From positions 1-64,000 of the forward strand of contig NZ_JAIKLE010000028.1 of assembly GCF_022267315.1 (NCBI RefSeq): DNA of 64,000 bases. Reading direction: 5' to 3'. Shown piece after piece: positions 1 to 64,000 of the stretch. The position numbers were made by a program, and so were the translations under genes. Position 1 is the first letter of the stretch; each line of letters starts with the position of its first letter. The notes beneath the pieces were generated by a model, which was not told where the DNA came from, did not search any database, and worked only from the letters and a program-made list of their open reading frames with translations. This stretch comes from Maribellus maritimus. GTDB taxonomy: Bacteria; Bacteroidota; Bacteroidia; Bacteroidales; Prolixibacteraceae.

Positions 1-57
1 TCAACCTAACTAAACCAATAAAACTAATCAAACCTAAACTTATGAACTAAAACTCTG
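1..57 (-). ncRNA. Candidate small RNA, copy A (cut by window edge)
   Basis: Body of the repeated small-RNA-like unit. On the minus strand transcription would start near 55-57, just after the -7 box at 61-68, and read towards position 1. The 58-nt body is nearly free of C and rich in U and G. The hairpin seen in the other copies would lie outside the window. No Rfam family was identified by eye. Confidence 0.55.
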
Positions 58-60
58 CTA

Positions 61-68
61 CAAATATA
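61..68 (-). promoter_or_regulatory. -7 promoter box of copy A
   Basis: The minus strand reads TATATTTG, matching the Bacteroidota -7 consensus TAnnTTTG. A canonical TTTG at -33 is not evident, but the upstream block that reads TTTTTTAACATTCAG on the minus strand is conserved in copies A to C and recognisable in copy D. Confidence 0.55.
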
Positions 69-244
69 TGTCGAAAAACATATTTTTGTGTTATCTGAAT
101 GTTAAAAAAACACATTATTTGTTTTTCTAAAATCTATCAATATTAGATTAGATCTATGAAAATGCTGTGAAAGTATTCCTTTTTGCGACAAAATGATTTA
201 AATGATTTTGGGAGGGGATTCAGAATTGAGATGTGATTTTTATA

Positions 245-333
245 AAAAAGAAAAAGGATAAGTCAATACTTATCCTTTTCAACCTAACTAAACCAATAAA
301 ACTAATCAAACCTAAACTTATGAACTAAAACTC
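245..333 (-). ncRNA. Candidate small RNA, copy B
   Basis: Complete unit of about 90 nt. The minus-strand RNA starts near 333, contains the invariant C-poor body, and ends in a hairpin at 252-279 (arms AAAAGGATAAG and CTTATCCTTTT, six-base loop) followed by a T-rich run. That is the architecture of an intrinsic terminator. There is no open reading frame of useful length. Confidence 0.6.
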
Positions 334-338
334 TGCTA

Positions 339-346
339 CAAATATA
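339..346 (-). promoter_or_regulatory. -7 promoter box of copy B
   Basis: TATATTTG on the minus strand, same position relative to the body as in the other copies. Confidence 0.55.
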
Positions 347-524
347 TATCGAAAAACATATTTTTGTGTTATCTGAATGTTAAAAAACACATTGTTTATT
401 TTTCTAAAATCTATGATTTATAGATGTAGTCTATGTATGTGTTGTTGGAGTGTGTTATTTTTTGACATTTTGTATTTGGGTTTTTTGACAATGATGTTAT
501 GAGGTATAAAAATGGGAGAGAGTA

Positions 525-614
525 AAAAGGAAAAAGGATGAGTCAATACCCCATCCTTTTCAACCTAACTAAACCAATAAAACTAATCAAACCTAAACTT
601 ATGAACTAAAACTC
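525..614 (-). ncRNA. Candidate small RNA, copy C
   Basis: Complete unit. The body is identical to copies A and B. The terminal hairpin at 532-560 has arms AAAAGGATG and CATCCTTTT with a longer loop. Stem bases differ from copy B but pairing is kept, and a T-rich tract follows on the minus strand. Confidence 0.6.
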
Positions 615-619
615 TGCTA

Positions 620-627
620 CAAATATA
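620..627 (-). promoter_or_regulatory. -7 promoter box of copy C
   Basis: TATATTTG on the minus strand, conserved although flanking bases on the upstream side have changed. Confidence 0.55.
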
Positions 628-792
628 TGTTGAAAAACATTGAAGTAGGTTAACTGAATGTTAAAAAACATGCTCTACAACATATGTAAAATCTATGTTA
701 ATTCGACTAAATCTATAAGAGGTTCGTGGAGGTTTGCTTTTGTTGAGGAGAACAATTCAGGGAGAATAGTTGCTGTGCCCTCATGAGCGGGT

Positions 793-880
793 AAAAAGAA
801 AAAGGACAGGTCAACACCTATCCTTTTCAACTAACTAAACCAATAAAACTAATCAAACCTAAACTTATGAACTAAAACTC
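793..880 (-). ncRNA. Candidate small RNA, copy D
   Basis: Complete unit. The body differs from the other copies by one missing base near its 3' end. The hairpin at 800-827 pairs GGATAGGT with ACCTGTCC through one G-U pair, with a four-base loop and a following T-rich tract, so the stem has changed with pairing preserved. Confidence 0.6.
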
Positions 881-885
881 TGCTA

Positions 886-893
886 CAAATGTA
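886..893 (-). promoter_or_regulatory. -7 promoter box of copy D
   Basis: TACATTTG on the minus strand. The two variable positions of TAnnTTTG differ from the other copies while the fixed positions are kept. Confidence 0.55.
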
Positions 894-971
894 TGCTATA
901 AAACACATTTGTAGGTTAACTAAATATTAAAAAGTATGTTTTGCAGCATATCTTAAGTCAATGTTAAACTT

Positions 972-1014
972 AAAACAGGGGTCAATCAACGTTAAGTCGA
1001 TTGACCCCTGTTTT
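972..1014. other. Strong 16-bp perfect hairpin
   Basis: AAAACAGGGGTCAATC at 972-987 pairs perfectly with GATTGACCCCTGTTTT at 999-1014 around an 11-base loop. It lies between the small-RNA array and the floA terminator. With T4 on each side it could stop transcription in either direction; no other role is evident. Confidence 0.6.
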
Positions 1015-1017
1015 CCC

Positions 1018-1058
1018 AAAAAAAGTCATCGCCTGACATCAAGTTCGCCGGCGACTTT
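1018..1058 (-). terminator. Terminator after floA
   Basis: On the minus strand AAAGT and GGCG-type arms pair with a three-base bulge, followed by seven T. It sits eight bases after the floA stop codon. Confidence 0.6.
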
Positions 1059-1065
1059 CATTTAT

Positions 1066-2043
1066 TTATTCTCCCTTTTTGCTTTCTTCTCCTGCAATGG
1101 AATCTCTCATTGATGTGTCGGCCATAATGTTTTTGTATTTCATATAGTCCATCACACCCAGATTACCTTTGTTAAATGCTTCGGCGATTGCCAGCGGCAC
1201 CTGTACTTCGGCTTCAATTACTTTTGCCCGTGCTTCCTGTGCTTTGGCTTTCATTTCCTGTTCAAGAGCGATAGCCATAGCCCTGCGTTCCTCCGCTTTG
1301 GCCTGTGCTATGTTTTTATCGGCATCGGCCTGGTCGATTTGTAATACCGCCCCAATATTTTTACCAATGTCGATATCCGCAATATCAATAGAAAGGATTT
1401 CAAATGCTGTGCCCGCGTCAAGTCCTTTTTCCAAAACCACCCGGGAAATAAAATCAGGATTTTCCAATACAGCTTTATGTGAATGTGACGAACCGATTGA
1501 TGAAACAATTCCTTCCCCTACACGGGCAAGAACGGTTTCTTCTCCGGCTCCACCCACCAGTTGTTTAATGGAAGCGCGGACCGTTACCCTTGCTTTTGCG
1601 ATCAACTGAATACCATCTTTGGCAACCGCTGTAACCGGAGGAGTGTTTATAACTTTTGGGTTTACCGACATTTGCACTGCTTCAAATACATCGCGACCGG
1701 CCAAATCAATAGCAGTAGCCATGTTAAAAGGCAGATCAATATTTGCCTTTGATGCCGACACCAGTGCATGCACCACATTGGCTACATGCCCTCCCGCAAG
1801 ATAATGTGCCTCCAAGGCATCCCGACTCAAATGAACGTCAGCTTTTGTTCCTTCAATTAATGCACGAACGATGATCCCCGGCGGGACTTTTCGGAAGCGC
1901 ATGAGAAAGAGTTGTAACAGCGAGATTCGTACACCGGAAACCAGCGCTGAAAACCAGAGCCCGATTGGAATAAAATAAAGAACGATAAATAACAGGACAA
2001 TAACTCCAATTATTAGTCCCCACGTACCGACTGATTCAACCAT
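1066..2043 (-). CDS. floA: Flotillin-like protein FloA
   Basis: A 325-aa flotillin-like scaffold protein of the UPF0365/FloA family, about the usual family length. An N-terminal hydrophobic hairpin (about residues 8-45) anchors it to the inner membrane. The band-7-like core follows ([13 protein letters not shown] region onward), then an alanine/glutamate-rich coiled segment (about 235-290, [14 protein letters not shown]). The family organises membrane microdomains; that role is taken from relatives. The nfeD-like gene lies one base upstream in the same direction, the classical flotillin-NfeD pairing, so the two are almost certainly co-transcribed and work together. Start chosen at the ATG giving MVESVGTWG. 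Confidence 0.93.
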
Positions 2044-2044
2044 A

Positions 2045-2518
2045 CTATTCTTTTTTTACAGGTTCTACAATAATTTTATTGGTCAATATTTTTAATACTT
2101 TTATTTCTCTGTTATGATCGACAAAACTACCTGTTGACTGGGCTTCAACAACCTCACCGTTCACTTTTACTTTTCCTGAAGGGGCCAGTCTGCCAATTGA
2201 TTTACCAACATCGCCAACTTTTATTTTTTCTGTGTTTATCGTCTCTACTTTTCCGATTATGTTGGACTCAAGAATCATTTTTTTTCCCGATTTTGATTTA
2301 AAAAAGTAATAAATCATGGCGGGAGCAGCAATCAATACAACGGTTAAGGTAAGAAAGCCCGGCCCGGTTCCATATTCAGAAAAAGCAATATAGACGCTGG
2401 CTCCCAAAAGAAGAAAACCTCCAATTCCGGCGATGGTAACCCCCGGAATTACCGCAAATTCGATAAGCAGGAGCAAAAGCCCAAGTAAAATCAAAAGTAT
2501 AATTGCAAAAACAGTCAT
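2045..2518 (-). CDS. NfeD-like membrane protein
   Basis: A 157-aa short-form NfeD protein. Three closely packed hydrophobic segments lie at about residues 3-25, 28-50 and 55-72. A soluble OB-fold-like C-terminal half begins near residue 85 ([20 protein letters not shown]) and contains the typical '[15 protein letters not shown]' segment. Proteins of this type accompany flotillins and are thought to help assemble or regulate them. The gene precedes floA by one base and follows clpS by nine. It lacks the ClpP-like protease domain of long NfeD forms. Confidence 0.88.
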
Positions 2519-2527
2519 GGCAGTTCG

Positions 2528-2806
2528 TTAGTCAATAGTAGCGTTTAATTCCCGTTCAATTAAGGCATCTTTCATGATTTTCAGTACATTGAATTTTCCC
2601 TTTTTAACATCACATTTTCCCTTGTAATGCGTAATAATAGTGCACTGTGTAGCCTGCTCATATTCGTGTTTACAAATATCAACGAGCGCATTAATTACAT
2701 AATCAAACGAATGTTCGTCGTCGTTGTGTAAAATCAGAATGTTTTCTTCAGAAACTTTTTCTTTGAAATCATCTGCAGGTCGTTTTTTGGTCTGCTCTGA
2801 TGTCAT
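2528..2806 (-). CDS. clpS: ClpS, Clp protease adaptor
   Basis: A 92-aa adaptor that delivers N-degron substrates to ClpAP/ClpCP. The family signature is clear: ILHNDDEHSFDYVI (about residues 25-38) with the ND pair that contacts the substrate N-terminus, and the later KGKCDVKKGKF segment. The first ~20 residues are the flexible extension. Its ATG overlaps the last bases of the upstream TPR/SPOR gene (2803-2806), so translation is probably coupled. Co-location with flotillin genes carries no clear functional message. Confidence 0.92.
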   Translation of the reverse strand: MTSEQTKKRPADDFKEKVSEENILILHNDDEHSFDYVINALVDICKHEYEQATQCTIITHYKGKCDVKKGKFNVLKIMKDALIERELNATID

Positions 2807-4188
2807 AATTCGCTTTCAATTTTTTTTGCCTCTTCCAAAGTTATTCTTTTTCCGTTAAAATACGGCACAACAAATGCATCTTCTACACCTTCCTGTCGAA
2901 CTTGTTTCTGCATTTTAACCGCATCTTCCAGATTAGTAAGCTTTCCGGTAGTATAGACAACAACACCGCGGTCGTCGGTGTAGTTATCAATTTTACGAAG
3001 AACAGCAAGTTTTTTATAGAGTCGTTCAACATAAGTCGGAAGGCCTCTGCTATAGGCGCCAATTTGAATACGGTATATCAACTCGTCTTTTTGTTCCGGT
3101 TCTTCCAGTAAAATATCGTTTTTTTCTTCCGAGAGAAATATTTCCGGATTTATGAAGGAAGTGTCAGCTTCCATAATTGTTTCAGGCGCTTCTGGTGTTT
3201 CCGTTTCGTGATATTTTTTTTCGTTCTTAACTTTTTCAACAAACGTTTCAATTTCATTTTCCGAAGCCTTATTCCAATATTCCAGTTCTCTTTTTTGGGC
3301 TTGCAAAAGCAGATTTGTAATTTCCTGTTGCAATGGGTAGGACTCTGTTTCCAGTGTAACTATCTTTTTGCCTAAAGCATCTTTTAAAACGGCACTGTTT
3401 GCCTGGAGATATTGTTCCCTTAACTCGTCAGTTTTGGTTAAAATCGAATCCAGACGTTGTTGTTTTTGATGGCTTTCATTAAAAAAAGCCCTGCCATCTT
3501 CCGTTTGAAAATGGCTGGTGTTATAATAAGTAATCCGGCTGTTTACGATAAACTCAACAGGAATTGCGTCTGGCCTGGCAGGAGTGCCCGCAGCAACTTC
3601 TTTATTTTCTTCTGCAAAAACTGTATTTGATGAATCAGGAAGAGGAGAAGGCTCTGCCGCAGTGGTTGAAGTGTCTGTTTCGGTTGCATCGGCATAGCTT
3701 TGTGCAAGTGAGCTTTCGGTAACTTTTTTAACCAGTTCCCTGTATGGATTTTCCTGATTATAGCATTGTTGAATTTTGCTTGCCACATTCAGCGCTTCCA
3801 GTTCTTCCGGATTGGCATTCATTCTGAACTTATTAAAGTTTTTTAGTGCCTGCTCCCAGTTTTCTTGTGCCTGGTATTGTATGCCGAGGTAATAATTAAT
3901 TTTGAGGGGAGCTTCTGCCGGATCAGTATTTAATAATTGAATAAGATCATATTCAGAATAGTTTTGGTTTTCGGTTCTGCAGGCACCATAGTAATAGTAT
4001 AACTCCAGTGATTCCGGTTTTTCTTCAATCAGTGTTTTAAACAAAGGCTCGGCCTCTGCATATTTTTTATTATCAAACAGTTCAAGTGCCTTTGATGATT
4101 TGTCATCCTGATTACTTCCAAAACTACCCGTTGAAATGGAAAACAAAACGCCCAAAAATATTGTTAGAAAAAATATCTTTTTTGCCAT
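2803..4188 (-). CDS. TPR and SPOR-domain secreted protein
   Basis: About 461 aa from the chosen start. A signal peptide (MAKKIFFLTIFLGVLFSIST) is followed by TPR-like helices (about residues 35-150), a low-complexity Ser/Thr/Glu-rich linker, a helical Gln/Glu-rich segment, and a C-terminal SPOR domain (IYRIQIGAYSRGLPTYVERL onward) that in relatives binds denuded peptidoglycan. Role in envelope or division-site maintenance is inference. The frame is open further upstream to 4332, but a longer start would bury the signal peptide and run through the divergent bcp promoter, so the ATG at 4186-4188 is preferred. An AGGGGG stretch lies 8-13 bases before it. Confidence 0.8.
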   Translation of the reverse strand: MAKKIFFLTIFLGVLFSISTGSFGSNQDDKSSKALELFDNKKYAEAEPLFKTLIEEKPESLELYYYYGACRTENQNYSEYDLIQLLNTDPAEAPLKINYYLGIQYQAQENWEQALKNFNKFRMNANPEELEALNVASKIQQCYNQENPYRELVKKVTESSLAQSYADATETDTSTTAAEPSPLPDSSNTVFAEENKEVAAGTPARPDAIPVEFIVNSRITYYNTSHFQTEDGRAFFNESHQKQQRLDSILTKTDELREQYLQANSAVLKDALGKKIVTLETESYPLQQEITNLLLQAQKRELEYWNKASENEIETFVEKVKNEKKYHETETPEAPETIMEADTSFINPEIFLSEEKNDILLEEPEQKDELIYRIQIGAYSRGLPTYVERLYKKLAVLRKIDNYTDDRGVVVYTTGKLTNLEDAVKMQKQVRQEGVEDAFVVPYFNGKRITLEEAKKIESEL

Positions 4189-4319
4189 TGACAATCCCCC
4201 TAAGGTTCCGGTTTTAATAGAATGTAAAGGTACAAATTTTGACCGAAGCATTAAATAAATACGGATTTTCTTGAGGGGAATGAAGTGGTGTTTTACCTGA
4301 TTTTTATCATTATAAAACG

Positions 4320-4327
4320 TATATTTG
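4320..4327 (+). promoter_or_regulatory. -7 promoter box for bcp
   Basis: TATATTTG matches TAnnTTTG, 25 bases before the bcp ATG. A clear -33 TTTG is not visible. Confidence 0.5.
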
Positions 4328-4351
4328 TACAACTGAAAAAACAGATTTTTT

Positions 4352-4816
4352 ATGACACATTTAAAAGTTGGAGATAAAGCTCCTGAGTTTAAAGGAGTAA
4401 ACCAGAATGGGGAAGAGATTGGTTTAAGCGATTTTTCAGGAAAGAAACTGATTCTTTATTTTTATCCAAAAGACAATACGCCCGGATGTACAGCGGAATC
4501 CTGTAATTTGAATGAGAATTACAATTCATGGTTAAACAAAGGCTTTGAAGTGATAGGAGTGAGCCCCGACAGTGTGCAGTCGCACGTGAAATTTGCCGAT
4601 AAATACGGCTTGAAATTTAATTTGATTGCCGATACGGAAAAGGAGATTTTGCAGGCCTATGGAGCGTGGGGAGAGAAAAGTATGTATGGTAAAAAATACA
4701 TGGGAGTTTTACGAACCACATTTGTTATCGATGAAAATGAAGTAATCACTGAAATTTTTGAAAAGGTAAAAACAAAGGACCATACCAACCAAATAGAAAA
4801 AGCTTTAAAAATTTAA
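4352..4816 (+). CDS. bcp: Thioredoxin-dependent peroxiredoxin Bcp
   Basis: A 154-aa atypical 2-Cys peroxiredoxin (Bcp/PrxQ type) that reduces hydroperoxides in the cytoplasm. The active site YPKDNTPGCTAESCNL contains the peroxidatic Cys46 and, five residues on, Cys51, the resolving cysteine position of Bcp with the CxxxxC spacing. Full length. It lies divergently from the TPR/SPOR gene and 12 bases before recA, close enough for read-through into recA. Confidence 0.94.
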   Translation: MTHLKVGDKAPEFKGVNQNGEEIGLSDFSGKKLILYFYPKDNTPGCTAESCNLNENYNSWLNKGFEVIGVSPDSVQSHVKFADKYGLKFNLIADTEKEILQAYGAWGEKSMYGKKYMGVLRTTFVIDENEVITEIFEKVKTKDHTNQIEKALKI

Positions 4817-4828
4817 CCAAAACTAAAC

Positions 4829-5854
4829 ATGACAAAAGAAGAAAAAAACCAAATGAATAAAGAAAAGCTGAAAGCAATTCAGCTTACGATGGATAAAATT
4901 GAAAAAAGCTATGGTAAAGGTTCCATCATGCGTATGGGGGATCGCGCAGTTGAAGATGTTCCGGCCATTCCATCGGGATCCATTGCTTTGGATGTTGCGC
5001 TTGGAATTGGAGGTTACCCCAAAGGAAGGGTAATCGAAATTTACGGACCTGAATCTTCGGGTAAAACAACCCTGGCCATTCATGCTATTGCTGAAGCGCA
5101 AAAAGCAGGGGGAATTGCCGCCATTATTGATGCCGAACACGCCTTTGACCCGTATTATGCAAAAAAACTGGGAGTTGATATTGATGAATTATTGATTTCA
5201 CAACCCGATAGTGGAGAGCAGGCCCTGGAAATTGCCGATAATCTTATTCGTTCAGGAGCTTTGGATATTGTAGTGATCGACTCGGTTGCAGCGCTTACTC
5301 CAAAAGCTGAATTGGAGGGAGAAATGGGCGATTCAAAAATGGGATTACAGGCTCGTTTAATGTCTCAGGCTCTGCGTAAGCTTACTGCAAACATCAATAA
5401 AACCAAAACCTGCTGCATTTTTATCAATCAGTTAAGGGAAAAAATAGGGGTGATGTTTGGTAACCCTGAAACCACAACCGGAGGAAATGCACTTAAGTTT
5501 TATGCTTCGGTTCGTTTGGATATCCGCCGGATTGGACAGATAAAAGATGGTGATGAGGTTCAGGGAAATAATGTTCGTGTGAAAGTGGTGAAGAACAAAG
5601 TTGCTCCGCCATTCCGTAAAGCGGAATTTGATATTTTGTATGGTGAAGGAATTTCAAAATCGGGTGAGATTATCGATTTGGGAGTCCAGTTTAACATCAT
5701 TAAAAAAAGTGGTTCGTGGTTTAGTTATGGCGAAACCAAATTAGGACAGGGAAGAGAAACCGTGCGTAACCTGATTCTTGATAATCCGGAGTTGGCACAG
5801 GAACTCGAAACAAAAATAATGGAGACGATTACGGGAAAAATTACAAGCGAATAA
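4829..5854 (+). CDS. recA: Recombinase RecA
   Basis: A 341-aa RecA, the ATP-dependent strand-exchange and SOS co-protease protein. Walker A GPESSGKT is at residues 73-80, Walker [13 protein letters not shown] is near 145, and the [14 protein letters not shown] segment, with the L2 loop [14 protein letters not shown], is intact. The short C-terminal tail is acidic-poor compared with enterobacterial RecA. A second in-frame Met at residue 9 is a possible start. A hairpin with a T-tract follows at 5880. Confidence 0.97.
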
Positions 5855-5879
5855 AACGTATTTAAATAAGACAGAATGT

Positions 5880-5919
5880 ACTGGATGAGCGGCTTCTGTC
5901 GTTTCATCCAGTTTTTTTA
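5880..5919 (+). terminator. Terminator after recA
   Basis: ACTGGATGA and TCATCCAGT pair around a 14-base loop and are followed by seven T. It falls inside the open frame upstream of thrA, which supports the later thrA start. Confidence 0.75.
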
Positions 5920-5938
5920 TAACCAATTTTATAAAAGT

Positions 5939-8362
5939 ATGAAAGTTTTGAAGTTTGGCGGAACCTCAGTCGGTTCAGCCGAAAATATAAAACGGGTAAA
6001 GGAGATTGTTCTCAAACAGGATGAGGATGTAGTTGTCGTAGTTTCTGCCTTGGGTGGGATTACAGATAAAATTTTGAATGCCGCCAGGCAAGCTTCTACG
6101 GGAACGCAAAACTTTCATGCGGAACTGACGGAAATAAAAAAAGCGCATTACGATGCCATTGAAACACTTTTTAACGGGACCGGCTCAATAAAATACATTG
6201 TTGATGAATTGCTGGATGAATTGGAACAGATTTTAACCGGGATTACCCTGGTGGGAGAGCTTACCGTTAAGACACTGGATCGGATTGCCGGAATCGGAGA
6301 ACGAATTTCGTCGCATATTGTCGCGCAATACATTCCGGGGGCGGTTCGGAAGGACTCGTCGGAATTTATACAAACCGACAGTAATTTTGGACGAGCAGCC
6401 GTCGATTTTAAAATTACAAATCAGAACATTCAAAAAACTTTTGCAAACTTTTCAGGCGTTGCAGTAGTTCCCGGTTTTATTTCAAAAAACAGTAAAAGTG
6501 AATTTACGACATTAGGACGAGGTGGTTCAGATTATACCGCTTCGATAATTGCCGCAGCTCTTGATGTAAGCTCGTTGGAGATTTGGACTGATGTGGATGG
6601 TTTTATGACAGCCGATCCACGTGTTATCAGGAAAGCATACACCATCCCAAAACTGACCTATTCCGAGGCAATGGAACTTTCGCATTTTGGAGCGAAAGTA
6701 ATTTACCCTCCAACTATTTTGCCGGTGTATCAAAAAGGAATCCCGATTCAGATTAAAAATACGTTTAAGCCGGAAAGTGAAGGGACAAGAATCATTCAAA
6801 CAGCCGAAAACGGAAAGGAAAGACCTATTAAAGGGATTTCATCCATTTCGGGAATTACGCTTTTAACCCTTCAGGGGATCGGAATGGTGGGGGTAACCGG
6901 TATTTCCATGCGTTTGTTTACAGCACTGGCCAGCGTAAACGTTAATGTCATTTTAATCTCACAGGCTTCTTCCGAGAATTCAATCAGTGTTGCTATCGAT
7001 GAACATGCGCTTGATGCAGCCGAAATTGCTATTCGGGAAGAGTTTGAAAAAGAAATAGCTTCGGGACAAATCAGTAAAATTTATGCCGAAAGTGAGCTTT
7101 CAATTGTGGCCATTGTAGGTGAAAATATGAAACATACCACCGGTATTGCCGGGAAATTGTTTTCTACCATCGGAAAAAACGGGGTGAATGTAATTGCCAT
7201 AGCTCAGGGTGCTTCAGAATTAAATATTTCCTGGGTGGTTGAAAGCCGGGAACTTCGGAAAACACTAAATGTGGTTCATGAATCATTTTTCCTTTCCGAA
7301 AATGTGGAATTAAATGTTTTTCTGATGGGAATTGGAACCGTTGGCGGAAATCTGTTGCAGCAGTTACAAATGCAGCAGAAAAAATTGTTGGAGGAGAAAC
7401 ATCTGAAATTAAAACTTACCGGTGTTGCCAATTCAAAAACAATGGTTTTCGACCGCGACGGAATTGAAATTTCAACATTTAAAGAAAGCCTTGATAATTC
7501 AGAAAAGAAGTCGGATTTGACTGGTTTTGTCGATGAAATGAGAAAAATGAATATTTATAATTCTGTGTTTGTGGATTGCACTGCTTCAGATAAGGTGGCA
7601 GATATTTACAAAGATATTCTTCATTCGAATATTTCCATTGTGGCGGCAAACAAAGTGGCGGCCTCGTCTTCATTTTCAAATTATTCTGAATTAAAAAAAC
7701 TGGCAAAACAAAAAGGTGTTAAGTTTTTATTTGAAACCAATGTGGGAGCCGGTTTGCCCATTATAAATACTTTAAACGACCTGGTAAATTCAGGAGATAA
7801 AATTTTGAAGATTGAGGCGGTATTATCTGGAACTCTGAATTATATTTTTAACACTATTTCAGAAAAAGTGCCTTTGAGTGAAACCATAAAAAGAGCAAAG
7901 GAAGAGGGGTATTCAGAGCCTGACCCGCGCATTGATTTGAGTGGTGTTGATGTGGCACGCAAAATCTTAATTCTCGCACGCGAATCAGGTTATGCTGTAG
8001 AAATGGAAGATATTAATATCAAACGTTTTGTGCCAGACTCCTTTTTTGAAGGCTCGCTGGAAAATTTCTGGGAAAAGATAAAGGATTTGGATGCTGATTT
8101 TGAGGTGAAACGGAAAGTTTTGGAAAAAGAAAATAAAAAATGGCGCTTTGTGGCGAAATACGAAAATGGGTTGGCAGAAGTGGAATTGCAGGAAGTAAGT
8201 TCCACTCATCCTTTTTACGATCTGGAAGGAAGCAATAATCTGGTGATGTACACTACGGAACGGTATCAGGAGTTTCCGATGCTGATAAAAGGATATGGAG
8301 CCGGCGCTTCAGTAACTGCAGCCGGGGTATTTGCCGATTTAATAAAAGTGTCAAATATTTAA
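5939..8362 (+). CDS. thrA: Bifunctional aspartokinase / homoserine dehydrogenase
   Basis: An 807-aa fusion that phosphorylates aspartate and, after another enzyme's step, reduces aspartate semialdehyde to homoserine. The N-terminal aspartokinase starts at once (KFGGTSVGSAENI) and has GRGGSDYTA near 193-201. Two ACT regulatory domains occupy about 310-450, so threonine feedback is likely. Homoserine dehydrogenase begins near 458 with the Rossmann motif GIGTVG and has the later NVGAGLPI and LSGTLNYIF signatures. The frame opens 21 codons earlier, but that extension crosses the recA terminator and has no family similarity, so the ATG at 5939 is used. First gene of a thr cluster. Confidence 0.95.
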   Translation: MKVLKFGGTSVGSAENIKRVKEIVLKQDEDVVVVVSALGGITDKILNAARQASTGTQNFHAELTEIKKAHYDAIETLFNGTGSIKYIVDELLDELEQILTGITLVGELTVKTLDRIAGIGERISSHIVAQYIPGAVRKDSSEFIQTDSNFGRAAVDFKITNQNIQKTFANFSGVAVVPGFISKNSKSEFTTLGRGGSDYTASIIAAALDVSSLEIWTDVDGFMTADPRVIRKAYTIPKLTYSEAMELSHFGAKVIYPPTILPVYQKGIPIQIKNTFKPESEGTRIIQTAENGKERPIKGISSISGITLLTLQGIGMVGVTGISMRLFTALASVNVNVILISQASSENSISVAIDEHALDAAEIAIREEFEKEIASGQISKIYAESELSIVAIVGENMKHTTGIAGKLFSTIGKNGVNVIAIAQGASELNISWVVESRELRKTLNVVHESFFLSENVELNVFLMGIGTVGGNLLQQLQMQQKKLLEEKHLKLKLTGVANSKTMVFDRDGIEISTFKESLDNSEKKSDLTGFVDEMRKMNIYNSVFVDCTASDKVADIYKDILHSNISIVAANKVAASSSFSNYSELKKLAKQKGVKFLFETNVGAGLPIINTLNDLVNSGDKILKIEAVLSGTLNYIFNTISEKVPLSETIKRAKEEGYSEPDPRIDLSGVDVARKILILARESGYAVEMEDINIKRFVPDSFFEGSLENFWEKIKDLDADFEVKRKVLEKENKKWRFVAKYENGLAEVELQEVSSTHPFYDLEGSNNLVMYTTERYQEFPMLIKGYGAGASVTAAGVFADLIKVSNI

Positions 8363-8397
8363 ATTTCGGAACTGGAATTTTCGATTAAACTGAAATT

Positions 8398-9612
8398 ATG
8401 AAGTACATTATAATTCTTGGCGACGGAATGTCGGACGAACCTCTTGAAAATTATGGCGGAAAAACTCCGCTCCAAATGGCAAACAAGCCTCATATCGACT
8501 GGTTAGCTAAAAATGGCCAGGCCGGACAGTTCATTACGGTACCCGATTCCATGCATCCGGGAAGCGAGGTGGCAAATATGGCGGTTTTAGGTTACGATGT
8601 GGAAAAAGTTTTTGAGGGCAGGGGAGTGCTCGAAGCAGCAAGTATGGGGATCGAACTTGGCCCCGAAGATTTAGGATTGCGCTGTAATCTGATTACTGTT
8701 GAACACGAAAAAATAAAAAATCATTCGGCAGGTCATATTTCTTCTGAAGAAGCCTCTGAGTTGATTTCATTTTTAAATGAAAAGCTGGGAAGTGACAATG
8801 TTCGGTTTTACTCGGGTGTTTCCTATCGTCATTTGCTGGTGATAAAAAACGGGAAAAAAGATTTGCAATGTACTCCACCGCACGATGTGCCCGGTACTGC
8901 TTTTCTTGAAGTAGCAGTCAAAGCAAAATCTGCTAAGGCAGAAGAAACGGCCGATCTATTAAATAATTTGATTTTAAAATCACAAAAATTACTTGCGGAA
9001 CATCCCATAAATATAAAAAGGAAACAAGTTGGTAAGGAATCCGCAAACAGTATATGGCCCTGGTCGCCCGGTTATAAACCGGCCATGCCAACTCTAAAGG
9101 AAATGTTTGGACTTGAAAAAACGGCAGTTATTTCGGCTGTTGATTTAATCCAGGGAATTGGTGTTTATGCAGGGATGAAAGTGATTCATGTAGAAGGTGC
9201 AACTGGTTTGTATGATACCAACTACGAAGGGAAAGCAAAAGCCGCTGTTGACGCGTTAAAAGAAAACGATTTGGTTTACCTTCATATTGAAGCAAGTGAT
9301 GAAGCCGGACATGAAGGTGACGTTGAATTAAAGACAAAAACAATTGAATACCTTGATACACGGGTTGTGAAATATATACTCGGGGAAATAGAGAAAATGG
9401 GTGACGAGGTTGCTGTGGCTATCTTGCCTGATCATCCAACACCGTGTGCATTAAGAACGCACACTCGCGATGCCGTTCCGTTTATCATTTATAAAAAAGG
9501 AATTCAACCCGACAGAACTGAGGTATATGATGAATTTGATGTGAAGAACGGTTCGATCGGGTTATTAAAAGGTGATGAATTTATTCGAACATTTTTAAAT
9601 ATCCGGGTATAG
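8398..9612 (+). CDS. ApgM-family phosphomutase, proposed homoserine kinase
   Basis: A 404-aa protein of the alkaline-phosphatase-like metalloenzyme superfamily, related to archaeal-type cofactor-independent phosphoglycerate mutase. It begins MKYIIILGDGMSDEP, with Asp9 a metal ligand, and has PGSEVANM with the likely catalytic Ser56, plus C-terminal metal-binding HIEASDEAGHEGD. Annotation pipelines call it phosphoglycerate mutase, but it sits exactly between thrA and thrC, where homoserine kinase is needed, and no thrB is visible. This subfamily has been proposed to be an alternative homoserine kinase. I favour that role on context; the sequence alone does not settle the substrate. Confidence 0.82.
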   Translation: MKYIIILGDGMSDEPLENYGGKTPLQMANKPHIDWLAKNGQAGQFITVPDSMHPGSEVANMAVLGYDVEKVFEGRGVLEAASMGIELGPEDLGLRCNLITVEHEKIKNHSAGHISSEEASELISFLNEKLGSDNVRFYSGVSYRHLLVIKNGKKDLQCTPPHDVPGTAFLEVAVKAKSAKAEETADLLNNLILKSQKLLAEHPINIKRKQVGKESANSIWPWSPGYKPAMPTLKEMFGLEKTAVISAVDLIQGIGVYAGMKVIHVEGATGLYDTNYEGKAKAAVDALKENDLVYLHIEASDEAGHEGDVELKTKTIEYLDTRVVKYILGEIEKMGDEVAVAILPDHPTPCALRTHTRDAVPFIIYKKGIQPDRTEVYDEFDVKNGSIGLLKGDEFIRTFLNIRV

Positions 9613-9688
9613 TTACTTGTGGTTTTCTGATAAAAGTCATGTTTTTGTTATTAATACTTTAATCTTTGTTGTTGAGACTCCGTATAGA

Positions 9689-9718
9689 TTGAAACTGAAA
9701 ACAGGCTTGTTATTTTTG
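9689..9718 (+). promoter_or_regulatory. Promoter for thrC
   Basis: TTG at 9689-9691, a 19-base gap, then TATTTTTG at 9711-9718: a good match to the Bacteroidota -33/-7 pair. The thrC ATG is 25 bases further on, so thrC can be transcribed separately from thrA. Confidence 0.6.
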
Positions 9719-9743
9719 TCATCGCCAACGAAGTGAAATAAAA

Positions 9744-11063
9744 ATGCAATATTACAGTACCAATAAAAATACACCGCCGGTTTCGTTAAAAGAAGCTGTA
9801 GTAAAAGGACTTGCAGCCGATAACGGACTTTTTATGCCGGAGCGGATTGAAAAATTTGAACCTTCATTTTTTAACTCTATCCATAAACTGTCTTTTCAGG
9901 AAATTGCTTTTGAGGTGGCAAAAAAGTTTTTTGGAGAAGATATTGAAGAAGCCAAACTGAAAGAAATTGTTTTTGATACCTTACAGTTTGATTGTCCACT
10001 GGTTAAGATTAAGGAGAATATTTACTCACTCGAACTTTTTCATGGTCCTACACTGGCGTTTAAAGATGTAGGTGCCCGTTTTATGGCTCGTTTATTAAAC
10101 CACTTTTTGGGGGGAGAAAAAGAAAAGCAGGTCAATGTATTGGTGGCTACGTCAGGCGATACCGGAAGCGCGGTTGCCAATGGCTTTTTAGGGGTTGAAG
10201 GTATTCATGTATATGTGCTGTATCCTAAAGGTAAGGTGAGTAAAATTCAGGAATCGCAGTTTACTACGCTCGGAAAAAATATTACAGCTCTGGAAATTGA
10301 CGGGACTTTTGATGATTGTCAGCACCTGGTAAAAACAGCATTTTTAGATGAGGAGTTAAACACGAAACTTGTTTTAACATCGGCCAATTCAATAAATGTA
10401 GCCCGTTTCCTCCCTCAGGCTTTTTACTATTTTAATGCATACGCCCGTTTAAAAGAAGTTGGTGCACTTGAAGCAAAAGAACTGGTCGTTTCGGTTCCCA
10501 GTGGGAATTTTGGCAATTTAACAGCCGGGCTGTTTGCACAGGAAATGGGATTACCCGTAAAACAATTTATTGCTGCAAATAATGAGAACGATATTGTTTA
10601 TCAATATTTGAAAACAGGTGAATACAACCCGCGTTCTTCCGTAGAAACAATTGCCAATGCCATGGATGTGGGCGCACCAAGTAACTTTGCCCGCATTTTG
10701 GATTTGTATAATCATTCGTATAGAACAATTGCGGAAAAAATTGTAGGTTTTAGATATTCTGACGACCAAATCAGGGGAATAGTTAAACAAGTGTACGAAA
10801 AATATGGTTACTTATGTGATCCACACGGCGCATGTGGTTTTCAGTCGCTTGACGATTATTTACAAGGGAATCAAACAGGCATTTTCCTGGAAACAGCTCA
10901 CCCTGCGAAGTTTACGGAAACAATAGAGCAAATTGTAGGAACGGGAAATGTTACGCTTCCGGATAAATTAGCAGTATTTATGAAAGGATTACGAAAAGTA
11001 ATTATTTTAGACAAAAAATATTCAGATTTTAAGAAATTTCTGCTTAATAATAGAAATTTCTAA
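9744..11063 (+). CDS. thrC: Threonine synthase
   Basis: A 439-aa PLP enzyme that converts O-phosphohomoserine to threonine. The PLP lysine is Lys107 in HGPTLAFKDVGARF. The phosphate-binding and substrate segments VATSGDTGSAVANGF and SVPSGNFGNLTAG are intact. Length fits the fungal/proteobacterial-type (class I) enzyme. It closes the thrA - kinase candidate - thrC set, giving aspartate-semialdehyde-to-threonine capacity apart from asd, which is not in the window. Confidence 0.96.
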   Translation: MQYYSTNKNTPPVSLKEAVVKGLAADNGLFMPERIEKFEPSFFNSIHKLSFQEIAFEVAKKFFGEDIEEAKLKEIVFDTLQFDCPLVKIKENIYSLELFHGPTLAFKDVGARFMARLLNHFLGGEKEKQVNVLVATSGDTGSAVANGFLGVEGIHVYVLYPKGKVSKIQESQFTTLGKNITALEIDGTFDDCQHLVKTAFLDEELNTKLVLTSANSINVARFLPQAFYYFNAYARLKEVGALEAKELVVSVPSGNFGNLTAGLFAQEMGLPVKQFIAANNENDIVYQYLKTGEYNPRSSVETIANAMDVGAPSNFARILDLYNHSYRTIAEKIVGFRYSDDQIRGIVKQVYEKYGYLCDPHGACGFQSLDDYLQGNQTGIFLETAHPAKFTETIEQIVGTGNVTLPDKLAVFMKGLRKVIILDKKYSDFKKFLLNNRNF

Positions 11064-11148
11064 TTTTTTTAAACTTATTCTAAACAAATCCGTTTTATTT
11101 GTTAACTGATCGGGTATTTCTACGTATAGTTTACTAGATTTTAAATGT

Positions 11149-11156
11149 TATTTTTG
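11149..11156 (+). promoter_or_regulatory. -7 promoter box for rpoD
   Basis: TATTTTTG, 58 bases before the ATG, implying a leader of about 50 nt. No clear -33 element. Confidence 0.45.
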
Positions 11157-11214
11157 TGGGAATAAAAAGGATTGATAAATTCAACCCGAAAGTATTTTTA
11201 CTAACCATTAAATT

Positions 11215-12081
11215 ATGAGACAACTAAAAATTACAAAACAAGTTACCAATCGTGATACTTTGTCTTTGGATAAATATCTTCATGAAATTGGTAAAGTTGA
11301 ATTGTTGTCTGCCGAAAAGGAGGTTGAACTAGCCAAACGAATAAAAAAAGGGGACAGACAGGCTCTGGAAACCTTAATCAAAGCAAATCTTCGTTTTGTG
11401 GTTTCTGTCTCAAAACAGTATCAAAATCAGGGACTAAGTTTACCTGACCTGATAAACGAAGGAAATCTTGGTTTAATAAAAGCAGCCGAGAGATTTGATG
11501 AAACTCGTGGGTTTAAGTTCATATCGTATGCTGTTTGGTGGATTCGGCAATCAATTTTGCAGGCACTTGCCGAACAGGCAAGAATCGTCCGGCTTCCGTT
11601 AAATAAGATTGGCTCTATCAACAAAATTAATAAAGCTTTTAATAAACTTGAACAAGAGTTTCAACGGGAACCAACAGTTGAAGAAGTTGCCGAGATTATG
11701 GAAGCAAAACCTGAGATGATAGAGGATTCAATGAATTTCTCAAGTGTGCATGTGTCTATGGATGCTCCTATTCGCGAAGAGGAAGCCAACAATATGTATG
11801 ATGTAATGTTAAACGACGACTCTCCGAGTCCGGATAACAGTTTAATAGACAGTTCACTCCGGAAGGAAATAGAACGTTCGCTTTCAACTTTGGGCGACAG
11901 GGAGGCAGAAATTCTAAGGTTCTATTTTGGCTTGAACGGTTACCAGGCACATACGCTTGAAGAAATAGGCGATGAGTTTGGTTTGACCCGTGAGAGAGTA
12001 AGACAGATAAAAGAAAAAGCAATAAAAAAACTAAAAAATCAATACAGAAACAGGTTGTTAAAATCATACCTGGGAAAATAA
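11215..12081 (+). CDS. rpoD: Primary sigma factor (Bacteroidota sigma-A type)
   Basis: A 288-aa group 1 sigma factor. Region 1.2 begins near [14 protein letters not shown]. Region 2 is complete ([20 protein letters not shown] and [14 protein letters not shown]), and region 4.2 carries the helix-turn-helix [20 protein letters not shown]. It lacks the long region 1.1 of proteobacterial RpoD, as is normal in Bacteroidota, whose sigma recognises TTTG/TAnnTTTG promoters like those seen throughout this window. The rpe gene starts 9 bases downstream. Confidence 0.96.
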
Positions 12082-12090
12082 TTTTTGTGA

Positions 12091-12741
12091 ATGAAACGTT
12101 TGATCGCACCTTCTATCCTTTCCGCTAATTTTAATCGTTTGGGAGAAGCTATTCAAACCATCAATCAAAGTGAAGCTGATTTTATTCATTTTGATGTAAT
12201 GGATGGTGTATTTGTACCTAATATTTCATTTGGTATTCCGGTTATCAAAGATGTCAATAAAATAGCGAAAAAACCGCTCGACGTGCATCTGATGATTGTA
12301 AACCCGGACAAGTTTATTGTACCCTTTGCAAAGGCGGGAGCTTCCTATTTAACAGTTCATTACGAGGCGTGTCCCCATCTGCACCGAACTGTACAGTCGA
12401 TAAAGGAGCAGAATGTAAAGGCTAGTGTGTGTTTAAATCCGCATACACCGGTATCGCTTTTGGAAGATATTATTGCAGAACTGGACATGGTTTTGCTGAT
12501 GTCTGTAAATCCGGGTTTTGGCGGCCAGAAATTTATAGAGAATACCTATAAGAAAGTGACCCAGTTAAAAGAGTTAACGGAAAGATTTAACCCGAATTGT
12601 CTAATAGAGGTAGATGGCGGAGTAAATTACGAAACCGGGAAAAAGCTTTTTGAGGCAGGTGCTAACGTTTTGGTTGCGGGTAGTTTTGTTTTTAATGCTG
12701 AAGATTCTATAGAAACAATAAGGAATTTGAAACTACTTTGA
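12091..12741 (+). CDS. rpe: Ribulose-phosphate 3-epimerase
   Basis: A 216-aa TIM-barrel epimerase of the pentose phosphate pathway interconverting ribulose 5-phosphate and xylulose 5-phosphate. Signatures: SILSANF at the start, HFDVMDGVFVPN with the catalytic Asp and metal His, MSVNPGFGGQKF, and EVDGGVN. Full length. Its last nine bases overlap the 3' end of the convergent Cys-rich protein gene. Confidence 0.96.
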   Translation: MKRLIAPSILSANFNRLGEAIQTINQSEADFIHFDVMDGVFVPNISFGIPVIKDVNKIAKKPLDVHLMIVNPDKFIVPFAKAGASYLTVHYEACPHLHRTVQSIKEQNVKASVCLNPHTPVSLLEDIIAELDMVLLMSVNPGFGGQKFIENTYKKVTQLKELTERFNPNCLIEVDGGVNYETGKKLFEAGANVLVAGSFVFNAEDSIETIRNLKLL

Positions 12742-12981
12742 TTTAATTTCAATTTTTTGGCAAAGGTTTTTTTCGTTTTTTCTCTCCGGCAATGGGTTAA
12801 CAGCATTTCTCAGCATGCATTCGGCAGAACAATCTGAACAATTGTGAGCTGCTTTAGATGTGTTACAATTTTTTGCGTGTTTCTCTTTCGCTCTTTTTTT
12901 TCCGAATTTTTTAATCGTTTTCATTGCTGCCACCGCAATTGCAGCACCGATGATCATATAAGTTATAAGCTCCTGCACCAT
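12733..12981 (-). CDS. FeoB-associated Cys-rich membrane protein
   Basis: An 82-aa protein with one N-terminal membrane helix (about residues 5-22), a Lys-rich cytoplasmic stretch, and a Cys cluster (CNTSKAAHNCSDCSAEC). It starts six bases after the feoB stop codon in the same direction. Small proteins of this kind follow feoB in many Bacteroidota and are presumed to assist ferrous iron transport; the mechanism is not known to me. The tail is unusually Lys-rich. Overlaps rpe by nine bases, convergent. Confidence 0.8.
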   Translation of the reverse strand: MVQELITYMIIGAAIAVAAMKTIKKFGKKRAKEKHAKNCNTSKAAHNCSDCSAECMLRNAVNPLPERKNEKNLCQKIEIKSK

Positions 12982-12987
12982 GACAAT

Positions 12988-15453
12988 CTAAAAAATAAGT
13001 TGAGCTATATTAAATACAACAAACGCAGCTGTCCACGCAAGTGCAGTGGTATAAAAAATAGTAAATGCAGCCCACTTCCAGGAACCTGATTCATTCTTTA
13101 TGGTTGCAACTACCCCAATACATGGGAAATAAATGAGAATAAAAATCAGAAATGCCAGGGCTGTGGGTTGCGTAAAAACTTTTTGTCCCTGTCTTTTTCC
13201 GCTTTTATAGGTTTCATCCTTTAACTTTTTTTGCAGATTAACTGTACTCTCGTCACTGTTTGTTTGGTAGAGTACTCCCATTGTACTTACAATAATTTCT
13301 TTTGCCGGTAGTCCGGCAAGAAGGCTAATACTCATTTTCCAGTCAAAACCAAGCGGCCTCATTACGGGTTCAACAATTCTGCCCAATCTTCCCAAATAGG
13401 AGTTCATTAATCTCTCGGATTCAATTTGCTGCTCCAATGTTGCTGTTTGCTTCTTTTTAAATTCACCGTTGAGATTATCATTGCGTTGAACCTCTTCCAA
13501 TTGCTTCTCATATTGTGCCGCTTGTTTTGTATGACGCGGGAAATATTCCAAAGCCCAGATTATAACCACTCCGACAAGAATAATCGTTCCTATCTTTTTA
13601 AGATAGTGTTGGGTTTTATCCCACATCTGGTAAATAATGTTTCTGAAAGTAGGTAAACGGTATGTCGGAAGTTCCATAACAAAAGGAGTTTCCTTGTTTT
13701 TAAAAACGGTTTTATTCAGAATTTGGGCAGTTAAAAAAGCAAATATAATTCCGGCAATGTAGATTCCAACGAGGTAAAGCGTATGGTATTTATCAAAAAA
13801 TGCTGATATGATAAGAATATATACCGGAAGCCTTGCGCTACATGACATAAACGGAATGATAAGCATGGTTAATATTCTATCACCACGGTTGCGCATTGTC
13901 CGGGTTGCGAGAATTGCAGGAACATTACATCCAAATCCCATAATTAAAGGAATAAACGATCTCCCGTGAAGTCCAAAGCGGTGCATGATTTTGTCCATAA
14001 TAAAAGCTGCACGAGCCATGTAGCCCGTTCCTTCCAGCAGCGAAATAAAGAAAAACAGAATAAGGATGTTGGGAAGAAAAACCAAAACGCTTCCGGCACC
14101 ACTTATGATGCCGTTTACCAGCAAGTCTCTTAACATTCCTTCCGGCATGATATTGTTGACAAAATTTCCCAATGCTGCAACGCCAATGTCTATCCAATTC
14201 ATTGGATAAGCTCCCAGTTTGAAGGTAGTATAAAACATCAAAAACAAAATGGCGGTAAACAACGGAAAACCGAGGTATTTCTGGGTTAAAATATTGTCAA
14301 TCTTTTCAGAGCGTGTTTTTTTTGACTGGTTGGGATCTTTAAATGTCTCTTTAAGCGCCCCTGTAATAAAACCGTATTTGGCATCGGTAATTACGGTTTC
14401 ACTGTCTTCATTCACCAATCCTTCAATCTTCTTTATTTCGCGATTTGTAACCGCTTTTATTTCGTCAAAATTTTTATAATCAGCAAGTAATTCAAGAACG
14501 TGTTGATCTTTTTCCAGCAGTTTGATAGCAAGAAACCGGGAAGAAATTTTATCTGTAATGGGTTTGTTCTCTTTAATTTTTTGGCGGACCAGTTTAATTG
14601 ATTCCTCCAAATCTTTGCCATAATTAATGTGAATATGCCGTGTTGATTTTTCCCTTCCTTCAAAGACCTCTATCACTTTTTCAATCAAATTGTCCAAACC
14701 AATTCCTTTTGAACTGATGGTTGGTATAAAAGGCATTCCGAGAAGTCTGGACATCCCGTCACGATTGAAATAAAGTTTTTTCTTTTCCAGCTCGTCAAAC
14801 ATATTTAACGCAGCAACGATACGTAAATCCATATCGATAAGCTGTGTAGTGAGAAAAAGATTTCTTTCCAGATTGGTTGCATCCAGCACATTAATTACCA
14901 GATCCGGAGTTTGCTCATAGATAAACTTACGAACAAAAATTTCCTCTTTTGAATAAGCTGTTAGACTGTATGTCCCGGGTAAATCGTAAAAATTGAAAGT
15001 ATAACCTTTGGTTTTAAAAGTGGCTTTTTTAATATCTACTGTAACGCCTGAGTAGTTTCCTACTCTTTCCTTTGAGCCCGAAATAAAATTAAAAAGGGTG
15101 GTTTTACCACAGTTTGGGTTTCCCACTAGCGCAATATTGATAGTTTTTGTCCGCTCCGACTGGTTGATCTGATCGATTTTTCGATCAATTACGCCTTCGT
15201 AACTTCCATTCAGGCTTTCAACAAATTTATCGGAAGGAACTACTTCTATCAGATCTGCCTCTGATTTTCGTAGAGAGACATTGTAATTCAGAATCTTAAA
15301 CTCAATAGGGCCGTTAAAAGGAGCATTTTTAATGACCTTAACCTCTTTCCCCTTAATAAAACCCATTTCCGAAATACGTTTCCGGAATGAACCATGCCCG
15401 AGTACTTTGGTTATGATTACTTTGTTACTATTCTTAACCTCACTTAACTTCAC
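12988..15453 (-). CDS. feoB: FeoA-FeoB fusion, ferrous iron transporter
   Basis: An 821-aa inner-membrane Fe(II) transporter. Residues 1-72 form a FeoA (SH3-like) domain. After a linker comes the GTPase domain with G1 GNPNCGKTT (about 111), G3 DLPGTYSL and NMFD as G4, then the helical spacer and the polytopic core with the two gate repeats (SCSARLPVYI; GLPAKEIIVS). Fusion of FeoA to FeoB is common in this phylum. The start is a GTG at 15451-15453: the upstream frame closes at once, and the next Met, residue 31, would cut the FeoA domain. A -7 box lies at 15505-15512. Confidence 0.93.
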   Translation of the reverse strand: MKLSEVKNSNKVIITKVLGHGSFRKRISEMGFIKGKEVKVIKNAPFNGPIEFKILNYNVSLRKSEADLIEVVPSDKFVESLNGSYEGVIDRKIDQINQSERTKTINIALVGNPNCGKTTLFNFISGSKERVGNYSGVTVDIKKATFKTKGYTFNFYDLPGTYSLTAYSKEEIFVRKFIYEQTPDLVINVLDATNLERNLFLTTQLIDMDLRIVAALNMFDELEKKKLYFNRDGMSRLLGMPFIPTISSKGIGLDNLIEKVIEVFEGREKSTRHIHINYGKDLEESIKLVRQKIKENKPITDKISSRFLAIKLLEKDQHVLELLADYKNFDEIKAVTNREIKKIEGLVNEDSETVITDAKYGFITGALKETFKDPNQSKKTRSEKIDNILTQKYLGFPLFTAILFLMFYTTFKLGAYPMNWIDIGVAALGNFVNNIMPEGMLRDLLVNGIISGAGSVLVFLPNILILFFFISLLEGTGYMARAAFIMDKIMHRFGLHGRSFIPLIMGFGCNVPAILATRTMRNRGDRILTMLIIPFMSCSARLPVYILIISAFFDKYHTLYLVGIYIAGIIFAFLTAQILNKTVFKNKETPFVMELPTYRLPTFRNIIYQMWDKTQHYLKKIGTIILVGVVIIWALEYFPRHTKQAAQYEKQLEEVQRNDNLNGEFKKKQTATLEQQIESERLMNSYLGRLGRIVEPVMRPLGFDWKMSISLLAGLPAKEIIVSTMGVLYQTNSDESTVNLQKKLKDETYKSGKRQGQKVFTQPTALAFLIFILIYFPCIGVVATIKNESGSWKWAAFTIFYTTALAWTAAFVVFNIAQLIF

Positions 15454-15504
15454 TCCTGCTCAACTTCCTTCTATCAAAACTTAAATTAAATAAAAATAAG
15501 GCTA

Positions 15505-15512
15505 CAAATATA
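15505..15512 (-). promoter_or_regulatory. -7 promoter box for feoB
   Basis: TATATTTG on the minus strand, 51 bases before the GTG start. No recognisable Fur or iron-box operator was confirmed by eye. Confidence 0.5.
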
Positions 15513-15573
15513 TTCACATTTCCAATTATTAAAAATAAAATGTTAATCTTCTGTTCATATAATAACAAGTCAT

Positions 15574-15581
15574 TATTTTTG
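15574..15581 (+). promoter_or_regulatory. -7 promoter box for the 15599 gene
   Basis: TATTTTTG, 17 bases before the ATG; divergent to the feoB promoter. Confidence 0.45.
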
Positions 15582-15598
15582 TCAGATAAATCAAAGGC

Positions 15599-16357
15599 AT
15601 GAAAGAGGATAAATTTTACAATAACATTCAGAAAGCGTTGGAGAACCTGCCTGAGAATTTTAATATTCTTGAAGAACAAATCGATATTGAAATTCAGATG
15701 CAATATTTTGAATTTTCAAAAAAAATAAGAGACAAGGACAAAGAGCAAACAGAAGAATTTAATGATGGAGAGGGTGAGTTATTTTCTGAAGAAACAGATG
15801 TCGAGAGGAAAAGAGAAATACTATCTACACTGGCAACTGTTGATGATGTTAAAGCTTACCGGCTAATTGAGAAGTTTTTGGAAAGTGCTAAAGGCATTTT
15901 AAAACCGTGGGCTGTCCTGGCTCTGCAGGAAAACAGGATGCTTCTCCAAAGTTCGTTACTCGATGAACAGCAGGTTTTTATTTCTTCAGGTTTGGGAGGT
16001 AAAGGCCAGAAATTGAGATATTTTGTTGTATTTATTAACCGCAGTAAAGAAGCAATGCTTAATGAAACACAGCGGAAACTGTTAAAAGACGAGCTGATTT
16101 TTGAGCTAAAAAAACATGAAGGTGAATTTGAATTGATTGATTTTATGGAAGGTTTTTCAACGAGCCAGGTGATGTTGCCATTAAAAGCCAACCTAAAGGA
16201 TATTTTCAGAAATATTGTAGATGAGTGTAATCAGTATGGTGACTTTCTACAGGAGGATATGATTGTTACCAACGTTAAGGTCTTGTCGAAAGGAGAGATT
16301 TTACGCATGTTGGATAAAAACGAAGAAGATGAAACAAACACATTGGAAATCGAATAA
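15599..16357 (+). CDS. Unrecognised cytoplasmic protein
   Basis: A 252-aa protein I do not recognise. It has no signal peptide or membrane segment. The N-terminal half is acidic with charged helices; residues ~75-120 (DVKAYRLIEKFLESAKGILK, then WAVLALQENRMLL) look like HEAT-type helical pairs. The second half is a mixed alpha/beta domain (LRYFVVFINRSKEAML; FELIDFMEGFSTSQVMLPLK). The downstream thiamine-binding-like gene starts inside its 3' end (29-base overlap), so the two are co-translated and may act together. Own promoter. Confidence 0.75.
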   Translation: MKEDKFYNNIQKALENLPENFNILEEQIDIEIQMQYFEFSKKIRDKDKEQTEEFNDGEGELFSEETDVERKREILSTLATVDDVKAYRLIEKFLESAKGILKPWAVLALQENRMLLQSSLLDEQQVFISSGLGGKGQKLRYFVVFINRSKEAMLNETQRKLLKDELIFELKKHEGEFELIDFMEGFSTSQVMLPLKANLKDIFRNIVDECNQYGDFLQEDMIVTNVKVLSKGEILRMLDKNEEDETNTLEIE

Positions 16358-16640
16358 AATTAATGTGGCTATTCAGGTTTTGCCTGAAGCCGAAGGGAAA
16401 TTAAAATATACGCTGGTTGACGAAGCGATTGCTGCCATTGAAAAAACGGGACTCAAATATAGGGTTTGTCCTTTTGAAACGGTAGTGGAATGTACTTTTC
16501 AAGATTTATCAGGGCTAATAGAAAATATTCATGACGCCTGTAAAGCAGCAGGGACAGAAAAAATGTTGACCAACCTTAAAATACAGGTTAACTTTGATAA
16601 TGATGTTACTATTGAGGATAAAATGGAAAAGTACGGTTAA
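16329..16640 (+). CDS. Thiamine-binding protein family (MTH1187/YqgV-like)
   Basis: About 103 aa with the small ferredoxin-like fold of the MTH1187/YkoF-related group: INVAIQVLPEAEG strand at the start, then TLVDEAIAAIEKTGLKYRVCPFETVVE and the closing IQVNFDN strand. Some relatives bind thiamine; ligand here is unproven. The frame is open back to 16263, but family similarity begins at INVAIQVLP, so the ATG at 16329 is chosen. It overlaps the preceding gene by 29 bases. Confidence 0.78.
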   Translation: MKQTHWKSNKINVAIQVLPEAEGKLKYTLVDEAIAAIEKTGLKYRVCPFETVVECTFQDLSGLIENIHDACKAAGTEKMLTNLKIQVNFDNDVTIEDKMEKYG

Positions 16641-16652
16641 AGTTTTAATTTC

Positions 16653-16684
16653 TTGTTGAGTTTTATCAAAAAATATTATATTTG
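16653..16684 (+). promoter_or_regulatory. Promoter for tRNA-Arg
   Basis: TTG at 16653-16655 (or 16656-16658), then TATATTTG at 16677-16684. The predicted start near 16690 gives a 5' leader of about 60 nt before the tRNA. Confidence 0.55.
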
Positions 16685-16750
16685 CACCGCTTTTGTGATA
16701 CAGAACTGATGAAAAATCGGGTAAACAAAGTGTTTTTAGAAAATATAAAT

Positions 16751-16824
16751 GGACCTGTAGCTTAATTGGATAGAGCACCTGACTACGGATCAGGAGGTTA
16801 GGGGTTCGAGTCCCTTCAGGTTCA
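16751..16824 (+). tRNA. tRNA-Arg (ACG)
   Basis: Complete cloverleaf. Acceptor GGACCTG pairs with CAGGTTC with one G-U pair. The D arm contains AATTGGATA. Anticodon stem CCTGA/TCAGG holds loop CTACGGA, so the anticodon is ACG (16785-16787), read as inosine-CG for CGN Arg codons. T arm AGGGG/CCCTT carries TTCGAGT. Discriminator base A; the CCA end is not encoded. Confidence 0.95.
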
Positions 16825-16831
16825 CGATGAA

Positions 16832-16868
16832 AATGAGGTGCTTACGATTTTGTAGGTACCTCTTTTTT
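16832..16868 (+). terminator. Terminator after tRNA-Arg
   Basis: GAGGT and ACCTC arms with an imperfect inner stem, followed by a run of T. Confidence 0.6.
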
Positions 16869-16884
16869 TGTGGTTACAACATAA

Positions 16885-16913
16885 GCACAACAAAATAGAC
16901 CATGCTGTTGTGC
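16885..16913 (-). terminator. Hairpin after the permease array
   Basis: GCACAACA and TGTTGTGC form a perfect 8-bp stem. It is 54 bases after the stop of the last permease gene, but there is no U-tract on the minus strand, so terminator function is uncertain. Confidence 0.3.
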
Positions 16914-16966
16914 CACTCTATCCAAATATAAAATATTATAGCAGTTTACAATGTGACTCATTTTGT

Positions 16967-19348
16967 TTACTCGTACCGCAATGCCTCAACTGGATTCCTT
17001 GTAGCTGCCCTCCAGCTTTGCCAGCTGACGGTTATCAGTGCAATTCCAAGAGCCAACACTCCAGCCAAAGCAAATATCCACCAGCTTAAACCGGTTTTAT
17101 AGGCAAAATTTTCCAGCCACTTATTCATGGCGTAGTACGCAACGGGCGTGGCAACGATAAAAGCAATCACTACCCATTTTACAAAGTCTTTATTGAGCAT
17201 CGTTAATATTTCGGATATTTTTGCACCATTTACTTTGCGGATACCGATTTCTTTGGTTTTTTGTTGTGAGATGAAAAGAGAAAGTGCACTAATTCCGATG
17301 ATACTTATTAAAATTCCAAGCAATGAGAAAGTAGAAAGTACTCTACCCAAAATAACTTCGGCTTTATACTGACTGGCAATTTTCTCATCCAAAAAAAAGT
17401 AATTAAAATCCTGATGGGAATAATGATCATCCCACACTTTACGCACGATTGTCATAGCTGTCCTGAGATCTCCTTTGTTTAACCTGACATGGATAAATCT
17501 TGCCGCATTAGACTCTTCTAACAAAAAAGCAAAATCACCTATCGCTTCGTGAGCTGAGTTATAATTAAAATCCCGGGCCACTCCAATAATATTAATCCTC
17601 CTCTGGTCCGGAGCAAGTTCTCTTCCATTCTGAAAAGTATTTAAAGCTTCCATACTACCGTGCTGTTCCATAAGCCGATTATACAAATGCTCATTAACTA
17701 CCATTCCCTCAATCGTATCTACTGGCGGTTTGATCCAGTTCTTCAGTAACTCAATATTCATGGTCTTTAAATATGTATAATTGGCAAATACCAACTCGGC
17801 GGATCCGTCGAGTCCCAATCCTTCCAGGCCAAAACTTTGTGTGGGATATCCAAAATGCTGTCTGGTATAACCGACTGAGTTCACCCGACTGTGGGTCTCG
17901 AGATCCCGCATAAAAACAGCCGGATCTTTCGAAAAATCTTTCAGATTGATAACCAGCACATTTTCTTTGTCAAATCCAAGTGGTTTTTGATTGATAAAGT
18001 TCATTTGCTTGTTCACAAAAAAGGTAGCAGCAATTAAAATGATCACAATGGTAAACTGTCCAATCAACAAGGTTTTTAAAATAAAATTCTTGGAGTATTT
18101 GGCTTGCTGATTTAATAAGGCGCTTGGCGATGATTTGCTGTTAAGAAAGAACCCGACAAAGACACCGGTAAGAATCAGGCAAAGAGCTAACACTCCAATT
18201 ATGCTCGCCAGAACAATCGGCTCAGAATAATAAATATCGAATTGAATATAGAACCACTTGTTAATAAATGATTTCAAACCTTCTGCAACAATAAACGCCA
18301 GTAACAGGCCGCTGATACAAACCAGAAAAACTTCCATAAGAATTTGTCCTGTCAACTGTTTTTTAGCTGCGCCAGCCGATCTTTTCAAACCCAGTTCTTT
18401 CGATCTTTTTATGAGCCTTGCAATGGTAAGGTTGATAAAGTTCAGTAGTGAAACCAGGAGAATCACAAAAGAAATAACAACAAAAAGTGTAATGTTTATT
18501 TTGCTTGAACTTTCTTTCAATTCAAAACGATAATCCGATTTTAAATGGATGTCTTGAAGAGCAATGAGATTAAAATCATATTCTTTGGGGCCAGGGGAAT
18601 CTTTTAATTCACTTGAATTGTAAAATGCTGCAATTTTATTTGCAACTGTCTGTGGTGATGCTCCTTCTTTTAGTAAAAGATAATTGTATGTCCAGAATAT
18701 TTTTAAGTTGGGAAGCGATGTATAACGTTCTTCGAGGCTTCCTTTTTGTGATAGTAATATTTCGTAATTGAAGTGTGTTTTTGGATGCGCATTCTTCACA
18801 ATTCCCTTTATTTCATATTTCCCCAAATCGCGAAAATACTGCAAAGCTTCCACATCAATGGATTTTCCAATTGGGTTTTCATTACTGAAATATTTTTTTG
18901 CAAAATCCTCCGTTATAAAGGCAACGTTAGGTTTATCAATATCATTTAAATCTCCAACCTCCGGTTCCACTTCAAACAAATTCATAAAAGCTTTATCAAC
19001 CGATAAGATATCGTTTTGTTGAAGTAAATTATCGTCAATTTTAATGCTGCCTTCAGTGCAGTACGTGAACTGAGTCGATTCTTCAACTTCCGGAATATTT
19101 TCAGCAGCAACATGAACAATTCCAAGACTGCGTGCCCAAGGATCTCCGGTTTTTTGCGGATAAGAAATCACCCTGTAAATATTCTTGTACTTTGCAAAGT
19201 GTTTGTCATAGCTTTTTTCGTTGGCCACATATAAAAACAAAATCAAAAAAGAAGTAATTCCGATAGTAAGTCCCAGAATTGTAATGCCCGAAAACAAAGG
19301 TTCTTTCCTTATTTTCCGCCAGGTCATTTTTAAGTAGTAGCCAATCAT
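16967..19348 (-). CDS. FtsX/MacB-type ABC permease 9 (last of array)
   Basis: A 793-aa inner-membrane permease with two MacB-periplasmic/FtsX units in one chain: an N-terminal membrane helix (~20-41), a large periplasmic domain, a middle helix group containing the coupling-type motif KRSKELGLKRSAGAAKK, a second periplasmic domain opening with PLGFDKENVLVI, and a C-terminal FtsX unit. The last 95 residues (from KEIGIRKVNGAKISEILTML) are the shared constant module of the array. It has no ATP-binding domain. It lies 93 bases after permease 8. Substrate unknown; relatives export peptides or drugs or transmit force across the envelope. Confidence 0.88.
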   Translation of the reverse strand: MIGYYLKMTWRKIRKEPLFSGITILGLTIGITSFLILFLYVANEKSYDKHFAKYKNIYRVISYPQKTGDPWARSLGIVHVAAENIPEVEESTQFTYCTEGSIKIDDNLLQQNDILSVDKAFMNLFEVEPEVGDLNDIDKPNVAFITEDFAKKYFSNENPIGKSIDVEALQYFRDLGKYEIKGIVKNAHPKTHFNYEILLSQKGSLEERYTSLPNLKIFWTYNYLLLKEGASPQTVANKIAAFYNSSELKDSPGPKEYDFNLIALQDIHLKSDYRFELKESSSKINITLFVVISFVILLVSLLNFINLTIARLIKRSKELGLKRSAGAAKKQLTGQILMEVFLVCISGLLLAFIVAEGLKSFINKWFYIQFDIYYSEPIVLASIIGVLALCLILTGVFVGFFLNSKSSPSALLNQQAKYSKNFILKTLLIGQFTIVIILIAATFFVNKQMNFINQKPLGFDKENVLVINLKDFSKDPAVFMRDLETHSRVNSVGYTRQHFGYPTQSFGLEGLGLDGSAELVFANYTYLKTMNIELLKNWIKPPVDTIEGMVVNEHLYNRLMEQHGSMEALNTFQNGRELAPDQRRINIIGVARDFNYNSAHEAIGDFAFLLEESNAARFIHVRLNKGDLRTAMTIVRKVWDDHYSHQDFNYFFLDEKIASQYKAEVILGRVLSTFSLLGILISIIGISALSLFISQQKTKEIGIRKVNGAKISEILTMLNKDFVKWVVIAFIVATPVAYYAMNKWLENFAYKTGLSWWIFALAGVLALGIALITVSWQSWRAATRNPVEALRYE

Positions 19349-19417
19349 ATTTTAAGGTTTTAAAGATTAGTTTATTTCATTTTCAGGTAGTTGTTATTCA
19401 TTTTATTATTCCAGCCA

Positions 19418-19435
19418 GGCTCGTGTTCCCGAGCC
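19418..19435. repeat. GC-rich hairpin in spacer of permeases 8/9
   Basis: GGCTCG and CGAGCC pair around six bases, directly next to the stop of permease 8. No clear relic of the gene terminus is left here. Confidence 0.5.
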
Positions 19436-19441
19436 GACGTG

Positions 19442-21829
19442 TTACTCATATCTGAGTGCTTCCACCGGATTCCTTGTAGCAGCTCTCCAACTTTGCCAAC
19501 TAACGGTTAGCAACGCAATTCCCAATGCCATCACTCCGGCAAGGACAAAAATCCACCAGCTTAGGTTGGTTTTGTAAGCAAAATTTTCCAGCCATTTATT
19601 CATAGCGTAGTAAGAAATGGGAGTGGCCACTATAAAAGCAACTCCTACCCACATTACGAAGTCTTTGTTTAGCAAAGTCATTATTTCGTTAGTCCGTGCG
19701 CCGTTTACTTTACGAACACCAATTTCTTTAATACGCTGTTTTCCCATGAGCAAAGACAATCCAAACAAACCAAGAGTGGCAATAGCAACAGCAATAATTG
19801 CAAGCAGCCCAATGGTTTTTGAAAAGCGGATGTCTGATTCATACATGTCGTTCAGAATATCGTCGGTGAATTCAAAATCGAAGGCAGTCGTACCACCAGT
19901 GTTTGCCCAGGTTTCTTTTAAAAAGTCGATGGTTGCAGGCAGGTTTTCAGTTCTTAGCCGGATGGCAATACTCTGGCTCATTCCCGGATTTAAGCCAATT
20001 ATCATTGGCGTGATGGCTTCATGAAGTGAAAACATGTTAAAATCGCTGACTACACCCACAACCGGTCCAAAAGCGGTTTGCTCTCCTAGAATATCAGTCA
20101 GCCCCAACGTTTCAATTGCCGATTCGTTGACGAGAACACCACTGTTGTTCTTTTCCTTGTCGAAATCGGAACCCATAATAATTTTGAGCCCCATGGTTTC
20201 AGCAAATCCATAATCAACAAAAAGCCCGTTTACTTTTACCTGTTCGTCGTGGTTGCTTACTTTGGGAATCGACATGTACATTTTATTGTTGCTTGGAGGC
20301 ATCCACAGCGTTCCGCTGGCGCTAAGCACGTTTGGATTTTTTTTGATTTCCTGTTTAAACAAATCGAGATTGTGATCCCCCTTGGGAACACGAATCAAAC
20401 CTTCTTTGGCAAACCCCAAATCTTTGTTGAAAGCATAACGCACTTGTTTCTGAACCAGAAACATGGTTGAAATTAACGAGATAAAAACAGCAATCTGGAA
20501 TATCACCATCGCTTTACGGGTGTAGTGTTTGTCTCCAATGTCAATTTTATTTCCCTTTAAAACATTTACCAGGCCAAATCGAGATGATCGTATGGATACC
20601 AAACTTCCGGATACAATACCGGTTGTCAGTGTAATCAGTGCTAAAATGGAAAGGCTTGCAACCAATTGCCCCGAAATTTCAATGGAGTAATCTTTTCCAA
20701 GCATTGAACTTATGTAAGGCAGAGAAACCGATGCCACAAGTATCGCAAACGGTAATGCAAGGATGGTAATTAAAGTAGAATCAATAATCATTTGTACGAT
20801 GATACTTTTTTGACGGGCGCCGCAAATTTTACGAACGGCATAGTTTTTCACCTGCGACATAGCTTTTGCCGAAGCCAGGTTGAGATAGTTGATGGAAGCA
20901 GTTACAAGAATTAAAAACCCAATAAATGCCAGTACAAGTAACATTGAAAGATTTCCCTGTTCTTTTCTGTTGTTGTCCACAATTTTTTCAGAACCAAAAT
21001 AAATATCGGAAAATGGCTGGATCGAAAGGGAAAGTTTATTGTTTTCGCTGGAATTCTCTTGTCCCAATTTTTGAAGTTTGGCTTCAAAGGCTTTCGTATC
21101 AACACCATCTTTTAGCAGCAGAAAACTAGTAAAGAAAACCCCTTTCCAGGCTTGTCTGAACTCATTTTCGTCGGGCTTATCCGTGTTCGTTTGTATGTTG
21201 TCTTCCAAATGCTGCATTGCAAAATCCATACTTGCAATCAGTGTTGCTTTTATACTTGAATTTTGAGGAATATCACGATAAACAGCAGCCACTTCCATCG
21301 GAAATTCTTTTCCTGAATAACGAATATCGAGGTGTTGCCCCACTGGATCTTCCACTCCAAAATATTTGGTTGCCAGATGTTCGTTCACAAGGAGCTTTCC
21401 TTCAGTTTTATCAAAATCGTTCAGGCTTCCCTGTAATATATCAATTCCAAAGATGCTAAAGAAGTCGCTTTCGGTGCATATCATATCAGGTTCAGGAATA
21501 TATTCGGTATTCTTTTTAACCTCAATATTTCCGATATTATACTGATGCGCAAAATTTTCTATCTCTGCAAATTTATTTTTGGCTTCTTCAGCAATAACAA
21601 AAGGCGTATTTGCCCAGATATGGTTATCTGATTCGTTATAATTAAGAACACGATAAATTTGTTTGTTATTTGCGAAAGAACTATCGTAACCCAATTCATT
21701 TAATACAAAAACGAGGACTACCATTACAATCCCCAGACCCAGGATTAATCCGCTGATGCTGATAAATGTATTTATTTTGTCGGCCTTTAAATGTCTGAAA
21801 CTAATTTGTAAATTGTTTTTGAAACTCAT
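19442..21829 (-). CDS. FtsX/MacB-type ABC permease 8
   Basis: A 795-aa permease with the same two-unit architecture. The N-terminal helix is IILGLGIVM-like (~18-40), and the first-half coupling motif is NYAVRKICGARQKS. The constant C-terminal module starts at KEIGVRKVNGARTNEIM and differs at several positions (FVMWVGVAF, FVLAGVMAL). The first periplasmic domain shares only scattered residues with its neighbours. It begins 67 bases after permease 7. Function as in the array; no ATPase partner is encoded nearby. Confidence 0.88.
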   Translation of the reverse strand: MSFKNNLQISFRHLKADKINTFISISGLILGLGIVMVVLVFVLNELGYDSSFANNKQIYRVLNYNESDNHIWANTPFVIAEEAKNKFAEIENFAHQYNIGNIEVKKNTEYIPEPDMICTESDFFSIFGIDILQGSLNDFDKTEGKLLVNEHLATKYFGVEDPVGQHLDIRYSGKEFPMEVAAVYRDIPQNSSIKATLIASMDFAMQHLEDNIQTNTDKPDENEFRQAWKGVFFTSFLLLKDGVDTKAFEAKLQKLGQENSSENNKLSLSIQPFSDIYFGSEKIVDNNRKEQGNLSMLLVLAFIGFLILVTASINYLNLASAKAMSQVKNYAVRKICGARQKSIIVQMIIDSTLITILALPFAILVASVSLPYISSMLGKDYSIEISGQLVASLSILALITLTTGIVSGSLVSIRSSRFGLVNVLKGNKIDIGDKHYTRKAMVIFQIAVFISLISTMFLVQKQVRYAFNKDLGFAKEGLIRVPKGDHNLDLFKQEIKKNPNVLSASGTLWMPPSNNKMYMSIPKVSNHDEQVKVNGLFVDYGFAETMGLKIIMGSDFDKEKNNSGVLVNESAIETLGLTDILGEQTAFGPVVGVVSDFNMFSLHEAITPMIIGLNPGMSQSIAIRLRTENLPATIDFLKETWANTGGTTAFDFEFTDDILNDMYESDIRFSKTIGLLAIIAVAIATLGLFGLSLLMGKQRIKEIGVRKVNGARTNEIMTLLNKDFVMWVGVAFIVATPISYYAMNKWLENFAYKTNLSWWIFVLAGVMALGIALLTVSWQSWRAATRNPVEALRYE

Positions 21830-21847
21830 GCTTTATTTTTTAATTTT

Positions 21848-21886
21848 TTCATACCTCAAAGTTTATCTCGGGCAATCAGCTCCCGA
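21848..21886 (-). repeat. Relic gene terminus and GC hairpin, spacer 7/8
   Basis: On the minus strand the stretch 21848-21862 encodes T-L-R-Y-E in the frame of a permease C-terminus, although permease 7 has already ended at 21897. Next to it TCGGG/CCCGA (21868-21886) form a hairpin. Confidence 0.5.
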
Positions 21887-21896
21887 TATCCGGGGC

Positions 21897-24410
21897 TTAC
21901 TCATACCTGAGTGCCTCAACCGGATTCCGTGTTGCCGCACGCCAGCTCTGCCAACTAACTGTTAAAATTGCAATTCCCGACGCCAGCAAACCTGCCAGGG
22001 CAAAAATCCACCAACTCAAATCTGTTTTATATGCAAAGTTTTCGAGCCATTTATTCATAGCATAATATGCAATTGGAGTTGCGATTACAAAAGCGATAAC
22101 AACCCACTTTACAAAGTCTTTATTGAGCATCGCCATTACTTCAGAAATTTTGGCTCCGTTTACTTTGCGGATGCCGATTTCTTTGTTTCGTTTGGCAACC
22201 GATTGAACTGATAAACAAAACAGGCCGATACAGGAAATAAAAATTCCTAACACAGAAAATAGGGTAAAGATATTTCCAAATCTTTTGTCAGAGCTGTATT
22301 GTTGTTCAAAAAAATTGTCGAGGAAATAGTAGTTAAACGGATTACCAGGGAAAAGTTCTTCCCATTTATTCTCAAGCAAATCCAGTGCGCCGGAAATATT
22401 CTGTGACGGATTTTGTCCCGAACTGATTTTAACCATATAGTCGCCGCTGCTATGTTCGTTGTAAAAACCGATAGGTTCTTTACTGTATTTTAATGACTGT
22501 TGGTGAAAATCTGCCACTACACCAATCACTTCACATTCGCCAACACCACCCGCCCAATGATAGCCTACCTTTTGTGATATCGCATCTTGTGGAGAGTTAA
22601 AACCAAGCACACTAACAGCAGATTCATTCAATATTACCGTTTGCCGGTTGTTTTCTGCTGCCTCTGAAAAATTATGGCCTGCAATAAAATTAACATCCAA
22701 CATGGAAAAGTACTGCTGATCAACCAGTATTTCGCTGATTTCTTTCGCTCCTTCATTTTCTCTTGACAACTGGAACAAAGGCCTTGAAAGAACATTAACT
22801 TTCCCGGGGACAGCGCTGCATGCACTAACCTGTTTTATTGACGGATACGAAGCAATTTCGTTCCGTAGTCTACGTACTGTCTGCTCAAAATTAACTTGCT
22901 GGTTTATCGCATTGGGCCCTTCCAAAACAACGATTCTGTCCGTATCAATTCCCAAATCCTGGTTTCTCATAAAACTAATTTGTTTGTAATTTATCAGGGT
23001 ACCAATAATCAGGACTATGGAAACCGTAAACTGAAAGACCAGCAAATATTTATTCATTCTGAGTCTCCGCGTCATAGCTGTATGGCCTTTTAGTTTTTCC
23101 ATGTTTTTCGCAGAAGCAACCATTACAGAAGGGTAAAGTGAAGCAAGAACCGAACCGAGAAGGAGAAGTCCAAACAAAATGAAAATCAAATATCCTCCTG
23201 CATAATTAAACGAACCGGGAGTAAAACGAAAACCGGTAAAGTGAGACATGGCAGGGGCTGAAATTTTGCTGATAATCCAACCAATAATTATGGACAACAG
23301 ATTAAAAATGAAAGCTTCTGTAAAAAGCTGTGCAACAACCTGATGTTTTTTTGAACCTACAATTTGCCGAATACCAATTTCTTCGGTTCTTTCCAAAAAT
23401 CCGGCAATCGATAAGTTTATATAATTCACCAAAGCAAGAATTAAGATTAACAAGCCGATTCCCGCCATAACATAAACATTAATAATAGAACTGTTAGGTG
23501 AAGCTTCATTCGCAAGTTGTGATCTTAGATGAATGTCTTTAATTGGTTGAAGGAAAAAAGATTCTTTAAGATTATTGGCGTTTCTATTTCTGGCCACCAA
23601 TTCATTTAAACGGGTTTCAATTACTTTTGGGTCGGCGTTTGGTTCAAGTGCCAAATAAGTATACCAGGAATAGTTACCCCAGTTGGTATCGAATATGGTA
23701 GATCGGATATGGTCAGGAACATTTTTGGGTAAATAATTGGTAAGAGAACTATGTGTCATTATCATTTCATATTGAAGATGGGAGTTGGAAGGCATATTTT
23801 GATAAACACCACATACATTAAACGGCATAGCAGCATCATGGTTGGAATTGTATACAAGAAGTGTTTGCCCGATCGGATTGATTTTTCTGTTCCATTCGGT
23901 TCCAAAATATCTTTCAGCCATTCCGTTCGAAATATACACATTACCGGGTTTGGCCAGTAACGAATCGTTACCCCCCACAATAAATTGCAGCGAAAAATAA
24001 GTAGCAAAGGCAGCATCAGCAAAAATCGCCTTGTCAGTTTTTATCGAAACAGGCTGATTATTTTTAACATCTTCATAGATAATCGTGTAAGAATTTGCCC
24101 ATGGAGATAACCTGAAAAAATCTTTCACTCCTGGTATTTCATCTTTGGCTGCAATACCAAGAGCCGGAAAAGTATAAGCATCTTTAAATATTTCTCCGTT
24201 ATCTTCTTCTTTTTCAACCGCTGCACGATAAATATTGTCAGCCTGGCTTTGAAATCGATCGTAACTAAGTTCGTATCGCAGATACTGAAATATGAGGAGA
24301 AAAGCAGCGACCGCAATTGCCAGTCCCAAAATTTTGATTATCGAAAAAGATTTATTTCTGATAATATTTCTCCATGTTAAAAAAAGATAATTCCTAAACA
24401 TAGCTTCCAT
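21897..24410 (-). CDS. FtsX/MacB-type ABC permease 7
   Basis: The longest member, 837 aa. N-terminal helix ~23-43 (ILGLAIAVAAFLLIF), periplasmic domain with an insertion-rich segment, first-half coupling motif RTEEIGIRQIVGSKKH, second periplasmic domain starting near DLGIDTDRIVVL (this copy has GID instead of GFD), and constant C-terminal module KEIGIRKVNGAKISEVMAML. Two Met codons lie at the start (MEAMF); the second may be the real start. It begins 64 bases after permease 6. Confidence 0.88.
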   Translation of the reverse strand: MEAMFRNYLFLTWRNIIRNKSFSIIKILGLAIAVAAFLLIFQYLRYELSYDRFQSQADNIYRAAVEKEEDNGEIFKDAYTFPALGIAAKDEIPGVKDFFRLSPWANSYTIIYEDVKNNQPVSIKTDKAIFADAAFATYFSLQFIVGGNDSLLAKPGNVYISNGMAERYFGTEWNRKINPIGQTLLVYNSNHDAAMPFNVCGVYQNMPSNSHLQYEMIMTHSSLTNYLPKNVPDHIRSTIFDTNWGNYSWYTYLALEPNADPKVIETRLNELVARNRNANNLKESFFLQPIKDIHLRSQLANEASPNSSIINVYVMAGIGLLILILALVNYINLSIAGFLERTEEIGIRQIVGSKKHQVVAQLFTEAFIFNLLSIIIGWIISKISAPAMSHFTGFRFTPGSFNYAGGYLIFILFGLLLLGSVLASLYPSVMVASAKNMEKLKGHTAMTRRLRMNKYLLVFQFTVSIVLIIGTLINYKQISFMRNQDLGIDTDRIVVLEGPNAINQQVNFEQTVRRLRNEIASYPSIKQVSACSAVPGKVNVLSRPLFQLSRENEGAKEISEILVDQQYFSMLDVNFIAGHNFSEAAENNRQTVILNESAVSVLGFNSPQDAISQKVGYHWAGGVGECEVIGVVADFHQQSLKYSKEPIGFYNEHSSGDYMVKISSGQNPSQNISGALDLLENKWEELFPGNPFNYYFLDNFFEQQYSSDKRFGNIFTLFSVLGIFISCIGLFCLSVQSVAKRNKEIGIRKVNGAKISEVMAMLNKDFVKWVVIAFVIATPIAYYAMNKWLENFAYKTDLSWWIFALAGLLASGIAILTVSWQSWRAATRNPVEALRYE

Positions 24411-24429
24411 TATAAATTTCTAAAAAACC

Positions 24430-24456
24430 TTCATTCTTCAATGCTTCAATCCCGAC
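24430..24456 (-). repeat. Relic gene terminus, spacer 6/7
   Basis: Minus-strand codons at 24430-24450 read I-E-A-L-K-N-E, a mutated copy of the VEALRYE end of the permeases, lying after the true stop of permease 6 at 24475. A CCCGAC stretch follows, resembling one arm of the hairpins in the other spacers. Confidence 0.5.
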
Positions 24457-24474
24457 GTATGTATTTAGATTTCA

Positions 24475-26931
24475 TCACTCATACCTGAGTGCCTCCACCG
24501 GATTCCTTGTCGCTGCCCGCCAACTTTGCCAGCTAACCGTCAACAACGCAATTCCCAGCGCCAGCACTCCTGCAAGGGCAAAAATCCACCAGCTTAAAGT
24601 GGTCCTATATGCAAAATTCTCTAACCATTTATTCATCATATACCAGGCAATGGGTGTAGCAATGACAAAGGCGATCACTATCCATTTAACAAAATCTTTA
24701 TTGAGCATTGTCACTACTTCCAATACCCTCGCTCCATTTACCTTGCGGACTCCTATTTCTTTCGTACGCTGGCGGGTTGCAAAGGTGACCAATCCGAACA
24801 GTCCAAGACAAGAAATCAGTATCGAGATAATTGTAAATGAAATTACAATATGGTATGTGCGATTGTCTGCCACATAATTACTCTCAAAGTCCTCATCAAG
24901 GAAGGTATAAGTAAATGGTTCGTCAGGAACAAGGGATTTCCATTTCCTTTCCAGGAAAGGAAGTACTTCATTTATTTCAGCGGTATTTGAATGTGCAATA
25001 ATGTAATTAAAATCGGTGCTATCGTTAAGAAAAAAAGCATAAGGCTCAATTGTCTGACGCAGGTCGGAAAAGTGAAAATCTCGGACCACACCCATTATTT
25101 CCAGAGAGCCGATTGAGTTTTCATCTGTATTAAAGTTAAGTTTTTGTCCAATCGCCTTATCAACAGGAATAGAAAACATTCTTAAAGTCGCTTCATTAAC
25201 AACGATTCGGGAATTTATGTCTCCGGGGAATTCTTCGGAAAACATTCTGCCTGCTACCATTTGAAATTCCATCGTCTTCATAAAATCCGGAGCCACCCAA
25301 TTGGTCTTTACAGTAACTATATTATTCTTACTTTCACCCGGAAGATATACCGCAATATCGCTTGCATTGACAATACCAGGGTAATAAGAAGTCCCGGATG
25401 CGCCTGTAATATGATTATTTTGCAAAATCTCACTACGAAACGTGGCATATTCTTTTTGCGCCTGTTTACTCCGGAGCGGAATAACTATTTGCTGGTCTTT
25501 TGCGAAGCCCAGCGGCTGGTTTCGCATAAATCTCATCTGATGCCAAATAGCCATGGTCGCTACAACTAACCCGATAGCAACTACAAATTGAAATATAACC
25601 AATCCTTTTCGTAAACCTGTTGCGGATAATGAATTGATAAACTTTCCTTTTATGGTGTCGGCTGGTTTTATGACAGATAAATAAAAAGCCGGGTAACTAC
25701 CTGCCAGTAGTCCGGTAATCAAAGTCATTGCCAGGAAAGCTAAAATTATTCTCAGGTCAAACAGGTCGGATATAAGAAACGATTTGCCAGAGAGCTGATT
25801 GAAGAAAGGTAGCAACAACATAACAAGCAGGCCAGCAATAACCAGTGATAACAAAGTGAGTAATACCGATTCTCCGAGAAACTGTCCGATCAATCCATTC
25901 TTGCCGGCTCCCAATATTTTACGTATCCCTACTTCCATGCCCCGTTTTGCCGAACCTGCCGTTGAAAGGTTCATAAAATTAACACAAGCGATAAGCAATA
26001 TGAACAATGCAATGGATGCCAACACATAAAGATAGGTGGTAGTGGTTGTAGGTGTTATAATCCTATCGATTTTACTGAAGAAATGAATGTCACGCACGGG
26101 AAGTAAAAACATTTTCTTGTTGAAACCCGCTTTTTTTAAATCTTTCCCGGCGTACTTCTGTATAAAAGCCGGCAACTTTTTATTCAGTTCGTCCGGGTTA
26201 GCTTTAGTATTTAACAGAATATAAGTATAAAACATATTGTTGCCTGAAAAATCCTGACTATAGTTTTTCAGATAATCTCCCACCCAGCCTGAAGTCATTG
26301 GAAGAAAATATCGTGCATCAATGTGCGATCTCCTGCTTTCGTCACGGTAAACGCCGGTAACATGAAAACTTTCGCCATTACCATCAATACCACCAATTCT
26401 GACTGTTTGATTTAACGCTGGTTCGTTACCAAATAATTTTTCAGCTACCTGTTCTGATAATACAACAGAACGTGGATCTATTAACGCTGTTTGGGCGTTT
26501 CCCTCAAGGAATTGGTAAGAAAACATTTCGAAAAAAGTGGAATCTACATGATATCCATTAGTTTCATAGAGCAATTTTTCATTGTTACCCTCCCCAACTT
26601 TAAAAAGTGTTCTGTTTTCAAGAAAATTGGGCCAAATCCTTGTTACCTGTTTTATTTCCGGGAATTCTGCTTTAAATGCCTGTGTATAGAGTGATGGCGC
26701 CCTTGGATTATCAAATTTATCCCCATTGGGTAAAGAGTTTTCACTTCTAACCAAGTACAGGTTACCAACATGCTCATGGTATTTGTCATATGAGAACTCA
26801 CTACGAATATAAAGTAGCAGTAATATGCAACACATCATTCCGACTGACAACCCAATTATATTAATAGTGGAAAACATTTTGTTTTTCCTTAAACTTCTCA
26901 ACGCTATCCTAAAATAATTTGTTATCATCAT
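24475..26931 (-). CDS. FtsX/MacB-type ABC permease 6
   Basis: An 818-aa member. N-terminal helix ~20-42 (GLSVGMMCCILLLLYI), long first periplasmic domain, middle FtsX unit with RGMEVGIRKILGAGKN, a good match to the cytoplasmic coupling-helix motif, second domain opening at PLGFAKDQQIVIPL, and constant C-terminal module KEIGVRKVNGARVLEVV. The second FtsX unit retains WIVIAFVIATPIAWYMM. It begins 38 bases after permease 5 in a compact arrangement without relic sequence. Confidence 0.88.
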   Translation of the reverse strand: MMITNYFRIALRSLRKNKMFSTINIIGLSVGMMCCILLLLYIRSEFSYDKYHEHVGNLYLVRSENSLPNGDKFDNPRAPSLYTQAFKAEFPEIKQVTRIWPNFLENRTLFKVGEGNNEKLLYETNGYHVDSTFFEMFSYQFLEGNAQTALIDPRSVVLSEQVAEKLFGNEPALNQTVRIGGIDGNGESFHVTGVYRDESRRSHIDARYFLPMTSGWVGDYLKNYSQDFSGNNMFYTYILLNTKANPDELNKKLPAFIQKYAGKDLKKAGFNKKMFLLPVRDIHFFSKIDRIITPTTTTTYLYVLASIALFILLIACVNFMNLSTAGSAKRGMEVGIRKILGAGKNGLIGQFLGESVLLTLLSLVIAGLLVMLLLPFFNQLSGKSFLISDLFDLRIILAFLAMTLITGLLAGSYPAFYLSVIKPADTIKGKFINSLSATGLRKGLVIFQFVVAIGLVVATMAIWHQMRFMRNQPLGFAKDQQIVIPLRSKQAQKEYATFRSEILQNNHITGASGTSYYPGIVNASDIAVYLPGESKNNIVTVKTNWVAPDFMKTMEFQMVAGRMFSEEFPGDINSRIVVNEATLRMFSIPVDKAIGQKLNFNTDENSIGSLEIMGVVRDFHFSDLRQTIEPYAFFLNDSTDFNYIIAHSNTAEINEVLPFLERKWKSLVPDEPFTYTFLDEDFESNYVADNRTYHIVISFTIISILISCLGLFGLVTFATRQRTKEIGVRKVNGARVLEVVTMLNKDFVKWIVIAFVIATPIAWYMMNKWLENFAYRTTLSWWIFALAGVLALGIALLTVSWQSWRAATRNPVEALRYE

Positions 26932-26969
26932 TTTGCTCTTTTTGATTGTTTACATTAAACCCAAATTAT

Positions 26970-29318
26970 TTATTCATACCTCAGTGCCTCCACCGGATTT
27001 TTCGTTGCCGCCCGCCAGCTTTGCCAACTTACAGTTAACAGAGCAATTCCCAAGGCCAGCAAACCGGCGAGTGCAAATATCCACCAGCTTAGCAATGTTT
27101 TATAGGCAAAATTATCAAGCCATTTATGCATGGTAAAATAGGCGGAAGGGAAAGCTATCAGCAAGGAAATCGCTACCCATTTGATAAAACTTTTATTCAG
27201 CATAAGCATTATCTCTGAAATTTTAGCGCCGTTCACTTTCCTTATTCCTATCTCTTTAATTTTTTGCTGACATAGAAAAATCGACAATCCCAAAATCCCT
27301 AGCATGGAAACGATTACCGAAAGCAAGCTGAAGAAAGTAATAAGCTTCGATTGTTGGGTTTCTTTGGCATACAACATATTCAACTGATCATCAAGGAAAA
27401 ATCCCCTGAAAGGAATTTCAGGACAAAACTCTTCAAAAATGTTTTTAACGGAAGCCAGTACAGCCTGTGAATTTTTTTTGTTGAATTTTAGGCTCACCAC
27501 GCCCAATTCATCTATTGAACCGGCTTTATGAAAAACAAAAGGGTCGATGTTTTCGCGTAACGATACCATGTTAAAGTCCTTCATAATTCCAACAATTTGT
27601 TTGTCGTTGATTTTAGTACCAACTTTCCAACCGTACCTTTTAGCGGCTGTTTCATTACAAATAAAATTTCCCTTTTCTGCCTCACTGTTATTCAGGAACC
27701 CACGCCCATCAACAATTTCAAAACCCATCATTTCCATGTAATCATCGCCCACTGCCCAATTCCAAGCAAAACACGCTTCTCCGTCAACATTAAAAATATT
27801 ATACTCCTGGGCCTGTCCCGGAACAGCACGTGAACAAGCTACCTGATCAACAACAGAACTGGCTTCCAATTCCTGACGAAAAGCCGGATAATTTTTCCTG
27901 ATTTCGTCATAAATCCGGATTACAAGCGTATTGCCCTTATCAAAACCCAGGTTACTTTTCTCCATAAATTTTACCTGTTTTAGTACGGTTGCCGAAGCCA
28001 CAATTAAAGCGATAGTTGCAGCAAACTGAAATACGGTTAATGAACCCCTGAAACTTTCACTCATACCCGTACCGGTTGTTTTCAACGATTCTATATAATT
28101 GCCCTTTGTACTTACCACTGCCGGATATACAGCAGCAATAAATACAGCTACCAGTGTAATGCCGGCTGTTAATCCCAATACATACAGATTTTGTGTAAAG
28201 GGCAGTTCATACCCTAACACCGAAGTGGAGAATGATTTATTTAATGTATATGCCAGAAGGAACGCGAAAATAAGTGATACCAAAAATACCATTAAGGTTT
28301 CAAGCATTAACTGTACGGCAGAATTCCATTTACCACCTCCGATTACGCGATTAATATTAAAAGTTTTCATTCGTTTGGGAAGCGTGGCTGTGGAAAAGTT
28401 AATGTAATTAATGAGCGCAACGGCCAGGATTAAAATGCCCACTACCAAAAGGGAATCGACAAACAATTTATTATTTGAAGTAAACATGGGGTTTTCAGCC
28501 ACTTCCTGAGTAAATCTTAAATCGCCTAATGGCCGGACAATTATAGTGGCAGCGGTTTTTCCATTATCGAAAAAACGATATTTTGATTTCAAAATGGACT
28601 GTTCATTTATTTTTTGATTAAGCTCTTTGGTGTCAACACCCGGCTCTGTAAGGATAAACTGGGGATAGTTGGTAACGTCCCATTTTGTGCGGGCTTCTGC
28701 AATAAAACCCTCTGTGGGTATTTTTAAAATAATAGGACAGGTAATAACACTGTTTTCAGGCAAATCTTCATAAACACCCGTAACCGTGTAAGAAGTTCCC
28801 GTAACATTCAGCTGTTTCCCCAACGGGTTGTTGTTTCCCCAGGCTTTTTGTGCAAACGATTTTGTTACAATTGCCGTTGCAGGTTCCTCCAGGGGTTTTT
28901 GTTTTCCTGAAATAAACCTGAAACTAAAAATGTCGGTTATATTTTCATCGGAAAAAGCATAATCTTCATAACTCCGCTGAATCCCTGTTTTATTTTCATA
29001 GGAAAAAGGTTGTTCTCCCCATTTCCCCCAAGGCATATAAGTAGTCGTTTTGATTATTTCAGGAAATTCATTTACCAGCGTTTCACCGGTTGGACCCAAC
29101 ATAAACACACTGGCTTTGTCACGTTTCGGACTTTTATATTCCAGACGGTAAATCTGACCCGAATTTTCCTGATACTGGTCAAAATGGTATTCATTCCATA
29201 CATAAAGTATAATGAGGATAAAAGCTGCAAACGCGCTGGTTAATCCCACCAGGTTTAAAAAAGATGTCAGTGATGATTTTTTAAGATTTCCAATAATAAT
29301 TTTAAATTGATATTTCAT
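26970..29318 (-). CDS. FtsX/MacB-type ABC permease 5
   Basis: A 782-aa member. N-terminal helix ~18-43. The first-half coupling motif is degenerate (RMKTFNINRVIGGGKW), lacking the Glu-Ile-Gly core, whereas the C-terminal motif KEIGIRKVNGAKISEIM is intact; this suggests only the second FtsX unit contacts the ATPase in the usual way. The C-terminal module departs from the others at VAISLLIAFPSAYFTMHKWLD. Second domain starts at NLGFDKGNTLVIRI. Located 14 bases after permease 4. Confidence 0.88.
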   Translation of the reverse strand: MKYQFKIIIGNLKKSSLTSFLNLVGLTSAFAAFILIILYVWNEYHFDQYQENSGQIYRLEYKSPKRDKASVFMLGPTGETLVNEFPEIIKTTTYMPWGKWGEQPFSYENKTGIQRSYEDYAFSDENITDIFSFRFISGKQKPLEEPATAIVTKSFAQKAWGNNNPLGKQLNVTGTSYTVTGVYEDLPENSVITCPIILKIPTEGFIAEARTKWDVTNYPQFILTEPGVDTKELNQKINEQSILKSKYRFFDNGKTAATIIVRPLGDLRFTQEVAENPMFTSNNKLFVDSLLVVGILILAVALINYINFSTATLPKRMKTFNINRVIGGGKWNSAVQLMLETLMVFLVSLIFAFLLAYTLNKSFSTSVLGYELPFTQNLYVLGLTAGITLVAVFIAAVYPAVVSTKGNYIESLKTTGTGMSESFRGSLTVFQFAATIALIVASATVLKQVKFMEKSNLGFDKGNTLVIRIYDEIRKNYPAFRQELEASSVVDQVACSRAVPGQAQEYNIFNVDGEACFAWNWAVGDDYMEMMGFEIVDGRGFLNNSEAEKGNFICNETAAKRYGWKVGTKINDKQIVGIMKDFNMVSLRENIDPFVFHKAGSIDELGVVSLKFNKKNSQAVLASVKNIFEEFCPEIPFRGFFLDDQLNMLYAKETQQSKLITFFSLLSVIVSMLGILGLSIFLCQQKIKEIGIRKVNGAKISEIMLMLNKSFIKWVAISLLIAFPSAYFTMHKWLDNFAYKTLLSWWIFALAGLLALGIALLTVSWQSWRAATKNPVEALRYE

Positions 29319-29332
29319 GGTGTATAGATAAA

Positions 29333-31735
29333 TTATTCATATCTCAAACTTTCCACAGGATTCCTCGTGGCAGCCCGCCAGCTTTGCCAACTCACCGTCA
29401 ACAATGCAATTCCCAATGCCAGCAAACCAGCCAGGGCAAATATCCACCAGCTCAAGTTGGTTTTGTAAGCAAAACTTTCGAGCCATTTATTCATGGCATA
29501 ATATGCAATTGGTGTGGCAACAACGAAAGCAATGATTACCCATTTCACAAAGTCTTTGTTGAGTATGGTCAGAATCTCAGATATTGTGGCGCCGTTTACT
29601 TTCCTGATGCCAATTTCTTTTGTTTTCTCATCCATCTTTAAGTAAGTGATTCCTAGTAATCCTATTATAGATATTAAGAATGCCACCAAGGCAGATACCG
29701 GTATAATTTTTCGCAGCATTAATTCTTTATTGTAAAGGCCCGAGATTTTATCATTTAAAAAAGAATAATCAAAATATGAATCACCATAGACCTCATCCCA
29801 TTTCCGTTTGATTACTTCAATTGTTTGATTATCCGTATTAATCAGCTTAATAAGAATAGTACTTGCCCCAAGTGAATTAGATCTTTCGATACCAGTGTAA
29901 ATACATAGTGGTTCAATTGACCTGTGCAGCGATCTGAAATTAAAATCTTTTACCACCCCGACCACTTTATAAGTTTCACCCGATGACCGGGTAAAAACCG
30001 AACCAATTGGATGATCTTCAATCCCATATACTTTCAAAGCTTTTTCATTTAACAAAATAGAATTTGTCGGAGTCTTTTCGGAAAAAAACTCTCCTTCAAC
30101 CAATTTTAAGTTAAGTACATGATTCATTTCAATGTCACAATTAAAATATTGCGGGGAATATGAGAAACCATCCGGAGAATCTTTTAGCTCAAGGTCTTTT
30201 GTGGGCAACGAGGTTCCGGGAAATGCATTTGTCACTGACACCGCTTTGATTCCGGGAAGTTTTCTTAACTGATCTGCCAATACAAAAGCCTTTGCCCTGT
30301 CTCTGTTTGTTCGATGTATAATCATTACATCTTCCTTATCAAACCCTAAATCATGTGTTGTGATTAGACGAACCTGATTGTTAATAACAATAAAAAAATT
30401 CAATATGACTATTGCAACCAAAAATTGAAGCCCTACAAACATTTTATTTCCTGAAAATCTATGTTCCTGAATGTTTACAGTATTTTTTAATATCGTATGT
30501 GGTATTTTCTTAATATTTAAATAGCTTGGTAAGAACCCACACAAAAAGGCTATTAATATTCCTCCAAAAAATAATGAAAGTACTATCTCATAACCGAAGG
30601 GATTCGTTCCATTTATTAATCCATCACTAATCCTTTCATAAAAAACTTTATAAATTATTATTGCAATGATAGCTGAGACAGAGTAAATTAAAAATGACTC
30701 CATAAAAGACTGAGACGAGATTCCAAATTTATTTGATCCGCATATTTTCTTTATTCCAACTGAAATGTTTCTTCTTCGGAAAGCACTAATATTAAAATTG
30801 ATAAAATTGAAACATGCAATTAAAAGTAGTAATACCGAAATCATCGAAATTAGAATCACATCATTTATGCTGCTCTGATTATCAAAACCAGCTATATGGC
30901 TCCCATATAAATGTATTTTTGAGACAGGTATTAACTTCAAATTGATTGAATTGCCCCTACCCATCCACTCTTTAATGTTTAGCTGATAATTTTTTTCGAC
31001 AAATGGAGCCAGCCTGTTCGTTATATAAGATTGTACAATCTGTTCAAATTTATGTGGATCTACTCCTTTTATAAGCTTTATGTATGTTGAATACATATAT
31101 CCATCCAGATCATATTTATCCCGATTACCAGTGATTGTGGATAGCGATCCAATTAAACTAAAATGTAAATGTGAATTTTCAGGATAATCTTTAAAAATTC
31201 CTTTTATTTCATATTCTTTTCCATCAATTTTAAGAATTTTACCTAATGGATCCTCATTGGGGAAATACTTAAATGCACACTTTTGACTGATACAAACCTC
31301 ATTTGGTGATTGGAGCAAGGATGAATTAAATCCATTAAGAAAGTCGACCTTAAACATATTGAGAAAAGCAGGATCAACTAATACAATATCATCCTTAAAT
31401 TCCTTCCCGTCTGCTTTTCTCACAATGCTCTCATCTATATTATAGGTTCGGGTCATAATTTCAATATCCGGGTAATCTTCAGACAAATACGTACCAAGGC
31501 CATATGGAGTTTGTATATATCTATCCCTTATGCCTTCATCAGTCTCATCGAAATATACATTATATATTTGTTGATAATTGTCGTGAAACCGGTCAAAAGA
31601 TAATTCATGCTTTATATGAGAAAAGATGAATAACAAGGATGACAAAGCCAGTGTCAGTCCAATGATATTAAATACCGATATTACTCTATTTTTAAGTAAG
31701 CTTCGAAAGGAATATTTTAAGATAGATTTAAACAT
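29333..31735 (-). CDS. FtsX/MacB-type ABC permease 4
   Basis: An 800-aa member, noticeably Lys/Ile/Asn-rich and more AT-rich in its first half than the rest of the array, while the last ~95 codons look like the others. N-terminal helix ~20-40. First-half motif RNISVGIKKICGSNKF is weak. Second domain begins DLGFDKEDVMII. C-terminal module KEIGIRKVNGATISEILTIL ends in PVESLRYE. The base-composition shift between body and tail supports the view that the tail has a separate history. Starts 74 bases after permease 3, behind a relic terminus. Confidence 0.88.
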   Translation of the reverse strand: MFKSILKYSFRSLLKNRVISVFNIIGLTLALSSLLFIFSHIKHELSFDRFHDNYQQIYNVYFDETDEGIRDRYIQTPYGLGTYLSEDYPDIEIMTRTYNIDESIVRKADGKEFKDDIVLVDPAFLNMFKVDFLNGFNSSLLQSPNEVCISQKCAFKYFPNEDPLGKILKIDGKEYEIKGIFKDYPENSHLHFSLIGSLSTITGNRDKYDLDGYMYSTYIKLIKGVDPHKFEQIVQSYITNRLAPFVEKNYQLNIKEWMGRGNSINLKLIPVSKIHLYGSHIAGFDNQSSINDVILISMISVLLLLIACFNFINFNISAFRRRNISVGIKKICGSNKFGISSQSFMESFLIYSVSAIIAIIIYKVFYERISDGLINGTNPFGYEIVLSLFFGGILIAFLCGFLPSYLNIKKIPHTILKNTVNIQEHRFSGNKMFVGLQFLVAIVILNFFIVINNQVRLITTHDLGFDKEDVMIIHRTNRDRAKAFVLADQLRKLPGIKAVSVTNAFPGTSLPTKDLELKDSPDGFSYSPQYFNCDIEMNHVLNLKLVEGEFFSEKTPTNSILLNEKALKVYGIEDHPIGSVFTRSSGETYKVVGVVKDFNFRSLHRSIEPLCIYTGIERSNSLGASTILIKLINTDNQTIEVIKRKWDEVYGDSYFDYSFLNDKISGLYNKELMLRKIIPVSALVAFLISIIGLLGITYLKMDEKTKEIGIRKVNGATISEILTILNKDFVKWVIIAFVVATPIAYYAMNKWLESFAYKTNLSWWIFALAGLLALGIALLTVSWQSWRAATRNPVESLRYE

Positions 31736-31753
31736 TATCCATTTAGTTTTAAG

Positions 31754-31795
31754 TTATTCATATCTCAATGCTTCGACCCCGACGCGTTGGTCGGG
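31754..31795 (-). repeat. Relic gene terminus and GC hairpin, spacer 3/4
   Basis: Minus-strand codons 31754-31777 read V-E-A-L-R-Y-E-stop, a full second copy of a permease end, 33 bases after the real stop of permease 3. CCCGAC/GTCGGG (31778-31795) forms a hairpin between the two ends. The two termini differ at several silent positions. Confidence 0.7.
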
Positions 31796-31809
31796 ATTTC
31801 CGCTCTCCT

Positions 31810-34146
31810 CTACTCATATCGGAGAGCTTCAACAGGATTCCTCGTAGCAGCTCTCCAGCTTTGCCAACTCACGGTGAACAAGGCAATTCCCAATGCAAGC
31901 ACCCCGGCAAGAGCAAAAATCCACCAACTCAAGCTGGTTTTGTAGGCAAAATTTTCGAGCCATTTATTCATGGCGTAGTAAGCAACAGGGGTGGCAATTA
32001 CAAAAGCAGTCGCAACCCATTTTACAAAGTCTTTGTTGAGCATCGTGAGTATTTCAGAAATTTTGGCACCGTTAACTTTGCGGATACCGATTTCTTTGAT
32101 TCGTAATTCGGCAGAATATATTGACAAAACCATCAAGCCTAAACACGCTATAAAAAGGGCTAAAAAGGTAAAAATATTCAAAAGTATATTCAGGTTCTGT
32201 TCGGCTTGGTATTGTTTACCTAAAGTTTCATTTAAGAATGAGTAGGCAAATAAACTCCCCGGAGATGTTGTTTGTATCAGCTTTTCAATATCGGTTAATG
32301 CTCCGCTTATGTTCGAGCCATTAATTTTAACGTATAAATTGACAAGAAAATAAAAAGTGTTTGTTATCGCAAGTGGTTCAACCTCGGCGTGTAACGATGA
32401 ATAATTAAAATTTTGAACTACACCAACAACATTGTGTTTGGTGTCGCCAACAACAACTTGTTCGTTAAGTGGATTTGTAAAACCATAAGCATCAACTGCT
32501 GCCTGATTAAGAATGACTGATGGCGTTTGAGACTTGGTAAAGTTGTTACCGTCAGTGATTTTCATATTTAATAACGAAATTAAACGCCCATCGGTGTTTA
32601 ACACCCTCACATCAGGTAAATTTTCCTTGTTTTTTTGCGATAACGGATAAATTGTGGAAAAACCGATACGTTTTCCTAATTCATATGAAGTAAGCGATAC
32701 ATCAACTATATTCGGATTTTTCAGCAACTCATTTTTCAGCACATCTCCATTTTTCTTGAATTTATTATATAGGTCGCCATATAATTTAACAGATATTGTT
32801 GCTGTTTTGTCGAATCCCAAATTTTTGTTATTGATATACTTCATTTGGTGGTGGACTCCCAATGTGCAAACAATCAAAAAAATAGATGCTGCAAACTGGA
32901 ACACAACCAACGCTTTCCTAAATCCTGCATTTACATTCTTCTTACTTTTAATTGCATCGGTAATATTGTATTTAAAAACAACTGACGCAGGATAAAAACT
33001 CACAAGAAACGTAATCAAAGCCAGTAACGAAAGAACAACGACGATGTTAAAACCTTTTAATTTCAGACTCAATCCTAAAATATATCCATAATTTTCGTTG
33101 AAAAGAAAAACTATAGCCAACGCAAACACGGTGGCAATTAACACATATATAAACGATTCGTGAAAGAAGTGTAAGACCAAGCTCTTTTTTGATGCTCCTA
33201 ATACTTTCTTTACCCCAAATTCATTAACCCGTTTTAATGTTTTGATAACGCTAAGATTGATATAGTTGGCACAAGAAATAAATAGTATAAGCGCTGCAAT
33301 AATTGAAAAAATAAAGAGATACAAAATATTCCCATTTCCTGGGATTTCTTTTTCCAATTTTGAGAATAAGTGAATCTTGTTTATTGGTTGAAGTGCAAGG
33401 CTTATTTCTGTATTTTCTGAACCTTGAAGAAGTTGCGTGTATTTTTTTGCAAAATCATTAAGTTTGGTTGTAACTAACTCCGTATTAACTGATTTATTCA
33501 ATGAACAGTAAGTGTAAAAATTTTGCCATTTGCCGTATCTGTTCAGATTGTCATAATTTTCAGACAGTGAAAGAAAATAATTGAATTTCAAATGGGTGTT
33601 TGAAGGCAAATTTTCAATGATGCCTGTCACGGTATAAGTGTTTTCGTCAATTTCAACAGTTTTTCCGAGTGCATCATTCTTATTAAAATATTTTTTGGCA
33701 AGCGATTGTGTTAAAACAATTGACGCAGGATTGCTTAAAGCTGTTTTACTATTACCAGACAACCATTTGAATGAAAATATAGAAGAAACAGAATTGTCGG
33801 CATTACATCCGTTGTTTTCAATAAATGATTCTGCTCCAACTTTTACTATTTGTTCTTTGCAAAGCGATAGTCGAGCAATATTTTCAATTTCAGGAATTTG
33901 CTCTTTAACCATTACCCCAATCGTAGGAGGGATAGCCGCCCATTGGGTTGAATTGTTTTCTTCGGATATGCGGTAAATTTGCCCTGAATTATCAAAACAG
34001 CTTTCATAAGACAATTCGTTATGCACATAAAAAACAACCAGTATTGTTACTGCCAAACCAAATGCTAATCCGAAAATATTTATGGAAGAACCGATTTTAT
34101 CCCGGCTAAATCTGCGTAATGTTAGTTTTAAATTGTATGTTTTCAT
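31810..34146 (-). CDS. FtsX/MacB-type ABC permease 3
   Basis: A 778-aa member. N-terminal helix ~19-42 (IFGLAFGLAVTILVVFYV). Middle coupling motif RVNEFGVKKVLGASKK. Second domain begins NLGFDKTATISVKL. C-terminal module KEIGIRKVNGAKISEILTML is almost identical in protein sequence to that of permease 9, yet most codons differ at third positions, so the similarity is kept by selection or by old exchange, not by recent copying. Starts 13 bases after permease 2. Confidence 0.88.
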   Translation of the reverse strand: MKTYNLKLTLRRFSRDKIGSSINIFGLAFGLAVTILVVFYVHNELSYESCFDNSGQIYRISEENNSTQWAAIPPTIGVMVKEQIPEIENIARLSLCKEQIVKVGAESFIENNGCNADNSVSSIFSFKWLSGNSKTALSNPASIVLTQSLAKKYFNKNDALGKTVEIDENTYTVTGIIENLPSNTHLKFNYFLSLSENYDNLNRYGKWQNFYTYCSLNKSVNTELVTTKLNDFAKKYTQLLQGSENTEISLALQPINKIHLFSKLEKEIPGNGNILYLFIFSIIAALILFISCANYINLSVIKTLKRVNEFGVKKVLGASKKSLVLHFFHESFIYVLIATVFALAIVFLFNENYGYILGLSLKLKGFNIVVVLSLLALITFLVSFYPASVVFKYNITDAIKSKKNVNAGFRKALVVFQFAASIFLIVCTLGVHHQMKYINNKNLGFDKTATISVKLYGDLYNKFKKNGDVLKNELLKNPNIVDVSLTSYELGKRIGFSTIYPLSQKNKENLPDVRVLNTDGRLISLLNMKITDGNNFTKSQTPSVILNQAAVDAYGFTNPLNEQVVVGDTKHNVVGVVQNFNYSSLHAEVEPLAITNTFYFLVNLYVKINGSNISGALTDIEKLIQTTSPGSLFAYSFLNETLGKQYQAEQNLNILLNIFTFLALFIACLGLMVLSIYSAELRIKEIGIRKVNGAKISEILTMLNKDFVKWVATAFVIATPVAYYAMNKWLENFAYKTSLSWWIFALAGVLALGIALFTVSWQSWRAATRNPVEALRYE

Positions 34147-34159
34147 ATTCTATATTTTT

Positions 34160-36598
34160 CTATTCATATCTCAGAGCTTCCACCGGATTCCTGGTTGCCG
34201 CTTTCCAACTCTGCCAACTCACCGTTAACAACGCAATTCCCAGCGCAAGTCCCCCTGCCAGTGCAAAAATCCACCAATTCAAGCTGGTTTTATAAGCAAA
34301 GTTCTCCAGCCATTTATGCATGGCATACCAGGCAACAGGTGTTGAAATAACAAAGGCTACAGCAATCCATTTAATAAAATTAATATTAAGCATGGCCATT
34401 ACTTCCGCGATATTGGCCCCGTTTACTTTGCGTATACCAATCTCTTTGATTTTCTGATTAGCGATAAAAGAAATCAATCCGTAAAGGCCAAGTGAAGCAA
34501 TTAAAAGAGCTATTACTGCAAACAAGCGAATGAGCTTAAACGTATTGGTCTGACTGTTATAAAATCCGGCTATTTTTTTGTCAAGGAAATTGTAATTAAA
34601 AATGGCCTCAGGAAAAATGTCGCCCCACTCTTTTTTTATCTTTTGAATGGAATTGTTATAACCGGCTAAACTGGCAGTAACAGGATTTATTTTTACTGCC
34701 ACTTCTTTTATATTGAAAGGAACATTGCTTAATATAACGTAATCCAATTGCTGTTGAAGTGACTGTGCATGAAAATCTTCCACAACTCCCACAATGTTAA
34801 ATTCCAGGTTTCCCCTGCCATAGGTAAAAATTTCGCCTATTGCGTTATTGGGGTCAACAAATCCAAGGAGTTCCGTTATTTTCCGGTTTACTATAGCCTC
34901 GCCCGAATTTTTCCTTTCGCTAACATTTTTACCGGCAATTAATTTAAGGTTATAAAGGTCAAGATAGTTCTCGTCTATGGTTTTTAAGTTACCCATGTAT
35001 AAGTCTTTATCCAGTGTGGGATAGTTAATACTGTTGCTAACACTCCAGTCAGCCATTGGGCTTGTTGATTCAAAGCTGATTTTCTTTATTTCAGGATATT
35101 TTAAAAGATTGGATCTCAACACATCAAGCTTACTCGGTGTCGCATCAGGTAGCGGAGCAATCAGCACTGCCTCTTTGTCGAATCCTAAATCAGCATTTAA
35201 AAAATAGTGTATTTGTTTTTGCATCACCAGGGTTCCGGTTATTAAAACCAGGGAGATTACAAACTGGCCAATCACGAGAATCCGACGAACCGATATTGAA
35301 TTTGAACTGTTTTTTACCGGAAGCGAATTTTTTAAATTCCCTACAGGCCTCATACCTGCCATAATAGCGGACGGATAGATACCTGAAATTATTCCGATTA
35401 AAAGAGCAGAAATAGTCAGAAAAATTATGCTTCCCGGACTTTTCAGTATATCGAGGGTTAACCTGTAACCAAGGATTTCATCCAGGTAAATAAATAAAAA
35501 ATGTGCAATGGCTACACCGATGAATGCAGCGATATAGGAAATCAATATGGTTTCGCCCATAAATTGTGAAATCAATTGAAATTTACTGACTCCCGTAATT
35601 TTTCGTACGCCAATTTCTTTAAATCTTTTGGATGATTGAGCGGTAGATAAATTGATAAAATTAATGGAAGCCAACAGAATAATAAATAACCCAACCAGGC
35701 CAAGAATATAATAAGCTTTTTCTGAAACCTTCCGGTGGCCGTAATTCTGGGCCCTTCCTGAGTGCAGTTCAGACAGGGGCTGCAAAACGTATTTTTTAAA
35801 AACCGGCGAATCCGTGCCAATGTATTTGGCAGCAAAAGCCTTAAGCTGGTTTTCAAAATCAGCAGGAGAAACATCACCGGGTAAAAGCAGGTAACAATTA
35901 GTGGCGGAATTATATTCCTGCCAGTCTGTTCCATCATTAAAATATGGATTTGAAGCTGACTGGCTTTTGTAATCAGCTATAATGGTAAAGGGCAAATCTG
36001 TATTTTTTGGAGTATCAGTAATAACACCGGTTACAGTAAACGTTTTTTGGTTATTTACACTTAATGATTTACCCAATGCGTTACTTACATTTCCGGGTGT
36101 TAAATTGAAATATTTTTGGGCCAGCGAAGAAGTAATAACAACACTTCCTGCATTTGACAAAACATTTTGAGGATTTCCTGCCAGAAAATCAAAATCAAAT
36201 ATCTCAAAAATTTCAGGTTCTGCGTAAGCCAGCCCGGTGTTCTCCTGATACCTCTCAAAGGTTCCGTTGCTGTTTTCAATGGCTATCTGCTCCTTTTCGG
36301 CATAAAAAGTCATTACTGCGTCCACTCCGGGAAAATCATTTCGAATTGCCTCACCAATCGGGTGTACCTGTGATTCAGCATAAATTATACCCTCTCCCGG
36401 AGGTTCCAGCTGGCTAATCAACCGGTAGATATTTGAATAATTCTTATGGTATTTATCAAATCCCGATTCATAACTGATAATTTTATAAATTACGAGTCCG
36501 CAGGCAATTCCAATGGCAAGCCCAGCAATATTAATAGCTGCATAAACCTTGTTCCGGGTTATCTGCCGCCAGGCTATTTTGATAAAATTATTTCCCAT
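34160..36598 (-). CDS. FtsX/MacB-type ABC permease 2
   Basis: An 812-aa member. N-terminal helix ~22-42. The first-half coupling motif RFKEIGVRKITGVSKF is the best preserved of all copies, so both FtsX units here look competent for ATPase contact. Second domain begins DLGFDKEAVLIAPL. The constant C-terminal module has several private changes (ANIAEVMAMLNINFIKW, SLNWWIFALAGG, WQSWKAA). Starts 21 bases after permease 1. Confidence 0.88.
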   Translation of the reverse strand: MGNNFIKIAWRQITRNKVYAAINIAGLAIGIACGLVIYKIISYESGFDKYHKNYSNIYRLISQLEPPGEGIIYAESQVHPIGEAIRNDFPGVDAVMTFYAEKEQIAIENSNGTFERYQENTGLAYAEPEIFEIFDFDFLAGNPQNVLSNAGSVVITSSLAQKYFNLTPGNVSNALGKSLSVNNQKTFTVTGVITDTPKNTDLPFTIIADYKSQSASNPYFNDGTDWQEYNSATNCYLLLPGDVSPADFENQLKAFAAKYIGTDSPVFKKYVLQPLSELHSGRAQNYGHRKVSEKAYYILGLVGLFIILLASINFINLSTAQSSKRFKEIGVRKITGVSKFQLISQFMGETILISYIAAFIGVAIAHFLFIYLDEILGYRLTLDILKSPGSIIFLTISALLIGIISGIYPSAIMAGMRPVGNLKNSLPVKNSSNSISVRRILVIGQFVISLVLITGTLVMQKQIHYFLNADLGFDKEAVLIAPLPDATPSKLDVLRSNLLKYPEIKKISFESTSPMADWSVSNSINYPTLDKDLYMGNLKTIDENYLDLYNLKLIAGKNVSERKNSGEAIVNRKITELLGFVDPNNAIGEIFTYGRGNLEFNIVGVVEDFHAQSLQQQLDYVILSNVPFNIKEVAVKINPVTASLAGYNNSIQKIKKEWGDIFPEAIFNYNFLDKKIAGFYNSQTNTFKLIRLFAVIALLIASLGLYGLISFIANQKIKEIGIRKVNGANIAEVMAMLNINFIKWIAVAFVISTPVAWYAMHKWLENFAYKTSLNWWIFALAGGLALGIALLTVSWQSWKAATRNPVEALRYE

Positions 36599-36619
36599 TT
36601 TTCCTGTCTTTAAATGTTA

Positions 36620-38998
36620 TTATTCGTAACGAAGTGCTTCCACAGGGTTACTCACTGCAAGCTTCAGTACGTGGTAACTAATGGTGGCAAAAGCTATAAT
36701 TGCCACCAAAACAATAGCTACCACAAATTCTGTTACTGAAAGCGGCTCCTTGTATGCACCGGGCATGGTTTTATAAATGTATATAGCAGCGGGGCAGCCA
36801 ACAAGAATGGCAAAACCAAGCATTCCAATTACTTCAGTGGAGAGTTGCCAATAAACTGACACGACCGAACTGCCCAATACTTTTCTTACCCCAATTTCTT
36901 TTGTTCTGCGTTTAATGGTAAACAGAATTAATCCGAACAAACCAATGGTAGAAATAAGCAAGGTAATCACAGAAAAGAAAATAAACATTCTTTTCATCGT
37001 TTGCCAGAAAGCAATTGCTTCATCCAAATGAAATGCGACACTAAAATCTTTAAATTCGAAAGGAGCATTGGGGAAAATATTTTCCAGCTCACTGGTTACC
37101 AAAGCTTTTGCTTTTTGTTCGTCGCCGTTAAAACGTACAGACAACAGGGTTGAACCCGAAATTACATTGCTGTTCAGAAACATAACATATGTGGGTATCG
37201 GATTGTGAACAGAATAAGGATGGAAATCCTTTACAACACCAATAACAGGATAAGACCTTCCAGATAAGGTAATATGTTTGCCAATTGGATCTTTCCATCC
37301 AAAAACCTTCATAGCCGTTTCGTTTATAATACAACCCTTGTCATCAGCCGGGTATTCTTTCGAAAAATTACGCCCATAAGCCATTTTAATGTTATAGGTT
37401 GGAATAAAATCATAATTGACATAGTTACGGCTAACCATTTCCTTTTCGTCAGACGAGGCACCTTCCCAGCTTACAAATCCACCAATATTGCCAATGAACG
37501 GTATGGTACTTGAGAACGAGATGTCCGCAATTTCGGGATGTTGCAAGATGCTGGTTTTAACCGTTTCAAATGACATATTATCGCGGGGGTTGATTTCAGT
37601 ATAAAGTATGTTTTTGCTATCAAATCCCAAGTCCTTTTTCAGAATAAAATTTACATGGTTGAAAAGGATAAAACTGACAATAAGCATAAACAATGAAATG
37701 GAAAATTGCGTAGCCACCAATATTTTTTTAATGTTAATGGATTTTCCGCCATTGCTGAAAATTTTGCCTTTAAGCACTTTTACCGGGCTATATGCCGAAA
37801 TAACCATTGAGGGGTACAAACCAGACAACACTCCTACCAGTAAACTTACCAGAAAAATAAAGAATAGTAACGGTGTGTTATCCCATAATGAATACTCCAC
37901 ATTTTTATTTAGTAAATGGTTCAATAACGGAAACGAAGCTCGTGCTATAAAAAGCGCTATAATGGTGGAGAAAATGCTATGAATAATAGTTTCTGCCAGA
38001 AACTGGCCAGCAATAAGCTTTTTTGATGACCCAATTACTTTTTTTATACCAATTTCGGTTGAACGTTGGGTAGAATTGGCAAGCGAAAGATTTACATAGT
38101 TTACACAAGTGAGGATTAAAACCAGGATTGCTGCCAACGAAAGAATTCCAATGCCAATCATCATGTCGGGCTGACTATTGGGCGAAAGATGCAACTTTGA
38201 AAGCGGGTGAAGGTAAGGGGAACTTTTCTCAAAGTTTTTTACATGTTTAAAGGCATCTTTGATTTTTGCATCTACCAATTTCGGATCGGCTCCTTTTTTC
38301 AGCAACACATAATTATCGTAAGAAATATTTGTCCAGTCTTCCCGGTATTTGGTTTCGCCGCTTAACCCCTGGTAAGTTGCCATTGAAACCATGTAAGTAG
38401 GCTGAAGCGTTGAATTTTTTTGGAAATCGACATAAACTGCAGAAACAGTCAGCGGAAATCGCTTTCCTATAATAACCTGTTTCCCTACTGCATTTCCGTC
38501 AGAAAAAAGCTTGTTAGCTAAAGTTTCTGAAAGTGCAATGGTATTCGGTTCGGTAAGTGCAGAAGTTTTATCTCCTTCTGTCAACTGAATTGTAAAAATA
38601 TCAAAGATGCTGTTTTCGCTCCAATAACCATTTTGCTCGTATAGCTGTCCACCATCTGGCAAAGTAAAAAACTGCCCCGAACCTTTAGCTCCTCCGGAAA
38701 CTTCACGCATTAATAAAACCTTTTCAACCTCGGGCAAATCGGCCATTAAATGAAAACGATAAGCAGGTGGGCTATAAGCGCAATAATTTATTGGATAAGA
38801 ATCTTCCTGTTTGGTTTGTACACGGTAGATCTGATTGTAATTGGTGTTGAATTTATCGAAGTTGATTTCGAAACCTATAACAACGCTAAACAATACAAAC
38901 ACGGTAAAACCAATGATAAGATTTGTAAAATTGATAACCGTAAATACCACGTTATGGCGGATATTCCGAAAAATGTTGGTAAAAAAATGTTTAATCAT
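36620..38998 (-). CDS. FtsX/MacB-type ABC permease 1 (first intact of array)
   Basis: A 792-aa member and the first complete gene in the direction of transcription. N-terminal helix ~22-44, middle motif RSTEIGIKKVIGSSKK, second domain DLGFDSKNILYTEI. It is the exception in the array: after the coupling motif KEIGVRKVLGSS the C-terminus is unrelated to the constant module and ends with TISYHVLKLAVSNPVEALRYE, sharing only the last eight residues. This is the more usual sequence type of Bacteroidota permeases, so it may represent the ancestral tail. Confidence 0.88.
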   Translation of the reverse strand: MIKHFFTNIFRNIRHNVVFTVINFTNLIIGFTVFVLFSVVIGFEINFDKFNTNYNQIYRVQTKQEDSYPINYCAYSPPAYRFHLMADLPEVEKVLLMREVSGGAKGSGQFFTLPDGGQLYEQNGYWSENSIFDIFTIQLTEGDKTSALTEPNTIALSETLANKLFSDGNAVGKQVIIGKRFPLTVSAVYVDFQKNSTLQPTYMVSMATYQGLSGETKYREDWTNISYDNYVLLKKGADPKLVDAKIKDAFKHVKNFEKSSPYLHPLSKLHLSPNSQPDMMIGIGILSLAAILVLILTCVNYVNLSLANSTQRSTEIGIKKVIGSSKKLIAGQFLAETIIHSIFSTIIALFIARASFPLLNHLLNKNVEYSLWDNTPLLFFIFLVSLLVGVLSGLYPSMVISAYSPVKVLKGKIFSNGGKSINIKKILVATQFSISLFMLIVSFILFNHVNFILKKDLGFDSKNILYTEINPRDNMSFETVKTSILQHPEIADISFSSTIPFIGNIGGFVSWEGASSDEKEMVSRNYVNYDFIPTYNIKMAYGRNFSKEYPADDKGCIINETAMKVFGWKDPIGKHITLSGRSYPVIGVVKDFHPYSVHNPIPTYVMFLNSNVISGSTLLSVRFNGDEQKAKALVTSELENIFPNAPFEFKDFSVAFHLDEAIAFWQTMKRMFIFFSVITLLISTIGLFGLILFTIKRRTKEIGVRKVLGSSVVSVYWQLSTEVIGMLGFAILVGCPAAIYIYKTMPGAYKEPLSVTEFVVAIVLVAIIAFATISYHVLKLAVSNPVEALRYE

Positions 38999-39024
38999 TG
39001 CTTTGCTATTACTAATCTTTAATT

Positions 39025-39066
39025 TTATTCATGTCGCAATGCCTCAACCCCGGTGTTACAGTCGGG
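39025..39066 (-). repeat. Relic gene terminus and GC hairpin before permease 1
   Basis: Minus-strand codons 39025-39048 read V-E-A-L-R-H-E-stop. An imperfect CCCGG/CGGG hairpin follows to 39066. Same arrangement as at 31754. Confidence 0.65.
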
Positions 39067-39069
39067 ATT

Positions 39070-39089
39070 CCTGCCTACCGGCAGGCAGG
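39070..39089. repeat. REP-like palindrome
   Basis: CCTGCCTACCGGCAGGCAGG, a GC-rich palindrome of a kind dispersed in Bacteroidota genomes, inserted between the broken permease and the relic terminus. Confidence 0.6.
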
Positions 39090-39092
39090 TCG

Positions 39093-39236
39093 TCACTCAT
39101 ATCTGAGTGACTCAACAGGATTTCTCGTAGCTGCTCTCCAACTTTGCCAACTCACCGTTAGCAGCGCAATTCCCAGCACCAATGCTCCGGCAAGGGTAAA
39201 ATCCATCCCTTAAATTGGTTTCGTAAGCAAAATGTT
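39093..39236 (-). pseudogene. 3' fragment of a tenth permease
   Basis: The minus strand encodes the end of the constant module (TLAGALVLGIALLTVSWQSW, then RAATRNPVESLRYE and TGA at 39093-39095). Upstream of it the match continues as EHFAYETNLRDGF but in another frame, so a frameshift lies near 39195. Nothing of the remaining ~750 residues is found upstream. It is the remnant of a member that preceded permease 1, left by deletion. Confidence 0.8.
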
Positions 39237-39611
39237 CGACGCTTTTTCAAAACTTTCTATGTAAGACCTCATACATTAATGTTTTATCAATAAAAATGCC
39301 TTTTTGGTAAACTACTGAATAATAGTGTCTTGTAAATTATTGGTGAGAGCAAGTGTCAACTTATTTTACATAGAGTGTATGATTTTTAGTCAGGTTATAA
39401 ATTGTCAGACATTGAAAGATAAATAGTATTTTGTGAGGTTACACACCTATATTTTTTTAACAAATTACTTAGGTAGTATTTATGATTTCAACAAAAACAG
39501 GTTAGTAGAATTAATTAGTTTCAAAATGAGTTAAACAAAAATTTTTATCCACTAGTACAAACACCCTTACCTTGGATATTTGAAAAATAAGAGAAATTAG
39601 ATTACAGAATT
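39237..39611. other. Noncoding spacer between permease remnant and HU gene
   Basis: AT-rich. No gene or clear RNA structure was found. It should contain the promoter of the permease array (minus) and of the HU gene (plus), but no convincing pair of boxes was identified; TACCTTGG near 39571 is the best -7 candidate for HU. Confidence 0.4.
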
Positions 39612-39901
39612 ATGACTAAAGCTGATATTATAAGTATGATAGCCTCCGAAGTTGATATTGATAAGTCACATATAAGTAAAACTATCGAGGCGTTCATGGA
39701 TACTATAAAAGATTCTCTGGAAAAAGGTGAAAATATCTACTTAAGAGGTTTTGGAACTTTCGAGGTGAAAAAACGTGCAGAAAAGAAAGCCAGGAATATA
39801 TCAAAAAATAAAACATTAATAATTCCGGCACATCATATCCCTTTTTTTAACCTAGTAAGCATTTCATTGAAAAAGTAAAAAGTAGTAATAAATCACTTTA
39901 A
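39612..39901 (+). pseudogene. HU-family DNA-binding protein gene with C-terminal frameshift
   Basis: The first 79 codons encode a normal HU-type protein (MTKADIISMIASEVDIDK, GENIYLRGFGTFEVKKRAEKK, ARNISKNKTLIIPAHHIP). After the T7 run at 39842-39848 the frame as read ends in NLVSISLKK at 39878. One base more at 39849-39850 gives the canonical ending FKPSKHFIEKVKSSNKSL with a stop at 39899-39901. So the gene has lost one base, or the assembly has. The product without the fix would be 88 aa and might still fold, since the beta-arm is complete and only the last helix changes. HU proteins bend and compact DNA. Confidence 0.8.
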
Positions 39902-40380
39902 TTTTATTGCAGAAATATGATTGTTTTGTGCCTTTTTGACTTTTAAGTTTATTTATATAGCATAGCTTTAACAGCCGCCCCTCAACTTATACAGAGCTTC
40001 AGAACTAAGAACTCTGTCATATTTTTTGATAAGAATGAATAAAAATGCACCAAATAGAATACTAACACTATAACTAAAATATTGACAGTGTTTTTTATCG
40101 TATTAAACAAAAATGTTGTAAAAGTATTATACGAAAATCAGGAATTGAGAGGCATTCACCCCTTTCACAAAATATCAACACTTTCGAAAGCCCGCCAATA
40201 ACAATACTCAATCTTCTTTTGAAAATGTGGATTTAATAATGATATTTTTATAAAAGAATATCTTCATCCATTCCCGAATAAAATAATAGTTATCACTATT
40301 AACCGACATAAGTGCAAAAAAAGCTATCGTTTAATTATCTTCTTTTTATTTTTCTCTGTCTTCATAAACTTCAACACAAC

Positions 40381-40427
40381 CTCACAATCTTCCACTAAAA
40401 AGTTCGACATTTTTCCGGTCAGGTTCA
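40381..40427 (+). repeat. Dispersed repeat, left copy
   Basis: Aligns with 56089-56136 in the same orientation; 36 of 48 aligned columns agree by hand count, with the core AAAAAGTT..ACATTTTT.CCGG and a final GGTTCA. Both copies are in noncoding DNA just outside the cobalamin locus. Confidence 0.5.
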
Positions 40428-40657
40428 CGAAAGATTTACAGAAGCCTTGTAGTTATAGTTATTACTGGGCTTTTGTGTGTTCAAATTAAAAGTTAGAACA
40501 TCTCAGGAAAAGCGAAATCGACTATTTACGGATTCGAGTCTAGTAAGGTTTTCTACGTAAAGAATCTGCCTACTTATTGTCGTAACATTAATATAAACAT
40601 ACAATTTAGTATTCCATATTAAATAAAAAACTATATGTAGAATATGGATATTTGCAG

Positions 40658-40700
40658 AGGTGAAAAGTCGGTTGCCTTTAACTAGCAGCCGACTTTTAGT
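40658..40700 (-). terminator. Terminator after the giant surface-protein gene
   Basis: On the minus strand AAAGTCGGCTGC pairs with GCAACCGACTTTT with one mismatch; it starts ten bases after the stop codon. Confidence 0.65.
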
Positions 40701-40709
40701 TCAATAAAA

Positions 40710-43700
40710 TTAATTACTTTTAATCAATCTCACAGTGTTTGTTTCCTGTTTTAGCAGATAAGTGCCACCTAGCAAACCAGATGCATCGATACGATTGTTG
40801 CCGGGTTGCAAAAGCACATTAAACATGGCTTTCCCAGATAAACTGTAAACAACAGCATACCCCGCATTTTTCGCATCAACAATAAAATAATCGACAAACG
40901 GATTCGGATATACTTTCAGTTTACTCACCTCCCACGATTCTATTCCGGTAATTATTGTATGTTGAACGACTATTGCTTTTTCTGATTTATTTCCAGCTTC
41001 ATCAAAAGCTTCCACCTCAAACGTATATTCCGTATCGCCTTCCAAATTAACTACAGTAAAGGTAGTATCAGTCACTGTCGCAATTGAATCGCCATTGAGA
41101 TAAACAATATAACCAGTTACACCAACATTATCTGCCGAGCCTATCCACGAGAGTACGGCGCTTGTGTCAGAAGCCACTGCCGCAAGACCTGAAGGAATCG
41201 ACGGAGCTGTTTCATCTGTTGTAGAAACTGTCAGCAATGCTTTCTCGGATTTATTTCCAGCATCATCGAAAGCCTGAACTTCAAATGTATATTCTGAAAT
41301 CACATCCAATCCTGTTACAATAAATGCAGTTTCAGTAACCATATCAATAGAATCACCATCAAGATAAACAACATAACCTGCTACTCCAACATTATCAGTC
41401 GAGGCTGTCCACGAAAGTGCAATACTTGTTTCGGAAGCTACCGCAGCAAGATCAGCGGGGAAAGAAGGTGCTGTTTCGTCGGTAGTTGAAACCGCTAATG
41501 ACACTTTTTCCGACTTATTACCGGAAGCATCGAAAGCTTCCACTTCAAATACATATTCTGTTAAAGCATTCAATTCTGTTGCATTGAATACAGTTTCAGT
41601 AACTGTATTAATCGAATCGCCATCGAGATAAACAATGTAGCCTTCAACTCCAATGTTGTCTGTTGAAGCTGTCCATGAAAGTTCAATGCTTGTTTCGGAT
41701 GGTAAAGCAGTAAGATTTTCCGGCATAGACGGTGGTGTTTCATCATCAGTAGTTGAAATTACTAATAATGCTTTTTCTGACTTGTGTCCGGCCGCATCAA
41801 AAGCCTCCACTTCAAAAGTGTATTCAGTTCCCGGATTCAGATTATTTGATAAATAATTTGTTCCTACTACACTGGCTCTGAAAACTCCGTCTTTGTATAT
41901 ATTGTATCCTGTTACGCCCACATTATCGTTTGAAGCCGTCCACGAAAGTGCAATACTCGTTTCAGAAGGGCTACCTGCAAAATCAGCCGGTACAGAAGGT
42001 AATTCTTCATCAACAACGCTAACTTTAAAGGATGTTTCCACATACTTAACTCCGTAGGTATTGTGTTTGGCCGAATCTTTCACTGTAATAAAAACTTCAC
42101 CTGCTTTGTTTGGAGCTATCGACAGCATAAGTGTATCGTTGACAATAGTGTTTGTTATTAACCCTGAATTTGTATTTTCTGAAACGGTCTTCCCAAACGT
42201 TACTCCGCTTGACGAAGTATTCGTAAACACATCTGCCAATGCTATTTTAATATCTGCACTGTTAACCTCCACAATCGTATCAGCAATAGGTTTTGCTACA
42301 AGCGGTTTGTAAACACGTGGTTTTATGGTTATATCAAAAGCTCGTGTTGCTGAAAATCCATAATTATCAATTGCATCTACAGGAATTGTAATTACAGAAT
42401 CTTTATCTACAGTCCCGGAAAAATAAGCATACAATCTTTTATTTCCCGACGATGTGTAGCTGGTGTACCATGTTAACCACGAAGTATGTTCCAGATACCT
42501 GGGATAGATTCCAAAATTATCTTCTCCATCAGTAAAACGGTTTTTATAAATGGTAACAGAGGTATTACTTGTTGCCTTTTCGTAGGCAGTGAAGTTGCTC
42601 ATGCTGTATGTGAGATTAGGCGACGGCTTTTCGTTTGTCTCTAAAGCCTCAACACATTTTATTAAAGCAGGAGTGGTTTCTACGCTGTCAAAACCGGCGA
42701 CTTCAGCAAAATTTAAATCAAAAGCTAATCCTTTAGATTCTGTTTTGGCGGCATTTGAATAACTCACAAAATATTTACTCAACGAAGCATGATAAGCAAT
42801 TGCTGTTGGATAAAAATCATCAGTAGTTTTCATTAACACATCGGTACCAAAAGTTTTTGTTGAAATTGTATAAGTAACATAGCCTTCATCGTTCGCAAGT
42901 AAAATACTATCGCCTTTTATCACGGCATTTGCAGCGAATGTATTGCTAAATTTGTTGTTTGCTTCCGATAGCGAATACGTGTTATTTTCCGTATCATATT
43001 CCATTATAGCTGTTTTCCCTGAACCGGAGGTTGTTCCTGTAATGTACAATTTTGTTCCTTTAACAAGGGTTTCCGAAACAATAAGCCCGGCTTCAGCAAG
43101 TGTATACTCACTTTCTGCCTTCCCCTCGATTAAATCAACAACCACAACTTTATTTAGTACACTGGTAGTTTCACCGGAAAGGAAAATATAAGCTTTACCT
43201 CCAACTACTTTTACACTATGAATTTTGCCTGATAATGCAATTTTCCTGCTTAACGTTAAATCGGCTTTATAGTAAATGGCAAGATTTGATTGTTCAGTAA
43301 CCAGCAAAAGGTTGTTATACATTGCCATTGCACTGTTTCCTGTTTCGTCAACATCTATAGTGTTTTCTTTTTCATATGTTGTAAGATTATATTTCGACAG
43401 GAAATTTTCACCCGAAACAAAAGCAAAAGCTCCTTCAACCAAAACATCTTTTACCGAATAAGCGTCAAACTGGTCATCAATTACTAATGTTGTATCCAAA
43501 TCAGGGATGTAAGCATTTAACGACGATTTTTCGGGATTTCCGGTTAAAGCGTTGTTCACAAATACAATTTGCGCATCCTTTTCATATCCATCGGGTTTAT
43601 AAATAAACGCAACGCTTATTGTAGTATCCTGTTTGTATGAAGTAAGGTTAAAAGTTAAGGTGTCAGTTCCATAAACACCATCTGTAAAATTACACTTCAA

Positions 43701-46700
43701 TGCATTCTTTTCGATAATAGGACTGGACAAACCAGTTTTCGAAACTACTGAATTAAGATAAGTTACCGAGTTTGTTCCGGTAGCAAAAAGCTCGCTACTC
43801 GTTTTTTCCCCCACCGGATTATAATATGAAATTACTACCGGATTGCTTACCGGACTTAGTTTCGGGATTTCATTCACAATAACCAGTATTGAATCAGACA
43901 ATTCAGGATTGCTGTCAGAATATGCATGGACCATTGTTCTTCCAACTTTTTTCCCGGTAAACAAACCATTATCGATTGTCCCTATTTCAGGATTTGAAGT
44001 TGTCCAGGTATAAGTATCGTAAACAAAACGGTTAGAAGTGATTCCGTTTAAAACATCGCCGATATTATCCAAGCCCTGAGCTGTAATGCTGATACTTTCA
44101 CTAACAATAAGGCTGGTACTATCAGACGAAGCGGAAGAATTTCCTTCCAGTTCCAGATGAACACCTTCCAGTTCAACCACCAGTAAGCGAATAGAATCGA
44201 TAGGAATATCGCTTTTTTGCGAAAAACGCAACCATGTTTCACCATCGCCAACAGCAGTAAATAAACCGGTATTATCTACGGTTCCAACTGCGGGATTAGA
44301 TGTGCCCCATTGTTGTATTCCGTCAGTTTGCGGACGGCCGTTTTTAAACAGAAATCCTTCAAACTGGCAAGTATGTCCTTTTAATACTTTTAGTTGTGTT
44401 ATTCCTATATAATTTATATAGTAGTCTTGTGTAGCATAATCAGGGTCGGGCGTTGTTATTCCAACCCCCAAAACTTCCGAAGACCATTCTCCCAACCACC
44501 CTGCATTGGCAAAACCACCTGTATATATTTTTACAAAATCGATTTGGTCCAACTCTTTATGATTACCGTCCCTATCCACAGCCCAACTGATATCAAACCC
44601 ATCGGCAGCTTTTCCTTTATCATCGGCATAATATGGATTTTGAGGGTCGGTCAGGTCAGAGCTATTCCCGCGATTATCACAATATCCGAAAAATGGTGCC
44701 CGGTAAAACTCGATGTAACTTGGAGTACTCATATCAAGCGAGCTTTTTATAATACTCCCTTCATAAGTCATAGAGTCTTTATTACATCCGAAATCAAACG
44801 GGTCGGGATAATAAGGATGACTATGAAATGCATTGGATAACAACGCGCCTGTTTCTCCATTGTCTTTCTTCCATGGAACAGTATAACGCTCATTATAATG
44901 AGGATTATAGTAGGTCATTTTTACATTCTTTTCGGTACTGCTCATGTAATAGTCAGAACCTGCCAGTTCGTACCACTCTCCGTCATTGGGGATACCATCG
45001 CCGTTTTCATCTTTCATTACACGCACGGTAGCAGGTTCGGTCCAAACACCGTAAAGGTTGGCCGCGAACGAATTTCCTTTTACAGAAAAATCTACACCGT
45101 AAGGATTTTGCGGATTATTTACAATAGGTTGGTCAAACCCATATACGACATATCCTCCAAAAGCACCTAAACTTATCATGCCACCTTGTGTCCCAAGTGT
45201 TTTTTCTGCCGAATTACTTTGCCCGATAGTTTCGTTGGTAAACTGTCCGGGAGCAGGCATAAACTCGATAACACGGCTTGCATATGAATTTTTGTGAATG
45301 TTTATTTTAACGGTTGCAGTGTCATAGTGGCCTTCAACATCAGCAATACGATATTCAAAGTTTTCGAATGAATAATTAGGGGTAGTACTTTCATTAACAT
45401 AGGTTAGGGTTCCATCGTTATTATTTGTGAGTGCACCAAAACTTGTATTTTGAAAAATCTCCAGACTTGTTTTATCAAGATATGAAGATGGGATATCATT
45501 TCCGGCAACATTCATTTCTAACGTTTCTCCTATATCAATGGTGTAAGAATCATCCCTGGCCGAGATTGAAGATACATTAGCAATAACCATAACTTTAGAA
45601 GTAAAACCATGATAGTCGATGCTAATGGTCAGCGTATCTGTCCCATAGGCTCCGGCAGGAATTTTATAATAAAAGTATTGGCCACTGGATGAGCTATAAT
45701 AGTAGCCATCAAACAACAAATGATTTTCGTTTGTAGAATTGTATGTAATAGCTACATCGCGGGGTTTGGAAATTTCTGTTTTAGTGTTGTAACCGTCAGG
45801 ATAATTGAACAAGTCGGTAAACTTTTTGGTCACTCTAAAATCGCTGGCATCCCGTGTGCGATTAACTACTAAATTATCTTTAAAGGAAAACGCTAGTTTT
45901 GCAGTGCTTTCTCCGGAAAGAATAACTGATGTTCTCCCTGATTTATTTCCTGAAGCATCCTCAGCATCAATTTCAATCAGGTATTCAATACCAGCTTCTA
46001 ATCCCTTTATTGTATCGGTTACATTGACCGTTGAATTTAAAAACTCGCCATTTACATACACATTGTATTTAATCACACCAAAATTATCGGTAGAAGCTGT
46101 CCACGATAACTCAACTCCATTTTCAGTTGCTTCTGCAACCAAATTTTCAGGAGAAACAGGAGCGGTATTGTCAATAGGTGTTGAAGCGGCAACTGATGCT
46201 TTAGCTGATTTGTTCCCGGTAGCATCTTCCGCTTCTACCTCAAACTGGTATTCGGTATTAGGAGCTAACCCTTTGATGGTGTCTTTTAATTCCGTAGTAG
46301 AACCGGTCAGTTCTCCTCCTAAATATATGTTGTATTTTGTAACTCCTATATTGTCGGTTGAAGTTGTCCAGGATAATATCATTTTATTATCATTGGCATT
46401 TGCCTGCAGATTTGTTGGTAATGTTGGAGCAGTCTTATCAATGGCTGTTGACAATGTTGCAGAAACCTTTCCCGATGTGTTCCCTGAGATATCTTCAGCT
46501 TCTACTTCAAACAAATATTGGGTATCATCGGTTAATCCCACAATTGTATCGGTTGTGGCAGCAGTAGAGCTTGCAAGCTCGCCAGCTACATACACATTGT
46601 ATTTTGCCACGCCAACGTTATCTGTTGAAGCCATCCACGACAGTATCATACCACTTTCTTTAGATATTCCTGTTAGGTTTTCCGGAGCAGAAGGAGCGAT

Positions 46701-47600
46701 ATTATCAACAAGAGTTGTTGCAGATACTGATGCTTTTTCCGAATTATTCCGGTCGCCGTCTAAGGCTTCCAAGTCAAAGGTATATTCTGTTGAAGGAATC
46801 AACCCATTTACCACATAACTGGTCGTTGTAACGGTATCTATAATTGTCCCATCCAGGGAAACCCGGTAACCTTCTACGCTAATATTATCTGTTGAAGCTT
46901 TCCACGAAAGGGTAACAGAAGTTAAGTCGGGCTGAGCAGTAAGCTCAGTCGGAGCCGTTGGAGGAACAAGGTCGCGAATATAGTCCGTCAAACAGAAATC
47001 CTTAAAATCAGGAACATCGCCGTCCGGAGGGTTGCTATTAAAATTATTCGGAGACAGGCGGGTAATAATCAGTTGTACCGTATCTTCAATTTTTAGTTTA
47101 TCATAAGAAACTTCATTGAAAACTAAATCTTCTGCTTCAGAATCCGTTATTGTCTTAGTCCATACAACCGACCAAACTCCTTCTATTTCCTTTTGAATTT
47201 CTATCTTAAACGAAGGATAACCAAACTCATAATAATCATCTTTGGCATATTTAAAAGAAATGGAATTGCATCCGTTGGGTAAGATGGGCGATTTCAGAGA
47301 GTCAAATAAACAAAGGAAATCCTCATAACGCTCGGCATAACTTGCATACCAACCGTTTGGAGTAGTTAATCCATTCTTGTAGACTTTTTCCTCCGTTGAA
47401 TTAAAATCGTCTGAATTATCACACTGTACTTCCGAATAATTAAGCAGATTGGCACTTTTTAGTTGCTTATTAGAGGTAATAGAACTTCTTGCACGTCTGG
47501 CTGGCATGTCCGCAATATCAGCAGAACTTTGCGCCGTAGTAATTTGGCTTGCCAGCAAAAAGCACAAACAAACCAAAGAAAAAAAGTAGTTTTGTTTCAT
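40710..47600 (-). CDS. Giant T9SS-secreted modular surface protein
   Basis: A 2296-aa exported protein. Signal peptide at 1-23 (FFSLVCLCFLLASQITTAQS); an N-terminal globular part to ~212; four fibronectin type III domains (~213-590), each with the 'SWTASTDN-GV-Y' core; a cadherin/Ig-like stretch (~590-760); a module opening FMPAPGQFTNETIG (~765-1100) that matches the lipoprotein encoded at 51137; Ig-like domains (~1100-1400); a propeller-like region (~1400-1690); Ig-like segment; four more FN3 domains (~1850-2210); and a T9SS type A sorting domain (VYPNPFVDYFIVDA to the end) for attachment to the cell surface. Last gene of the cobalamin-riboswitch cluster, so a role in corrinoid capture is inferred. 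Modules recur in its neighbours, which suggests growth by domain fusion. Confidence 0.85.
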   Translation of the reverse strand: MKQNYFFSLVCLCFLLASQITTAQSSADIADMPARRARSSITSNKQLKSANLLNYSEVQCDNSDDFNSTEEKVYKNGLTTPNGWYASYAERYEDFLCLFDSLKSPILPNGCNSISFKYAKDDYYEFGYPSFKIEIQKEIEGVWSVVWTKTITDSEAEDLVFNEVSYDKLKIEDTVQLIITRLSPNNFNSNPPDGDVPDFKDFCLTDYIRDLVPPTAPTELTAQPDLTSVTLSWKASTDNISVEGYRVSLDGTIIDTVTTTSYVVNGLIPSTEYTFDLEALDGDRNNSEKASVSATTLVDNIAPSAPENLTGISKESGMILSWMASTDNVGVAKYNVYVAGELASSTAATTDTIVGLTDDTQYLFEVEAEDISGNTSGKVSATLSTAIDKTAPTLPTNLQANANDNKMILSWTTSTDNIGVTKYNIYLGGELTGSTTELKDTIKGLAPNTEYQFEVEAEDATGNKSAKASVAASTPIDNTAPVSPENLVAEATENGVELSWTASTDNFGVIKYNVYVNGEFLNSTVNVTDTIKGLEAGIEYLIEIDAEDASGNKSGRTSVILSGESTAKLAFSFKDNLVVNRTRDASDFRVTKKFTDLFNYPDGYNTKTEISKPRDVAITYNSTNENHLLFDGYYYSSSSGQYFYYKIPAGAYGTDTLTISIDYHGFTSKVMVIANVSSISARDDSYTIDIGETLEMNVAGNDIPSSYLDKTSLEIFQNTSFGALTNNNDGTLTYVNESTTPNYSFENFEYRIADVEGHYDTATVKINIHKNSYASRVIEFMPAPGQFTNETIGQSNSAEKTLGTQGGMISLGAFGGYVVYGFDQPIVNNPQNPYGVDFSVKGNSFAANLYGVWTEPATVRVMKDENGDGIPNDGEWYELAGSDYYMSSTEKNVKMTYYNPHYNERYTVPWKKDNGETGALLSNAFHSHPYYPDPFDFGCNKDSMTYEGSIIKSSLDMSTPSYIEFYRAPFFGYCDNRGNSSDLTDPQNPYYADDKGKAADGFDISWAVDRDGNHKELDQIDFVKIYTGGFANAGWLGEWSSEVLGVGITTPDPDYATQDYYINYIGITQLKVLKGHTCQFEGFLFKNGRPQTDGIQQWGTSNPAVGTVDNTGLFTAVGDGETWLRFSQKSDIPIDSIRLLVVELEGVHLELEGNSSASSDSTSLIVSESISITAQGLDNIGDVLNGITSNRFVYDTYTWTTSNPEIGTIDNGLFTGKKVGRTMVHAYSDSNPELSDSILVIVNEIPKLSPVSNPVVISYYNPVGEKTSSELFATGTNSVTYLNSVVSKTGLSSPIIEKNALKCNFTDGVYGTDTLTFNLTSYKQDTTISVAFIYKPDGYEKDAQIVFVNNALTGNPEKSSLNAYIPDLDTTLVIDDQFDAYSVKDVLVEGAFAFVSGENFLSKYNLTTYEKENTIDVDETGNSAMAMYNNLLLVTEQSNLAIYYKADLTLSRKIALSGKIHSVKVVGGKAYIFLSGETTSVLNKVVVVDLIEGKAESEYTLAEAGLIVSETLVKGTKLYITGTTSGSGKTAIMEYDTENNTYSLSEANNKFSNTFAANAVIKGDSILLANDEGYVTYTISTKTFGTDVLMKTTDDFYPTAIAYHASLSKYFVSYSNAAKTESKGLAFDLNFAEVAGFDSVETTPALIKCVEALETNEKPSPNLTYSMSNFTAYEKATSNTSVTIYKNRFTDGEDNFGIYPRYLEHTSWLTWYTSYTSSGNKRLYAYFSGTVDKDSVITIPVDAIDNYGFSATRAFDITIKPRVYKPLVAKPIADTIVEVNSADIKIALADVFTNTSSSGVTFGKTVSENTNSGLITNTIVNDTLMLSIAPNKAGEVFITVKDSAKHNTYGVKYVETSFKVSVVDEELPSVPADFAGSPSETSIALSWTASNDNVGVTGYNIYKDGVFRASVVGTNYLSNNLNPGTEYTFEVEAFDAAGHKSEKALLVISTTDDETPPSMPENLTALPSETSIELSWTASTDNIGVEGYIVYLDGDSINTVTETVFNATELNALTEYVFEVEAFDASGNKSEKVSLAVSTTDETAPSFPADLAAVASETSIALSWTASTDNVGVAGYVVYLDGDSIDMVTETAFIVTGLDVISEYTFEVQAFDDAGNKSEKALLTVSTTDETAPSIPSGLAAVASDTSAVLSWIGSADNVGVTGYIVYLNGDSIATVTDTTFTVVNLEGDTEYTFEVEAFDEAGNKSEKAIVVQHTIITGIESWEVSKLKVYPNPFVDYFIVDAKNAGYAVVYSLSGKAMFNVLLQPGNNRIDASGLLGGTYLLKQETNTVRLIKSN

Positions 47601-47681
47601 AATACTGTTATTGTATTTTATTAATGGTATTGCAACTTGGGAACGGTAGAAAGTTTTGGCGAACGCTACCGTTCCTTTTTA

Positions 47682-48263
47682 TTATTTATGAATGATGTAT
47701 GTAGAATTTCTTAAAACAGGAGCTTTGTATTGAACAAACTCGAATATTCCGAACAATGCCCCCGAATAAGCCAAATTTCCTATCAGCGTATTCTTGAAAA
47801 ACGGTAATCCGGCAGCATAACAGCTCATTAAACCGGAGAAAGTATCAGGATACATTGTACCCGAAGCCCACACTCCGAAGTTTGATACCAGAAAAAATAC
47901 AACTGACGCCAAAAGACTGGCAATTAACAATTTTGCCGGACGAACTTTTTTTAATAGTCCAAAGCCGATAAGACCAATAAATATAAATGCCGCATATGTC
48001 CAGTAAAAACCTTTGTAAAACCAAACAAAGTGGTCGAAATATTGTCCGTAAATTACATTGTTCAACACCAAATCGCTTAACCACATGGCTACAATTGGCA
48101 CAATAAAAGCCAGGTATTTTCGCGAAAAATAAGCTGCCCCGAAAAGTGACATTGCTCCAATCGGCGCAAAATTTGGAGGATGTGGAATTAAACGGCTAAA
48201 TGCAGCGAGTAAAACTACCAGGGACAAAACCCCGAAACGAATATTAATCTTCTTCTTTTCCAT
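47682..48263 (-). CDS. Small polytopic membrane protein (DUF6580-like)
   Basis: A 193-aa inner-membrane protein with about five to six hydrophobic segments (~14-30, 45-65, 85-105, 110-132, 160-178). It begins with a Lys-rich cytoplasmic tail, and the first loop has PHPPNFAPIGAMSLFGAAYF. The look is that of substrate-binding (S) components of ECF transporters, and similar proteins occur beside vitamin transport genes. It lies between the two FN3 proteins in the cobalamin cluster, so a corrinoid or cobalt-related transport role is plausible but unproven. Confidence 0.72.
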   Translation of the reverse strand: MEKKKINIRFGVLSLVVLLAAFSRLIPHPPNFAPIGAMSLFGAAYFSRKYLAFIVPIVAMWLSDLVLNNVIYGQYFDHFVWFYKGFYWTYAAFIFIGLIGFGLLKKVRPAKLLIASLLASVVFFLVSNFGVWASGTMYPDTFSGLMSCYAAGLPFFKNTLIGNLAYSGALFGIFEFVQYKAPVLRNSTYIIHK

Positions 48264-48296
48264 TGTGTTTATTTTTTATTGTATTGACTAATAATT

Positions 48297-51128
48297 TTAT
48301 TTTATAAGCTTAAATGTATCTGTACCGCACCTGACCTGGTAAACTCCTTTTTTTATTCCAGACGTATTAATCTGTGTTATTCCGGCTTCTACACTTATTT
48401 GCAGCACTACTTTCCCGGAGACATCATAAATTATTACTTGCTGATTTTTTACTGATTTGATAATAATGAACGATGAAAACGGATTGGGATAAACCGTCAG
48501 TTCACTTTCCTTTACTGATTCAACACTGGTTATAATGGTACTCTGTGTAACCGTTGCTTTTTCTGATTTATTCCCCGATGCATCAACAGCTTCTACGCTA
48601 AATGTGTATTCCGTTCCGGGACTTAGTTCTGTTAATGTAAAATTCGTTTCTGTTACATTGTCAATCGAATCTCCGTTGAGGTATATATTATAAGCGGCAA
48701 CGCCCACATTGTCGGATGAAGCCGACCACGAAAGGACAATGCTTGTTTCTGAAGCTTCGGCAATAAGATTGGCTGGCACAGACGGGGCTGTATTATCTGC
48801 CGGGGTTGTTGTTGAAACAGTTATTTTCGATAGTGCCGATTCATTACTTGAAGCATCAAAAGCCACCACTGCAAGTGTGTATTCTGTATCCGACGATAAT
48901 CCGGTTACGTTAAGATTCGTCTGGTTAACAGTTGAAATCAAAACGCCATCAAGATAAATCGCGTAACCCAAAACACCCACATTATCAGTAGAAGCCGACC
49001 ACGAAAAAGCAATGCTTGTGTCGGAAGGAACAGTCACAAGATTGGTTGGTGCTGTTGGCGCTTCATTATCAATTACCGGACTTGTTGGAATGTCAATTTC
49101 TACCTTTCCTGATTTATTTCCTGCCGCATCAAAAGCTTCTACCGCTAGGAGATAATCTGTACCAGGCGATAACCCTGTTACAGTAAAACTGGTTTCTGAA
49201 ACAGTTTCAATTGAATCGCCATCGAGGTAAATAATGTAGCCTTCAACTCCAATGTTGTCTGTTGAAGCTGTCCACGAAAGGGCAATACTTGTTTCTGCAG
49301 GAGTAGCTTCGATTTTTTCTGGTGTTGTTGGGGCAATATTGTCAGCAATGGCTAAGGTTGCGACTATTACTTCTGCTTTTTCCGATTTGTTTCCCGCTTC
49401 ATCAAAAGCTTCTACTGCCAAAGTATATTCTGTTCCTGATGTTAATCCGGTAACGTTGAAGTTTGTTTCTGAAACAGTTTCAATCGAATCACCATCAAGA
49501 TAAATATTGTAACCGGCAACACCCTCATTATCGGTTGAAGCCGTCCACGAAAAGAAAATACTTGTTTCGGCAGGAACAGCGGCAAGATTGCTTGGAGCTG
49601 TTGGCGAAGTTTCGTCAATATTTGAAGTTGTTGAAACAATCACTTCCTGCACCCGGTCAACCGTCTTTCCATTCGAATTAAACCGCACGGTAATTCGGGC
49701 TGTTCCCGATTTCTCTTCTTTTGCAGTAAGCGTTAAAACGTTGTTTTTTATGCTTGCCGAAAGAATATCTTCATTATCGTTTGTAAGAATATTTTTGGTT
49801 ATGGCTGCCGACAAATTATCCCGGTCGCTTGGCATGTCTTTTAAATTAATTGTTACCGGCTGTGTATTATTGAGCGTAAGTGAGGAAAACTGCGACACTT
49901 CCGGCGAATAATTATCAGGGAAAATAAACATGGCCGGAAACCAGTAGCGCTTAATTGGCTCGAAAGTTTTTAGCAAATTACCACTGTTATCTAATTGATA
50001 GATAAAATAAGTTTGATTGATGTTATCGAGGTATAAAGCGGCATATATTTTATCGTCCAGCGGGTTTATGCGAAGACTTGCCCCGTAAAAGTAGCGTTCT
50101 TCATTTTCACTGTCGTATATCAGTGTAAATTCGTTATTGTCAATATCGTAACGATACATTTTGGATGTAGTAAACCAGTTCCAGTCGCTTTCGTTGTAAG
50201 CAAAATAGAGTGCGTTTTCTTTGGCGCTGGCACATAGCGAACCGGCTGTCCAGGCATACCAGGTTTGGTTAATACCTGCACCACCGCTCATATTTATAGT
50301 CTCTGTGGCTAAATTATTCGGGTTAATCTTTAGCAATTGGTTACCATCCCAATTTTCGCCAACAGTTCCGTAAGGATATTTCTGGTAGGCCATATTTGAG
50401 TTTTTCCCAACCCACACCGTTCCATCTTTACTTTGCGTTAGAGTACTGTAACATCCATTAATTACCTTTATTACAGTATCAGATTCAGGGTCGATAACCA
50501 ACACCCCTTTGTCTTGCTGAATGGCAAACACATAATCCGCAGTTCGGCACATCATCCCAATTTGATTATTGTACAAAGGGCCAACACCATCAGCATTACT
50601 TTCTCCGCCTGAAATTAAAGGGTTTTCTGTGCCTTCAATTCTTCTTCCGATTTGAAAATTGGAGAGATTCATAACAAAAATTCCATTAGAGGTACCTACG
50701 TAGCCTTTATTCTCGTTTACGCCAACAAAACCACGACCGTCAGCAGCTGATTTTCCATTAATCTCAAAAATTACAGGAATTCTTTTCTTTATTTTTAGCG
50801 TTTTAGCATCGGCGACTACAATTCGTCCTCCACTTATTGGATTGGTTTCGCCAGGATCCTGATCTTGTTTCGACAGCACATAGAGATTATCTCCGTATAT
50901 TGTCCCAAATTGTGCCGTACATCCCAACGAAGTACCTGTGTTGTCTGCATTTCCCTGGAGGATGAGGTAATCGAACATCCCCGTTTGAGAATTTAAAAAA
51001 TTGATTGTACTGTTGTTATGCCCGAACCAATCTTCGTTGAGGATAAAAATCCCGTTTGTATAATCCTGAGCCTTTACTCCTAAAAACAACGATAGGAAAA
51101 TGGTATAAATGAATAATTTTTTCATCAT
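48297..51128 (-). CDS. Propeller-FN3 surface protein with T9SS tail
   Basis: A 943-aa exported protein. Signal peptide 1-21 (LFIYTIFLSLFLGVKAQ). Residues ~24-410 form a YncE/DUF5074-like beta-propeller that starts IFILNEDWFGHNNSTINFL, matching the start of the BtuG-like propeller encoded at 52368 (MYILNEGNMGSNKASIDF). An Ig-like linker (~415-510) is followed by four FN3 domains (~512-870) very similar to those of the giant protein, and a T9SS type A sorting domain (VYPNPFSSFIIIKS to the end). It looks like a BtuG-type propeller moved from a lipoprotein anchor to a T9SS anchor on an FN3 stalk. Corrinoid binding is inference. Confidence 0.85.
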   Translation of the reverse strand: MMKKLFIYTIFLSLFLGVKAQDYTNGIFILNEDWFGHNNSTINFLNSQTGMFDYLILQGNADNTGTSLGCTAQFGTIYGDNLYVLSKQDQDPGETNPISGGRIVVADAKTLKIKKRIPVIFEINGKSAADGRGFVGVNENKGYVGTSNGIFVMNLSNFQIGRRIEGTENPLISGGESNADGVGPLYNNQIGMMCRTADYVFAIQQDKGVLVIDPESDTVIKVINGCYSTLTQSKDGTVWVGKNSNMAYQKYPYGTVGENWDGNQLLKINPNNLATETINMSGGAGINQTWYAWTAGSLCASAKENALYFAYNESDWNWFTTSKMYRYDIDNNEFTLIYDSENEERYFYGASLRINPLDDKIYAALYLDNINQTYFIYQLDNSGNLLKTFEPIKRYWFPAMFIFPDNYSPEVSQFSSLTLNNTQPVTINLKDMPSDRDNLSAAITKNILTNDNEDILSASIKNNVLTLTAKEEKSGTARITVRFNSNGKTVDRVQEVIVSTTSNIDETSPTAPSNLAAVPAETSIFFSWTASTDNEGVAGYNIYLDGDSIETVSETNFNVTGLTSGTEYTLAVEAFDEAGNKSEKAEVIVATLAIADNIAPTTPEKIEATPAETSIALSWTASTDNIGVEGYIIYLDGDSIETVSETSFTVTGLSPGTDYLLAVEAFDAAGNKSGKVEIDIPTSPVIDNEAPTAPTNLVTVPSDTSIAFSWSASTDNVGVLGYAIYLDGVLISTVNQTNLNVTGLSSDTEYTLAVVAFDASSNESALSKITVSTTTPADNTAPSVPANLIAEASETSIVLSWSASSDNVGVAAYNIYLNGDSIDNVTETNFTLTELSPGTEYTFSVEAVDASGNKSEKATVTQSTIITSVESVKESELTVYPNPFSSFIIIKSVKNQQVIIYDVSGKVVLQISVEAGITQINTSGIKKGVYQVRCGTDTFKLIK

Positions 51129-51136
51129 CTTAATTA

Positions 51137-52363
51137 TTATGGATTAGGTAATATTGTCGGGTCTTGAACATGTAAATCTTCTGCACGGGCAAGCTCTGTC
51201 GATGTTTCGCCAAGCCAGCCACATTGCTGGTTAACACCGGTATAAACCCGGATAAAATCTACTCCGGGCAAATACACTGAATTTCCGTTTTTATCTACTG
51301 CCCAGCCAATGTCGAAACTGATTTTATCTTCGTATTCATTGGGGTGATTGTCAACATATCCCCAATCATAGGCATAGAGAACATAATAAGAACCGTTTTT
51401 GCCGGCACTTTCGTCAACGGCATTGTTTGCCAGGATTGTCCCATTGAAAGCCATTTGGTCGCTATCCAGCCATTTCGGATAATAATCCTGTGTGTGATAT
51501 ACATTTTTTGCCATGTATCCCTGTTGCCCCAGGTTGTCGGTCCAGCGGATATAAGTTGTATCAGAAATCGGGCTGTTGGGCTGTGGAGTGGCTATTTTAC
51601 CGGCATCCGGCTTGTAATATGTTATTTCGTAATCATGTTTGGTTTCGGATTTGTAATATTCGCTGCCAGCCAGTTCATACCAATCATCATCTGGAATACC
51701 GTTGTCATTTTCATCTAAAGAAACCAGTACAATGCCGGGTTCGCAACTGCCTCCTTCAGCCGGGGCATCAGGATTAGGATTGGAAGCAGCATAAAAAGAA
51801 TTGCCCCGGATTTTAAAATCTTTTTCGCCTTTTGCATTAACAACCGTGTGGTCGAACCCGAAGGTTATATACCCGCCAAATCCCCCAAGAGAAACCATTA
51901 CATCATTTTTCCCGGAAATACTTTCCTGCGCTTTTTTTCGCATTGTTTCTTCAGTATCCCCGTCTTCATATTCGGGCATGGTGTTCACAAACTGTCCGGG
52001 GGCCGGGCGGTATTCAAAAACCTGCGTAATGTAAGGGCTGTAAGCAACATCTTCTTCCCAAACAACAATCTGAACAGAATGCTCCACAGGGTTTTCAGCA
52101 TCAATAATGTTCAATTTCAGGGAATATTCTCCTGTGTTTTCGGCAACAAAAATGTAGTCACGCTCTGTAGAAACCACCGAATCCTGGCCATTTGTATTCT
52201 TCATACTCCACTGATATTTACCGGGAAACTCGGGGTGAAGAATGACTTTTCTCATTCGTTCAACAGTATAAACATCGTCTATTCCTAAATTAACCATAGG
52301 AATATCCTTCTGGCAGGAAGAAAGAAGAAAAACAAAAAATATGACAGGTAGAAATTTTTTCAT
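51137..52363 (-). CDS. Surface lipoprotein with PAPGQF module
   Basis: About 408 aa. Lipoprotein signal peptide MKKFLPVIFFVFLLSSC with the acylated Cys17. A PKD/Ig-like domain (~25-115) precedes the module VFEYRPAPGQFVNTMPEYED (~122 to end), which contains LGGFGGYITFGFDHTVV, a calcium-binding-like DENDNGIPDDDWYELAGSE, and FDIGWAVDKNGNSVYLPGVD. The same module is built into the giant protein. The frame opens further upstream to 52486, but that would overlap btuG and bury the signal peptide, so the ATG at 52361-52363 is used, four bases after the BtuG-like gene. Partner role in corrinoid uptake is inferred from context. Confidence 0.8.
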   Translation of the reverse strand: MKKFLPVIFFVFLLSSCQKDIPMVNLGIDDVYTVERMRKVILHPEFPGKYQWSMKNTNGQDSVVSTERDYIFVAENTGEYSLKLNIIDAENPVEHSVQIVVWEEDVAYSPYITQVFEYRPAPGQFVNTMPEYEDGDTEETMRKKAQESISGKNDVMVSLGGFGGYITFGFDHTVVNAKGEKDFKIRGNSFYAASNPNPDAPAEGGSCEPGIVLVSLDENDNGIPDDDWYELAGSEYYKSETKHDYEITYYKPDAGKIATPQPNSPISDTTYIRWTDNLGQQGYMAKNVYHTQDYYPKWLDSDQMAFNGTILANNAVDESAGKNGSYYVLYAYDWGYVDNHPNEYEDKISFDIGWAVDKNGNSVYLPGVDFIRVYTGVNQQCGWLGETSTELARAEDLHVQDPTILPNP

Positions 52364-52367
52364 TGGC

Positions 52368-53639
52368 TCAATTTTTAAACAGGAAAACCATGTGTGCAGG
52401 AATATCGCCTGCACGTACACTCCACTTAAGTTTTCCATTGCGATTGTAACAGTGCACAACTCCGCTGGACACATAGTTCTTAGCATCGGTTACATAAATA
52501 TCTCCATTGGCAGGATTGATTTGCAGCCCGTACGGAATCGTTATATCCTTTTCGGTTCCATCGGTAATAAAATGGTCCGTAACCAGTTCTTTTGTTTTTA
52601 CATTGATAATTCCATACGAAATTGTGTTTTCTTCGGCCTGCTCGTTCCACTCGGTACTGTAGAAATAAAGCGAATCTCCCTGAATACACATATTGCTGCA
52701 CGGAATATCAAGGGTGTCAGTTACAACCATTTCGTTTGAATTCTGGCTTTTTCGTTCCAGCACAAAAAGGTTGGAAGGGATGCTGTTGTAATCGCCCCGC
52801 GATGAGACCCATAACTTTCCATATTTGTCTTTGCGCAGACGGTGCAAATTAATGCCCACGGGTATTTTCTGCACCTGTTTCATTCCGTACATTTCAACCA
52901 CCGAAATTGTGTAGTCGTAGTTCGGAACACGATAGCCTCCTGAGTTGGCAATATAAATGTATTCGCCCATTACCTCCAATTCATCCGGCTGGTAACCCAC
53001 TGTTACTTTCCCGGTAATTTCCAGCGATGTTGTATCGATGCGGTAAACAGCTCCTAACTGCGCATCCGGGTCGATGGCTACCGGCCCCACATAAGCTGAA
53101 ACATAGGCATTGCCACGCGAAAAACGGATATAACGGCAATTCGGAATATCCACCTGCCCGAGCCGCACACCGGTTTCGGCATCCATCACCTCAACTTTGT
53201 GCGAGCAATTGATTACCGCATATAGCTTGTTTCCATAAATCTGAATGTCGTTTCCAACATCGCCCAGCTCTTTAATTACATTTGGGTTTCTTTCTGCGTA
53301 CAGGTTTCGGATATAATACGCATTTCTGAAATCCACAAAATCAATCGAAGCTTTATTACTCCCCATGTTCCCCTCGTTTAAAATATACATTCCAAGAGGG
53401 TCAGCATAGGGATTTAGTTCGCTGGGCAAAACATCGTATTCTGTGGGAACAACCAGTTCGTCTTTGCGGCAGGAATACAGCAAAAGAAAAAGAAATGCGA
53501 AATGAAAGCCCCTCCTAACCTCCCCGAAGGGGAGGGATAAGAGAAAAAATTTCACCGAACGTTTACACTGTAACTTTTGAATTAATTCCACAGGAATGCC
53601 GGACATCAATTTATAAATAATACGATTCATCTTTAGCAT
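52368..53639 (-). CDS. BtuG-like beta-propeller lipoprotein
   Basis: A 423-aa (or ~395-aa) YncE/DUF5074-type seven-bladed propeller starting after Cys57 (FLFLLLYSC). Repeated blade motifs include GNDIQIYGNKLYAVI, GYQPDELEVMGEYIYI and PYGLQINPANGDIYVTD. In Bacteroides the adjacent homologue BtuG is a surface lipoprotein that binds cobalamin very tightly and hands it to BtuB; the same pairing is seen here. The ATG at 53637-53639 abuts the btuB stop, but gives a 56-residue pre-Cys stretch; a GTG at 53553-53555 gives a normal 28-residue signal peptide. A GC palindrome (53509-53536) is embedded in frame in this signal region and encodes LPFGEVRRG. Confidence 0.83.
   Translation of the reverse strand: MLKMNRIIYKLMSGIPVELIQKLQCKRSVKFFLLSLPFGEVRRGFHFAFLFLLLYSCRKDELVVPTEYDVLPSELNPYADPLGMYILNEGNMGSNKASIDFVDFRNAYYIRNLYAERNPNVIKELGDVGNDIQIYGNKLYAVINCSHKVEVMDAETGVRLGQVDIPNCRYIRFSRGNAYVSAYVGPVAIDPDAQLGAVYRIDTTSLEITGKVTVGYQPDELEVMGEYIYIANSGGYRVPNYDYTISVVEMYGMKQVQKIPVGINLHRLRKDKYGKLWVSSRGDYNSIPSNLFVLERKSQNSNEMVVTDTLDIPCSNMCIQGDSLYFYSTEWNEQAEENTISYGIINVKTKELVTDHFITDGTEKDITIPYGLQINPANGDIYVTDAKNYVSSGVVHCYNRNGKLKWSVRAGDIPAHMVFLFKN
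53509..53536. repeat. REP-like palindrome inside the BtuG-like signal peptide
   Basis: CCTCCCC and GGGGAGG pair around GAA, preceded by CCCCTCCTAA. This type of element is usually intergenic; here it is read in frame within the coding region. Confidence 0.65.
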
Positions 53640-55652
53640 TTAAATTTCAATACCTATACGGAAGCGGTAATTTCGTTTTGGCATTGGGTAATTAAGAATT
53701 ACATCATAATCCTGGCTCAGCAGGTTGTTTATCTCTGCGGAAAACTTCAGCGACAAGTCCTTTATTTTTAATGATTTTGATAAAGAGATATCGCTGGTGT
53801 ACCAGGGTTGTGTATAGTTGTAGCGAATGTTTTCCTGCTGGTTATAGCGTTCACCAACATAAATATAGCTATAGTTCATCGACCAGCTTTTCCAGTTAAG
53901 CATGGCAATGGCCGAACCACTGTGCCAGGGAATGTATGGAATCTGGTCGCGGTGATACGTGTCTGCCGGGTCTGTTATATCAATGGCTTCCTGGTAGGTG
54001 TATTGCAGTTTTCCGGTTAAGCGCCATTCGTTCATAAAAAGAAGGGTTACCATTGTTGTAAGGTCTATTCCGCGAATATCAACTTCCCCAAGGTTCAACA
54101 TTGTCCATCGAAACTGTTGTCCTTTGGGATAAGCTACAATTTTATCTTTTGCATAATTATAGTAAACATCAGCTCCGATATGAAATGATTCCAGTGTTCG
54201 GTTTTCCCGGTTTATATCGTACAGAACACCCAGATTGTATTGCTCTGCATATTCGGGACGGAGATAAGCATTGCCCATATCTGTATAATACAAATCGTTA
54301 AAAGTGGGCATACGAAAAGATTTCTTGTAAAAAGCGCGGAGAACAAGGTCGGTTGCAGCAAATGGCTGGTACGATAGAAACATGGCTGGAGTAAACACCT
54401 GTTTGTTCGGAACGGTGTCCCGTTCGCGGTTTTCTTCGTTAACAATGGTTTCCAGAATACTGGCCTGAATTTTCAATTGGTCGGCCACGGTAAAAGCGGT
54501 GGCAGCCGAGAACCAGTGCGTTGTTCGGGAAACATCTACGAATTCTGACAAGCCATTCCACTGAAAATCGTAAGCCGCAGAAATATCCCAGTTTTTGCGC
54601 AGTGCATATTTATTTGCCCACGAAAAATAGAGCTCTTTTTGCCTGTAAGTATTATCAACATGAATCAGCTTGTCGTCATTATTAATGTAATGCGTCAGGT
54701 CAACAGCGTACTTCATGTTTAGTTTGGAGCTAAATTTCGAACTGAAATCCTGCTCGTAAACGCCCTGTATAAATGAGTTGTTATCCCACAAACGCTCACC
54801 ATTTCGCCACACATTATTTACGATAGCGCCCGGAACCCCGCGCTCTGAATCGTAATGGTACAGCTGTACTTTCCAGAACCCAGAAGATAAATACCCGTTC
54901 AGACTTCCCTCCAAACGAACAGCGTCGATATCGCCGTTTTCCCGGACAGCTGTAGTATCGTAGGCTAGCTCGCCGGAAGGTGTAACACGCCGGTAGCGAA
55001 ATTTGTATTTGCCATCGGCATTAATCCATTCGGCGCTAAATGTGGTGTTGATTTTTTCGTTTATTTTATATTCATAAAGAACCGAAGGGTTAAACAGGCC
55101 AAAAGAACCGCTTCGCAAGGCCGCTTTAATATTTGTGTCTTTTCCTTTTGCGAATCTCGGACGACGGGTTGTCAGGTAAATACTTCCGGCAGAACCAAAT
55201 TCTTTGGCCGATTGGAAAATCTCACTTTTTTGTCCGTTGTACAGCGAAATCTCTTCTACATTTTCTAAAGAGAACTTGCCTAAATCTATCTGTCCGTTTT
55301 GAGCATTGCCCAGTTGAATTCCGTTGTAGAAAACTCCCATGTGGTTTGTTCCCATACTACGAATGTTCACCGTTTTTAATCCGCCAATACCTCCATAATC
55401 TTTAATCTGAACGCCGGAAAAAAAACGAATTGCATCGGCAACAGAATAACTGTTTAGCTGTTGCAGTTCTTTCCCTTTCAGCGTTTGAGCAGGAATAATT
55501 TCTTTGTAGCGATTGGCAACTACCTTTACTTCGCCGATGTGCTGAACGCTGTCTAATTTACTCTGTGAAAATGCACTAATTGATATTGCAAATAGTGTAA
55601 GCCCACAAAAGAACCTAACAAAATACATAAAAAGCCATTTTAATTTTTTCAA
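53640..55652 (-). CDS. btuB: TonB-dependent cobalamin receptor BtuB
   Basis: A 670-aa outer-membrane receptor. Signal peptide ends near AFSQ (residue ~30). A TonB box-like EVKVVAN is followed by the plug (TLKGKELQQLNSYSVADAIR, GVQIKDYGGIGGLKTVNIR, NGIQLGNAQNGQIDL), then a 22-strand barrel ending in the aromatic RNYRFRIGIEI. No carboxypeptidase-like N-terminal extension is present, so it is BtuB-like, not SusC-like. The cobalamin riboswitch upstream and the BtuG-like gene directly downstream support corrinoid import. The frame starts at a TTG (55650-55652) giving KKLKWLF, a charged n-region; the next Met, at 55628, gives a shorter signal peptide. Confidence 0.9.
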   Translation of the reverse strand: MKKLKWLFMYFVRFFCGLTLFAISISAFSQSKLDSVQHIGEVKVVANRYKEIIPAQTLKGKELQQLNSYSVADAIRFFSGVQIKDYGGIGGLKTVNIRSMGTNHMGVFYNGIQLGNAQNGQIDLGKFSLENVEEISLYNGQKSEIFQSAKEFGSAGSIYLTTRRPRFAKGKDTNIKAALRSGSFGLFNPSVLYEYKINEKINTTFSAEWINADGKYKFRYRRVTPSGELAYDTTAVRENGDIDAVRLEGSLNGYLSSGFWKVQLYHYDSERGVPGAIVNNVWRNGERLWDNNSFIQGVYEQDFSSKFSSKLNMKYAVDLTHYINNDDKLIHVDNTYRQKELYFSWANKYALRKNWDISAAYDFQWNGLSEFVDVSRTTHWFSAATAFTVADQLKIQASILETIVNEENRERDTVPNKQVFTPAMFLSYQPFAATDLVLRAFYKKSFRMPTFNDLYYTDMGNAYLRPEYAEQYNLGVLYDINRENRTLESFHIGADVYYNYAKDKIVAYPKGQQFRWTMLNLGEVDIRGIDLTTMVTLLFMNEWRLTGKLQYTYQEAIDITDPADTYHRDQIPYIPWHSGSAIAMLNWKSWSMNYSYIYVGERYNQQENIRYNYTQPWYTSDISLSKSLKIKDLSLKFSAEINNLLSQDYDVILNYPMPKRNYRFRIGIEI

Positions 55653-55756
55653 TCAAAACAGACTTCGAAGACCAATAGTATCGGGATAAACCTGGAGCAA
55701 AATCAGCGATTCTGCCTCTGTTTGTCGCCGGCTTTTATTCCTCGAAAGCCATCAAC

Positions 55757-55948
55757 TAAAATCTTGGCAGGTCTTCTGACTTACTCCATCTTTGAAACTC
55801 CCTTCCCATCCGTCAGATGACGGACAGTGGTTTTGAGTATTGTTCAAAGACTTTGGCGGAGCTTACAGCAGCGGGTCTGTTCAGGATTTTCACCTGATTC
55901 CCTTTTCACCGTTTCTTCGATTATGAAAAATGCGGCACCAAAATCGGA
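55757..55948 (-). ncRNA. Cobalamin riboswitch
   Basis: On the minus strand the aptamer shows GGGAATCAGGTGAAAATCC, ACAGACCCGCTGCTGTAAG and the 3' B12-box AGTCAGAAGACCTGCC, in the standard order and spacing. Ligand binding normally blocks expression of downstream uptake genes, here starting with btuB about 105 bases on. A perfect palindrome CCGTCA/TGACGG (55810-55823) forms a peripheral stem. The expression platform could not be resolved by eye. Confidence 0.92.
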
Positions 55949-55950
55949 GG

Positions 55951-55958
55951 CGAAGTTA
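55951..55958 (-). promoter_or_regulatory. -7 box upstream of the cobalamin riboswitch
   Basis: TAACTTCG on the minus strand, seven of eight to TAnnTTTG, placed so that transcription would start at the first base of the aptamer. Confidence 0.4.
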
Positions 55959-56364
55959 GCATAAATATTTGAAGACTTTAAAATTTATTTTAAACGAATG
56001 ATCATTTTTTTTCTAATAAGGTTGCCCTGTCACTCTATAGTCTTTGCTTCTTTTTCTGCCTTCCTTTGTTTCTAAATTTTAAAGCAGTCTCATAATCTAC
56101 AGTCAAAAAGTTTTACATTTTTTCCGGGTGGGTTCAGCCATATAATCAGAGAATTATAAGATTTATTTCTTGTAATTTTTTTCAGCATATGAAAAGAATA
56201 TTACTACAAAAGTGACTAGCAAAAAGGAATATTTCGCCCAGAAGTTGATATCTCTTGTTTTTATAAAAAACTTATTTAAAATGTTGTGTCTGCAAAAATT
56301 TAGTTGTCAATGGATTGAAGTTATTTTTTTTTGCTCTGATTTTAGAAATTCAAAAGGTAACCGT
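55959..56364. other. AT-rich spacer between riboswitch and LacI gene
   Basis: No gene seen. It contains the right copy of the dispersed repeat (56089-56136) and several T-rich runs. No convincing terminator for the lacI-type gene was found. Confidence 0.45.
56089..56136 (+). repeat. Dispersed repeat, right copy
   Basis: Partner of 40381-40427, same orientation, about 75 percent identical over 48 columns by hand alignment. Confidence 0.5.
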
Positions 56365-57381
56365 CTACTTAATTTTTACCGACGATTCTCTTTCCACCAG
56401 ATTTGTTTTTAAAATTACAGTTCGTGGAAAAGCGGATGTTTGAATTCTTTCAAAAAATAATTCAGCAGCTTTACGCCCCGTTTCAAAGGTTGGATGCGTA
56501 ATGGAAGTGAGCGGTGGTTCTACTACAGTAGCATGAAAATCATCTGTAAAACCAACCAATCCAATATCATCGGGAATTTGATATCCTCGTTCCCTTATTT
56601 TTTTCATTGCGGCAAAGGCAACTGTGTCATTAATTCCAAAAACTGCATCTGGCGGGTTTTCCAAATCCAGTAAACGTTTCATTGCACTGCTGGCCGAGTC
56701 ATAGCTTAGGTCACAGCTCTCAATCAATTCCTTTGCTATTGGTAAGCCAGAATCTTTCAAACCTGATAAATAGCCATCCAGTCTTTCTTTGGAAATATTC
56801 AGATGCGACGGCCCTGAAATAAAGGCAATTCTCCGGTAGCCCTGCCGGTAAAAATGCCGTGTTATCTTTTTTGCCGCTTCTTTATTGTCAACCGTTACCG
56901 ACGATACCCTATTGGGCAAACAAACGCGGTCAAAAAATACCAATGGGATATTCTGGTTTAACAGTGTTTTAAAATGAGAAATGTCGGTCGTTTCGCTGCT
57001 CATACAAATAATCAATCCCTCCACCCGGGCTTTTAATAAATTTTTGATTGATTCTTTTTCTTTTTGCGAAGATTCGTTTGAACTTGCGATTAATATAAAA
57101 TAGCCCTTTTCGTTCGCGTAACTTTCAATTCCTGAAATTATTGATGAGTAAAAATGGGTTACCAGATCGGGGACTATAACACCAATCATTCGTGTTTCCT
57201 GTTTTAGTAAGCCCATTGCCAAAGGATTCGGGCTGTAATTCTTTTCCATTGCGAGTTGTTTAACTTTTTTTTTCATCTCCCGGCTAATATCCGGATGATC
57301 TTTTAAAGCTCTGGAAACGGTGGAGATAGAGATGTTCAATTCTTTCGCGAGATCCTTTAATGAAGTATGACGATTTCCCAT
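56365..57381 (-). CDS. LacI-family transcriptional regulator
   Basis: A 338-aa regulator. N-terminal helix-turn-helix SLKDLAKELNISISTVSRAL (residues 6-25), hinge helix PNPLAMGLL, then a periplasmic-binding-protein-like effector domain (MIGVIVPDLVTHFYSSII; GYRRIAFISGPSHLNISKERLDGY; AVFGINDTVAFAAMKK). It probably senses a sugar or sugar acid and controls the divergent fucose-related genes whose first ATG is 307 bases away. A 24-bp interrupted palindrome at 57433-57456 is a candidate operator. Confidence 0.9.
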   Translation of the reverse strand: MGNRHTSLKDLAKELNISISTVSRALKDHPDISREMKKKVKQLAMEKNYSPNPLAMGLLKQETRMIGVIVPDLVTHFYSSIISGIESYANEKGYFILIASSNESSQKEKESIKNLLKARVEGLIICMSSETTDISHFKTLLNQNIPLVFFDRVCLPNRVSSVTVDNKEAAKKITRHFYRQGYRRIAFISGPSHLNISKERLDGYLSGLKDSGLPIAKELIESCDLSYDSASSAMKRLLDLENPPDAVFGINDTVAFAAMKKIRERGYQIPDDIGLVGFTDDFHATVVEPPLTSITHPTFETGRKAAELFFERIQTSAFPRTVILKTNLVERESSVKIK

Positions 57382-57432
57382 TTTTGACTGCTTTCAGCGT
57401 AAAAATTTCTGTTTTGTTTGAATGTAAATAAT

Positions 57433-57456
57433 GTTCTAAAACATTTTTTTTAGAAC
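57433..57456. promoter_or_regulatory. Candidate operator palindrome
   Basis: GTTCTAAAA and TTTTAGAAC are perfect inverted repeats around CATTTT, 52 bases before the LacI gene start. Position fits autoregulation and control of the divergent genes, although the centre lacks the CG pair typical of LacI sites. Confidence 0.45.
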
Positions 57457-57480
57457 GCAAAGCTTTCCGCAAAGCTTTGC
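57457..57480. repeat. Double GCAAAGCTTT repeat
   Basis: GCAAAGCTTT occurs twice, and the second copy is part of the perfect palindrome GCAAAGCTTTGC (57469-57480). It abuts the candidate operator and might be a second regulator site; function unknown. Confidence 0.4.
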
Positions 57481-57687
57481 ACTAAAAAGGCAGCTTACGG
57501 CTGTTTTGACAAGATAATTAATTATGGGAAATTTACTTCAAAATTAACAGTAAATGAATTTTAGAAACGAAAGAAGTATAACAATGAAAGTAAAACTAAA
57601 TGTTTATTCGTGTCAAATCCCAAAAAAGGTTCAGATAGTTTGAAGCTAATGATGATGATACCGGATTTTTATAGAGAACAATAACAA

Positions 57688-58731
57688 ATGGATACAACAA
57701 AACAATTTGGGAATTCGGGGTTGGATTGCCCCAGGATAATTTACGGAACAAGTTATTTGGGAAACTTATACCGTGAGCTAACAACAGAAGAAAAGTTTTC
57801 AATCATAAAAGAATGGTTTCGGGTGAGCGATGACAGAGTGATGATTGACAGCGCTGGGAAGTATGGCGCAGGGCTTGCGCTGGAAGTAATTGGGGAAGGA
57901 CTCAGGAAATTAAATGTGGCTCCGGATGATATTCTGATTAGCAATAAATTAGGTTGGTTCCGGGTGCCATTAACTAACGAAGAGCCAACATTTGAGCCTG
58001 GTGCCTGGGCAAATCTGAAACACGATGCGGTTCAGAAAATCAGCTACTCCGGAATTTTGGAATGTTGGGAGCAAGGGTGCGAGCTTTTAGGAGGGCGATA
58101 TAAACCTCAGATTGTATCGGTACACGATCCGGATGAATATCTTGAAGTGGCAAAAGATGCCGCAGACAGGGAAGCACGTTTGAAGGATATTCTGGGAGCT
58201 TATAAAGCATTATTTGAACTAAAAGAGAAAGGTGAAGTAAAAGCGGTTGGAATAGGCTCCAAAGACTGGCTTGTGATAAAAGAACTGTATCAGAAAGTAA
58301 AGTTCGACTGGGTTATGTTTGCAAACAAATTTACCTTGTTTCACCACCCCAAACCTGTTGTTGAATTTATCGAACAATTGGGCAAAGATTCGGTGTGTAT
58401 TATCAATTCGGCCATTTTTAATGCCGGTTTTATTACAGGTGGCGAATATTTTGACTATCGGATTGTAAACAGATCATTTCCAAAAGATAAGCATTTGTTT
58501 GACTGGAGGGATAAATTATTTGCCATTTGCGAAAAGCATAAAATTACACCCGGAGAAGCTTGTTTAAAGTTTTCATTTTCTGCTCCTCAGGTTTGTGCCG
58601 TTGCGCTTAATCCCAGCAAGCCCAAACGGATGGCAAGGAATAAGGAAATTTTGAAAATGGAACTTCCGGCAGAGTTTTGGCATGAACTAAAAAACGAATC
58701 TGTTATTGATCCGAACTATAGATATCTATAA
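57688..58731 (+). CDS. Aldo/keto reductase, L-fucose (D-threo-aldose) dehydrogenase type
   Basis: A 347-aa TIM-barrel oxidoreductase. The start QFGNSGLDCPRIIYGTSYLG is typical of the D-threo-aldose 1-dehydrogenase group. The catalytic tetrad is seen as Asp in MIDSAGKYG with Tyr (KYG), Lys in LISNKLGW, and His in IVSVHDPDEY. Expected reaction: NAD(P)-dependent oxidation of L-fucose to its lactone. It is followed by a zinc dehydrogenase and a GH29 fucosidase, which support that substrate. The exact sugar (fucose, galactose, or other) cannot be fixed from sequence. Confidence 0.82.
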   Translation: MDTTKQFGNSGLDCPRIIYGTSYLGNLYRELTTEEKFSIIKEWFRVSDDRVMIDSAGKYGAGLALEVIGEGLRKLNVAPDDILISNKLGWFRVPLTNEEPTFEPGAWANLKHDAVQKISYSGILECWEQGCELLGGRYKPQIVSVHDPDEYLEVAKDAADREARLKDILGAYKALFELKEKGEVKAVGIGSKDWLVIKELYQKVKFDWVMFANKFTLFHHPKPVVEFIEQLGKDSVCIINSAIFNAGFITGGEYFDYRIVNRSFPKDKHLFDWRDKLFAICEKHKITPGEACLKFSFSAPQVCAVALNPSKPKRMARNKEILKMELPAEFWHELKNESVIDPNYRYL

Positions 58732-58874
58732 TTGATCCGAATATGATTGTTGGTGCTTGTCATTATTATTTAAGATATAACTCAGGTGAGTTGGGACTGG
58801 GCGATTGTGAAATTGTGTCGCTTCTCATAAAAATGTACATGGTGTTTACCAAATTTCAAAATTAGAGTTTAGAA

Positions 58875-59891
58875 ATGAAAGCTATAGAGATTACAAAACC
58901 GGGAGAGATTAGCGTAGTTGAACGGGAAATACCACGAATGGGAAAAAAGGATGTTCTTTTAAAGCTGAACTACGTTGGTTTTTGCGGATCAGACAGAAGT
59001 ACTTTTTTAGGGAAAAACCCTTTGGTTCAATATCCAAGAATTCCGGGACATGAAATATCAGCCGTTATTGAAGCTGTGGGAGAAAAGGTTCCGGCTACTT
59101 TCAAAAAAGGTCAGAATGTAACAGTGGTACCTTATACCAATTGTGGGCAGTGCAATTCATGTAAACAAAAGCGGTTTAATGCATGTCTGCATAATCAAAC
59201 TCTTGGTGTACAGCGTGACGGAGCAATGACTGAATATATTGTGGTCCCTTGGGAGAAGGTTCTTGCAAATGCAGAACTAAGTGAGATTCAGCTTGCGCTT
59301 GTTGAACCAATTACCGTTGGATTTCATGCGGTTGACAACGGAAAGGTTAATGATTTGGATACGGTGTTGGTATTTGGTTGCGGGATGATTGGAAGTGGAG
59401 CAATAATAAGGGCAGCGCTCCGCGGAGCAACCGTTATTGCAGCAGATATTGATGATGTTAAACTGGAGGTGGCCAAAAAATTGGGAGCTGACTATGTGAT
59501 CAATTCCAGAATTCAAAATTTGCATCAGGAACTGGAAAAAATTACGCATGGGAACGGGCCAACGGTGGTGATTGAAGCGGCTGGAAATCCTGAAACATAC
59601 CGGGCGGCAATAGAAGAAGTTGCTTTTGCGGGGCGGGTTGTATGTATCGGTTACGCAGCAAGCGAAGTGTCTTTTGCAACTAAACTTTGGGTGCAAAAAG
59701 AATTGGTTATTACGGGTTCAAGAAATGCAAACTCCTCTGATTTTGAGGCTGTAATTAAGTACCTTAAAAATAATCAGCCTGATGAAAATATTTTTGTTTC
59801 AAAAACGGTAAGTCCGAACGATGCCCCCGGAGCCATGAAAGATTGGTCGGAGGCGCCCGGTGAAATTATGAAAATACTCGTTCAGTTTTAA
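58875..59891 (+). CDS. Zinc-binding medium-chain alcohol dehydrogenase
   Basis: A 338-aa MDR enzyme. Catalytic zinc ligands Cys37 (VGFCGSD) and the GHE motif near 60; structural zinc cluster CGQCNSCKQKRFNAC. The Rossmann motif is FGCGMIGSGA with AADIDD after it, the acidic end pointing to NAD over NADP. It resembles sorbitol/galactitol-phosphate or sugar-acid dehydrogenases. In an oxidative fucose route it could act on 2-keto-3-deoxy-fuconate; that assignment is inference. It lies 143 bases after the aldo/keto reductase. Confidence 0.85.
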   Translation: MKAIEITKPGEISVVEREIPRMGKKDVLLKLNYVGFCGSDRSTFLGKNPLVQYPRIPGHEISAVIEAVGEKVPATFKKGQNVTVVPYTNCGQCNSCKQKRFNACLHNQTLGVQRDGAMTEYIVVPWEKVLANAELSEIQLALVEPITVGFHAVDNGKVNDLDTVLVFGCGMIGSGAIIRAALRGATVIAADIDDVKLEVAKKLGADYVINSRIQNLHQELEKITHGNGPTVVIEAAGNPETYRAAIEEVAFAGRVVCIGYAASEVSFATKLWVQKELVITGSRNANSSDFEAVIKYLKNNQPDENIFVSKTVSPNDAPGAMKDWSEAPGEIMKILVQF

Positions 59892-60007
59892 AATTACCAT
59901 TCTTTTGATAATGAGATAAAAAACAACGAAATTGCTGAATTGGAATTGGCTATAGACAAAGTCTGCAGGAGCAAACAACAAAATTATAATAACTAAAACT
60001 TAAAAAG

Positions 60008-61567
60008 ATGAAACACAAAATGCTTTACTATCCGGTTATTTTTCTAGTGATATTACTGGCCGGATGCGGTTCCAAAAAAGAAGAAAAGAAGGAGGTGGAT
60101 ATTTATCAACCGACATGGGAATCTCTTGAAAAAGTTAATCCTGTTCCGGAGTGGTTTAAAGATGCCAAGTTTGGTATCTATTTTCATTGGGGTGTTTATT
60201 CTGTTCCTGCTTTTGCCAACGAATGGTATCCCAAAAATATGTATGGTGTTGACTCCCGGGTGAACAAACATCATAAAGAAGTTTATGGAGATCTTGCATC
60301 GGAATGGCCCTATCATTATTTTATTGAGGGAGCAAAAGACAAACAGGGCAATTGGGCTGAGTTTGCTCCAAAATTAAAATCGAATGGAGGAGAATTCGAT
60401 CCGGCAGAATGGGCTCAATTATTTGCCGATGCCGGAGCAAAGTTTGCAGGGCCGGTTGCCGAGCACCACGATGGTTTTTCGATGTGGGCAAGCAAAGTAA
60501 ATCCCTGGAATGCCAAAGATAAAGGCCCCCAAATGGATCTTGTAAAAGTTTTGGCTGATGCCATACGTGAAAAAGATATGAAATTGATTCTTTCAATGCA
60601 TCATGCCTATAACATTACCGGTTTTTATGAACATGTTCCAAAAACAGATGATCCTGAACTTCAAAAATTATATGGGCAATTAGGCAAAGAAAAAAATGAA
60701 CAGGTTTGGCTCGAAAAACACAAGGAGATTATTGACAATTACCAGCCAGATATAATTTGGCAGGATTTTAACCTTACCGAGATTACGGATTCCGTTTTGC
60801 TGCAGTTTGTAGCTTATTATTATAATTCAGCCAATAAATGGAACAAGGAAGTTGTAAACACCTATAAAGATGCTCTGAATACAGATGTTGCCGTATTGGA
60901 CTATGAACGCGGAGGGCCTTTTGAACTCAAAGACTACTATTGGCTTACTGATGATGCCATTAGTCGTTCTAGTTGGTGTTATACGGAAGGAATTGGTTAC
61001 TATTCAGCAACCGCAGTACTTCATAGTTTGTTTGACCGCATCAGTAAAAACGGGAACCTGCTACTGAATATTTCCCCCAAAGCCGATGGCAGCATTCCTC
61101 AAAAACAAAAAGATATTCTTTTAGCCATGGGAAATTGGCTTAAAAAATATGGAGAAGCAGTTTATTCTACACGGGCATGGGTGAAGTTTGGCGAAGGTCC
61201 AACAGAAATGGGATCAGGTCATCCTCATGGTGAAGGTGCCTCTTTTACTACTCCTGTAGAAGGAACGTCGGATGACATTCGGTTTACACGAAGTAAGGAT
61301 AACAAAACATTGTATGCCATTGTACTCGGGTGGCCTGAAGACAATACTGTAACAGTTGAATCACTTGCTCAGGGGAATATTAATTTGGCCTCACTACAGT
61401 CGGTTTTTTTACTAAATCAAAATTCACCTGTGAATCTCGAACATTATCAGGAGAAGGATGGATTACGTGTTGTTTTACCTGCCAAGCCGGAAAATGAAAT
61501 GGCATATGTGATTAAATTTAATTTTGAGGGAGAAATTCCTGGATGGAAAAAAATAGCGGAAGAATAG
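60008..61567 (+). CDS. GH29 alpha-L-fucosidase lipoprotein
   Basis: A 519-aa glycoside hydrolase of family GH29, cleaving terminal alpha-L-fucose from glycans. Lipoprotein signal with lipobox LAGC (Cys20) followed by GSKKEE. The catalytic domain has FGIYFHWGVYSVPAFANEWY (~55), the AEHHDGFSMW signature (151-160), and the nucleophile Asp253 in IIWQDF. A C-terminal beta-sandwich begins near residue 400. It is anchored in the periplasm or at the surface. With the two dehydrogenases upstream it forms a release-then-oxidise set for fucose. Confidence 0.93.
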   Translation: MKHKMLYYPVIFLVILLAGCGSKKEEKKEVDIYQPTWESLEKVNPVPEWFKDAKFGIYFHWGVYSVPAFANEWYPKNMYGVDSRVNKHHKEVYGDLASEWPYHYFIEGAKDKQGNWAEFAPKLKSNGGEFDPAEWAQLFADAGAKFAGPVAEHHDGFSMWASKVNPWNAKDKGPQMDLVKVLADAIREKDMKLILSMHHAYNITGFYEHVPKTDDPELQKLYGQLGKEKNEQVWLEKHKEIIDNYQPDIIWQDFNLTEITDSVLLQFVAYYYNSANKWNKEVVNTYKDALNTDVAVLDYERGGPFELKDYYWLTDDAISRSSWCYTEGIGYYSATAVLHSLFDRISKNGNLLLNISPKADGSIPQKQKDILLAMGNWLKKYGEAVYSTRAWVKFGEGPTEMGSGHPHGEGASFTTPVEGTSDDIRFTRSKDNKTLYAIVLGWPEDNTVTVESLAQGNINLASLQSVFLLNQNSPVNLEHYQEKDGLRVVLPAKPENEMAYVIKFNFEGEIPGWKKIAEE

Positions 61568-61694
61568 TCGAATACAACTTGTTAATTAATACCAAAGAAT
61601 TATTTTATATTTTGTAAATCAAGTTTTCCGAAAACCTATAGTTAAGAATACACAGCATTATACTCTGAAAAGTTAAACTTAGTAAGTTTAAAAA

Positions 61695-61737
61695 TAAAAA
61701 CACCGTCCCAAGAACTTGTTTTGAGACGGTGTTTTTC
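61695..61737. terminator. Bidirectional terminator
   Basis: AAACACCGTC pairs with GACGGTGTTT, with an imperfect inner stem and A/T runs on both sides. It lies just after the RRM gene stop on the minus strand and can also end read-through from the fucosidase. Confidence 0.65.
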
Positions 61738-61741
61738 ATTT

Positions 61742-62170
61742 CTAATACCTGTCGTTTTCTCTGTCTGAATAACCACCGCCGCCACCGCGGCCCCGGTTAT
61801 CGAATCTTCGGCCACCGCCGCCGCCACCGCGGCGATCATCGCGGCGTTGGAAGCCACCGCCACCACCTCTGTTTTGGAAACCACCTCTATGCTGGCCCCC
61901 AAAACCACGACCGCCAGAGCGGTTTTCTGTTCGCGGATTGGCTTGTTTAACAACAATCTGATTCCCATCCTGTTCACTTTCGTTGAGGGCGTTGATTGCT
62001 TCATTCGCTTCGTCGTCATTTGGCATTTCAACAAAGCCAAAACCTTTTGAGTTTCCGGTTTCTCTGTCAAAAATAACTTTGGCAGATGCTACTTCTCCAA
62101 ACTGTGAGAAGAGTTCTTGTAAGTCGTCACCTGTTGTAGATGAACTTAACTTTGCAACAAATAAATTCAT
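61742..62170 (-). CDS. Glycine-rich RRM RNA-binding protein
   Basis: A 142-aa protein: one RNA recognition motif (1-80) with RNP2 LFVAKL and RNP1 KGFGFVEM, then an RGG/glycine-rich tail (about 85-142) with repeated GGGGG and RGGFQNRGG units. Bacteroidota and cyanobacteria carry such proteins, related to cold-response RNA binding. The tail resembles phase-separation-prone eukaryotic RGG tails and is rich in Arg and Gly codons that raise local GC well above the surroundings. Single-gene unit with its own terminator. Confidence 0.92.
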   Translation of the reverse strand: MNLFVAKLSSSTTGDDLQELFSQFGEVASAKVIFDRETGNSKGFGFVEMPNDDEANEAINALNESEQDGNQIVVKQANPRTENRSGGRGFGGQHRGGFQNRGGGGGFQRRDDRRGGGGGGRRFDNRGRGGGGGYSDRENDRY

Positions 62171-62515
62171 AAAAAATTGAACAAATAATAATAAAATAAA
62201 TAATTAAATACTGAGAAGTTGTTTTCTCTACCAGATTAGACAATTACTGAACATTTTAGTTCTCAATGATTTTTATACATTGCAGTAAAAATTAAAAACA
62301 GTCAATTACTTTACCCAAATAGTAAAAACAATATTTTCTTCCATATACAAAATAACGCACATTTTAGCAGATAATCTAATTTATTTTGTATGATTTTAAA
62401 TAATTACATTAAAAAACCTTCCCGAAGGAAGGCTCTGTAAGGTGAGATCAATTATTTTTTTATTAATAAATCTGATTCAAATTTATAAAATTTAACTTCA
62501 AAAAGAATTAATTAC
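62171..62515. other. AT-rich leader/spacer
   Basis: 345 bases, containing the upstream region of the RRM gene and the terminator at 62408-62430. No other gene seen. A long 5' untranslated leader for the RRM mRNA is possible, but no promoter box was firmly identified. Confidence 0.4.
62408..62430 (-). terminator. Terminator after the cytidylate-kinase-like gene
   Basis: Minus strand CCTTCC-TTCG-GGAAGG with a UUCG tetraloop, followed by six T; 86 bases after the stop codon. Confidence 0.75.
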
Positions 62516-63238
62516 TTAAAGATTGAACTGTGAGCTTATTATTTTTTTGTCTTTTAATATGTTGATAACGGCATCTACGATCTGATCGTCCTCCAGCGAT
62601 GCATAATTAAAGATAATGTCAAAATCATTGTTTTCAGCCTTTCTTCCAATAATTTTCTCAATAAATGAATCCCGTTTTTGATCCATTTCATTAATGTATT
62701 TCGCGGCTTCTGCCTGGCTTAGATCTTTGAGCTGCATTACTCTGTTGATTCGCCACTCTGTGGGCGCTTCAAGTCTTATGTTTAGTTTGTCAGGAACATT
62801 CCGAAGTATTACTCCTGCCGAACGGCCAACAATAATTTTTCGGCCCGAAGTAGCTAATTTACAAACCACTCCTTTGAAAATGTCAATTAGCTTTTTGTCT
62901 GAGATATCATAAATCGTTTCATTTGAAAAAGCACGGGCAACTTCTTTCATCATTCTTACCGCCTCTGCCTTGTCATCATAACTTCCGTTATTAATTTCAA
63001 TTATCATATTTTCAACTACATCTGAAAATATTGTTTTATCAACCCAGCTCCATTCTGCGTCGGTTTTTGTTTCCGACATATAACTGTAGCCCGTTAATAT
63101 CTTAGAGAGTTTTATTGCGATACGCTGCGCAGAACAACCTGCCTGACGCGAGATTGTTACTACGGGGCCGGGGAAATCCCCGGTTTCAAGGTTAAAACAG
63201 GAAAATGTATGTAAATAGTTGTTTAAGAACCTCTCCAT
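62516..63238 (-). CDS. Cytidylate-kinase-like protein
   Basis: A 240-aa protein of the cytidylate-kinase-like P-loop family (Cytidylate_kin_2). The nucleotide-binding region reads VVTISRQAGCSAQRIAIKL (about 26-44), a degenerate P-loop where canonical GxxGxGKS is replaced, as is usual in this family. Later IIVGRSAGVILR and the lid segment EWRINRVMQLKDLSQAEA follow. It is not the housekeeping Cmk. Substrate unknown; relatives are widespread in anaerobic bacteria. Confidence 0.85.
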   Translation of the reverse strand: MERFLNNYLHTFSCFNLETGDFPGPVVTISRQAGCSAQRIAIKLSKILTGYSYMSETKTDAEWSWVDKTIFSDVVENMIIEINNGSYDDKAEAVRMMKEVARAFSNETIYDISDKKLIDIFKGVVCKLATSGRKIIVGRSAGVILRNVPDKLNIRLEAPTEWRINRVMQLKDLSQAEAAKYINEMDQKRDSFIEKIIGRKAENNDFDIIFNYASLEDDQIVDAVINILKDKKIISSQFNL

Positions 63239-63481
63239 TTTAAGGTTATTATTTAAGGTTAATCATTCGAAGTTACAATCAAATATTTTTTATTTAAGCA
63301 TTATGTGTTATACAATACCTCTTTTTTTTAATGTTATTCAACAACTTTCCCGGACCTTTTTGGAAGGATTAATTTTAAATTTTAGTGTTTTCAGGTTAAC
63401 TTTATACGATTTTGTTAAAAAGTAAACGGGGCTTAAGCCAGAGAAAGAGAAATGGTCTGGCTCCTTTTAATATAATAAATT

Positions 63482-64000
63482 ATGAATCAGCCAATAAAAG
63501 TTGCAATATCTTCATTTGGATTATCAGGACAGGCATTTCACGGGCCTTCTTTAAAAGTAAACTCAGGTTTTGAAGTGCTTCAGGTTTTGGAACGCTCAAA
63601 AGAGTTATCTCAAAGTTTATTTCCAGATGCAGAAATAGTCCGTAATTTTCAGGAGATAGTTAATAACTCTGCCGTTGAACTTGTAATTGTAAATACTCCC
63701 GACTATTTACACTTTGAGATGGCAAAACAAGTGATAAACGCGGGCAAGCATCTTGTTGTTGAAAAGCCTGTGGCACAAAAAAGTGCAGAAGCTGCCGAAT
63801 TGGTGCGGCTGGCAAAAGAAAAAGGTGTGGTATTTACAGTATATCAAAACCGACGTCTGGACGGTGATTTTTTAACTGTGAAGAAAATCCTGGAGCAGGG
63901 AAATCTGGGAAGGCTGGTGGAATTTGAATCGCATTTTGATAGATACAGGACTTATATAACACCTGACACGTGGAAAGAAGAAGGCGACGAGTATATCGGT
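63482..64000 (+). CDS. Gfo/Idh/MocA-family oxidoreductase (partial)
   Basis: The first 173 residues of a gene that runs off the right edge. An N-terminal Rossmann fold (VAISSFGLSGQAFHGPSLK), NTPDYLHFEMA, and the family signature AGKHLVVEKPVA with the catalytic-site Lys are visible. In place of GxGxxG it has SSFGLSG, a variant seen in a subset of the family. These enzymes oxidise or reduce sugars and sugar derivatives with NAD(P). It may belong to the sugar-use region to its left, but two unrelated genes lie between. Confidence 0.88.
   Translation, partial: MNQPIKVAISSFGLSGQAFHGPSLKVNSGFEVLQVLERSKELSQSLFPDAEIVRNFQEIVNNSAVELVIVNTPDYLHFEMAKQVINAGKHLVVEKPVAQKSAEAAELVRLAKEKGVVFTVYQNRRLDGDFLTVKKILEQGNLGRLVEFESHFDRYRTYITPDTWKEEGDEYIG

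Follow-up and report, generated by a model that had tools for sequence, protein, structure and literature searches.

SusC porins are the route of most polysaccharide uptake in Bacteroidota, and control of their translation is so far known from one gut species. In Bacteroides thetaiotaomicron, 14 FopS small RNAs (sRNAs), composed of a single-stranded 5′ part and a terminator, bind the translation starts of SusC mRNAs and repress translation, as described in the available text of PMC11697453. The same source presents FopS (Rfam RF04319) as paralogous multicopy sRNAs with a canonical σABfr-type promoter, reports that RbpB binds them and counteracts their repression, and names LhrC of Listeria monocytogenes as a multicopy sRNA family. 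GibS of Bacteroides (RF04182) is largely unstructured and uses a 5′ seed to pair at start codons; it is encoded by one 145-nt gene and differs in its targets and promoter motif (available part of PMC7366714). Here we describe an array in Maribellus maritimus that we read, with a probability of roughly 0.7, as encoding a lineage-specific multicopy sRNA that would block SusC translation and be FopS-like in its action. Such a family would carry the principle of control at the SusC start, through another RNA sequence, into a lineage that is mostly environmental. In the open-access literature, we found no paper on this array or on any Prolixibacteraceae sRNA.

Organization of the array

The whole stretch of DNA analyzed, hereafter the window, is 64,000 nt long and begins with the first base of contig C122 of the 7.33-Mb genome. 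A 109-nt repeat occurs in it four times (1–109, 279–387, 560–668, and 826–934), copies 2 to 4 sharing 99%, 92%, and 85% identity with copy 1 at spacings of 278, 281, and 266 nt. The units jointly span 1–893 on the minus strand, and each is composed of a TAnnTTTG box, a near-invariant C-poor body of about 60 nt (GTAGCAGAGTTTTAGTTCATAAGTTTAGGTTTGATTAGTTTTATTGGTTTAGTTAG(G)TTG), a hairpin, and a T-tract (Table 1). The four-copy minus-strand array recognized in the first-pass annotation is thereby confirmed, with the repeat at four sites and the same order of box, body, and hairpin in each. Its remark that the three visible hairpins differ in sequence and still pair also holds, and is extended by stem covariation over 30 units (see below); the hairpin of unit 1 is cut off by the contig end.

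Table 1 Features of the sRNA array and of associated genes in the window
Feature	Position	Strand	Description	Score
Unit 1	1..68	−	Box TATATTTG (61–68) and body; terminator beyond contig end	62.5–65.1 bits (model R1), match cut at 3′ side
Unit 2	250..346	−	Box TATATTTG (339–346), body, terminator hairpin 251–280 (fold)	104.1 bits (model R1)
Unit 3	530..627	−	Box TATATTTG (620–627), body, terminator hairpin 531–561 (fold)	100.0 bits (model R1)
Unit 4	798..893	−	Box TACATTTG (886–893), body, terminator hairpin 800–827 (fold)	113.0 bits (model R1)
Upstream promoter region, unit 1	69..138	−	TTAACATT element	
Upstream promoter region, unit 2	347..416	−	TTAACATT element	
Upstream promoter region, unit 3	628..697	−	TTAACATT..TTAACC, partial dyad TGTT....AGCA	
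Upstream promoter region, unit 4	894..963	−	TTAATATT..TTAACC, partial dyad TGCT....AACA	
Inverted repeat, floA-array gap	972..1014	−	19-nt arms, 95% complementary	
floA	1066..2043	−	Constant upstream neighbor of the array	Pfam FloA, E = 1.7e-156
RRM protein, 142 aa	61742..62170	−	About 60 kb from the array	Pfam RRM_1, E = 8.9e-21

Since the window starts at the first base of its contig, no terminator is in view for unit 1, and from the window alone further units could lie past the contig edge. A relative assembled as a single contig (G036) carries four units with matching promoters beside a FloA that is 99.4% identical, and by this comparison four is probably the full number of units in the M. 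maritimus array. The genome as a whole holds these four and one diverged single copy on contig C116, own-genome matches to model R1 of 41 bits or less being left out of the count. This single copy (G000:C116:20092-20183, minus strand; L002) has its own box and hairpin, with a TonB gene on one side and an ECF sigma factor gene on the other. In the centroid folds of the three complete window units, only the terminator forms and the body is single-stranded; some folding within the body is possible in one diverged relative.

Among 22 sequences (20 fetched loci, the window, and the own single copy), 17 have floA directly upstream of the units in the same orientation, with one to six units per floA site. 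The five sequences with no adjoining floA are the own single copy, L044, L045, L050, and L051, of which L044 and L045 are two extra loci of one genus. The inverted repeat between floA and the array is likely the floA terminator and could serve to isolate the array from floA transcription.

Conservation of the units in related genomes

We collected 138 distinct units carrying the exact core, 9 further units cut by sequence ends being set aside. An exact TAnnTTTG box stands 12–15 nt before TTCATA in 135 of them, compared with 6 of 138 shuffled upstream controls, and a terminator (stem with T-tract) is present in 136. Over 30 aligned units, all of the 360 stem cells are in standard pairs (shuffle mean 93.2%; 0 of 500 shuffles as high) and 35 have both partners altered (mean of 9.3 in shuffles, none of 500 reaching 35); a coarser tally, of doubly changed pairs, gave 5, a value that 56 of 500 shuffles reach. 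Homologues keep both the promoter box and the paired stem, and the earlier proposal of several copies of one sRNA, each with its own promoter and terminator, agrees with these counts. The sequences support a predicted set of lineage-specific multicopy sRNA genes, each with a box and a terminator.

Within the family of the own genome, BLAST with unit 4 gave matches in 135 of 140 genomes, the own one counted, and in 22 of 23 genera; the per-genome copy numbers from this search are to be read as "at least". Within the body, some 40 nt show almost no variation. A scan of named genomes with the body pattern found 60 stretches, whose labels include Draconibacterium, Maribellus, Mariniphaga, Mangrovibacterium, Sunxiuqinia, Prolixibacter, Tangfeifania, and Gaoshiqia, the remaining labels being Prolixibacteraceae, or merely Bacteroidales or Bacteroidota bacterium. 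Because D. orientale and M. sediminis, two sources of body stretches, belong to Prolixibacteraceae, we infer that the family of the genome searches (f1) is Prolixibacteraceae.

Model R1 matched 4 of 296 genomes in a class-wide search with strict filters and 9 of 40 in an order-wide search at E up to 0.05, own genome included in both; several order-wide matches resemble generic U-rich terminators or 3′ ends. Two loci from another family of the same class (L107 and L108, in G354 and G374) carry single units with a TAnnTTTG-like box, GTTCATAG, and a terminator; at 47–48 bits to model R1, they could represent a related family. Phage and plasmid BLAST gave at most weak low-coverage matches (E 0.3–0.9).

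Predicted pairing with SusC translation starts

The body had been proposed to pair with the A/C-rich leaders of translation starts. For gene starts in general, target prediction led us to reject this idea: against 980 genes predicted in 1.26 Mb of the own genome, the body reached a mean of −16.89 kcal/mol vs −16.27 in dinucleotide shuffles (7 of 40 as low). Complementary 8- to 11-mers of the body were not enriched at gene starts in general (10-mers: 20 vs 22.3 in shuffles, 99 of 200 as high), nor were perfect matches of at least 11 nt (10 vs 7.1 by chance, 44 of 200 shuffles as high), and the −18 kcal/mol threshold was passed in weak excess, by 362 starts vs a shuffle mean of 282 (maximum 371). 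The exact start-region target AAACCTAAACTTATGA, with 2 mismatches, occurs at 21 places in the own genome, five of which are the sRNA genes themselves, vs 26 for the reversed control.

The proposal stands for the SusC family, of which at least 56 genes in the own genome are over the cut-off. Against the 30 best SusC starts, the body reaches a mean of −22.30 kcal/mol vs −15.27 when shuffled (0 of 100 as low), compared with −16.33 vs −16.02 for 120 other starts (28 of 100 as low). For 20 held-out SusC starts, none of 1000 shuffles was as low. In nine other genomes, the own sRNA variant on the own SusC starts gave z values of −3.3 to −7.4, with 0 of 300 shuffles as low in eight genomes and 1 of 300 in one. 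The 980-gene sample includes 12 SusC-like genes, which overlap in part with the 30 above; their ranks are moderately high (AUC 0.72, p = 0.0045 vs the rest) and exceed those of 110 other genes with a ATGAAAAA start (p = 0.0037). The complementarity is spread out and rich in G-U pairs. Specific pairing of the predicted RNA with SusC translation starts is well supported by these comparisons.

Covariation between the sRNA and SusC leaders

The sRNA base following CATA is A in some genera (CATAAG) and G in others (CATAGG); of the four units in genome G043 one is of the CATAGG type, and of the five in genome G111 one is odd. The SusC base facing this variable base is position −2, where the T:C ratio is 88:19 in CATAAG genomes (135 starts, 8 genomes) and 23:38 in CATAGG genomes (84 starts, 7 genomes). 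This shift (Fisher p = 8.6e-9) is by far the strongest of 34 positions (68 tests), and pairing explains neither of the runners-up, −7 (p = 3e-4) and −5 (p = 0.002). At −7, C:T is 76:33 in CATAAG and 21:32 in CATAGG genomes, with no evident pairing reason. SusD-like control genes just downstream display no shift (T:C 28:14 vs 16:8, odds ratio 1.0). Bases −3 to −1 were ignored when choosing SusC starts, except for the 20 held-out own genes, and locus L326 was left out (in-frame stop).

By genus, T:C is 56:14, 10:2, 10:3, and 12:0 with CATAAG, and 3:6, 4:8, 11:8, 1:1, and 4:15 with CATAGG, g23 (11:8) and g10 (1:1) fitting poorly. A FloA DNA tree covering 17 genomes implies at least two changes of the sRNA base (2–3 in bootstraps), firmly supported branches alone forcing one. 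Since the base changed only about twice, the 219 SusC starts are far from independent: the covariation is strong as a pattern of sequence and rests on few independent events. It designates a testable base pair, the sRNA base after CAUA against susC position −2.

This pattern bears on a reading in which the RNA is mainly a protein-binding decoy: the U/G-rich strand would titrate an RbpB-like RRM protein, the copy number would set the dose, and SusC pairing would be secondary. An RRM protein is indeed encoded in the window, RbpB binds FopS sRNAs and counters their repression in B. thetaiotaomicron (available text of PMC11697453), and the near-invariant stretch of the body is longer than a short seed requires. 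From a decoy, no covariation with SusC position −2 would be expected, and pairing with SusC starts is far poorer for shuffles that keep the dinucleotide content; we therefore regard this reading as unlikely. The 142-aa RRM protein is a candidate RbpB-like RNA partner that may assist the array RNA. Target prediction for the array RNA places the start region of the gene for this protein in the top 20 (z −3.4), perhaps reflecting feedback or chance.

Proposed mechanism and other targets

In the repression reading favored here, the array would yield several copies of one sRNA of about 90 nt, whose single-stranded 5′ body would span the start codon of messages encoding SusC-type outer-membrane porins and, by pairing there, block their translation, the 3′ hairpin ending the transcript. 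Alternatively, the RNA could activate or stabilize SusC mRNAs, or its main targets could be other genes such as fucI, possibilities to which we give an equally small chance as to the decoy. The leader of the fucI gene (L234:9280-11058, plus strand), TAAACCAATAAAA, provides a perfect 13-nt complement to the array RNA immediately ahead of the start codon. Five of the top 20 starts by z, a list excluding genes of 3000 nt or more and those crossing a stretch border, are sugar-related (glucosamine-6-phosphate isomerase, GH2, fucose isomerase, a rhamnogalacturonan lyase domain, and a TonB plug), vs one weak hit in 20 random genes. This 5-to-1 contrast is statistically not firm and the bias suggestive only, and perfect matches of at least 11 nt are as many as chance provides. 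Against activation, pairing over a start codon usually represses. GibS and FopS repress in this manner, according to the available text of PMC7366714 and PMC11697453.

That the array is a functionless repeat family spread by duplication, with promoter and terminator relics, is highly improbable: tandem duplication clearly occurs, as in the three nearly identical neighboring units of L040, but 22 genera share an almost unchanged body, boxes and terminators are kept, stems covary, and the array has a fixed place next to floA.

Promoters of the array

The first-pass annotation held the spacers to be unrelated. They are not wholly so: in eight arrays, the window array included, paralogues are on average 66% identical over the 70 nt preceding the box, compared with 95% over the bodies, and a TTAACATT-like element is present upstream of 93 of the 138 units. 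In four arrays of one genus, the promoter of each of 20 units is closer to one from another species than to any own-array paralogue, a comparison that somewhat favors the other species, as the best was taken over three genomes; the smallest margin, for one unit, is 0.76 vs 0.74.

Because the promoters vary by position and the body stays constant, we interpret the promoter types, each kept at its array position in different species, as multiple inputs to a single RNA. Each copy would have its own promoter and several signals would feed a single output, less sugar-porin synthesis, which offers a possible reason for several identical sRNA genes: different promoters, same product. This layout, one RNA behind position-specific promoters, looks new. 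More tentatively, and with somewhat less than even odds in our view, the array could be a hub in which differently responding promoters, fixed in position over species, drive one RNA that sets the translation of the porin repertoire, the sRNA and the leaders co-evolving base for base. If so, the translation of at least 56 own SusC genes would be set at once.

Comparison with known sRNA families

The earlier statement that no named family fits is correct for membership: no Rfam family matches the array. In an Rfam 15 scan of the 64-kb window, only a cobalamin riboswitch (55749–55957, minus strand, 100.6 bits) and a tRNA reached the gathering score, with nothing beyond chance-level matches for the array, which matched neither GibS RF04182 nor FopS RF04319 (E up to 5 or up to 10). 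It is not correct for the probable way of working, which FopS shares, as far as the available text of PMC11697453 goes.

At E up to 5, none of 11 genomes exceeded the RF04319 gathering score of 56 bits, and the array is absent from the 11 weak FopS matches of the own genome, which mean little at this threshold as 8 of 14 control genomes also match. The conserved R1 seed of FopS (UUUUUCAUGGUAUUAGAUUU) does not occur in the array body. With a profile of 29 FopS 5′ ends, array units score at most 4.5 bits vs 8.5 in 1.2 Mb of the own genome, and profiles of the single-stranded parts of the array RNA and FopS do not find each other above background. Having neither an RF04319 match nor the R1 seed, the array was rejected as a member of the FopS family. 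Units of G360, from the same order, score 51.1 bits to the array model and 38.5 bits to FopS, below the FopS cut-off.

Of 198 genomes searched in the order, 54 carry genuine FopS genes at E up to 0.01, with 36 scoring over the cut-off. The word "tandem" is absent from the available text of the FopS paper (PMC11697453), whereas some FopS genes found here are tandem. Two such loci in other families of the same order (L182, G617:C21:15920-16857, and L183, G547:C1:3141137-3141708) carry over-cut-off FopS genes about 245–290 nt apart. A second, FopS-like sRNA type with a UUUUUUCAUAG seed occurs in the family of the array (L173, L176, L179, L180, and the own C157:97852-97924, L181), in tandem arrays in several genomes. 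It scores 28–39 bits to RF04319 (cut-off 56), with maxima of 39.0 bits in L173, L176, L179, and L180 and 42 bits in L174. The arrays of L173, L176, L179, and L180 share tandem layout, promoter box, and terminator with the window array but form a separate sequence type, which, unlike the array RNA, shows a strong excess of complementarity to gene starts at large (own C157 sRNA: 0 of 40 shuffles as low; 10-mers 35 vs 11.0, 6 of 200).

As a multicopy sRNA family, the array RNA can be likened to LhrC, several copies of which lie in tandem; LhrC belongs to another phylum and has another sequence and other targets. Start-codon pairing by an unstructured 5′ region likens it to GibS, as portrayed in the available part of PMC7366714. 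The resemblance to FopS, taken from the available text of PMC11697453, covers multiple copies, the TAnnTTTG promoter, a single-stranded 5′ part, the terminator hairpin, and SusC-start pairing, seen as complementarity in the array. The array body differs from FopS in sequence, what is common being UUCAU, antisense to the start codon and in the 5′ parts of both RNAs, and a loose UUAGRUUU. Should the two be homologous, this kind of translational brake on sugar uptake would be ancient within the order; otherwise, it would have arisen more than once.
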